From IMG/VR virus record IMGVR_UViG_3300024346_000370, positions 1-29,275 of that record: a stretch of 29,275 nt of DNA. One strand, written 5' to 3'. The notes under the pieces were generated by a model that worked only from the letters and a program-made list of their open reading frames with translations, was not told the origin of the DNA and searched no databases. The stretch comes from a virus. This document shows positions 1-29,275 of the stretch, one piece after another (positions within the stretch are counted from its first letter, which is position 1; each line of letters opens with the position of its first letter). Made by a program: the position numbers and the translations under genes.

Positions 1-143
1 GTCCTGCTGCCCTTTATGGAAAAGAAGACTTGAATCTTTACGTTTCACAAAATATCTATCGTGCTTATGTTCGTGCATTGGGTGGCTTCGCTGCTTCAGG
101 TGTAGGTGCTAACGGTTACGATAACAAAGGTACAAACCAAGCT
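1..143. repeat. Terminal overlap, left copy
   Basis: Bases 1-143 match 29133-29275 except at one base (T17 versus C29149). It lies inside the capsid gene and keeps the frame across the join, so it is best read as the overlap of a circular or circularly permuted assembly, giving a unit genome of 29,132 bp. Confidence 0.95.
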
Positions 144-401
144 CTTGGTGATGTTTACTTTGATGGTGTTCGTGTATTCGTTGCTAATGGTCTTGCTTCT
201 AACACAGCGTTACTTGCTCAAAAATCTAACCTTTACTTTGCTACAGGTCTTCTTTCTGATATGAACGAAGTTAAAGTTTTGGATATGGGAGACATCGACG
301 GTTCACAAAACGTTCGTGTAGTTATGCGATTCACTGCTGATGCTAAATACGGATTTGCTGAGGATGTAGTAACTTACGGAATCACAAACTCTGCTAACTA
401 A
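1..401 (+). CDS. Major capsid protein, C-terminal part (gene cut by window edge)
   Basis: This is the 3' part of the major capsid gene. The frame enters at base 3 (Pro-Ala-Ala-Leu-Tyr-Gly) and stops at TAA 399-401. Joined to 28583-29132 through the 143-bp terminal overlap, it gives one 951-bp gene for a 316-residue protein. The C-terminal part is rich in beta-strand-like Val/Tyr/Phe segments and Gly, as in HK97-fold capsid proteins, and ends in ITNSAN. The scaffold-like gene lies directly upstream, and a strong terminator lies 25 bases downstream, which fits a very highly expressed gene. A TTG at 30 is only an internal Leu codon. The HK97-fold call is inferred from gene order, size and general likeness to Bacteroidota phage capsids; the reading frame is certain. 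Confidence 0.9.
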   Translation, partial: PAALYGKEDLNLYVSQNIYRAYVRALGGFAASGVGANGYDNKGTNQALGDVYFDGVRVFVANGLASNTALLAQKSNLYFATGLLSDMNEVKVLDMGDIDGSQNVRVVMRFTADAKYGFAEDVVTYGITNSAN

Positions 402-425
402 TCATTAGTCAACTTTAAATAATCG

Positions 426-458
426 GGGAGGGCGGTAAAAAACTTCCCTCCCTTTTTT
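426..458 (+). terminator. Rho-independent terminator after capsid gene
   Basis: A GGGAGGG arm (426-432) pairs perfectly with CCCTCCC (446-452) across a 13-nt loop and is followed by six T (453-458). It lies between the capsid stop and the tail protein gene, so it probably limits readthrough and sets a high capsid to tail ratio. Confidence 0.9.
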
Positions 459-480
459 ATAACATTTAAAACTTAAAAAT

Positions 481-1023
481 ATGTCTTGTGATTTAGCAAA
501 TGGCCGATTGGAAGTATGTAAAGATGCCGTAGGTGGTATCGATGCAGTTTACTTTATTAACTTTGGAGACTACTCTTATCCATCAGGAGTAACCGAAACT
601 AACGATGTTATATCTGCCGTTTCAGGTGTTTCTAACCTATACAAATACGAACTCAAAGGAACTAACACTTTTGACCAAGTATTCAACTCTTCTCGTGAAA
701 ACGGAACTGCTTTTGCAGAGCAAACTTTGACAATGACTTTAAAGAAGCAAGATGCTACTACACACAAGTCAGTTAAATTGTTAGCTTATGGCCGTCCTCA
801 TATCGTTATCAAGAACCGCAACAACCAATTCTTTTTGGCAGGTATTGAACACGGAATGGAATTGACTACTGCAAACGCAACTAACGGTACTGCAATGGGT
901 GACCTTAACGGATACACTTTGACTTTTGTAGGCCAAGAAAAAATCTATGCTAATCTTATCGATGTAGCTTCAGAATCAGCATTGGCTACTGCCTTTGGTT
1001 CAGCTACTATTGTAACTGCTTAA
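481..1023 (+). CDS. Putative major tail (tube) protein
   Basis: A 180-residue protein encoded alone between two terminators, directly after the capsid gene, the usual place and isolation for an abundant virion protein. It starts MSCDLANGRLEVCKD and has alternating polar/hydrophobic beta-type segments. Near residues 135-155 it has a GDLNGYTLTFVGQE stretch, which resembles the conserved end of many tail tube proteins (D-x-x-GY-x-LT-x-x-G-x-E). Length fits a siphovirus tube subunit. No tail tube candidate is better elsewhere in the genome. A small capsid decoration protein is the main alternative. The assignment rests on position and motif likeness, not on a search. Confidence 0.65.
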   Translation: MSCDLANGRLEVCKDAVGGIDAVYFINFGDYSYPSGVTETNDVISAVSGVSNLYKYELKGTNTFDQVFNSSRENGTAFAEQTLTMTLKKQDATTHKSVKLLAYGRPHIVIKNRNNQFFLAGIEHGMELTTANATNGTAMGDLNGYTLTFVGQEKIYANLIDVASESALATAFGSATIVTA

Positions 1024-1032
1024 TTGGTTTCT

Positions 1033-1041
1033 TCATAGCGT
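1033..1041 (+). promoter_or_regulatory. TCATAGCGT element before terminator
   Basis: The 9-mer TCATAGCGT lies in the 3' untranslated part of the tail protein transcript, seven bases before the terminator stem. It is the exact reverse complement of ACGCTATGA at the start codons of the genes at 7847 and 12850, and an identical copy lies at 7716-7724 in the same position relative to another terminator. A role as antisense seed or as a protein-binding site is inference. Confidence 0.45.
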
Positions 1042-1048
1042 GTAAAGA

Positions 1049-1072
1049 GGGAGGCTTCGGCTTCCCTTTTTT
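1049..1072 (+). terminator. Rho-independent terminator with UUCG loop
   Basis: GGGAGGC (1049-1055), a TTCG tetraloop and GCTTCCC (1060-1066) form a 7-bp stem with one G-U pair, followed by six T (1067-1072). It closes the tail protein transcript. Confidence 0.92.
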
Positions 1073-1110
1073 ATTTTAAAACAAATCGGCAGTAAGTTAG
1101 TTACTTTAAT

Positions 1111-1440
1111 ATGATTGTACTAACGACATCAACATCAGCTCAGACCTTCTCGTTTATTCCGAGAGATACACCAAACGTGATGAAGATTACTGATGACCAA
1201 ACAAACGTAACTCAAACGATAGCAATCATATCGCAAACTACTGGCGATTACTTGTCGACTATTGAGGCAGAGTTTACACTTACTGAAGGACACTACTACG
1301 ATTTAGTTCTTTACAAAAACACGGATATTGTCTATAAGGATAGAATCTTTTGTACTGATCAAAACATCGTAACATTCTCCGTAAACAACGGACAATACAC
1401 ATCTAATACAACATCAAATACGTTCATAGTTTATGAGTAA
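1111..1440 (+). CDS. Small beta-rich virion-region protein, unknown
   Basis: A 109-residue protein, Thr/Ser-rich with alternating hydrophobic residues suggesting an all-beta fold, no signal peptide and no membrane segment. The two Cys-free halves contain strand-like runs such as TFSFIPRD and YYDLVLYKNTDIVYKD. It overlaps the portal gene by 8 nt, so the two are translationally coupled. Its place between the tail tube and portal genes suggests a structural or assembly role, but I do not recognise a family that would say which. The ATG at 1111 is the first in frame and follows an AT-rich leader after the terminator at 1072. Confidence 0.75.
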   Translation: MIVLTTSTSAQTFSFIPRDTPNVMKITDDQTNVTQTIAIISQTTGDYLSTIEAEFTLTEGHYYDLVLYKNTDIVYKDRIFCTDQNIVTFSVNNGQYTSNTTSNTFIVYE

Positions 1441-3223
1441 CAACGTACACGTCTTAAACCTATCTGCATACACTACTCCCGTTATTCAAGAGAGTAAGCG
1501 TGAAGCGTGGGTAGATTACGGGGAAGATAATGACTATTATTCTTTCCTATTGGATAGATACACAAATTCTACAACCAACTCGGCAATCATTAACAACATC
1601 GCTCGTCTTATTTATGGGCGTGGCTTATCAGCAGTAGATGCTTCTCGTAAGCCTAATGAGTACGCTGCTGCTATGGCAATGTTCTCTAAAGAGTGTTTGC
1701 GTAAGATTGCTCTCGATAGAAAGATGCTTGGTCAGTTTGCTATCCAAGTACACTACAATGACAAGCACGATAAAATACTAAAGGCTTACCACATTCCTGT
1801 AAATCTTTTAAGAGCTGAGAAGTGCAATAAAGATGGAGAAATCGAAGCCTACTACTACTCTGACGATTGGACTGATGTAAAAAAATACGTTCCTACTCGC
1901 ATTCCTGCTTTTGGATACTCAAAAGACAAGATTGAGATACTATTCTCTAAGCCTTACTCGGTAGGTATGAAGTATTATTCCTACGTTGACTACCAAGGAG
2001 CAGTTCCTTACGCACTATTGGAGGAGGAGATAGCTGATTACTTAATCAACGAAGTTCAAAACGGATTCTCAGGAACGAAGGTTGTAAACTTTAACAACGG
2101 AGTGCCGTCTGAAGAGCAACAATCAATCATTACAAATAAGGTATTAGGTAAGTTAACTGGCAGTAAAGGTCAGAAAGTGATCGTAGCGTTCAATGACAAT
2201 ATGGACACGAAAACTACGGTTGACGATTTACCTTTAAACGATGCACCTGAACACTACACTTACTTATCTGAGGAGTGTATGCGTAAGATTATGCTAGGCC
2301 ATAACGTTACATCTCCGCTACTTTTTGGTATTGCAGGTGCTAACGGATTCAGCTCTAACGCTGATGAATTGCAAAACTCGTTTATCTTATTTAACAATAT
2401 GGTGATTAAACCGCTTCAGGACGAAATACTTGAAGCCTTAGACGAGATTTTAGCATTTAACAACATTTCCTTAAACTTATTCTTTAGGACTCTCAAACCG
2501 CTTGAATTTACGGATTTGGAGAACGCTCAAAACACGGAGCAAGTAGCTGAAGAAACAGGAACTGAACTAAGCAAACACGAACACTTAGATAACGAGGTTG
2601 CACAATCACTTATAGACTTAGGAGAAGAGCCTAACGAAAATTGGCTTCTAATAGACGAATTTCCTGTTGACTATGATAATGACGATGCAGAGAACGAACT
2701 ACTCTCTAAAGAACCTAAAAAGAGCTTATTTTCGAAGTTAGTTGAGTTAGTAAGTACAGGTACTGCCGTTCCTAATGCAAAATCAGGACAAGATGAAGTA
2801 ATAGACGGATTCAACTTCATCACTCGTTACAAATATGTTGGAGCAGTAGAATCTAAGACTCGTCAGTTTTGTAGAAAAATGATTGAGTCAGACAAAATCT
2901 ATCGCAAGGAAGATATCATTCGTATGGGTGGTCAAGCAGTTAACTCAGGATGGGGGCCTAAAGGTGCTGATACTTATTCTATTTGGCTTTACAAAGGTGG
3001 AGGCAATTGTCACCATCGTTGGAATAAGCAAGTTTATGTAAACTTTGAGGGTAGAGGTATTGACGTAAACTCTCCAAAGGCTAAACAAATTGCACAAGCG
3101 AAAGCAGCTAAATACGGATATGTTGTAAAGAACGAGGATTTAGTTTCGCAACGTCCTGTTGATATGCCTAATTACGGATTCTTACCAAGCAATCCACAAC
3201 CTAAACGAGAAATTACAAGATAA
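1433..3223 (+). CDS. Portal protein with MuF-like C-terminal domain
   Basis: A 596-residue protein. Residues about 1-400 look like a phage portal: an N-terminal WVDYGEDNDYYSFLLDRY segment, a helical RLIYGRG region, and a long central part ending in helices near PLQDEILEALDEILAF. The portal would be the dodecameric ring at one capsid corner through which DNA passes. An acidic linker follows. Residues about 455-545 (FCRKMIESDKIYRKEDI ... GGGNCHHRWNKQVY) resemble the MuF minor head protein domain, which is normally a separate gene after the portal; here it is fused. It overlaps the previous gene by 8 nt and the next by 1 nt. The portal call is from overall likeness and context; the MuF part is from the Cys/His/Trp pattern. 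Confidence 0.8.
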   Translation: MSNNVHVLNLSAYTTPVIQESKREAWVDYGEDNDYYSFLLDRYTNSTTNSAIINNIARLIYGRGLSAVDASRKPNEYAAAMAMFSKECLRKIALDRKMLGQFAIQVHYNDKHDKILKAYHIPVNLLRAEKCNKDGEIEAYYYSDDWTDVKKYVPTRIPAFGYSKDKIEILFSKPYSVGMKYYSYVDYQGAVPYALLEEEIADYLINEVQNGFSGTKVVNFNNGVPSEEQQSIITNKVLGKLTGSKGQKVIVAFNDNMDTKTTVDDLPLNDAPEHYTYLSEECMRKIMLGHNVTSPLLFGIAGANGFSSNADELQNSFILFNNMVIKPLQDEILEALDEILAFNNISLNLFFRTLKPLEFTDLENAQNTEQVAEETGTELSKHEHLDNEVAQSLIDLGEEPNENWLLIDEFPVDYDNDDAENELLSKEPKKSLFSKLVELVSTGTAVPNAKSGQDEVIDGFNFITRYKYVGAVESKTRQFCRKMIESDKIYRKEDIIRMGGQAVNSGWGPKGADTYSIWLYKGGGNCHHRWNKQVYVNFEGRGIDVNSPKAKQIAQAKAAKYGYVVKNEDLVSQRPVDMPNYGFLPSNPQPKREITR

Positions 3224-3723
3224 TGGCAACGGCACTACTTATAACAAGAGACGATTTAGTTAGGTTTACTGCCGTTAATGGTTCAGTAGATACGGACAAG
3301 TTTATTCAGTTTGTCAAAATCGCTCAAGACATTCATATTCAAAACTACTTAGGTACAAAGTTACTGGCGAAGATTCAAGCAGATATCATTGCAGGTACTC
3401 TTTCGGGTAACTACGAGACTTTAACTAATAACTATATTAAGCCGATGTTGATACATTGGGCAATGGTTGAGTATTTACCTTTCGCTGCTTACACGATCGC
3501 TAACAAGGGCGTCTATAAGCATTCGTCTGAGAATAGCGAGAACGTAGAAAAAAACGAAGTAGACTTCTTAATTGAAAAAGAACGTCAAATTGCACAACAC
3601 TACACCGAGCGTTTTATCGACTATATATCATTTCGAAACGATTTGTTTCCTGAGTACAACTTAAACTCAAACGGAGATATGTATCCTGATACAACGAATA
3701 ATAACATAGGATGGTATATATGA
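3223..3723 (+). CDS. Head-tail connector protein (gp6/DUF6712-like)
   Basis: A 166-residue, mainly helical protein starting one base into the portal stop codon. The order portal then connector, the length, and helices such as FIQFVKIAQDIHIQNYLGTKL and an acidic/basic long helix near residues 105-125 fit the head-tail adaptor proteins that follow portal genes in Bacteroidota phages. These join the portal ring to the tail. The C-terminus reads NNNIGWYI; the same DNA words recur at the start of the gene at 3808. Function is inferred from position and fold-like features. Confidence 0.6.
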   Translation: MATALLITRDDLVRFTAVNGSVDTDKFIQFVKIAQDIHIQNYLGTKLLAKIQADIIAGTLSGNYETLTNNYIKPMLIHWAMVEYLPFAAYTIANKGVYKHSSENSENVEKNEVDFLIEKERQIAQHYTERFIDYISFRNDLFPEYNLNSNGDMYPDTTNNNIGWYI

Positions 3724-3818
3724 GAACACGGACTAAGGTAGGAACTTATAAACCAAAAGAAGAGAACATTGAGAAACTTCGTGTTTTTCTAACTAAACTA
3801 AAAAAAGATGGCAAATAA
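3720..3818 (+). CDS. 32-residue basic peptide, unknown
   Basis: A short gene whose ATG overlaps the previous stop (ATGA) and whose end overlaps the next gene by 11 nt. The peptide is Lys/Arg-rich with one predicted amphipathic helix (NIEKLRVFLTKLKK). The tight overlaps on both sides argue that it is translated. I do not recognise it. Confidence 0.5.
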   Translation: MRTRTKVGTYKPKEENIEKLRVFLTKLKKDGK

Positions 3819-4032
3819 CATAGGATGGGGAGAAGGCGTTTTAAACGTCATTAGTTGGGGTGCTGACGGACAAATAAACGGACAAGAAGTAACTAACTTA
3901 CTTGCAGAAAACAATGCTTTTTTATCTACTGAAGGTAATGACCTTATAGTTAAAGAGGCTACATTCAATGCAGGTGGCTTCGGTTCATCTTATGACCATT
4001 CTTGGGGAGGCGAAACTTTATTAGAACGATAA
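3808..4032 (+). CDS. Small Gly/Trp-rich protein with NIGWG motif
   Basis: A 74-residue protein starting MANNIGWGEG and ending in a SYDHSWGGETLLER stretch. I recall similar short Asn/Gly/Trp-rich proteins (NNIGWG ... YxxSWxGET) next to portal or fibre genes in Bacteroidota phages, without a known function. It is placed just before a fibre-like gene, so it may be a small structural or adhesion component. The first codons repeat 15 bases found at the 3' end of the gene at 3223 (see findings). Confidence 0.65.
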   Translation: MANNIGWGEGVLNVISWGADGQINGQEVTNLLAENNAFLSTEGNDLIVKEATFNAGGFGSSYDHSWGGETLLER

Positions 4033-4043
4033 AATAAATTAAA

Positions 4044-4724
4044 ATGGCAGAAATAAAAATCTCAGAGCTAACATCAGGCTCAACATTAGACGGAACGGAA
4101 GTAGTTCCGATAGTGCAAAGTGGTGCAACAGTAAAAGTAACAACTCAAGACATCGCTGATTTAGGCGGTGGTGGTGGTGGTATTCAAGGAATGCACGCAT
4201 TAACCAAAATACCTGGTAGTTATGTTGGTAATTTTATAGTAGGTACAACTGTAAACAATGTAAATGTTGGTTATGGTGCAAATTATATATATTTTTTCCC
4301 TTTTATACCTGCTAATGATTTTTCTATTGATGAAATAAGCATAGAAGTAAGTTCAGTATTAACAAATAATGAACTAAAAATACTAATATACACAGGAGAT
4401 ACAGGCCCTGCTAATCAAGTTTATGAATCACCTCTTTTAGATGGTACAACAGCAGGTGTAAAAGCCGTTAGTTTAAATTTTTCATTTAATGCAGGAGTCA
4501 TTTATTGGCTCGGAGTTGTTGGTAGTGTTGGCACTCAAGTAAAAGGGACTACTTCTATTGGAGGGGCTTATCAATTTGCTGCTCAACCTACTGGCACTAT
4601 TGGTTATACTTCTATTTACTATTATAATGCAGGAGGCATAAATAATATACCAACAACAATATCAACTACCACAGCCACTTGGAATATAAGTGGAATGGCT
4701 TTTTTTAAAATGAGAGTAATATGA
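4044..4724 (+). CDS. Tail-fibre or receptor-binding-like protein
   Basis: A 226-residue protein. Residues 1-40 (KISELTSG then LDGTEVVPIVQSGATVKVTT) match the short N-terminal module that opens many phage fibre and appendage proteins. A Gly-rich hinge (GGGGGG, about 45-50) follows. The rest is Tyr/Asn/Gly/Thr-rich with beta-sandwich character and a stretch near 110-160 (LKILIYTGDTGPANQ, then a YWLGV strand) like carbohydrate-binding receptor domains in tail fibres. Codons after base 4200 are visibly more AT-rich than in neighbouring structural genes, as expected for an exchanged receptor domain. Its stop overlaps the next start (ATGA). Receptor role is inferred. Confidence 0.6.
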   Translation: MAEIKISELTSGSTLDGTEVVPIVQSGATVKVTTQDIADLGGGGGGIQGMHALTKIPGSYVGNFIVGTTVNNVNVGYGANYIYFFPFIPANDFSIDEISIEVSSVLTNNELKILIYTGDTGPANQVYESPLLDGTTAGVKAVSLNFSFNAGVIYWLGVVGSVGTQVKGTTSIGGAYQFAAQPTGTIGYTSIYYYNAGGINNIPTTISTTTATWNISGMAFFKMRVI

Positions 4725-4876
4725 AGCAATTAAGAATAGAAAAATACAACGCAGAAGGTTTAGTAAGCGTTGAATTCGTAGAAGTAAACGAACCAACACA
4801 AGAAGAACTCATTGCTCAAAAGGAAGCAGAGTTGTTAGCAATGTATGCGGAACTACAAGCACTTAAAGGTGAGTAA
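4721..4876 (+). CDS. Small acidic helical protein after fibre gene
   Basis: A 51-residue protein (MKQLRIEKYN ... ELQALKGE). A short beta-type N-terminus is followed by one Glu/Ala/Leu helix of about 24 residues, suited to a coiled coil. It overlaps the fibre-like gene by 4 nt (ATGA), which suggests coupled translation; such small proteins beside fibres can be chaperones or shaft parts, but nothing here proves that. Confidence 0.65.
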   Translation: MKQLRIEKYNAEGLVSVEFVEVNEPTQEELIAQKEAELLAMYAELQALKGE

Positions 4877-4897
4877 TTATTTTAAATACTTTAAAAA

Positions 4898-5056
4898 ATG
4901 AAGCATAAGGACGTAATCGGCTCAATGTATTTCGTGTTAGGCTACACTGCTTGTATTGCAGTAATGTTCGAAGGCGAGTACTTATATCAAAAATTCTTTG
5001 CTTTAGCCTATGGCTCTTATCTTACTTGGCACATCGTAAATCAATATGAAAACTAA
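4898..5056 (+). CDS. Small membrane protein upstream of holin
   Basis: A 52-residue protein with two hydrophobic stretches (about residues 8-24 and 31-46, the second rich in Phe/Tyr/Leu). It overlaps the holin gene by 11 nt. Position suggests a role in lysis, for example a second holin or antiholin, but size and sequence alone do not settle it. Confidence 0.6.
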   Translation: MKHKDVIGSMYFVLGYTACIAVMFEGEYLYQKFFALAYGSYLTWHIVNQYEN

Positions 5057-5468
5057 CTCTCTCTTGCTTCTTTCTTTGGTATCCGTCTTAGCACCTGTTA
5101 AACCTATGGTGCTAATGGCGGTATTTACAATCATTCTCGATATGTGCTTTGGAATTTGGCGAAGCGTAAAGAAAAACGGATGGATATCTATTCGTTCTCG
5201 TAGGCTTTCTAATACCATTTCTAAGAGCTTACTTTATTCGGGTGCTATCGTGTTTATCTTCCTTCTTGAGAAGTACGTCTTATCGGATTTATTGAGTTAC
5301 TTCATTGCAGTTGACTTGGTATTGACTAAAGGCTTTACTGCTTTCTGCGTTTTCACGGAAGTTAAATCAATCAACGAGAGTTACTATTCCGTTACTGGTG
5401 TCAATGTATGGAGTAAGTTTATCGCATTTGTAAAACGAGGTAAAGAACAATTAGAAGAGTTAAAGTAA
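5046..5468 (+). CDS. Holin
   Basis: A 140-residue protein with three to four hydrophobic segments (about 5-32, 58-77, 82-105) separated by a basic loop (WRSVKKNGWISIRSRR), and a charged C-terminal tail (VKRGKEQLEELK). Number of membrane segments, length and the position directly before an amidase gene fit a phage holin, which opens the inner membrane at a set time. I associate the late V-x-x-WSKFI-x-F-x-K segment with holins of Bacteroidota phages. It overlaps the small membrane protein gene before it. Confidence 0.75.
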   Translation: MKTNSLLLLSLVSVLAPVKPMVLMAVFTIILDMCFGIWRSVKKNGWISIRSRRLSNTISKSLLYSGAIVFIFLLEKYVLSDLLSYFIAVDLVLTKGFTAFCVFTEVKSINESYYSVTGVNVWSKFIAFVKRGKEQLEELK

Positions 5469-5497
5469 AATACTTAATCAAGGTGAAAAACACTTAT

Positions 5498-5531
5498 AAT
5501 GTCCGTTATATTGTACAAAAAACTGGACATT
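5498..5531 (+). promoter_or_regulatory. Inverted repeat between holin and endolysin
   Basis: AATGTCC (5498-5504) and GGACATT (5525-5531) are perfect inverted repeats 20 nt apart, in the 83-nt gap between the holin stop and the endolysin start. No T-run follows, so it is not an ordinary terminator. It may be an mRNA hairpin or an operator. Confidence 0.45.
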
Positions 5532-5551
5532 TGAGCCTTTAAATACAAGTT

Positions 5552-6205
5552 ATGAAATTAGACATCTCAAAAATCAAACAAGCAAGACTCAAGGATTCTC
5601 AGTTCTTTCAAGAGAACACTCCTAAGTCTCAAATCTATCTGCACCATACGGCAGGAAGTGGTAATGCTGAGGCAGTTAGTCGCTATTGGAATGGCACTAA
5701 CGAAAGGATAGCTACGGCATTTATCATCGGTCAAGATGGTTTGATCGTGCAATGCTTCAGTTCTAAGCAATGGGCGTGGCATTTGGGCGTTGGAGAGAAG
5801 GAGTTTAAAGCTCAGGGAGTAAAGTACCAAAACCTAAACAAACTTTCAGTTGGAATCGAAGTATGTAATTGGGGATATCTCAAAGAACAAAACGGTAAAT
5901 TTTACAACTATGTAGGTAGCCGAGTTCCTGATTCAATGGTAACTACTTTAGATGAGCCATACAAAGGATACAAACATTGGTACAAATACACGGATGCTCA
6001 GATTGAAAGCACTCGACAATTGGTTGAGTATCTATGTGAGACATATGACATACCAAATGACTACCGCTCTGACATATTCGGACTTGACAAGGAAGCATTC
6101 AAAGGTACACCAGGTATCTACACTCACAACTCAGTGCGTAAAGACAAGAGTGATATCTATCCTTGCCCGAGAATGATTGAGATGCTCAAGAATTTAAGCA
6201 TATAA
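5552..6205 (+). CDS. Endolysin, N-acetylmuramoyl-L-alanine amidase
   Basis: A 217-residue Amidase_2/PGRP-type zinc enzyme that would cut the bond between N-acetylmuramic acid and the peptide stem of peptidoglycan. Visible landmarks are HHTAG (His31/His32, the first zinc ligand), a WAWHLG segment, SVGIEVCNWG, and near the end YTHNSVRKDKSDIYPCP with His192 and Cys205 as the other expected ligands, matching the His-His-Cys pattern of T7 lysozyme-type amidases. There is no signal peptide, so it depends on the holin. It lies between holin and spanin-like genes. Confidence 0.92.
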   Translation: MKLDISKIKQARLKDSQFFQENTPKSQIYLHHTAGSGNAEAVSRYWNGTNERIATAFIIGQDGLIVQCFSSKQWAWHLGVGEKEFKAQGVKYQNLNKLSVGIEVCNWGYLKEQNGKFYNYVGSRVPDSMVTTLDEPYKGYKHWYKYTDAQIESTRQLVEYLCETYDIPNDYRSDIFGLDKEAFKGTPGIYTHNSVRKDKSDIYPCPRMIEMLKNLSI

Positions 6206-6214
6206 CCTGATAAA

Positions 6215-6658
6215 ATGGTGAAATTTTCAACCTATATCCTGATAATTTTGTCACTAATTCTCGCAATAATTGTGACAGGATGTTCGGCTAACTACCATCT
6301 CAGGAAGGCAATCAAAAAGGGTTATCGATGCGAGGAGATTGCAGATACTTTTGTCATAAACACGATAGACTCAATTCCGTACGTTTTAAGAGACTCTATT
6401 GCTTGGGAGAAGGTAATAGTCCAAAAAGATACAATCGTGCGTTACAAGGCTTCTAAAGTGCCTAAAACAAGATATGAAACTAAAATAGAGTATAGACTAA
6501 AACGAGATACAATAAAATTGCTCCAAAAAGTGGAGGTAGTTAAGTACAAAACCGAGAAGCAAAAAAACAAGAAACCTAATCTTTGGTTATTTATTATAGG
6601 CTTCGTCGCAGGATTTGTTGCAAAGTGGCTTATGAAGTACGCTAAAACACCACTATGA
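6215..6658 (+). CDS. Probable unimolecular spanin (lipoprotein plus C-terminal membrane helix)
   Basis: A 147-residue protein with an N-terminal signal segment ending in a lipobox (V20-T21-G22-C23), a charged middle part of about 95 residues with strong Lys/Glu alternation, and a hydrophobic segment at 123-140 (LWLFIIGFVAGF...), followed by a short basic tail. A lipid anchor at one end and a membrane helix at the other is the plan of one-piece spanins such as phage T1 gp11, which join the two membranes and fuse them at the end of lysis. It follows holin and endolysin in the same operon. The spanin role is inferred from topology and place. Confidence 0.75.
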   Translation: MVKFSTYILIILSLILAIIVTGCSANYHLRKAIKKGYRCEEIADTFVINTIDSIPYVLRDSIAWEKVIVQKDTIVRYKASKVPKTRYETKIEYRLKRDTIKLLQKVEVVKYKTEKQKNKKPNLWLFIIGFVAGFVAKWLMKYAKTPL

Positions 6659-7689
6659 AGAAATTTAGACCACGAATTACACGTGAAGAATTTGAGATAG
6701 TTTCTCAATACCGTGCAATTCAAAGAGAGTCCAACGAAATGGGCTTGAATGATGCTGACGTAAAACACGGATGGCTAAAATCAAAGAACGCATCTTTATT
6801 CTTTAAGAATCCAAACTTTAAGGAACAGGAAGAGCAGAATTACGAGCTGATTCGTGAGTCTATACTGGCAGAAATTCAAGACTACTCTCCGAAATATCCT
6901 ACACTAACACGGAATCCATCAACTGACGGACACTTATTAGTAATAGATCCTGCTGACATCCACATAGGTAAGCTCTGCGATGCTTTCGAAGTGGGAGAGG
7001 TATACAACAACCAAATAGCAGTACAACGTGTCTTAGAAGGAGTGCAAGGCATTTTAGATAAAGCAAGTGGATTCCATATCGACAAGATTCTATTTATTGG
7101 AGGTAACGACATCTTACACATAGATACTCCAAGACGAACTACTACTTCAGGAACTCCACAAGATACTGACGGAATGTGGTACTCTAATTTTCTAATAGCT
7201 AAAAAACTATATGTCGAAATTCTTGAACAACTTATCAGCGTGGCTGACGTACATTTTACTTTCAATCCCTCTAATCACGATTATACACACGGCTTTTTTC
7301 TTGCTGATGTTATTCAGACTTGGTTTAAGGATTGCAAGAACATATCTTTTGACTGCTCTATTGCACATCGCAAAGGTTTCAAGTATGGAAAGAACCTTAT
7401 CGGCACGACTCACGGAGATGGAGCGAAACACCAAGACTTACCTTTACTGATGGCTACGGAGTTTCCGTTGGAATGGTCAGCTACTAAACACCGCTACGTT
7501 TACACGCATCACGTTCATCATAAGACTTCTAAAGATTACATCGGAGTCACGGTAGAATCTTTGAGATCACCTTCAGGAACGGACTCTTGGCATCACCGCA
7601 ATGGCTACGCTCACGTTCCTAAAGCAGTTGAAGGCTTCATCCACCACAAAGAATTTGGTCAAGTTGCAAGGTTAACTCATTTATTTTAG
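6655..7689 (+). CDS. Calcineurin-like metallophosphoesterase
   Basis: A 344-residue protein with the metal-binding motifs in order: D-x-H (Asp101, His103 in PADIHIG), GGND (149-152), NHD (207-209, in SNHD), a GTTHGD segment, and a late YTHHVHH motif. These fit the metallophosphoesterase fold that hydrolyses phosphate esters, either nucleotides or DNA. The N-terminal 90 residues are helical and do not belong to the catalytic core. It overlaps the spanin-like gene by 4 nt and is the last gene before a terminator. Substrate cannot be read from the sequence. Confidence 0.82.
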   Translation: MKKFRPRITREEFEIVSQYRAIQRESNEMGLNDADVKHGWLKSKNASLFFKNPNFKEQEEQNYELIRESILAEIQDYSPKYPTLTRNPSTDGHLLVIDPADIHIGKLCDAFEVGEVYNNQIAVQRVLEGVQGILDKASGFHIDKILFIGGNDILHIDTPRRTTTSGTPQDTDGMWYSNFLIAKKLYVEILEQLISVADVHFTFNPSNHDYTHGFFLADVIQTWFKDCKNISFDCSIAHRKGFKYGKNLIGTTHGDGAKHQDLPLLMATEFPLEWSATKHRYVYTHHVHHKTSKDYIGVTVESLRSPSGTDSWHHRNGYAHVPKAVEGFIHHKEFGQVARLTHLF

Positions 7690-7697
7690 TATATTTG
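7690..7697 (+). promoter_or_regulatory. TATATTTG promoter-like -7 box before terminator
   Basis: TATATTTG matches the Bacteroidota -7 consensus TAnnTTTG exactly. It begins one base after the metallophosphoesterase stop and only 38 bases before a terminator stem. A well-spaced -33 TTG is lacking (nearest TTG is 23 bases upstream). If active it would drive a very short RNA. Confidence 0.4.
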
Positions 7698-7701
7698 TAC
7701 A

Positions 7702-7753
7702 CCTAACAATTCTACTCATAGCGTAAGAGCCTCCTTAATCGGGGGCTTTTTTT
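7702..7753 (+). ncRNA. Possible ~50-nt small RNA with anti-start seed
   Basis: Between the TATATTTG box and the end of the terminator is room for a transcript of about 50 nt. It has a free 5' part, the 9-mer TCATAGCGT at 7716-7724, then a terminator hairpin. The 9-mer is perfectly complementary to ACGCTATGA over the start codons at 7847 and 12850. This is the plan of a bacterial antisense sRNA, but existence of the RNA is a hypothesis. Confidence 0.35.
7728..7753 (+). terminator. Rho-independent terminator ending late operon
   Basis: AGCCTCC (7728-7734) pairs with GGGGGCT (7741-7747) with one T-G pair over a 6-nt loop; a run of seven T (7747-7753) follows. It separates the lysis operon from the early region. 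Confidence 0.9.
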
Positions 7754-7792
7754 GTATCTGAAAAAAAAATTTAAAAAAAATGTAACTAATTG

Positions 7793-7822
7793 TTGATAAT
7801 TACGAATAAGTATTTATATTTG
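7793..7822 (+). promoter_or_regulatory. Early promoter, TTG-N19-TATATTTG
   Basis: TTG at 7793-7795 and TATATTTG at 7815-7822 are 19 bases apart, matching the Bacteroidota housekeeping promoter. The region upstream is very A/T-rich (A and T runs at 7760-7790). The predicted start is about 20 nt before the ATG at 7847, giving a short 5' leader that carries ACGCTATGA. Confidence 0.8.
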
Positions 7823-7841
7823 CATATAACATTTAAATAAA

Positions 7842-7850
7842 ACGCTATGA
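7842..7850 (+). promoter_or_regulatory. ACGCTATGA element over a start codon
   Basis: This 9-mer covers the ATG at 7847 and is exactly repeated over the ATG at 12850. Its reverse complement occurs at 1033 and 7716, each just before a terminator. It may be the target of an antisense RNA or a DNA-binding site. Confidence 0.45.
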
Positions 7851-8032
7851 CAAAAGAACAAATTATTCAACTAATCAAAGACGAAGAGAAGCATCTTTAC
7901 TTTGAATTTACTGAACTACGCAGAATGTATGGCCGCTCTGCCGATTCTACACTTTACGCTTCTGCACAATGGAACGCAGTATTAGGTATATTAGAAAACA
8001 TTGAAAAAATTGAAGAAAATGAAAATGCTTAA
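7847..8032 (+). CDS. First early gene, 61-residue protein of unknown function
   Basis: A small charged helical protein (Glu/Lys/Ile-rich ends, a Tyr/Ser/Ala middle around YGRSADSTLYASAQWNAV). It is the first gene after the strongest early promoter, so it is probably made at once on infection; such genes often act against host functions, though nothing here shows that. The start codon is chosen by the promoter distance and the ACGCTATGA element. I do not recognise a family. Confidence 0.7.
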   Translation: MTKEQIIQLIKDEEKHLYFEFTELRRMYGRSADSTLYASAQWNAVLGILENIEKIEENENA

Positions 8033-8255
8033 CACATACAAACAACTAAACGCTGACGAAAAACAAATAATAGGTGGCGTTATTGCTTTCGGACTTTTAT
8101 TTATTTGCTTACTTTGGTTTGTGTCTACTACTACACCGCCAGTATTGGATATGCCAAAAGAGGACTTGCAAACAAAATCAACCTACAAGAAGTCTTACGA
8201 GCTTCCTGAATTTTATAACGAATACGCTCAACATTGCTACAATTATGGAAAATAG
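8019..8255 (+). CDS. Small single-pass membrane protein, early
   Basis: Starting at the ATG at 8019 it has 78 residues: a short polar N-terminus (MKMLNTYKQLNADEKQ), one membrane segment (about residues 17-37, IIGGVIAFGLLFICLLWFV), and a polar C-terminal tail. A longer reading from TTG at 8001 is possible, but the ATG, overlapping the upstream gene by 14 nt, is more likely; ATG 8025 is another option. Function unknown; expression with the early set suggests action at the host membrane. Confidence 0.65.
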   Translation: MKMLNTYKQLNADEKQIIGGVIAFGLLFICLLWFVSTTTPPVLDMPKEDLQTKSTYKKSYELPEFYNEYAQHCYNYGK

Positions 8256-8547
8256 ATATTACTTTGAAGATATTTCGCAGAGCATAGGCTCACGATTAAT
8301 AGAGGTGGACTGCTACGACCTCGAAACGGATGAAATGGTAGCTACAATCGAACTAAAATACGAATATGATGAAGAATCAGAAGAATGGCAAGTGGAGTCA
8401 AGCGAATTCCATACCAACGCAACTATCAAAGAAATTACCGAACTGCAAAACGAACTACTCCGAAGAGCTAACGATCTCTTCCACGAGTTCTGCTACGAAT
8501 GCACAATGTACGATGCTTGGGATGACGAGGATAATTGGTTTATATAA
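8245..8547 (+). CDS. 100-residue acidic early protein, unknown
   Basis: It starts MENRYYFEDISQS at the ATG 8245, overlapping the preceding gene by 11 nt. The frame is open further upstream, but that part reads as an out-of-frame copy of the membrane segment and is rejected. It is strongly acidic (YEYDEESEEW, DAWDDEDNWF) with a helical middle (EITELQNELLRRANDLF). Acidic small early proteins can be DNA mimics, but there is no further support. I do not recognise it. Confidence 0.65.
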   Translation: MENRYYFEDISQSIGSRLIEVDCYDLETDEMVATIELKYEYDEESEEWQVESSEFHTNATIKEITELQNELLRRANDLFHEFCYECTMYDAWDDEDNWFI

Positions 8548-8557
8548 CCGCCAACGA

Positions 8558-8632
8558 ATGGAGCATTTTTGGACTAATTTTAATTATGATTTATATAACC
8601 GCATTTGCGAAATAAAATACTCTAAGCTATGA
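8558..8632 (+). CDS. Possible 24-residue peptide
   Basis: An ATG at 8558 opens a 24-codon frame (MEHFWTNFNY...) ending in TGA that overlaps the next ATG as ATGA. The overlap supports translation; the length and the 13-bp direct repeat it contains (8590-8602, also at 8539-8551) leave it doubtful. Confidence 0.35.
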   Translation: MEHFWTNFNYDLYNRICEIKYSKL

Positions 8633-8775
8633 GATTTAAACTAACGTACCAAGTAGGACTCGCAGTAGTCCAAGAATGGATATTCACTTCAAAGAGTCTA
8701 TGCTATTGGAAAAAAATGGACTTAATAGAAACAGGAAGATACAATGACGGAAAATTTAAAATCACGCCACAATGA
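8629..8775 (+). CDS. 48-residue early protein, unknown
   Basis: A short basic protein (MRFKLTYQVGLAVVQEW ... KFKITPQ) linked by 4-nt overlaps to both neighbours, which is good evidence that it is translated. It has two strand-like segments and one Cys. No family recognised. Confidence 0.6.
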   Translation: MRFKLTYQVGLAVVQEWIFTSKSLCYWKKMDLIETGRYNDGKFKITPQ

Positions 8776-9176
8776 AAGACGAACTATATAAACACATTAA
8801 GAAGGTAATTAAGAGAGACGGATTAGATACTGATAGCAGAGAGCAGCAGCATCATTACCGCAGAATCTTTTTGTATGCCTTACTACGAAAATACGGATAC
8901 TCCTTAACTAATTCAGGTCAGCTATTTAATAGGCATCACGCTACGATCATTAACGGACTAAAAGTATACGATGCAATCAGGAAAGATTCCGTCTTTTTAG
9001 AGTACGTTGAAAGCTACCGAATAGAATTTGAGCCATACCTACATTACACGCTAAAACCTGATGAGCATAATCTCGCAGCTCAGGTGATGAAATGTGAAGA
9101 TTTCTGGCAGATGGTAAATCTACAAGAGAAAATTAAAGCAGGATTTTTCAACAAACGGAACAAAATTAAAGTATAA
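8772..9176 (+). CDS. DnaA domain IV-like DNA-binding protein
   Basis: A 134-residue protein. Residues about 28-70 hold a helix-turn-helix like the DNA-binding domain IV of the replication initiator DnaA: a helix (YALLRKYGYSL), then AGxxFNRxHATV-like text (SGQLFNRHHATIINGLK, with HHATII at 55-60), the DnaA signature where the His-Ala-Thr contacts the DnaA box. The AAA+ part of DnaA is absent. The C-terminal half is helical and unknown. It lies just before the initiator and helicase genes, so a role in origin recognition or in blocking host DnaA is plausible; the exact role is inference. Confidence 0.65.
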   Translation: MKDELYKHIKKVIKRDGLDTDSREQQHHYRRIFLYALLRKYGYSLTNSGQLFNRHHATIINGLKVYDAIRKDSVFLEYVESYRIEFEPYLHYTLKPDEHNLAAQVMKCEDFWQMVNLQEKIKAGFFNKRNKIKV

Positions 9177-9180
9177 TAGT

Positions 9181-9188
9181 TATCTTTG
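9181..9188 (+). promoter_or_regulatory. TATCTTTG promoter-like -7 box
   Basis: An exact TAnnTTTG match five bases after the stop of the DnaA-like gene and about 100 bases before the initiator gene. I find no TTG at -33, so it may be weak or need an activator. A transcript would begin near 9193, at the start of the structured leader. Confidence 0.45.
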
Positions 9189-9192
9189 TATA

Positions 9193-9273
9193 CGAGGTGT
9201 GCAGACCTTAAGTAAAACATTCAAGCCACATTGGGGAGTAGTGCTGCACCACGAAACCCGACGTGGCTTTTTT
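9193..9273 (+). ncRNA. Structured leader with terminator-like stem and complementary loops
   Basis: Hairpin 1: AGGT (9195-9198), loop GTGCAG (9199-9204), ACCT (9205-9208). Hairpin 2: GCCACATTGGG (9225-9235) with CCCGACGTGGC (9257-9267), one mismatch and one G-U pair, followed by six T (9268-9273), so it can act as a terminator. Its apical loop contains CTGCAC (9244-9249), which is perfectly complementary to the whole loop of hairpin 1. GTGCAG recurs at 9275-9280, four bases before the initiator ATG. This looks like an attenuator or regulatory RNA; function is inference, the pairings are direct. Confidence 0.6.
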
Positions 9274-9284
9274 AGTGCAGTAAA

Positions 9285-9962
9285 ATGAACGGATGGATTA
9301 AAATTGATAGAGACATTACTTCTCATTGGATTTTCAAAGATGAGTGGAAATTCAGGAATTGGATTGACCTACTTACGTTGGTTAATCATTCAGAGCAAAA
9401 GGTAAATATAAAGGGTACTGTATTGACTTGTAAACGTGGTGAAACATTGTGTAGTTTAGACACTTTGGCGAAGCGTTGGAATTGCGATAAAAGCAAGGTT
9501 AGGAGATTTTTAAAGTTGCTTGAAAGTGATTCAATGATTGAATTAAAATCGGAACACATAACGACACGGTTAACTATCTGTAAATATGATACTTATCAAG
9601 GTGAGCGAAACGCAGATGAAACGGAAGTGAAACACAAACGAAACGCAGATGAAACGCAAATGACACCAAACAAGAATGATAAGAAAGAAATAAAGAATAA
9701 TAAATATAGCTTTCTATCTGCTTTGATTGAGAATGGTTTTGACGAAAAGTTATCTCGTGAATGGATGGAAGTTCGTAAGCAAAAAGATGCAGTAAATACT
9801 GAGACGGCTTTTAACTCATTTATGACTCAGGTAAAAAAACACGGAGGAGATAGAAACAAAATTCTTCGTACTTGCGTAGAGCGTTCTTGGAAAGGATTTA
9901 ATCACACTTGGTTAGAGAAAGAGAATGACACATTGTTAAACGCACTAAACGGAATAAGATGA
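9285..9962 (+). CDS. Replication initiator / replisome organiser-like protein
   Basis: A 225-residue protein. The N-terminus (WIKIDRDITSHWIF, then WNCDKSKVRRFLKLLESDSMI at about 65-88) is the winged-helix start typical of phage replisome organisers of the DnaD/DnaT-like group. A low-complexity linker (about 108-140) contains RNADET twice. The C-terminal part (LSREWMEVRKQKDAVNTETAFNSFM ... ILRTCVERSWKGF) resembles a helicase-loading domain. The linker DNA holds five 11-bp iterons, as in lambda gene O, where the origin lies inside the initiator gene. The helicase gene overlaps its stop by 4 nt. Biochemical role is inferred from these features and order. Confidence 0.75.
   Translation: MNGWIKIDRDITSHWIFKDEWKFRNWIDLLTLVNHSEQKVNIKGTVLTCKRGETLCSLDTLAKRWNCDKSKVRRFLKLLESDSMIELKSEHITTRLTICKYDTYQGERNADETEVKHKRNADETQMTPNKNDKKEIKNNKYSFLSALIENGFDEKLSREWMEVRKQKDAVNTETAFNSFMTQVKKHGGDRNKILRTCVERSWKGFNHTWLEKENDTLLNALNGIR
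9605..9659 (+). repeat. Five 11-bp iterons, probable replication origin
   Basis: GAAAC begins at 9607, 9618, 9629, 9640 and 9651, exactly 11 bases apart, each within an 11-bp unit of the form (R)(Y)GAAAC(R)(S)A. Because 11 is not a multiple of 3, the units fall in different codon frames, so protein selection alone does not explain them. An A/T-rich stretch (about 9671-9712) follows, suited to strand opening. The layout matches lambda-type origins. Confidence 0.65.
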
Positions 9963-10897
9963 TACTAAAACAAGGAGACTCACTTCAGTACCTACTCGAT
10001 GTAAGAGATGGTAAGATAAAGCAAGGTCTTGGACTTGACTGCTTCTTAGATGAGCATTTAAGATTTAAACCTAAACAACTAAACATCATACTCGGTCACG
10101 ACAATGTCGGAAAGACGTATTGGATTAATTGGTACTTTCTTGCACTGGCACTTAAACACAATTTAACGTTTTGCATTTGGTCAGGCGAGAATCAGAAAGG
10201 GCAGATCCTAAGAGATATGATTCAGATGTATAGAGGTATTCACTTTAGTAAACTGAGTCATTCACAAATCAGCGGAGACTTAGCATTCTTAGAGCAGTCA
10301 TTCGTGTTTATAGATAACTCCAATCTTTACAAACCTGATGAGATTTTAGAATTGTTTAAACAAAGCGGAGCGGATGTAGGATTGATAGATCCATTCACAG
10401 GACTTGACCGAGAGATGAGCTTTGCAGGTAACTACGAATTTATGAACCGAGCAAGACAATTTGCTAATCAGACGGGAATGACAATTTATATAAACACGCA
10501 CCCAAACACGGAGAGTGGTAGAACAGGAAATCTATACACCGAAGGAGATTTAAAAGGACACCTTAAAGCACCGTTAAAAGATCACATTGAAGGAGGTAAG
10601 GCATTCTTAAACCGATGTGATGATATGATTGTCGTACACCGATTGATTAAACATCCTGAGCATAAGTACAAGACTTGGATTCAAGTTGAAAAAGTCAAGG
10701 ATATGGAAACTGGAGGAAAACATACTCCGATAGATTTTCCTGTTGTTTGCGACTTTAACAATGGAATTGGCTTTGCGATTAATGGAGTTGATCCATTGAA
10801 AGAACTCCGACCAAAGGAAGTACAAAAACGAATTGAAAACGAGATATTATCAACTTCGGAAAAACTCCGTAGATTAGCAAATCAAAATCCTTTCTGA
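9959..10897 (+). CDS. DnaB-type replicative helicase (RecA-fold only)
   Basis: A 312-residue ATPase. Walker A is GHDNVGKT (46-53), Walker B VGLIDPF (140-146), and TIYINTHPN (about 175-183) looks like the later sensor motif ending in a His. The DnaB N-terminal domain is missing, so this is the short RecA-like form common in small phages, expected to unwind the fork after loading by the upstream protein. It overlaps the initiator gene by 4 nt. An ATPase with another role in replication is possible, but position next to the initiator and iterons favours helicase. Confidence 0.82.
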   Translation: MILKQGDSLQYLLDVRDGKIKQGLGLDCFLDEHLRFKPKQLNIILGHDNVGKTYWINWYFLALALKHNLTFCIWSGENQKGQILRDMIQMYRGIHFSKLSHSQISGDLAFLEQSFVFIDNSNLYKPDEILELFKQSGADVGLIDPFTGLDREMSFAGNYEFMNRARQFANQTGMTIYINTHPNTESGRTGNLYTEGDLKGHLKAPLKDHIEGGKAFLNRCDDMIVVHRLIKHPEHKYKTWIQVEKVKDMETGGKHTPIDFPVVCDFNNGIGFAINGVDPLKELRPKEVQKRIENEILSTSEKLRRLANQNPF

Positions 10898-10898
10898 T

Positions 10899-11201
10899 AT
10901 GGACATCGGACTACAAAAAATCAAAACAAGCGTAAATCTTTGGGCTATCAAAAGACGAATCCAAAACGCACGAGAGAACATCTTAAAAACAAGACCTGAA
11001 GCTACTGACTACATCAAAGGAGCAGAGCAATCAGAGGAGGAGTTATTAGAGGCTATCTCGTTTCTTACTAACCTTTACGAACACGCAGTAGCAATAAGCC
11101 GAGAAAATACAATTCTCGCCAGTAGAAATATGGAGCTACAACGACAAAAAAACGAATTAGAAAACCAAATAAAGTATAACAAAATACACGAACAATTATG
11201 A
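10899..11201 (+). CDS. Coiled-coil protein, unknown
   Basis: A 100-residue charged protein, almost entirely helical, with a heptad-like C-terminal half (SRENTILASRNMELQRQKNELENQI) likely to form a coiled coil. It begins one base after the helicase stop and overlaps the next gene by 4 nt, so it belongs to the replication operon. No catalytic motif is visible. Confidence 0.7.
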   Translation: MDIGLQKIKTSVNLWAIKRRIQNARENILKTRPEATDYIKGAEQSEEELLEAISFLTNLYEHAVAISRENTILASRNMELQRQKNELENQIKYNKIHEQL

Positions 11202-11452
11202 CACGAGAACAAAAATTAGTAGCACTATGTGCATTCCTACCAGTATTAGGAGACTTCATAGAGGATTTAAATGATCAATCCGTCTTTCGACAAGGACTAA
11301 AAAACAAAGCTAATATGCTACTTCAGGAAATTCAAAAGGTAGATAGAGCAGTCTTACGAATAGACGAAGCCAATGCTGAGCAAGTTTACAACGAGCAAGT
11401 AGATTTGCAGATAGCTTTCCGTCAATTTATTGAAAAAACAATTAATATTTAG
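11198..11452 (+). CDS. 84-residue helical protein, unknown
   Basis: Starts MTREQKLVALCAFLPVLGDFIEDLN with an amphipathic/hydrophobic N-terminal helix and continues with helical charged segments (NEQVDLQIAFRQFIEKTI). It is coupled by ATGA to the coiled-coil gene before it. The HNH gene starts four bases after its stop. Function unknown. Confidence 0.7.
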   Translation: MTREQKLVALCAFLPVLGDFIEDLNDQSVFRQGLKNKANMLLQEIQKVDRAVLRIDEANAEQVYNEQVDLQIAFRQFIEKTINI

Positions 11453-11455
11453 GTT

Positions 11456-11917
11456 ATGTGGAAAGATATACCAAACTATGAAAACAAATATCAAATAAAT
11501 ACTTTTGGACAAGTACTTTCTAAAAAAACAAATAAGATATTAAAACAATCAATAGATTCAACTGGATATTATGCAGTAGGTTTAACTGATAAAAAAACAA
11601 AGATATTTAGGGTTCATAAATTAATGGCAATTACATTTTTAAATCATACTCCAAATAAACATTATTTAGTTATAGACCATATTGACAATAACAAGTTAAA
11701 TAATAAAATAGAAAATATACAATTAGTAACACAAAGAAAAAATATATCTAAGGATAGAATAAAAGAAGCACCGTTAGGAAGTTCATTTTATAAGGGAAAA
11801 TATCACGTTAGATTTTATTACAATGGTAAGAATGAATATTTAGGCTCTTTTATAAATAAAATAGATGCACATTTAGCATATCAATCTAAACTTAAAGAAT
11901 ATGCCGAGATGTCGTAA
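11456..11917 (+). CDS. HNH homing endonuclease with NUMOD4 and AP2-like domains
   Basis: A 153-residue protein. N-terminus W-x-x-IPNYENKYQIN-x-x-GQV is the NUMOD4 DNA-binding module; the HNH core is VIDHIDNNKLNN (about 72-83) with a following N-I-Q-L-V segment; residues 112-148 (KYHVRFYYNGKNEYLGSF...A-x-LAYQSKLKE) resemble the AP2 DNA-binding domain. This order is typical of free-standing phage homing endonucleases, which cut intron- or gene-less alleles and copy themselves. Codons are markedly more AT-rich than in neighbours, a sign of separate origin. Its last 17 bases overlap the NinG-like gene start. Confidence 0.85.
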   Translation: MWKDIPNYENKYQINTFGQVLSKKTNKILKQSIDSTGYYAVGLTDKKTKIFRVHKLMAITFLNHTPNKHYLVIDHIDNNKLNNKIENIQLVTQRKNISKDRIKEAPLGSSFYKGKYHVRFYYNGKNEYLGSFINKIDAHLAYQSKLKEYAEMS

Positions 11918-12422
11918 TTGCAAAGAGAAGTTTGAGCCTATCCGCTTCAATCAAAAATACTGCTTTAATAAAATGTGCGTTGATGCTTGGGTGCAAGAAG
12001 CCAAAGTGAAGAATTGGCAAAAGAAGAAAAAGAAAATGCAAGAGGACTTAGAGACGGTTCAAGACCTCGTTAAAGCAGCTCAGTTAGTATTCAATAAGTT
12101 TATCAGGATGCGAGATAAAGACGAACTCTGCATATCTTGTAAGCAAGTACCTAAGAAAGTGAACGCAGGGCATTTTTACAACGCTAACAACCATTGGAAT
12201 GTGCGTTTTGATGAGGACAATGTTCACGTTCAATGTGAGCGATGCAATAGCTACTTATCAGGAAACCTCATTGAGTATCGTCAGCACTTGCTAACTAAGA
12301 TTGGTTTAGAGCGATTTGGTCAGCTTGAAGCAAAAGCAAGGGTAACACGAAAATTCACAAAAGACGAACTGAAAGAAATAATCAAAACCTACAAACAAAA
12401 GATAAAAGATGCAGGAAAATGA
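11901..12422 (+). CDS. NinG-like recombination protein
   Basis: A 173-residue protein with an N-terminal zinc-binding Cys4 set (C4, C7, C21, C26), a Lys-rich helix (KNWQKKKKKMQED), and a second Cys/His centre: ELCISCKQ, AGHFYN, VQCERCNSYLSGN. The last segment (CN-x-x-LSGN-x-x-EY) is characteristic of lambda NinG (Rap), a structure-specific nuclease that acts on recombination junctions. It is next to nuclease and annealing genes, consistent with a recombination module. The ATG lies inside the HNH gene end, which suggests that the homing gene was inserted immediately upstream. Confidence 0.8.
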   Translation: MPRCRNCKEKFEPIRFNQKYCFNKMCVDAWVQEAKVKNWQKKKKKMQEDLETVQDLVKAAQLVFNKFIRMRDKDELCISCKQVPKKVNAGHFYNANNHWNVRFDEDNVHVQCERCNSYLSGNLIEYRQHLLTKIGLERFGQLEAKARVTRKFTKDELKEIIKTYKQKIKDAGK

Positions 12423-12795
12423 ATTATTTGACTTGCTAAAAAACGGATTCATATCTGACCTTCAAAAGTCAGAAGATCAATTCAGCAGATGGGATTGCGT
12501 AAGTCATAAGCTTCAATATCGAATAGAATTAAAATGTCGTAAAACTCACTACGATAGTTTGATGTTGGAGCGTGATAAGTATTTTGCATTGATTTTATCT
12601 TACATTGAAACTGGCTACAAACCATTTTACATTAATTCAACACCAAAAGGAGTATATGTTTTTGATTTGAGTGAATTGAATCCTGAATGGACTACCGATA
12701 CACGGATGCCAAAGACAACGGATTTCGATAATAACAACCGAGTTGAGAAGACATACACACTACTTGAAATAAAAAATGCTAAAAAAATCACATAA
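12409..12795 (+). CDS. Putative PD-(D/E)XK nuclease
   Basis: A 128-residue protein. Asp29, then E40-L-K42 (in a RIELKCRK strand), followed by the helix YDSLMLERDKYFALI, gives the D-x(10)-E-x-K plus helix arrangement of PD-(D/E)XK nucleases such as Holliday junction resolvases. It overlaps the NinG-like gene by 14 nt and precedes the annealing protein, so a role in branched DNA resolution or in host DNA degradation is likely. The motif is short, so the assignment is moderate. Confidence 0.6.
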   Translation: MQENELFDLLKNGFISDLQKSEDQFSRWDCVSHKLQYRIELKCRKTHYDSLMLERDKYFALILSYIETGYKPFYINSTPKGVYVFDLSELNPEWTTDTRMPKTTDFDNNNRVEKTYTLLEIKNAKKIT

Positions 12796-12820
12796 ATGAT
12801 ATTTGCATCTAAATAATATA

Positions 12821-12828
12821 TATATTTG
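12821..12828 (+). promoter_or_regulatory. TATATTTG promoter-like -7 box before ERF gene
   Basis: An exact TAnnTTTG match, within a very A/T-rich stretch (12796-12845), 22 bases before the ATG at 12850. The nearest upstream TTG is 15 bases away, shorter than the usual 19. It would give a short leader holding ACGCTATGA. Confidence 0.55.
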
Positions 12829-12844
12829 TCTAAATTAAATTTAT

Positions 12845-12853
12845 ACGCTATGA
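12845..12853 (+). promoter_or_regulatory. ACGCTATGA element over a start codon, second copy
   Basis: Exact copy of the 9-mer at 7842-7850, again covering an ATG (12850) and again following a TATATTTG box by 16-19 bases. Complement of the elements at 1033 and 7716. Confidence 0.45.
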
Positions 12854-13377
12854 AGAATTTATTAAAATCGTTGGCTGCATTCCAACAAGAAGTGCCTGTA
12901 ATCCACAAGGCAACACAAGGCTACGGCTATTCTTACGCTGACTTGCCTAAAATCTTTGAGGTGATCAATCCGTTGCTAAAAAAACACGGACTCGGATTCA
13001 CTCAGACTCTACACACAAAAGACGATGTCAACTACATTGCTACAATGGTATTCCACATCGAGACTGGTGAACACATCGAAAGCTCAATAGCTATTCCTTA
13101 CGTTCAGTTAAAAGGTATGAACGACTTTCAGTCCTTCGGTTCGGGTGTGACCTACTACCGTCGTTATGCACTCAGTTCTGCTCTTTGTTTAGTAACCGAC
13201 AAAGACACGGATGCTTCAGGTGAGCAAGTTAAAACTGAGAAGAAACTACCTGCCATCGACCAAAAACGTTTTCAAGCAGCAGTAACTGCCATTCATAAAG
13301 GCGAGTTCACTCGTGAGAAGTTAGAGTCATCGTTTGCATTAACTGAAGGTCAAATAGATATTCTTAACGCTCTATGA
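12850..13377 (+). CDS. ERF-family single-strand annealing recombinase
   Basis: A 175-residue protein starting MKNLLKSLAAFQQEVPVIHK. It carries the ERF family marks: an early GYGYSYADLPKIFEVINPLLKKHGL segment and, at about 96-121, GSGVTYYRRYALSSALCLVTDKDTD, where YxRRYxL and the D-x-D are strongly conserved. ERF proteins bind single strands and anneal complementary DNA. The gene is coupled (ATGA) to the exonuclease gene, as annealing proteins and exonucleases usually are. A TTG at 12826 in frame overlaps the promoter box and is not the start. Confidence 0.9.
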   Translation: MKNLLKSLAAFQQEVPVIHKATQGYGYSYADLPKIFEVINPLLKKHGLGFTQTLHTKDDVNYIATMVFHIETGEHIESSIAIPYVQLKGMNDFQSFGSGVTYYRRYALSSALCLVTDKDTDASGEQVKTEKKLPAIDQKRFQAAVTAIHKGEFTREKLESSFALTEGQIDILNAL

Positions 13378-14054
13378 AGACTCTTAAAATTAGGTGTAGT
13401 GCCATCGGAAAACTGATGGCTACACCACGCTCTAAAGGTGAGTTCTTATCTCAAACTGCTAAAACCTACATTCACGAGTTAGTATTAGAACATAAATACG
13501 GCATCAAGAAGGAGTTTAGCTCACGTTACACGGACAAAGGAATCCAAGTTGAAGATGAGTCTATCTCGTTGGTCAATGATGTCTTAGATGTAAAATTTAT
13601 CTACAAGAACGAAGAGTTTTTTGAGAACGATTGGATAACAGGAACACCTGACGTAAACACGGAGGATGTATTGTTAGACGTTAAATCTTCTTGGGATGCT
13701 ACTACCTTTCCGTTTTTCGATACGGAGATTCCTAACAAAGACTATTTCTATCAACTTCAAGGTTATATGTGGCTAACTGGCAAGACTCAATCAATGCTTT
13801 GCTACTGTCTTGTAGATACTCCAATTGAAATGGTAGAGGATGAGATCCGCAGAGTGCATTGGAAGCTACATAAACTTGACGAGGATTTAGATTTGCGAGA
13901 AGAGGTGGAGAGTAAGCATCAGTTTTCACACATACCTAAGAACCGCAGAGTCAAGGTATTCTATGTACAAAAAGACGAACAAGTAATCGAGCAGATAAAA
14001 GAAAAGATAGAACTTGCTCGAGAGTATTATAACGCACTAATCCAAATGCTATGA
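13374..14054 (+). CDS. YqaJ / lambda-Exo-like recombination exonuclease
   Basis: A 226-residue PD-(D/E)XK enzyme. E60 (GIQVEDESI) is the early motif; D93 (TGTPDV) and D102-V-K104 (LLDVKSSWD) are the metal-binding core; FYQLQGYMWLTG is the Gln motif typical of YqaJ/lambda Exo. It would resect double strands to make single strands for the ERF protein, with which it forms a two-gene recombination unit (4-nt overlap). The C-terminus is helical. Confidence 0.88.
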   Translation: MKTLKIRCSAIGKLMATPRSKGEFLSQTAKTYIHELVLEHKYGIKKEFSSRYTDKGIQVEDESISLVNDVLDVKFIYKNEEFFENDWITGTPDVNTEDVLLDVKSSWDATTFPFFDTEIPNKDYFYQLQGYMWLTGKTQSMLCYCLVDTPIEMVEDEIRRVHWKLHKLDEDLDLREEVESKHQFSHIPKNRRVKVFYVQKDEQVIEQIKEKIELAREYYNALIQML

Positions 14055-14338
14055 CAATAACACACGATTACGATTCAGTAGAAATCAAAGACAAAGTAGT
14101 TTTATCCGTAATGGCTAAGTATGCTGAACGCTCTGCAACTGGACTAAAGAAATACGGAACTACATTAGAAAGAGAAGATTTAACGCTTGACCAATGGATA
14201 AACCATTTGCTTGAGGAGTTGATGGATGCCACGCTTTATTTGAGCCGTATTAAGAAAGAAATTGAGCTGCATTATGTCAAAGGCTTTTCAGATGGCTATC
14301 GAGAAGCGAAAAACACGAAACAAAACAAACAAGGATAA
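14051..14338 (+). CDS. MazG-like nucleotide pyrophosphohydrolase-type protein
   Basis: A 95-residue, all-helical protein with GLKKYGTTLEREDLTLDQWINHLLEELMDATLYLSRI. The R-x-GL-x-KYG start and the EE-x-x-D-A-x-x-Y segment are the pattern of phage all-alpha NTP-pyrophosphatase-like proteins that act on (d)NTPs or alarmones. It overlaps the exonuclease gene by 4 nt. Only one half of the usual metal-binding set (E-x-x-D) is clear, so catalytic activity is not certain. Confidence 0.65.
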   Translation: MTITHDYDSVEIKDKVVLSVMAKYAERSATGLKKYGTTLEREDLTLDQWINHLLEELMDATLYLSRIKKEIELHYVKGFSDGYREAKNTKQNKQG

Positions 14339-14381
14339 GGGGTAAAAATTGCCACATATCTAAACACGAAATGTAAGAAAT

Positions 14382-14801
14382 ATGATAAAAGAATTTGTAA
14401 AACAATGGGATGAGCGTAAGCACCTATTAGAAGAATGGTTAAAAGAAAACCAACCAAGCGACTACGAAGATATTTACAAGAAGCTATTTGAATTAGTAGT
14501 AACTGAACCGAATAGTTATAGTAATTCTTGGGACTGGGAACGCTTTGTAACTATTGACGACGGCCACTATCAAGGCAATATAATTTTCATACTTTGCAAT
14601 GATTGCTATCAACCTAATTTAGATGACTATATTTTTACGGAAGTTGACTATGGTTCGTGTTCTGGTTGCGATACATTCGAACACATTAGAGATTTACAAT
14701 GGGGTAGCGAGAAAAACACGGACGAACAAGTTAAGCAGTATATGACACTTGCTTTACATATGGTTCAAGAAACTAAAACCTTTAAACAACAAGAACAATG
14801 A
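14382..14801 (+). CDS. Unknown acidic protein, first gene of the junction-linked array
   Basis: A 139-residue protein, acidic, rich in Trp/Tyr, with a Cys cluster (CNDCYQPN, then YGSCSGCDTFEH) that could bind a metal. It ends in TFKQQEQ, a tail written by the repeated junction DNA rather than by the gene itself, and it is coupled to the next gene by ATGA. A 43-nt gap precedes it. I do not recognise a family. Confidence 0.7.
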   Translation: MIKEFVKQWDERKHLLEEWLKENQPSDYEDIYKKLFELVVTEPNSYSNSWDWERFVTIDDGHYQGNIIFILCNDCYQPNLDDYIFTEVDYGSCSGCDTFEHIRDLQWGSEKNTDEQVKQYMTLALHMVQETKTFKQQEQ

Positions 14802-15013
14802 AAATAATACATTTAATTAATGACACATACCAAGTAGTAATTGAAGATGAACAAACAATTATCTTTCAAGGTAGTGAAGAACAATGTTTAAGATATTTAT
14901 TAAAACAAGCAACAAGAACAATGAAATATTTTGAAAAATATTTACAATTCAATCACTCAAACAAAAAAAACAACAACAATGAAAATAGAAGTAATTACAC
15001 CTTCATTAAATGA
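14798..15013 (+). CDS. 71-residue array protein with read-through junction
   Basis: Begins MKIIHLINDTYQVVIEDEQTIIFQG, a beta-type start, then a short helix (EQCLRYLLKQA). At 14910-14926 it runs through a junction copy in the wrong frame (Q-A-T-R-T-M-K), so the usual stop is bypassed and the frame continues through a second degraded junction to 15013. The tail (HSNKKNNNNENRSN) is junction DNA read in frame. The original protein was probably about 41 residues; a second start at 14921 lies in the same frame. Unknown function. Confidence 0.5.
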   Translation: MKIIHLINDTYQVVIEDEQTIIFQGSEEQCLRYLLKQATRTMKYFEKYLQFNHSNKKNNNNENRSNYTFIK

Positions 15014-15197
15014 AGCAGGTTTTGGAGTTAAAGAATGTAACTCAATGTATGAAGCACATACAAATAAGATTTACAATGATGCCAATGGTTGGCCAAGTGA
15101 AATCTATGTTGATGGTATTTTACAAGACCACTTACCATCTGATGCTATCCAACCCGATACTTATAAAGTTAAAACCTTTAAACAACAAGAACAATGA
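14979..15197 (+). CDS. 72-residue array protein, unknown
   Basis: Starts MKIEVITPSLNEAGFGVKE at the ATG after a degraded junction; a longer frame from TTG 14931 reads junction DNA and is rejected. It has a mixed alpha/beta look with a WPSEIYVDGILQDHLPSD segment and ends KTFKQQEQ. It overlaps the previous frame by 35 nt and the next gene by 4. Not recognised. Confidence 0.6.
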   Translation: MKIEVITPSLNEAGFGVKECNSMYEAHTNKIYNDANGWPSEIYVDGILQDHLPSDAIQPDTYKVKTFKQQEQ

Positions 15198-15460
15198 AAA
15201 CAGCAGTAGAATGGTTGCAATCACAAATTGTATTTGAAAGTGTTGATAAAGAATTATTGGCAAGATGGGATGAAGATTCTGACTTATCTGAATACTTTGA
15301 ACAAGCATTACAAATGGAAAAGGAGCAGATGCTAAAAACATTTACTCAATCAAGAGCCATTTCCGTTGAATGTGCAGTTTGGAATTGCCAGGGTAACGAA
15401 AGAAAATGGGAATCATTTGAACAATACTACAACGAAACCTTTAAACAACAAGAACAATGA
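15194..15460 (+). CDS. MKTAVEWL-family small protein
   Basis: An 88-residue protein with MKTAVEWLQSQI at the start, a central YFEQALQMEKEQMLKTF helix, and ending EQYYNETFKQQEQ. I recall many short Bacteroidota phage proteins with the same plan (MKTAVEWL ... QA-x-x-MEK-x-Q ... YYNETF), usually without a known role. It is an intact cassette with clear junctions on both sides; its first 18 bases match those of the gene at 15764. Confidence 0.7.
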   Translation: MKTAVEWLQSQIVFESVDKELLARWDEDSDLSEYFEQALQMEKEQMLKTFTQSRAISVECAVWNCQGNERKWESFEQYYNETFKQQEQ

Positions 15461-15573
15461 AATTTATATTAGAAATAATTGGCACAACTATTTTTGTATT
15501 GGTAGAAATTTATGTACTTGGAATAATTTATTGTGCTACAAAAAAAACAACATTTAAAAAACGAGAACAATGA
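15457..15573 (+). CDS. 38-residue single-pass membrane peptide
   Basis: MKFILEIIGTTIFVLVEIYV... is one hydrophobic helix of about 25 residues followed by a basic tail ending TFKKREQ. It is set between two junction copies with ATGA overlaps, so it is a normal member of the array. Probably inserted in the host inner membrane; role unknown. Confidence 0.6.
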   Translation: MKFILEIIGTTIFVLVEIYVLGIIYCATKKTTFKKREQ

Positions 15574-15767
15574 AATCAGTAAAAGAAAAAGCAAATGAAT
15601 TGATATCAACATTTGGTAAAGAACTTGCTCCAAAAGTAGTTGATGAAATACTAAAATCAAATCCTTGTTCTGAGGGTTCAGATAGGGGTGGAGATTTTAT
15701 GTGGGTTGAAGATACATATTATTGGGAACAAGTAAAACAAGAACTAACTAAACAACAAGAACAATGA
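15570..15767 (+). CDS. 65-residue array protein, unknown
   Basis: Helical N-terminus (KEKANELISTFGKELAPKVVDEILKS), then a Gly/Trp segment (SDRGGDFMWVEDTYYWEQVKQEL) and the junction tail TKQQEQ. Coupled by ATGA on both sides. Not recognised. Confidence 0.65.
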   Translation: MKSVKEKANELISTFGKELAPKVVDEILKSNPCSEGSDRGGDFMWVEDTYYWEQVKQELTKQQEQ

Positions 15768-16039
15768 AAACAGCAGTAGAATTTTTAGAAATTGAAATTC
15801 AGAAAGTAGTTTATATTGCTAAATCAAATAAAGTAAAATTTGATGAGTTAATAAAACAAGCCAAAGAAATTGATAATAGACTAAAACACGAATCCATTGA
15901 AAGCCAAGTTGCTATTTTAAAAGATACACTTGATGAGATGATGACTGGCTTTGACTCTGAAGAAGATAGAATGGACTTCATTCTTGACATTTGCAACGGG
16001 TATAAAAAACGAATTGAAACTAAACAACAAGAACAATGA
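15764..16039 (+). CDS. 91-residue helical array protein with MKTAVE start
   Basis: Shares its first 6 residues and 18 bases with the gene at 15194, but the rest differs: long charged helices (IKQAKEIDNRLKHESIESQVAIL, DTLDEMMTGFDSEEDRMDFILDI) and the tail ETKQQEQ. The identical start next to an identical junction suggests recombination between cassettes. Function unknown. Confidence 0.65.
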   Translation: MKTAVEFLEIEIQKVVYIAKSNKVKFDELIKQAKEIDNRLKHESIESQVAILKDTLDEMMTGFDSEEDRMDFILDICNGYKKRIETKQQEQ

Positions 16040-16140
16040 AAGAGAAAACAAAAGCAATTATATTCCTACTCTTTGCATTATCCGTTTTTTGCTACGGATT
16101 CCTACACTTCGTAGGTTTTGTATGGAGAGGAGCTTTCTAA
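16036..16140 (+). CDS. 34-residue membrane peptide, last gene of the array
   Basis: MKEKTKAIIFLLFALSVFCYGFLHFVGFVWRGAF: two positive residues, then one hydrophobic segment. It starts in the last junction copy and ends without a junction tail, marking the end of the array. Role unknown. Confidence 0.55.
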   Translation: MKEKTKAIIFLLFALSVFCYGFLHFVGFVWRGAF

Positions 16141-16154
16141 ATAGTAAATAACCA

Positions 16155-16185
16155 AGTGGTTAGTCGGAAATCCCGACACGCCACT
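16155..16185 (+). promoter_or_regulatory. Hairpin in leader of SSB-like gene
   Basis: AGTGG (16155-16159) pairs with CCACT (16181-16185), and inside it GTCGG (16163-16167) pairs with CCGAC (16173-16177), with a symmetric 3x3 internal loop and a 5-nt loop. No T-run follows, so it is not a terminator. It lies 30 bases before the SSB-like start and could be a translational operator. Confidence 0.5.
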
Positions 16186-16215
16186 AAAAAACGTAAACAA
16201 TTAAATAAATATAAA

Positions 16216-16440
16216 ATGGAAAACAAAATCAACACTGGAGCAATCTTCAAAAACACGAACAAGAAAGCTGAGAATCACCCAGACTACAAAGGAAAGGTAA
16301 ACGTAAACGGAAAGGAAATGGAAGTAGCTCTTTGGGTAAAGCAAGGTAAGAACGGAAGTTACTTCTCAGCTTCATTCAGCGAGCCGTATGTTGCTCCTCA
16401 AGTTACACCAGTAGAAACTGATAACGATCTTCCTTTCTGA
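16216..16440 (+). CDS. Small single-stranded DNA-binding-like protein
   Basis: A 74-residue protein (ATG 16216; the frame is open upstream through a GTG but that passes through the leader hairpin). It has a beta-rich body (KGKVNVNGKEMEVALWVKQGKNGSYFSASF) and ends DNDLPF, very like the acidic tip D-D-D-L-P-F by which bacterial SSB recruits other proteins. It is shorter than a normal SSB (about 110 residues before the tail). Placed after the recombination genes. A single-stranded DNA role is inferred from the tip and body. Confidence 0.65.
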   Translation: MENKINTGAIFKNTNKKAENHPDYKGKVNVNGKEMEVALWVKQGKNGSYFSASFSEPYVAPQVTPVETDNDLPF

Positions 16441-16441
16441 T

Positions 16442-16663
16442 ATGTACATAGACGATTTATCACTCCGAAAGCAACTGCAACGAATCCTACTTGTAAAAAC
16501 ACGAAATAGGATAGTCCAAGAAATAAAGCTATCAGGAAACAAGATGCACTCATTCCAATTAGATAACTTCTTAAACGGAAAGGACGTAACATTAAGCACC
16601 TTGAACAAGATAGATACTTATGTTTCAAGAGAGATTTACTTAAACAATTTAGAGCCACTTTAA
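16442..16663 (+). CDS. Small HTH DNA-binding protein (Cro-like)
   Basis: A 73-residue protein with a helix-turn-helix of the XRE/Cro type at about 34-60: MHSFQLDNFLNGKDVTLSTLNKIDTYV, where the helix ends in a FLNGK turn and is followed by a TLSTLNKID helix. It starts two bases after the SSB-like gene stop and runs into the terminator stem. It may turn down early promoters. No partner repressor gene is seen. Confidence 0.65.
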   Translation: MYIDDLSLRKQLQRILLVKTRNRIVQEIKLSGNKMHSFQLDNFLNGKDVTLSTLNKIDTYVSREIYLNNLEPL

Positions 16664-16677
16664 CAGGTGGCTTTTTT
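16653..16677 (+). terminator. Rho-independent terminator ending early region
   Basis: AGCCAC (16653-16658) pairs with GTGGCT (16667-16672) over an 8-nt loop and runs into T (16672-16677). The HTH stop codon lies in the loop. Confidence 0.9.
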
Positions 16678-16685
16678 ATTTATAC

Positions 16686-16715
16686 TTGCGTGATTAGAAT
16701 TTAATCTTATATTTG
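16686..16715 (+). promoter_or_regulatory. Promoter TTG-N19-TATATTTG of sigma/packaging operon
   Basis: TTG 16686-16688 and TATATTTG 16708-16715 are 19 bases apart, the same spacing as the promoter at 7793. It lies between the terminator and the sigma-like gene, so it would give a leader of about 10 nt. Confidence 0.8.
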
Positions 16716-16731
16716 TTTAGAAATTAGTCAA

Positions 16732-17187
16732 ATGGATGCACTTAAAATATTAGCAGACCACCACAAAGAATGGGTAAAGATAGTCCGTTCATTTGGAGAG
16801 CAAGACCTTGCAGAGGATGTTGTTCAGGATGTTTACATCAGAATTGTCAAGTACAACTACGAAGAAAAAATAATCAAAGACGGAAAACCAAACATAGCTT
16901 TGATGTGGATGATGCTAAGAAATAGAGCATTTGAAATAAACAAAACGGGTAGTGTTCAGTTTTTATCTTTAGACGAAGTAAGAGGAGTAGCAGACGAAGA
17001 GTCTGAGTTAGATAAACACGAAGCCACGGAAAGAATACACGAGATAATAAACAAAGAGATAGATAACTGGCATTGGTATGATGCTATGCTATTTAAAGTT
17101 TATAAGGAAGGCAAGGCATCAATGCGAGACATAGCTAAAGATTCAGGAATCAGTTTGACCTCGATATTTAACACGCTCAAGAACTGA
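16732..17187 (+). CDS. Sigma-70-like (ECF type) transcription factor, apparently cut by in-frame TGA
   Basis: A 151-residue protein. Residues 21-38 (FGEQDLAEDVVQDVYIRI) match sigma region 2.1-2.2, the core polymerase contact; WMMLRNRAFEI is the following helix; residues 120-151 (FKVYKEGKASMRDIAKDSGISLTSIFNTLKN) are a region-4-type HTH. It is the first gene after a strong promoter and precedes terminase and tail genes, so it may redirect host polymerase to late genes. The frame stays open for 23 more codons after TGA 17185-17187, to TAA 17257-17259, with an acidic VGEDYEDYSNNDF segment that I recall as the normal C-terminus of related proteins. Confidence 0.72.
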   Translation: MDALKILADHHKEWVKIVRSFGEQDLAEDVVQDVYIRIVKYNYEEKIIKDGKPNIALMWMMLRNRAFEINKTGSVQFLSLDEVRGVADEESELDKHEATERIHEIINKEIDNWHWYDAMLFKVYKEGKASMRDIAKDSGISLTSIFNTLKN

Positions 17188-17259
17188 AAACAAAGATTGA
17201 AAGATAACGTAGGCGAGGACTACGAGGACTATAGTAATAACGATTTTGATTTAATATAA
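17188..17259 (+). other. In-frame extension after sigma-like stop codon
   Basis: Twenty-three codons in the same frame as the sigma-like gene (KQRLKDNVGEDYEDYSNNDF and three more), ended by TAA. There is no start codon of its own and no other gene in this 77-bp gap. It is either a lost C-terminus (TGC/TGT to TGA), readthrough, or a sequence error. Confidence 0.5.
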
Positions 17260-17264
17260 CTAAA

Positions 17265-17633
17265 ATGGCAAAAACACGAAAGAAAGCTCAAGGGTTAGGA
17301 GATACCATAGAGCAAATAACCGAGATCACAGGCATCAAAAAACTTGTTGAATTTGTAGCAGGTGAGGACTGCGGATGCGATGAGCGTAAGAAGAAACTTA
17401 ACGAGTGGTTTCCATACCGCAAACCTGAGTGCCTAACCGAAGAGGAATACAATTGGCTTACGGAAACACGAATCCTTTATCAACAAACATTCAAACCTAC
17501 TGAAGTAACAAGAGTAAGAGAAATATACTCACGAGTAATGAAGGTACGCTTAGAACCAAGCTCGTGTGCTTCTTGCTTTAGAGATGTAGTAAACCAACTC
17601 AAGAAGGTTTATGACGCTTACGAAACTAACTAA
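17265..17633 (+). CDS. Small Cys-containing protein before terminase
   Basis: A 122-residue protein: basic start (MAKTRKKAQGLGDTIEQITEITGIKKLVEF), a GEDCGCDERKKKL segment, a FPYRKPECLTEEEY segment, and late CASC. The Cys pairs (CGC, C, CASC) could form a zinc site. I recall similar proteins in the same place, before the small terminase gene, in Bacteroidota phages; function is not known to me, though a DNA-binding packaging helper is reasonable. Confidence 0.7.
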   Translation: MAKTRKKAQGLGDTIEQITEITGIKKLVEFVAGEDCGCDERKKKLNEWFPYRKPECLTEEEYNWLTETRILYQQTFKPTEVTRVREIYSRVMKVRLEPSSCASCFRDVVNQLKKVYDAYETN

Positions 17634-17645
17634 ACACGGACACCA

Positions 17646-18101
17646 ATGGCAAAAGTAGGAAGACCAAGAAACGTAGAAACTCCCGAAGAAATGTACAAAC
17701 TATTCAAGGAGTACAAAACCTACGTCAAAGACAATCCAAGATACAAGTACACACTAAACCAAAGAAGCGGAGAGATGGTAGCTGAACCTCTTGAAGTACC
17801 TTTGTCACTTGAAGGCTTTGAAGTCTACATCTATCAAAAGAAAGGCTTTTTCATTGAGCAGTATTTTAAGAATATAGGAGATGCTTACGCAGAATTCTTA
17901 CCCATCTGTTCATATATTAAGCGAGAGATACGAACTGACCAAATCAACGGAGGTATGGTAGGGCAGTACAATGCATCAATCACACAACGTTTAAACGGAC
18001 TAACTGAGAAGACTGAAACGACTGTAACAATGGAGATGCCGTTGTTTCCTGAAGAACCAAAAGCAATAGACGCAGATGTTCAAAAGAACTACCTCGAATA
18101 G
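17646..18101 (+). CDS. Terminase small subunit
   Basis: A 151-residue protein with GRPRNVETPEEMYKLFKEYKTYVKDNP at the N-terminus (the P-E-x-M/L-x-x-x-F-x-x-Y-K pattern of Bacteroidota-phage small terminases), a PLSLEGFEVYIY segment, and an MEMPLFPEEP C-terminal part. It would bind the phage genome and load the large subunit. It lies just before the large subunit gene, with only an HNH gene between. Confidence 0.75.
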   Translation: MAKVGRPRNVETPEEMYKLFKEYKTYVKDNPRYKYTLNQRSGEMVAEPLEVPLSLEGFEVYIYQKKGFFIEQYFKNIGDAYAEFLPICSYIKREIRTDQINGGMVGQYNASITQRLNGLTEKTETTVTMEMPLFPEEPKAIDADVQKNYLE

Positions 18102-18120
18102 ATAATTTTTATTATCTTTG
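18101..18120 (+). promoter_or_regulatory. Palindrome and TATCTTTG box of the HNH gene
   Basis: GATAAT (18101-18106), TTTT, ATTATC (18111-18116) is a perfect inverted repeat, and it overlaps TATCTTTG (18113-18120), an exact TAnnTTTG match. The ATG follows four bases later, so a transcript from this box would be nearly leaderless. No -33 TTG at normal spacing. Confidence 0.4.
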
Positions 18121-18124
18121 TGCT

Positions 18125-18598
18125 ATGGAAAAATATATAGCAATAGGTAGATATGATTCGAAGTATTCAGTATCTAATCTCGGAAATGTGATAAGCCACA
18201 TCGGTAAAAATAAAGAGCTTGTAAAGTTAAATACGGCAAATGGATATTTGTTTGTTAGATTAAGTAAGAATGGTAAAGCATATACTGAATTAATACATAG
18301 ATTAGTTGCTGAACATTTTTTAGATAATTCAAATAATTTGCCTCACGTAGACCACATTGATTTTGATAAAAAGAATAACAATGTAAATAATCTACAATGG
18401 ATAAGCATTAAAGAAAATAACCGCAGGTCTAAATCTAAAAAAGTGATTCAAAAAAGTATATGTGGTCAATTAAAAATCAAAGTTTGGGATGGCTTAGGGC
18501 ATATACAGGACGCATTAGGATTTAATAAAGCAAACATTCAAAAATGTTGCAAAGGAAAGAAACCTACTATGTATGGATTTAAATGGGAATATGTTTAA
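18125..18598 (+). CDS. HNH homing endonuclease between terminase genes
   Basis: A 157-residue protein. NUMOD4-like N-terminus (YIAIGRYDSKYSVSNLGNVIS), HNH core IHRLVAEHF (about 58-66) and HVDHIDFDKKNNNVNNLQWIS (74-94), and a C-terminal NUMOD1-like DNA-binding part ending YGFKWEYV. Codons are more AT-rich than in the terminase genes on either side. It overlaps the large terminase start by 8 nt, so it seems to have landed exactly at that gene border. It probably has its own promoter. Confidence 0.88.
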   Translation: MEKYIAIGRYDSKYSVSNLGNVISHIGKNKELVKLNTANGYLFVRLSKNGKAYTELIHRLVAEHFLDNSNNLPHVDHIDFDKKNNNVNNLQWISIKENNRRSKSKKVIQKSICGQLKIKVWDGLGHIQDALGFNKANIQKCCKGKKPTMYGFKWEYV

Positions 18599-19751
18599 AC
18601 GAACATCTGCAATAAATAAAATCCTGTCTCTAAAAAGACGGATTAAAATCATTCAAGGCGGAACGAGTGCAGGAAAGACGTTTGGTATCCTTCCGATACT
18701 GATAGACAAATGCACTAAGGAAAAAGGCTTAGAAGTCTCCGTAGTAGCTGAGACAATACCTCACCTTAGAAGAGGAGCATTAAAAGACTTCCTGAAAATA
18801 ATGCGTTGGACTAACCGCTACTTTGACGATAGATTCAACAAGACGCTACTTAGATACGATTTTGCTAACGGCAGTTCGATAGAGTTTTTCTCAGCAGACG
18901 ATGCCAGTAAGCTACGAGGTGCGAGGCGTGACATCCTATACATCAACGAGTGCAACAACGTAACGTTTGAGGCTTACAATGAGTTAGCCATCCGTACAAA
19001 GCGTGAGGTGTTCTTAGACTTTAACCCTGCCAATGAGTTTTGGGTACACAAGGAACTAAAAGACGAACCTGACACGGACTTCATAATCCTAACCTACAAA
19101 GACAACGAGGCGTTAGATGAGTCAATTGTCAGTCAGATAGAGAAGAACCGAGAGAAAGCAGCTACGAGTTCCTATTGGGCTAATTGGTGGCGTGTGTATG
19201 GACTCGGTGAGGTAGGTAGTCTTGAGGGTGTGGTCTTTAATAATTGGAAAGAGATTGACATTCTTCCTGATGAAGCCAAACTGATAGGAGTAGGACTTGA
19301 CTTCGGTTACACGAATGATCCAACGGCAGCGATAGGAATCTATAATTGGAACGGAAAGCGAATAGTAAACGAAATTGTTTACCGCACAGGAATGGTCAAC
19401 TCTGACATCGCTAAGATACTTCCATCAGGTGTAGTTATTTACGCTGATAGTTCCGAGCCTAAATCAATCGAGGAAATCAGACGCTACGGAAAGACGATAA
19501 AAGGAGTAACCAAAGGAAAGGACTCTATAAACTACGGTATTGACGTAATGCAACGCCAAGAGTACTTAGTTACCAAGTCAAGTACAAACCTCATCAAAGA
19601 ACTTCGCTCCTATTGTTGGGATACTGACAAGCAAGGAGTCAGGATGAACAAACCGATTGATCACTTCAATCACGCTATTGACGCACTTAGATACCACGAG
19701 ATGGAAGCACTCGGACTAAAATCAAACTATGGACAATACGCAATCCGATGA
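18591..19751 (+). CDS. terL: Terminase large subunit (TerL)
   Basis: A 386-residue packaging motor from the ATG 18591 (the ATG at 18573 would add six residues that are really HNH coding DNA). Walker A QGGTSAGKT (22-30), Walker B DILYINE (114-120), then a nuclease domain: GLDFGYTNDPTA with the first Asp, VIYADSSEPKSIEEI with the second, and DHFNHAIDALRY with the third. This is the PBSX/Terminase_3-like group. It drives DNA into the prohead and cuts it. Confidence 0.92.
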   Translation: MFKRTSAINKILSLKRRIKIIQGGTSAGKTFGILPILIDKCTKEKGLEVSVVAETIPHLRRGALKDFLKIMRWTNRYFDDRFNKTLLRYDFANGSSIEFFSADDASKLRGARRDILYINECNNVTFEAYNELAIRTKREVFLDFNPANEFWVHKELKDEPDTDFIILTYKDNEALDESIVSQIEKNREKAATSSYWANWWRVYGLGEVGSLEGVVFNNWKEIDILPDEAKLIGVGLDFGYTNDPTAAIGIYNWNGKRIVNEIVYRTGMVNSDIAKILPSGVVIYADSSEPKSIEEIRRYGKTIKGVTKGKDSINYGIDVMQRQEYLVTKSSTNLIKELRSYCWDTDKQGVRMNKPIDHFNHAIDALRYHEMEALGLKSNYGQYAIR

Positions 19752-19914
19752 GCTTCCTAAAATGATTAGGGTAGTTGAGCAGTACATCAAAGATAAGACT
19801 GGTAAAAGAGTTCATATCGTGTTCAATGACATCTTCAATGTAAGAAGGCACACTCAGATGTTAGCTCAAGCTTACGCCTATGTGTTACAAAAAGACGAAT
19901 CACAAGTTAAATAA
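19729..19914 (+). CDS. 61-residue protein after TerL, unknown
   Basis: A basic helical protein (MDNTQSDELPKMIRVVEQYI...), overlapping TerL by 23 nt and followed two bases later by the tail chaperone gene. No family recognised; conserved position suggests a role in packaging or assembly. Confidence 0.6.
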   Translation: MDNTQSDELPKMIRVVEQYIKDKTGKRVHIVFNDIFNVRRHTQMLAQAYAYVLQKDESQVK

Positions 19915-19916
19915 AT

Positions 19917-20672
19917 ATGGAAGTACAAATAAAAGTACCTACGAGCCTAAACGAAATACCTCTAAAGCACTACCAAGACTTTTTGAGTATGCAAAAGAAC
20001 TCTACTGATGAGGAGTTCATAGCTCAAAAGATGGTAGAGATATTCTGCGGAATAAGGTTAAGTGATGTAGCCAAGATAAAGCTAACCTCACTCAATGAGT
20101 TGATAGTTCACTTCAGTGAATTGTTTAATCAAAAGCCTGAGTTTACTCCTACGTTTAAAATTAAGGATATGGAGTTCGGCTTCATTCCTGAACTTGAAGA
20201 GATAACTTTCGGAGAGTATGTTGATTTAGACAATCACTTGCAGAGTTGGGATAACTTCCATAAAGCGATGGCGGTTTTGTATCGACCTATCAAAACACGA
20301 AAGAAGGATAAATACGAAATAATAGACTACGATCCAAACATAGGACTGCAAGACTTAATGAAGTTCGCTCCCTTGGATGTATGCATAGGAGCATCGCTTT
20401 TTTTTTGGACTTTAGAAAGCGACTTACTTCAAGCTACCCTGAACTATTTGGAGACGGAGATGACGAAGGACAAGACGTTGTCGCAGACTTTAGCGAAACA
20501 ACTCAATTCAGTAAAAGATGGGGATGGTATCAAAGCCTTTATGCAATCGCTCAAGGAGACATCACAAAGTTTGATGCTATTGCCAAGTCAAGACTTACTC
20601 GGTGTCTCACTTATCTCACGTTCGAGAAGCAAAAAAACGAAATCGAAAAAAGACAATTTGAAAGACAACTAA
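19917..20672 (+). CDS. Tail assembly chaperone, unshifted product
   Basis: A 251-residue protein analogous to lambda gpG: acidic and helical, with FIPELEEITFGEYVDLDNHL and a FAPLDVCIGASLFFW segment, ending in a Lys/Ser-rich tail. A slippery T run lies at 20398-20406, after residue 161. In the reading frame used here, FFWTLESDLLQATLNYLE continues as a plausible helix, so both this and the -1 frame look like protein. It probably guards the tape measure during tail assembly. Confidence 0.72.
   Translation: MEVQIKVPTSLNEIPLKHYQDFLSMQKNSTDEEFIAQKMVEIFCGIRLSDVAKIKLTSLNELIVHFSELFNQKPEFTPTFKIKDMEFGFIPELEEITFGEYVDLDNHLQSWDNFHKAMAVLYRPIKTRKKDKYEIIDYDPNIGLQDLMKFAPLDVCIGASLFFWTLESDLLQATLNYLETEMTKDKTLSQTLAKQLNSVKDGDGIKAFMQSLKETSQSLMLLPSQDLLGVSLISRSRSKKTKSKKDNLKDN
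20399..20405 (+). promoter_or_regulatory. -1 ribosomal frameshift site T-TTT-TTT
   Basis: The heptamer T TTT TTT is in the right phase for the chaperone frame (codons TTT 20400-20402 and TTT 20403-20405), the classic X-XXY-YYZ form. A run of nine T (20398-20406) makes slippage easy. Shifting by -1 joins the upstream frame to the open frame ending at 20680. Confidence 0.75.
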
Positions 20673-20680
20673 GACGATGA
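20405..20680 (+). CDS. Tail chaperone T-domain, expressed by -1 frameshift
   Basis: After slippage the next codon starts at 20405 and the frame runs 91 codons to TGA 20678-20680, with FSKRWGWYQSLYAIAQGDITKFDAI and CLTYLTFEKQKNEIEK, a segment I recall as the conserved T-part of tail chaperones in Bacteroidota phages. The fusion would have about 254 residues (163 before the shift). Its stop overlaps the next start as ATGA. A separate start at ATG 20381 in this frame is less likely. Confidence 0.72.
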   Translation: MDFRKRLTSSYPELFGDGDDEGQDVVADFSETTQFSKRWGWYQSLYAIAQGDITKFDAIAKSRLTRCLTYLTFEKQKNEIEKRQFERQLRR

Positions 20681-21132
20681 AAGGATTTTACGATATAACA
20701 ACCTCACTACGCAACCACTTCACAACGGATGCCATAGTGAACACTGTAACCGAAGGAGATATCTTTGAGGTAGATCTCAACAAGCAGACAATCTTTCCGC
20801 TGGTGCATATGATGGTAAACAATGCAACATTTGAAACCAACGTTGTACGCTTCAACATTTCGCTTATAGCAATGGATATCGTCAACATATCAAAAGACGA
20901 AACTACTGACATCTTTAGAGGTAACTCCAATGAGCAAGACGTACTCAATACGCAGTTAGAAGTTTTAAACCGAGCTTATGCTATGTTATTACACGGAGAC
21001 TTATGGGATGACAAATACGTTGTTGACGGCAATCCTAACTGTGAGCCATTTACCGAGAGATTTGAAAACTACTTAGCAGGATGGACTATGACTCTTGACA
21101 TCCTAATCCCAAATGAGGTAACTATCTGCTGA
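20677..21132 (+). CDS. Tail terminator/completion-like protein
   Basis: A 151-residue protein: helix DITTSLRNHFTTDAIVNTVTEGDIFEVDL, then beta segments (VVRFNISLIAMDIV) and a long helix (EQDVLNTQLEVLNRAYAMLLHGDLWDD) before a final strand pair (ERFENYLAGWTMTLDILIPN). This layout is like gpU-type terminators that close the tail tube. It starts in the chaperone stop and ends on the next start codon. Confidence 0.5.
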   Translation: MKGFYDITTSLRNHFTTDAIVNTVTEGDIFEVDLNKQTIFPLVHMMVNNATFETNVVRFNISLIAMDIVNISKDETTDIFRGNSNEQDVLNTQLEVLNRAYAMLLHGDLWDDKYVVDGNPNCEPFTERFENYLAGWTMTLDILIPNEVTIC

Positions 21133-21713
21133 TGGATAAGAGTGAAGTTCAAAAAGAATTAGATAAGTTCAGAGATTACGTTATTCGTGAATCTAAAAAA
21201 AATTTAAAGAAACTTGGCAAAAGTTCTACAGGCAAACTATTAAATTCAATTAAGGGAGTTGCTAAGGTTAGTAAGAACTCTATCGAGATTGGATTTAAAA
21301 TGGATAAATACGGAGTGTTTGTTGATGAAGGTGTCAAAGGTAACAATCCGAGTAGAGTATCTCCTAATGCTAAAATAAAAGGGCAACAAGCACCAAATAG
21401 TAAATATCGTTTTGGTAGTGGTTCTGCTCGTGGGCAATGGGGTGCATTTAAAATAAGTATTGAACAATGGGCAAAGCGTAAAGGCGTTAGATTTAGAGAC
21501 GAAAAAGGAAAATATAAAAAAGGAAGTTATAAATCATTGGCTCACGTTATAGCAAGTAATATATACGCAAGAGGATTAAAACCAAGTCTGTTTTTTACAA
21601 AACCATTTGAGGCGGCGTATAAGAAGCTACCGAATACACTTGTAGATAAATACGGATTAGATGCTTTAAAACTATTTAACGAACAAACAAAAGATATTTT
21701 AGAAAATGGCTAA
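21132..21713 (+). CDS. HK97 gp10-like tail completion protein
   Basis: A 193-residue basic protein. N-terminal helix with DKFRDYVIRESKKNLKKLGKSSTGKLLNSI, then KYGVFVDEGVKG, the Y-G-x-F-V-(D/E)-x-G pattern typical of the gp10-type family, a Ser/Gly-rich loop, and GLKPSLFFTKPFEAAYKKLP near the end (the R/K-P-F-F motif of this group). It would join head and tail. Codons are more AT-rich than in its neighbours. Confidence 0.65.
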   Translation: MDKSEVQKELDKFRDYVIRESKKNLKKLGKSSTGKLLNSIKGVAKVSKNSIEIGFKMDKYGVFVDEGVKGNNPSRVSPNAKIKGQQAPNSKYRFGSGSARGQWGAFKISIEQWAKRKGVRFRDEKGKYKKGSYKSLAHVIASNIYARGLKPSLFFTKPFEAAYKKLPNTLVDKYGLDALKLFNEQTKDILENG

Positions 21714-22755
21714 CATAAATGCAAGGAGTCCTTACATCGTAACAATAAACGAAACAGGGCAAATAGAAACGAAATTAGAAATCTACCTTTGGAATGGCTC
21801 AGGCTCAATGCCTACTACACCTCAATACACGCTTTCTAAGCTCATTCCATCGTCAAACAATCCTGCAACTTACTACGACATTTCTCCGTACATTAGAGAG
21901 TACATTTCTCACGCATCATTGCAGACGATCACAACGATAATATCTGCTACTCCATCAACTCAATGGTGCAACATTGGACTCAAGCTATTCAAGAAAATAT
22001 CTACGAGTTTCATTCAAGTAGGCACAACGCAAACTCACTTCGGTTTAGACGGCTACGGATTCTATTTAGACGGAGCAAATCCTGCTTTGGGTAACTACCT
22101 ATTGAGCGAAGGAACTTATACTTACAATTACAACTTATCAGGTGAGTACGGATGGGTAACGCTTTATACTGGTAGCGGTAATTCAGTTCGATATACTAAC
22201 CTTTCATCAGGTGCAACATCGGTATCAGCACTAACGAACAACGAATGGAGAGATATTCCAAGAGTAAGAAGTGGTAACCACGCTGATGGTAACACATTTG
22301 AAATCATTGACGGCAGTTCTAACGTGCTTTATAAATCTATTTTCGTACCTAAGGAGGAGTGCAAGTACACGCCAATTCAAATAGACTTTGTAAATAAGTT
22401 TGGAGCGTGGCAACGTGAGTGGTTTTTCAAAGCATCTTACAACGGATTGAGCGTTGAAAACACGGAGTATAATTTGATGCCTAATACTTACCCTACATAC
22501 GATACTAAAGAAGGGCAAAGAAAGGTATTTAACGCTAACGGAAAGGAGACTCTCAAAGTAAACACCGATTGGGTGTCTGAAAGTTTCAACGAGGTAGTTA
22601 AACAAATGATGTTAAGTGAAAGAATCCTGATTGACAAGAAGGCAGCCAAGCTAAACACGAAATCAATAGACCTTAAGAAATCTATCAACACGAGTTTAAT
22701 TAGCTACGAGATGGAGTTTGAATACGCATTTGATACAATTAATTCAGTAGTGTAA
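21706..22755 (+). CDS. Tail structural protein, possibly distal tail
   Basis: A 349-residue protein, mostly beta, starting SPYIVTINETGQIETKLEIYLWNGS, with a conserved-looking TYYDISPYIREYI segment and Gly/Tyr/Trp-rich repeats. The C-terminal part has a long charged helix (KAAKLNTKSIDLKKSINTSL) and a final strand. It overlaps the gp10-like gene by 8 nt and precedes the tail tip gene. Similar proteins in phages of this phylum are tail components, but I cannot place a domain. Confidence 0.6.
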   Translation: MANINARSPYIVTINETGQIETKLEIYLWNGSGSMPTTPQYTLSKLIPSSNNPATYYDISPYIREYISHASLQTITTIISATPSTQWCNIGLKLFKKISTSFIQVGTTQTHFGLDGYGFYLDGANPALGNYLLSEGTYTYNYNLSGEYGWVTLYTGSGNSVRYTNLSSGATSVSALTNNEWRDIPRVRSGNHADGNTFEIIDGSSNVLYKSIFVPKEECKYTPIQIDFVNKFGAWQREWFFKASYNGLSVENTEYNLMPNTYPTYDTKEGQRKVFNANGKETLKVNTDWVSESFNEVVKQMMLSERILIDKKAAKLNTKSIDLKKSINTSLISYEMEFEYAFDTINSVV

Positions 22756-25106
22756 TGAATAGGAGCGTACAACTATACATCGAAGGTCAACGTATTGAGT
22801 TATTCCAAGATGAGGCGATCCAAGTAACGTCATCTATTCAAAACGTACAAGACCTATCCAAAACATATACGGACTTCTCTCAAGGATTTACCGTTCCTGC
22901 CAGTTCGCACAATAACGCAATCTTTGAACATTGGTATCAGTCAGATGTCAACGCAACAAATGACCCTAACATCCGAAGAGATGCATACATCGAGATTGAC
23001 CTTACAACTTTCAGGAAGGGAAAGATACAATTAGAAGGAGCAGTAATCACTAACGGCAAACCATCAGCATACAACATCACGTTCTTTGGTGAGGGAGTAA
23101 CGCTTAAAGATTTATTCGGAGAGGATTTACTTTCGGATTTGGACTATACGGCACTTTCTCACGATTTTACATCTAACGAAGTGAAAGCAAGGATTGAGGA
23201 CAATACCAACGCCTATGATGTAAAGTGGCCTCTAATCACGTCTAATCGCATTTGGGAGTATCAGAGTACACCTGTGAACATACCTTTGCCCAATTGGTTA
23301 GTTGCTACCATAACTCAAAACGATATTCATACCACTTCAGGTGCGATACGCAAAGACGAACTATTCCCTGCGGTTAGGGTAACTAAGGTTATTGAGGCAA
23401 TAGAGTCTAAGTACGGAATAACTTTTAACGGCACATTCCTAAACGATGAACGATTCACTAAATTGTTCTTATGGTTTAAGGGTAAGGAAACGCTTGTAAA
23501 AACTTCATACGGCTACGAGCTTTCGTCTACTTCGGTTGTTCCTACGTTTACAAATTATGATTTGACTTCGTATTATACGTCAGCTACAAATACAATTAAT
23601 TTTCAAGAATTACCTGCGGTTCTAACTCATAGATTGATTTATAATATTACTGCTACAACTTCATCGGAAAACTATTTTATAGACATATATCAAAACGGGA
23701 ACTTATACAATACAATTACTGGATTTGGCACAGGAACTTACACTCTTGCTGATGTGGCTCAGGTTGTAGGTTTGGATGTTGACTACACTTTCAAAATAAG
23801 GACTGAGGGAAATAATACAATAGATTCTAATTTAGTTTACGAAGTAGATTACATAACAACAGGCTCGGTAAACACGGATTACTTAACAGTAACTTATTCG
23901 TCTTTATCTATGTCACTTCAGTTGGATTTATCTGCCAATGCACCTGTAATGAAGATTGCTGATTTCTTAAAAGGAATTATGCTGATGTTCAATATGACCA
24001 TCTACTCAATCAAAGACAATGAGTATTGGTTAGAGCCTTTGGACGATTGGTACTCTAAAGGAGCAGTCATAGACATTACATCATTCACGGATGTTACGAG
24101 CATTGAGCATAACCGAATGCCGTTGTATAAAAAGATTCAATTCAAATTCCAAGATTCCGAGTGCTTTTTAAATACAAACTTTTCTCAGACGTACAACCGA
24201 AACTACGGAGACACGACATATCAATATAACTACGATGGAGGTGAGTTTACTATCGAAGTACCTTTTGAAAATCTACTACAAACCAAATATAATGGAACTC
24301 AAGACCTACAATTAGGTTACTCACTCAATGGCTCATTTGCTCCGTATGTACCAAAGCCTGTTTTGTTTTATCAATACGATAACCAAGTGACGGATTTTAA
24401 ATATGAAAATGATGGAGGTGGACATTCTACAATAACAACTTACACTCCATTTGGTCAAGACTTGCTATATAACGGAAATGATGTTACGTTAAACTTTGCA
24501 CCTGAGACATCAACGTTACTCAATACGCCAATTCAAGTTACAGGATTCTCGCAGTATTACTTCAGTTATTTGTACAACCTTTACAACTTGAAGCAACGAT
24601 TGGTCAACGTAAAGACGAACCTACCTACGAGCTTAGTAACAGGCCTACAATTAAACGATAGATTAGTAATCAGAGATAAGAGGTACATCATTAACGAAAT
24701 GAAAACGAACTTATCTACTGGTGATGTTGACCTTCAATTAATTTTAGACTTTAGACCTGTCATCAACTCTACTCAAACCACACCTGTAGTATCTCCTAAC
24801 GGAGGTGATGTTCTCATTCCTGTAATCCTTGACAATAACGCAACGCAGATAGGATTGTCAAGTTCTATAAGTGACGTTTCTTTCAGTCATAGTATCGTCT
24901 ATGAGGAGCGTATGGTTACGGTAACTATCGGAGCGAGTAATGTAGAGTTCACAATGATAACTGAGAGTGGAGATATATTAGCATCTGAAAGGGCGGAACA
25001 AATAACAACCGAAGGAGAGGAGAGCAGATTGATTGACGTTTCATTGACCTCTACCTATCCTGACGGAAGCACATCAAGAAGAACGATTTATATTATACAA
25101 CAATGA
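22755..25106 (+). CDS. Tail tip / baseplate hub protein
   Basis: A 783-residue protein, the largest in the genome. N-terminal 120 residues (RSVQLYIEGQRIELFQDEAIQVTSSIQN...LSKTYTDFSQGFTVPASSHN, then a FRKGKIQLEGAVI...YNITFFGEG) are of the tail hub type seen in Bacteroidota siphophages. The middle has repeated beta-rich segments (Tyr/Thr/Asn/Ser), a helical MKIADFLKGIMLMFNMTIY, and LVNVKTNLPTSLVTGLQLNDRLVI. The C-terminal 100 residues resemble an Ig-like or BACON-type module (SFSHSIVYEERMVTVTIG). It probably forms the tip that faces the cell. Confidence 0.7.
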   Translation: MNRSVQLYIEGQRIELFQDEAIQVTSSIQNVQDLSKTYTDFSQGFTVPASSHNNAIFEHWYQSDVNATNDPNIRRDAYIEIDLTTFRKGKIQLEGAVITNGKPSAYNITFFGEGVTLKDLFGEDLLSDLDYTALSHDFTSNEVKARIEDNTNAYDVKWPLITSNRIWEYQSTPVNIPLPNWLVATITQNDIHTTSGAIRKDELFPAVRVTKVIEAIESKYGITFNGTFLNDERFTKLFLWFKGKETLVKTSYGYELSSTSVVPTFTNYDLTSYYTSATNTINFQELPAVLTHRLIYNITATTSSENYFIDIYQNGNLYNTITGFGTGTYTLADVAQVVGLDVDYTFKIRTEGNNTIDSNLVYEVDYITTGSVNTDYLTVTYSSLSMSLQLDLSANAPVMKIADFLKGIMLMFNMTIYSIKDNEYWLEPLDDWYSKGAVIDITSFTDVTSIEHNRMPLYKKIQFKFQDSECFLNTNFSQTYNRNYGDTTYQYNYDGGEFTIEVPFENLLQTKYNGTQDLQLGYSLNGSFAPYVPKPVLFYQYDNQVTDFKYENDGGGHSTITTYTPFGQDLLYNGNDVTLNFAPETSTLLNTPIQVTGFSQYYFSYLYNLYNLKQRLVNVKTNLPTSLVTGLQLNDRLVIRDKRYIINEMKTNLSTGDVDLQLILDFRPVINSTQTTPVVSPNGGDVLIPVILDNNATQIGLSSSISDVSFSHSIVYEERMVTVTIGASNVEFTMITESGDILASERAEQITTEGEESRLIDVSLTSTYPDGSTSRRTIYIIQQ

Positions 25107-25264
25107 TACAACGGATAGTTCAAATGCTAAAAATAGACGAACACTACGGGATTAGTGAGTTCGTAGACATAGCCAAAGGTAAGTACAAGTTAAACACGTC
25201 TCTGAAGAAAGCGTACAAACAAGGAAAACGAGAACTTATAAATAAACGAAATGGCGGAAAATAA
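25103..25264 (+). CDS. 53-residue basic protein before tape measure
   Basis: A Lys-rich helical protein (MIQRIVQMLKIDEHYGISEF...) coupled by ATGA to the tail tip gene and overlapping the tape measure start by 14 nt. Too short to assign; its strict position suggests a tail assembly helper. Confidence 0.6.
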   Translation: MIQRIVQMLKIDEHYGISEFVDIAKGKYKLNTSLKKAYKQGKRELINKRNGGK

Positions 25265-27113
25265 AGTAGTAAATCTTGAAGTCAAAGAAAAAGGTATGGA
25301 GGAGATGGGTCAAAAGACTTTATCTCTAAAAGCAAAATTAAAAGAACTTAAAGAACAAATGGCTCTTGCAGGTGATGGTACTGCGGAGTTTAAAAGATTA
25401 GCTGCCGAAGCAGGTGCTTTACAAGATAGGATTGCTGATGTCAACAGGCAAGTTAAAAACCTTTCATCAGATACAAGGCGTTTAGATTTAGGTTTAGAGG
25501 CCGTTCAAGGTGTTGCAGGTGGGTTTGCAGCCGCTCAGGGTGCTATGTCGCTTTTTGGAGATGAATCCGAAGAGATGCAAAAAACTATGATGAAAGTAAT
25601 GGGAGCTATGTCTCTTGTTAATGGAGTTCAACAGGTTGCAAACGTACTCAATAAAGATGCAGTTCTTGGTACTAAATTGCGTGTTTTTTGGAATGAGACT
25701 TTAGTTGGCTCATTCAATAAAGCAAGTGTGGCTCAAAAGGCATTTATGGCGACAGGTATTGGTTTGCTTTTAACAGGTATTGCTACGCTTGTTGCTTACT
25801 GGGATGATATTGCTGCTACTGTTAATGGTGTTTCAGATGAGCAAGAGCGATTAAATGCTAAAGTTGAGGCAAATGTTAATTTAGAAAAGGCTAAACTTGA
25901 CTCAATAGGTGAACAAGATAATATCTTAAAACTTCAAGGAAAATCGGAGCGTGAAATTTTAGAACTTAAACTCAAGCAAACTGATGCAGTATTATTAGCT
26001 ACTCAAGCACAATTAGAGCAACAAGAAAACACTAAGAAAGCTGAGGTTGCTGCCGCTAAAAGAAATTATGATATTACAAAAATGATTGTAAGGGGTGCTA
26101 TTGAAATTGCAGCAGTAGGATTGCGATTACTGGCAGCACCGATTGACTTAGTTCTTGAAACTGCTAATGCTGTATCGGAGGCATTAGGTTTTGGTAAGAT
26201 AACAACTACAAATATAAACAAGGAGATCAGCAAACTTACTGAATCGGCAGCAAGTGGTATATCTAAATTTATATTTGACCCACAACAAATAGCAGCAGAT
26301 TCAAACGAAGCAATAAGGGAAACTAAAGCCTCAATCACTAAACTAAAAAACGAAAAGGCAGGTTTAATTCTTTCAATTCGTGCTATTGATAAACAAGATA
26401 GGAAACAAACAACCAAAGAGAAAAAAGAGAGTGTCAAGAAGGAAGAGGAAGAGATAGAACTTATCAAGCGTGAATCAGGACTAAAGGCTATAAACAATCT
26501 TCAAAAGCAAAGAGATGCTGAATTAGAGGTAACTAAAAAGGCATTAGAAGAGGAGGCTAAACTCAGAGACGAAGCCGCAAAAAAAGAACTTGAACGCCAA
26601 AAGAAATTACAAGAGGATAAATCTAAATTAGTTTTCGATTCACTTAATCTTATATCGGAGATAACAAGTCTATTTGGACAAAAGAACGAACGTGTAGCGA
26701 GAGCAATGTTTAATATTGACAAGGCAGCGAGATTAGCATCGGCTACAATGTCTGCTCGTGAGGGTGTGATTAATGCGTTTAAGACTGCATCAGACTCACC
26801 ATTAACTACTGTGTTTCCTGCTTATCCATTTGTTCAGGCAGGACTTGCAGGTGCATTCGGAGCAGTTAACATTGCAAAGATAGCATCTCAAAAATTCCAA
26901 GCATCAGGCGGTACGTCAGATTTAGCGTCAGGTGGTGGCGGTGGTGCAGGTGGTGTATCTTCAGCAGCACCATCATTCAATGTAGTAGGTAACTCAGGAT
27001 TGAACCAACTTGCACAAATACAACAAACGCCAGTACAAGCGTATGTAGTAAGTGGAGAGGTAACATCGGCTCAGGCACTTGACCGCAACCGAATCAAAAA
27101 CGCAACATTGTAG
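25251..27113 (+). CDS. Tail tape measure protein
   Basis: A 620-residue protein with a long N-terminal coiled coil (LSLKAKLKELKEQMALAGD...), Ala/Gly-rich hydrophobic stretches (GVAGGFAAAQGAMSLF, FMATGIGLLLTGIATLVAYW, IEIAAVGLRLLAA), a charged helical middle, and a C-terminal hydrophobic segment before a Gly-rich tail (GGGGGAGG). If fully helical and extended it would set a tail of about 90 nm. The order chaperone, tip, tape measure differs from the usual order but the features are typical. Confidence 0.85.
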   Translation: MAENKVVNLEVKEKGMEEMGQKTLSLKAKLKELKEQMALAGDGTAEFKRLAAEAGALQDRIADVNRQVKNLSSDTRRLDLGLEAVQGVAGGFAAAQGAMSLFGDESEEMQKTMMKVMGAMSLVNGVQQVANVLNKDAVLGTKLRVFWNETLVGSFNKASVAQKAFMATGIGLLLTGIATLVAYWDDIAATVNGVSDEQERLNAKVEANVNLEKAKLDSIGEQDNILKLQGKSEREILELKLKQTDAVLLATQAQLEQQENTKKAEVAAAKRNYDITKMIVRGAIEIAAVGLRLLAAPIDLVLETANAVSEALGFGKITTTNINKEISKLTESAASGISKFIFDPQQIAADSNEAIRETKASITKLKNEKAGLILSIRAIDKQDRKQTTKEKKESVKKEEEEIELIKRESGLKAINNLQKQRDAELEVTKKALEEEAKLRDEAAKKELERQKKLQEDKSKLVFDSLNLISEITSLFGQKNERVARAMFNIDKAARLASATMSAREGVINAFKTASDSPLTTVFPAYPFVQAGLAGAFGAVNIAKIASQKFQASGGTSDLASGGGGGAGGVSSAAPSFNVVGNSGLNQLAQIQQTPVQAYVVSGEVTSAQALDRNRIKNATL

Positions 27114-27133
27114 AACTAAAAAGTTGAATAGAT

Positions 27134-27721
27134 ATGAAAGTTATTGAATTGATAATTGACGAGAAGGACTTGCAAAGCGGAATAGATGCCGTTTCAGTAG
27201 TTGAGAGTCCTGCAATAGAGGAGAACTTTATCGCCTTAGCAAAACACGAAGTAGAACTCAAAGAAGTTGACAAAGAGAAGCGTATCTTAATGGGTGCTGC
27301 TCTTATCCCTAACAAAAAAATCTACCGTGTAAACGCAAAGAAAGAGGAATACTATATCTACTTCTCGGAGGACACCGTACGTCAAGCTATGGAGTTATTC
27401 TTCAAGCGTGGCAATCAAGGTCAAGCTACCGTAGAGCATAAAGATGCCTACGTTCCTGGTATGACCGTTGTTGAATCTTGGTTGATTGAAGATGAGGTAC
27501 ACGACAAGTCTAAGAAGTACGGATTCAGCTTACCAAAAGGAACGTGGATGATTTCTATGAAAGTCGACAACGATGAGGTATGGAATGACGTGAAAGCTGG
27601 TAAGGTCAAAGGCTTTTCAATTGAGGGTTACTTTGCTGATAAGTTAGAAATGTCTTTAGAGCAACAAAAGAAAAATGAAATTATTGAAAAACTTAAAAAC
27701 CTACTTAATGAGCAAATTTAA
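27134..27721 (+). CDS. Prohead protease, XkdF-like
   Basis: A 195-residue protein with AVSVVESPAIEENFIAL near the start, a MGAALIPNKKIYRV segment, an HKDAYVPGMTVVESWLIEDE segment and W-x-x-V-K-A-G-x-V-K-G-F-S-I-E-G-Y near residues 155-170. These are the marks of the XkdF group of putative serine proteases that cut the scaffold in the prohead. It lies just before the scaffold-like and capsid genes. Catalytic residues are not fixed here, so activity is inferred from family and place. Confidence 0.78.
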   Translation: MKVIELIIDEKDLQSGIDAVSVVESPAIEENFIALAKHEVELKEVDKEKRILMGAALIPNKKIYRVNAKKEEYYIYFSEDTVRQAMELFFKRGNQGQATVEHKDAYVPGMTVVESWLIEDEVHDKSKKYGFSLPKGTWMISMKVDNDEVWNDVKAGKVKGFSIEGYFADKLEMSLEQQKKNEIIEKLKNLLNEQI

Positions 27722-27914
27722 AACACCAAGCAAGGCAAGTCCAAGAGCAGGTAGCAAAAGAGGTTGCCTATGTGAAAACGGAACATACTCAACTAAATGT
27801 TGTGATGGCAGTTTACAAGCTCAAGGCATCGGTAAAACTGCAGAGGTAAACGAACCTGCTCCTACTCAAACTGAGGTCAACGGAGTAAGGACTATCGTAC
27901 GTCAAAACGGATAA
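27708..27914 (+). CDS. Small Cys-rich virion-region protein
   Basis: A 68-residue protein from the ATG 27708 (14-nt overlap with the protease gene; ATG 27675 is in frame but deeper in the protease gene). It has a basic Ser/Lys N-terminus and KRGCLCENGTYSTKCCDGSLQAQGIG, a Cys cluster (C-x-C ... C-C) that I recall in similarly placed proteins of Bacteroidota phages. Role unknown. Confidence 0.65.
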   Translation: MSKFKTPSKASPRAGSKRGCLCENGTYSTKCCDGSLQAQGIGKTAEVNEPAPTQTEVNGVRTIVRQNG

Positions 27915-27970
27915 AAATAAAACAACGCTATATTCAAATAGTTTATTTCTTGTATACAAACTAAAAACAA

Positions 27971-28573
27971 ATGAACGAAAAATCAATCTTAAACAAAGTC
28001 CGCACACTTCTTGGATTGGAAGTGAAGTTGGAAGTAATGAAACTTACTGATGGAGTTTCTATGCTCGAAGCAGAATCTTTTGAAGCAGGTCAACCTGTAT
28101 TCATCCTAACTGAAGACGAACAACGCATCGCACTTCCTATTGGAGAGTATGAATTAGAAGATGGTCGTGTTTTGGTAGTTATCGAAGAAGGTGTTATCGC
28201 TGAGATCAAAGAGGTAAAAGAAGAAGAAGAAATGCCTGAAGCACCTGCTCAAGAACCTGCCGAGGTAGAAGAGGAAGTTGCTGCATCTACTGAAGCTCCA
28301 CAAGCTAAAAAAATCGTTGAGTCTATCGTTAAAGAATCTTTCTTCAGCGAAATAGAAGCACTTAAAAAAGAGAACGAAGAATTGAAAGCGAAACTTTCAG
28401 CACAAGCTACTGAAGTTGCAGAAGAAGTTGCACCAGTTGAATTGAGCGAAGAGCCTAAGCCTATTTCTTTCAATCCTGAAAACACACAAGCTACTGACGT
28501 ATTCAAGTTTGCATCTAAACGAAATGCATCTACTATGGATAGCGTATTATCAAGAATTTCAAACATTAAATAA
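27971..28573 (+). CDS. Scaffold-like capsid assembly protein
   Basis: A 200-residue acidic protein: short N-terminal domain (NKVRTLLGLEVKLEVMKL, then a Val/Ile-rich strand set to residue 80), a Glu/Ala/Pro-rich stretch (EVKEEEEMPEAPAQEPAEVEEE), a coiled coil (SFFSEIEALKKENEELKAKLSAQ) and a C-terminal SKRNASTMDSVLSRIS. Low complexity, high charge and a coiled coil just before the capsid gene are typical of scaffolds. A 56-base A/T-rich gap with ACGCTAT (27924-27930) precedes it. Confidence 0.72.
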   Translation: MNEKSILNKVRTLLGLEVKLEVMKLTDGVSMLEAESFEAGQPVFILTEDEQRIALPIGEYELEDGRVLVVIEEGVIAEIKEVKEEEEMPEAPAQEPAEVEEEVAASTEAPQAKKIVESIVKESFFSEIEALKKENEELKAKLSAQATEVAEEVAPVELSEEPKPISFNPENTQATDVFKFASKRNASTMDSVLSRISNIK

Positions 28574-28582
28574 TTAATAAAA

Positions 28583-29275
28583 ATGGCTACAACCACATCA
28601 ATTACTACTACTTACGCAGGCGAGTTCGCAGGTAAGTACATCGCTGCAGCTTTATTGTCTGCACCAACTCTTGACAAAGGCGGTATCACTATCGCTCCTA
28701 ATGTCAAATACAAGCAAGTAATTAAGCGTGTCAGTACAGACGGGATAATCAAAAATGCGAGCTGCGACTTTGACCCTACATCTACAATCACTCTAACTGA
28801 GCGTGTACTTCAACCTGAGTCTTTTCAAGTAAACTTACAATTGTGTAAAGCTGACTTCCGTTCAGATTGGGATGCAATCCAAATGGGTTACTCTGCATTT
28901 GATACCCTTCCTAAGTCTTTTGCTGACTTCTTAATCGCACACGCTGCTGAGAAAGTTGCACAAGGTATGGAAACTTCAATCTGGCAAGGTGTTAACGCAA
29001 CTGCAGGTGAGTTCGCAGGTATTATGACACAATTGACTACTGATGCGGCTCTTCCTGCTGCACAAGAAATTGCTGGTACTACTGTTACTGCTGCTAACGT
29101 TATCGCTGAGTTAGGTAAAATCGTTGACGCTTGTCCTGCTGCCCTTTACGGAAAAGAAGACTTGAATCTTTACGTTTCACAAAATATCTATCGTGCTTAT
29201 GTTCGTGCATTGGGTGGCTTCGCTGCTTCAGGTGTAGGTGCTAACGGTTACGATAACAAAGGTACAAACCAAGCT
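28583..29275 (+). CDS. Major capsid protein, N-terminal part (gene continues at 1)
   Basis: Starts MATTTSITTTYAGEFAGKYI nine bases after the scaffold-like stop. 231 codons are in this part; the frame continues across the terminal overlap to 401, for 316 residues in all. Segments ITIAPNVKYKQVIKRV, SFQVNLQLCKADF, and a long helix SFADFLIAHAAEKVAQGMETSIWQG fit the N-arm, E-loop and long spine helix of HK97-fold capsids. This is the expected position after protease and scaffold. Confidence 0.9.
   Translation, partial: MATTTSITTTYAGEFAGKYIAAALLSAPTLDKGGITIAPNVKYKQVIKRVSTDGIIKNASCDFDPTSTITLTERVLQPESFQVNLQLCKADFRSDWDAIQMGYSAFDTLPKSFADFLIAHAAEKVAQGMETSIWQGVNATAGEFAGIMTQLTTDAALPAAQEIAGTTVTAANVIAELGKIVDACPAALYGKEDLNLYVSQNIYRAYVRALGGFAASGVGANGYDNKGTNQA
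29133..29275. repeat. Terminal overlap, right copy
   Basis: 143 bases identical to 1-143 except C29149 versus T17. The difference is synonymous (Tyr TAC/TAT). See the left copy. Confidence 0.95.

Follow-up and report, generated by a model that had tools for sequence, protein, structure and literature searches.

What connects a 9-mer that precedes terminators with its own complement, which lies across start codons elsewhere in the same genome? In the window (the whole stretch of DNA analyzed here, a 29,275-base IMG/VR virus record), TCATAGCGT occurs twice on the plus strand, each copy with a terminator hairpin directly 3' of it, and its exact complement occurs twice more (7842-7850 and 12845-12853), covering the ATG at 7847 of a 61-aa orphan and the ATG at 12850 of the ERF recombinase gene (Table 1). 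An earlier note on this DNA had described these four sites as beyond chance and had placed TATATTTG boxes before three of them (at 7690, 7815, and 12821, with spacings of 18, 19, and 16). Both the sites and the boxes were found where it had put them, and the four placements compare with 0.14 expected, a number that 0 of 100 shuffles reached. We propose, with a probability of about 0.7, that the phage encodes a trans-acting antisense RNA regulon in which the translation of early genes would be repressed. The antisense reading that the earlier note had offered as its model is supported, as far as sequences can tell, by paired changes of seed and target and by a conserved promoter-seed-terminator mini-gene.

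Table 1. Positions of the proposed RNA unit, its predicted targets, and genes named in the text.
Feature	Position	Strand	Remarks
-7 promoter box TATATTTG (Bacteroidota TAHHTTTG)	7690..7697	+	directly 3' of the exonuclease gene end
Seed UCAUAGCGU of the mini-RNA	7716..7724	+	predicted mostly unpaired
Intrinsic terminator	7725..7753	+	10-pair hairpin 7725-7750 and U-run
Proposed ~52-nt trans-acting antisense RNA	7702..7753	+	predicted boundaries
Second seed copy	1033..1041	+	3'UTR of probable tail-tube gene 481-1023
Terminator after second seed	1044..1071	+	
Target ACGCTATGA	7842..7850	+	across start codon of ORF 7847-8032; duplex -14.3 kcal/mol
Target ACGCTATGAAGAA	12845..12857	+	across start codon of ERF gene
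Probable weaker target AGCTATGA	8625..8632	+	start of ORF 8629-8775
Probable weaker target TGCTATGA	14047..14054	+	start of ORF 14051-14338; one G.U pair
Portal	1433-3223		
Amidase	5552-6205		
Exonuclease	6655-7689		
ORF	7847-8032		61-aa orphan
ORF	8629-8775		start is a probable weaker target
ERF recombinase	12850-13377		Pfam PF04404, E=4.5e-30
Second exonuclease	13374-14054		
ORF	14051-14338		start is a probable weaker target
Terminase	18573-19751		
Tape measure (probable)	25251-27113		

A nucleotide search of phage records did not find a near relative of the window. DNA-pattern and exonuclease scans of bacterial genomes gave no match, so that the assignment of the host draws only on promoter type and relatives; on these grounds, the hosts of these uncultured viruses appear to be Bacteroidota-like bacteria. 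The gene at 481-1023 is called a probable tail-tube gene because the AlphaFold model of its product (pLDDT 81) gives repeated, weak matches to phage tail-tube proteins (best E 0.0098, TM <0.5); it probably encodes the major tail-tube protein. Elsewhere in the window, an ORF at 8772-9176 has a weak match to the DnaA C-terminal helix-turn-helix (E 4e-5, under the Pfam cut-off) and adjoins a DnaD-like helicase loader (9285-9962). The HNH endonuclease gene at 18125-18598 has its ATG a few bases past a TATCTTTG box (TATCTTTGTGCTATGG), likely giving a leaderless mRNA, and its start matches the seed in part. At the portal start (1422-1436), TCATAG stands just 5' of the ATG (TTCATAGTTTATGAG), as in many relatives, and might pair locally with the start to give a hairpin.

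Transcription in F. johnsoniae starts 4 to 5 nt past the -7 box (PMC6847099), which would place the start of the predicted RNA at 7702-7703 and its end at ~7753. The promoter that lies where the exonuclease gene ends would be dedicated to this mini-RNA (~52 nt), which would consist of a 5' single-stranded part, carrying the seed U-CAUAGCGU, and of the 3' terminator hairpin. Compared with base-pairing sRNAs, the unit has, on its sequence, its own promoter and a Rho-independent terminator (clades A, B, and E of the relatives described below), an accessible conserved seed complementary to the target starts, and a compensatory change between seed and targets (clade A versus clade E, at the gene and family levels). 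Rfam gave 0 matches in the window at the gathering score. A cis-encoded antisense RNA of the OOP or sar type was considered and rejected, the seed and its targets sharing one strand at distant loci.

In the proposed mechanism, the seed would pair with ACGCUAUG(A) across the start codons of the ERF recombinase and of ORF 7847, and probably of ORFs 8629 and 14051; with the AUG covered, 30S binding would be blocked and the translation of the early-gene set repressed. Among the 51 genes of the window, the ERF start gives the best duplex both with the mini-RNA (-18.2 kcal/mol) and with the 3'UTR copy (-24.1 kcal/mol), the 13-nt stretch 1029-1041 being perfectly complementary to it (TTCTTCATAGCGT / ACGCTATGAAGAA), and the starts at 7847, 8629, and 14051 rank among the best mini-RNA duplexes. 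The earlier note had missed this longer match of the copy at 1033 as well as the two weaker start matches, and the ACGCTAT at 27924 that it took for a related copy does not lie at a start codon and was dismissed as unrelated.

Relatives were collected by a search with the exonuclease gene (80 relatives), then by two DNA-pattern scans and a second protein scan, giving ~150 distinct contigs in total. Their comparison demonstrates the parts of the unit and their conservation: ~115 related IMG/VR contigs carry, 3' of the same exonuclease gene, a -7 box, an unpaired seed (core UCAUAG), and a terminator hairpin. The unit takes the clade A form (CATAGCGTaAGAGCC...) in 51 contigs, the clade B form (TCATAG[TC][TG]...) in 38, and the clade E form (TCATAGTTRAAAA...) in 27, and the element is missing from 20 relatives. 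Within clade A, the linker and loop are variable, the seed stays at >=90% at every core position, and its core CATAGCGT is kept in 50 of 51 relatives. The mini-RNA predicted in relatives measures 37 to 60 nt, and a box-to-seed distance of 4 to 6 nt in clades B and E and in some clade A elements would put the seed at the extreme 5' end of the RNA. The cultured relatives P12024S and snork6-1 have no such element, and no cultured Flavobacterium phage with a TATATTTG..CATAGCGTAAGAGCC element was found in the collections searched.

Some relatives show other arrangements. A short ORF resembling, by eye, a GIY-YIG homing endonuclease separates the exonuclease gene from the mini-RNA in L014, L058, L076, L140, and L170, and the mini-RNA is intact 3' of it in the first three. 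Units made of a box, TCATAG, a T-rich linker, and a hairpin occur with other flanks in L197, L226, L229, L240, L247, and L269, several of them away from the exonuclease gene, and may be forms that this RNA takes in other phages. These odd elements, except that of L226, were set aside together with clade C (TCATTAGCG) because they offer too few genes.

The seed also occurs in longer transcripts. All 13 large clade A records hold both start-type and terminator-linked copies, and the copy in the tail-tube 3'UTR is present in 16 of the 16 clade A contigs examined (two read TTATAGCGT); through it, the late mRNA, whole or as a fragment, would reach the targets of the mini-RNA as well. The seed might then work mainly in the 3' ends of the long exonuclease and tail-tube mRNAs rather than as a free small RNA, with the abundance of late mRNA as the switch. 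The tail-tube copy, which has the longest ERF match, would fit such a role, as would the six contigs of clade D, where the seed lies in a hairpin of the exonuclease 3'UTR without a promoter box; nevertheless, the box is conserved 4 to 19 nt 5' of the seed at the exonuclease gene end in clades A, B, and E, and we regard action mainly from mRNA ends as unlikely. In L144, L139, and L078, all of clade D, the seed is inside a small hairpin (CTCATAGCGTGAG) of the exonuclease 3'UTR. The boxless clade D, the lack of a second seed copy in clades D and E, and the shortness of the seeds (8 to 9 bp) were all counted against the antisense reading.

The antisense RNA reading gains from the distribution of the start motif, for which genes were called as ORFs of at least 45 aa, longest first. 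The counts demonstrate an early-only target motif: CT-ATG is found at 226/648 early starts (35%) versus 23/329 late starts (7%) in clade A, at 122/573 (21%) versus 8/244 (3%) in clade B, and at 64/239 (27%) versus 2/169 (1%) in clade E. Relatives without the element have it at 5/133 early starts (4%) versus 6/169 late ones, the contrast between these and clade E being not significant when taken by gene family (p=0.16). Across clade A families, ACGCTATG is the commonest start context (27 unrelated early families, 108 genes), and it is invariant at the ERF start over 21 distinct leaders, whose flanks drift. The complementarity is just as specific when 7-mers of the mini-RNA are compared with gene starts, those of the seed matching 161, 123, and 109 early starts versus 2, 0, and 2 late ones and the next best matching 20 early starts; in clade E, the seed 7-mer matches 64 early versus 0 late starts, and only seed 7-mers are strongly complementary to early starts.

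The motif keeps a fixed position relative to the AUG (-5..+3), and of the 176 GCT-ATG starts in clade A, 107 lack a promoter box within 70 nt; this anchoring to the start codon, not to promoters, suggests action on translation rather than binding to DNA. The same two facts disfavor the protein-binding site that the earlier note had given as its alternative. Although some copies do lie 16 to 24 nt past promoter boxes, an operator function, with a phage protein binding the DNA in either orientation, is very improbable, considering also the strong strand bias of the non-palindromic motif (82 versus 1 for AACGCTATG) and the confinement of the compensatory change to complementary positions. Strict anchoring to the start codon would be equally expected if the motif were bound, as RNA, by a phage protein such as a RegA-like repressor, T4 RegA binding ~30 mRNA start regions (PMC3014915), or if it were a special initiation context, the complementary seed then being a coincidence or a by-product. 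We consider this quite unlikely, for it leaves unexplained why, in a separate unit with promoter and terminator, the complement is the segment that is conserved, why the motif is missing where relatives lack the unit, and why target and seed change jointly. Among the proteins scanned, which covered part of the ORFs, there was no RegA homologue. G at -3 is moreover costly for initiation in F. johnsoniae (PMC6847099), so that a regulatory site accounts for the motif better than an enhancer does, and the motif is unlikely to be present to help initiation. Complementarity to the host 16S rRNA is an unlikely cause of the motif, since the motifs differ between clades A and E and are absent from late genes.

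A regulatory RNA that pairs with these starts finds its most specific trace in the paired change of seed and targets, for which the earlier note had suggested looking in related phages. The change is demonstrated for clade E. Clade A has the seed CATAG-CG and targets [CTA]GCTATG, with G at -3 in 176 of 226 CT starts; clade E has CATAG-TT and [AG]ACTATG, with A at -3 in all 64 CT-ATG starts, the ERF start included, and the G found at -4 would pair with the seed U. All 28 orthologous ERF starts from clade A contigs read ACGCTATG and all 5 from clade E contigs read AACTATG, and the start of family 37 reads AACGCTATGA in 2/2 contigs of clade A and AACACTATGA or AATACTATGA in 6/7 of clade E. Counted by family, the -3 base is 18 G to 5 A in clade A versus 0 to 6 in clade E (Fisher p=0.001). 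The raw Fisher value (p = 9e-37) overstates the evidence because the seed switches on the tree are few, the usable pairs are two, and clade B is mixed, although the target families are many separate sites. On the exonuclease tree, the seed position changed ~4 times, with two independent pairs on supported branches, and tree-corrected significance was not reached in the independent-pairs test with only these two usable pairs.

In clade B, by comparison, compensation appears only partial: the seed is CATAGTT, and many starts still read CGCT or AGCT (-3 is G in 57/122). The family interaction test of clade A versus clade B was mixed (11 positive, 9 negative, 8 zero), and seed position 1 showed no clear co-variation with the +4 base. 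The core variants TATAGCGT and TCGTAGCG in clades A and D keep pairing via G.U. In one relative (L193), the main seed has lost ATA, the second seed is degenerate, and the 23.9-kb record holds no CGCTATGNAA-type start. Pairing between seed and targets is well supported by these comparisons.

We infer from this pairing that the RNA accumulates, that it represses its targets, and that repression marks the passage from early to late expression, a timing favored by the seed in the late tail-tube 3'UTR. The box of the mini-RNA, for its part, belongs to the type found 5' of early genes, so that the RNA may be made early, and early dosage control or superinfection immunity are conceivable roles. The RNA could then pair as described and yet be expressed constitutively from a hypothetical resident genome, silencing the early genes of a second phage as the c4 RNA of P1/P7 does, which gives immunity by pairing with a start region (PMC12197685), or setting the doses of early proteins. 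Such a role is possible though unlikely: no integrase or repressor was found among the proteins scanned (part of the ORFs), the scan of genome contigs found no relative of the exonuclease, and the presence of a copy in the 3'UTR of a late gene speaks for late action. Slightly better than even odds, in our judgment, attach to a fuller form of the antisense switch, an RNA counterpart of T4 RegA, in which the mini-RNA, with the 3'UTR of a late structural mRNA adding to its effect, would silence a whole early regulon through a start-codon motif that the phage has spread over >20 unrelated families, the motif and the seed evolving together from clade to clade.

Precedents exist both for antisense RNAs of phages (c4, sar, OOP) and for proteins that repress many early genes (T4 RegA). 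P1/P7 c4, P22 sar, and lambda OOP are, like the RNA proposed here, short phage RNAs with phage mRNAs as pairing partners (at the translation start in the case of c4 and sar), but each is described with one target gene (PMC12197685), whereas here one RNA would face a set of unlinked genes whose start codons share a motif co-evolving with its seed. T4 RegA likewise acts as one phage regulator at the start regions of ~30 early and middle mRNAs, but it is a protein and the regulator proposed here an RNA; the same review states that no trans-acting small RNA has been functionally characterized in T4 (PMC3014915). VpdS of VP882 and PreS/LPR1 of lambda are also trans-acting phage sRNAs that pair with mRNAs, but they depend on Hfq and, as cited, have largely host targets (PMC12197685, PMC13250501). 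The Start Associated Sequences (SAS) of cluster K mycobacteriophages offer another likeness, being conserved, phage-specific sequences at many unrelated gene starts, with an RNA or protein partner that is unknown (PMC3203893). In contrast to SAS, which lie upstream and contain the Shine-Dalgarno sequence, the motif described here covers the AUG, and a complementary RNA gene is present; membership of SAS was rejected, as the 13-bp GGGATAGGAGCCC with its upstream Shine-Dalgarno core is replaced here by ACGCTATG over the AUG.

In the literature searched (open-licence papers), we found no phage RNA that serves a regulon through a start-codon motif of its own and whose seed co-evolves with that motif. 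To our knowledge, the ribosomes of Bacteroidota-type hosts do not use Shine-Dalgarno pairing, and phage RNA regulation has barely been studied in this phylum. If our reading is true, a phage would govern a set of its own early genes by one short RNA instead of a protein, and such control would operate in a phylum that does not use Shine-Dalgarno sequences. It would also provide a concrete model for the start-associated sequences that other phages carry with no function assigned.
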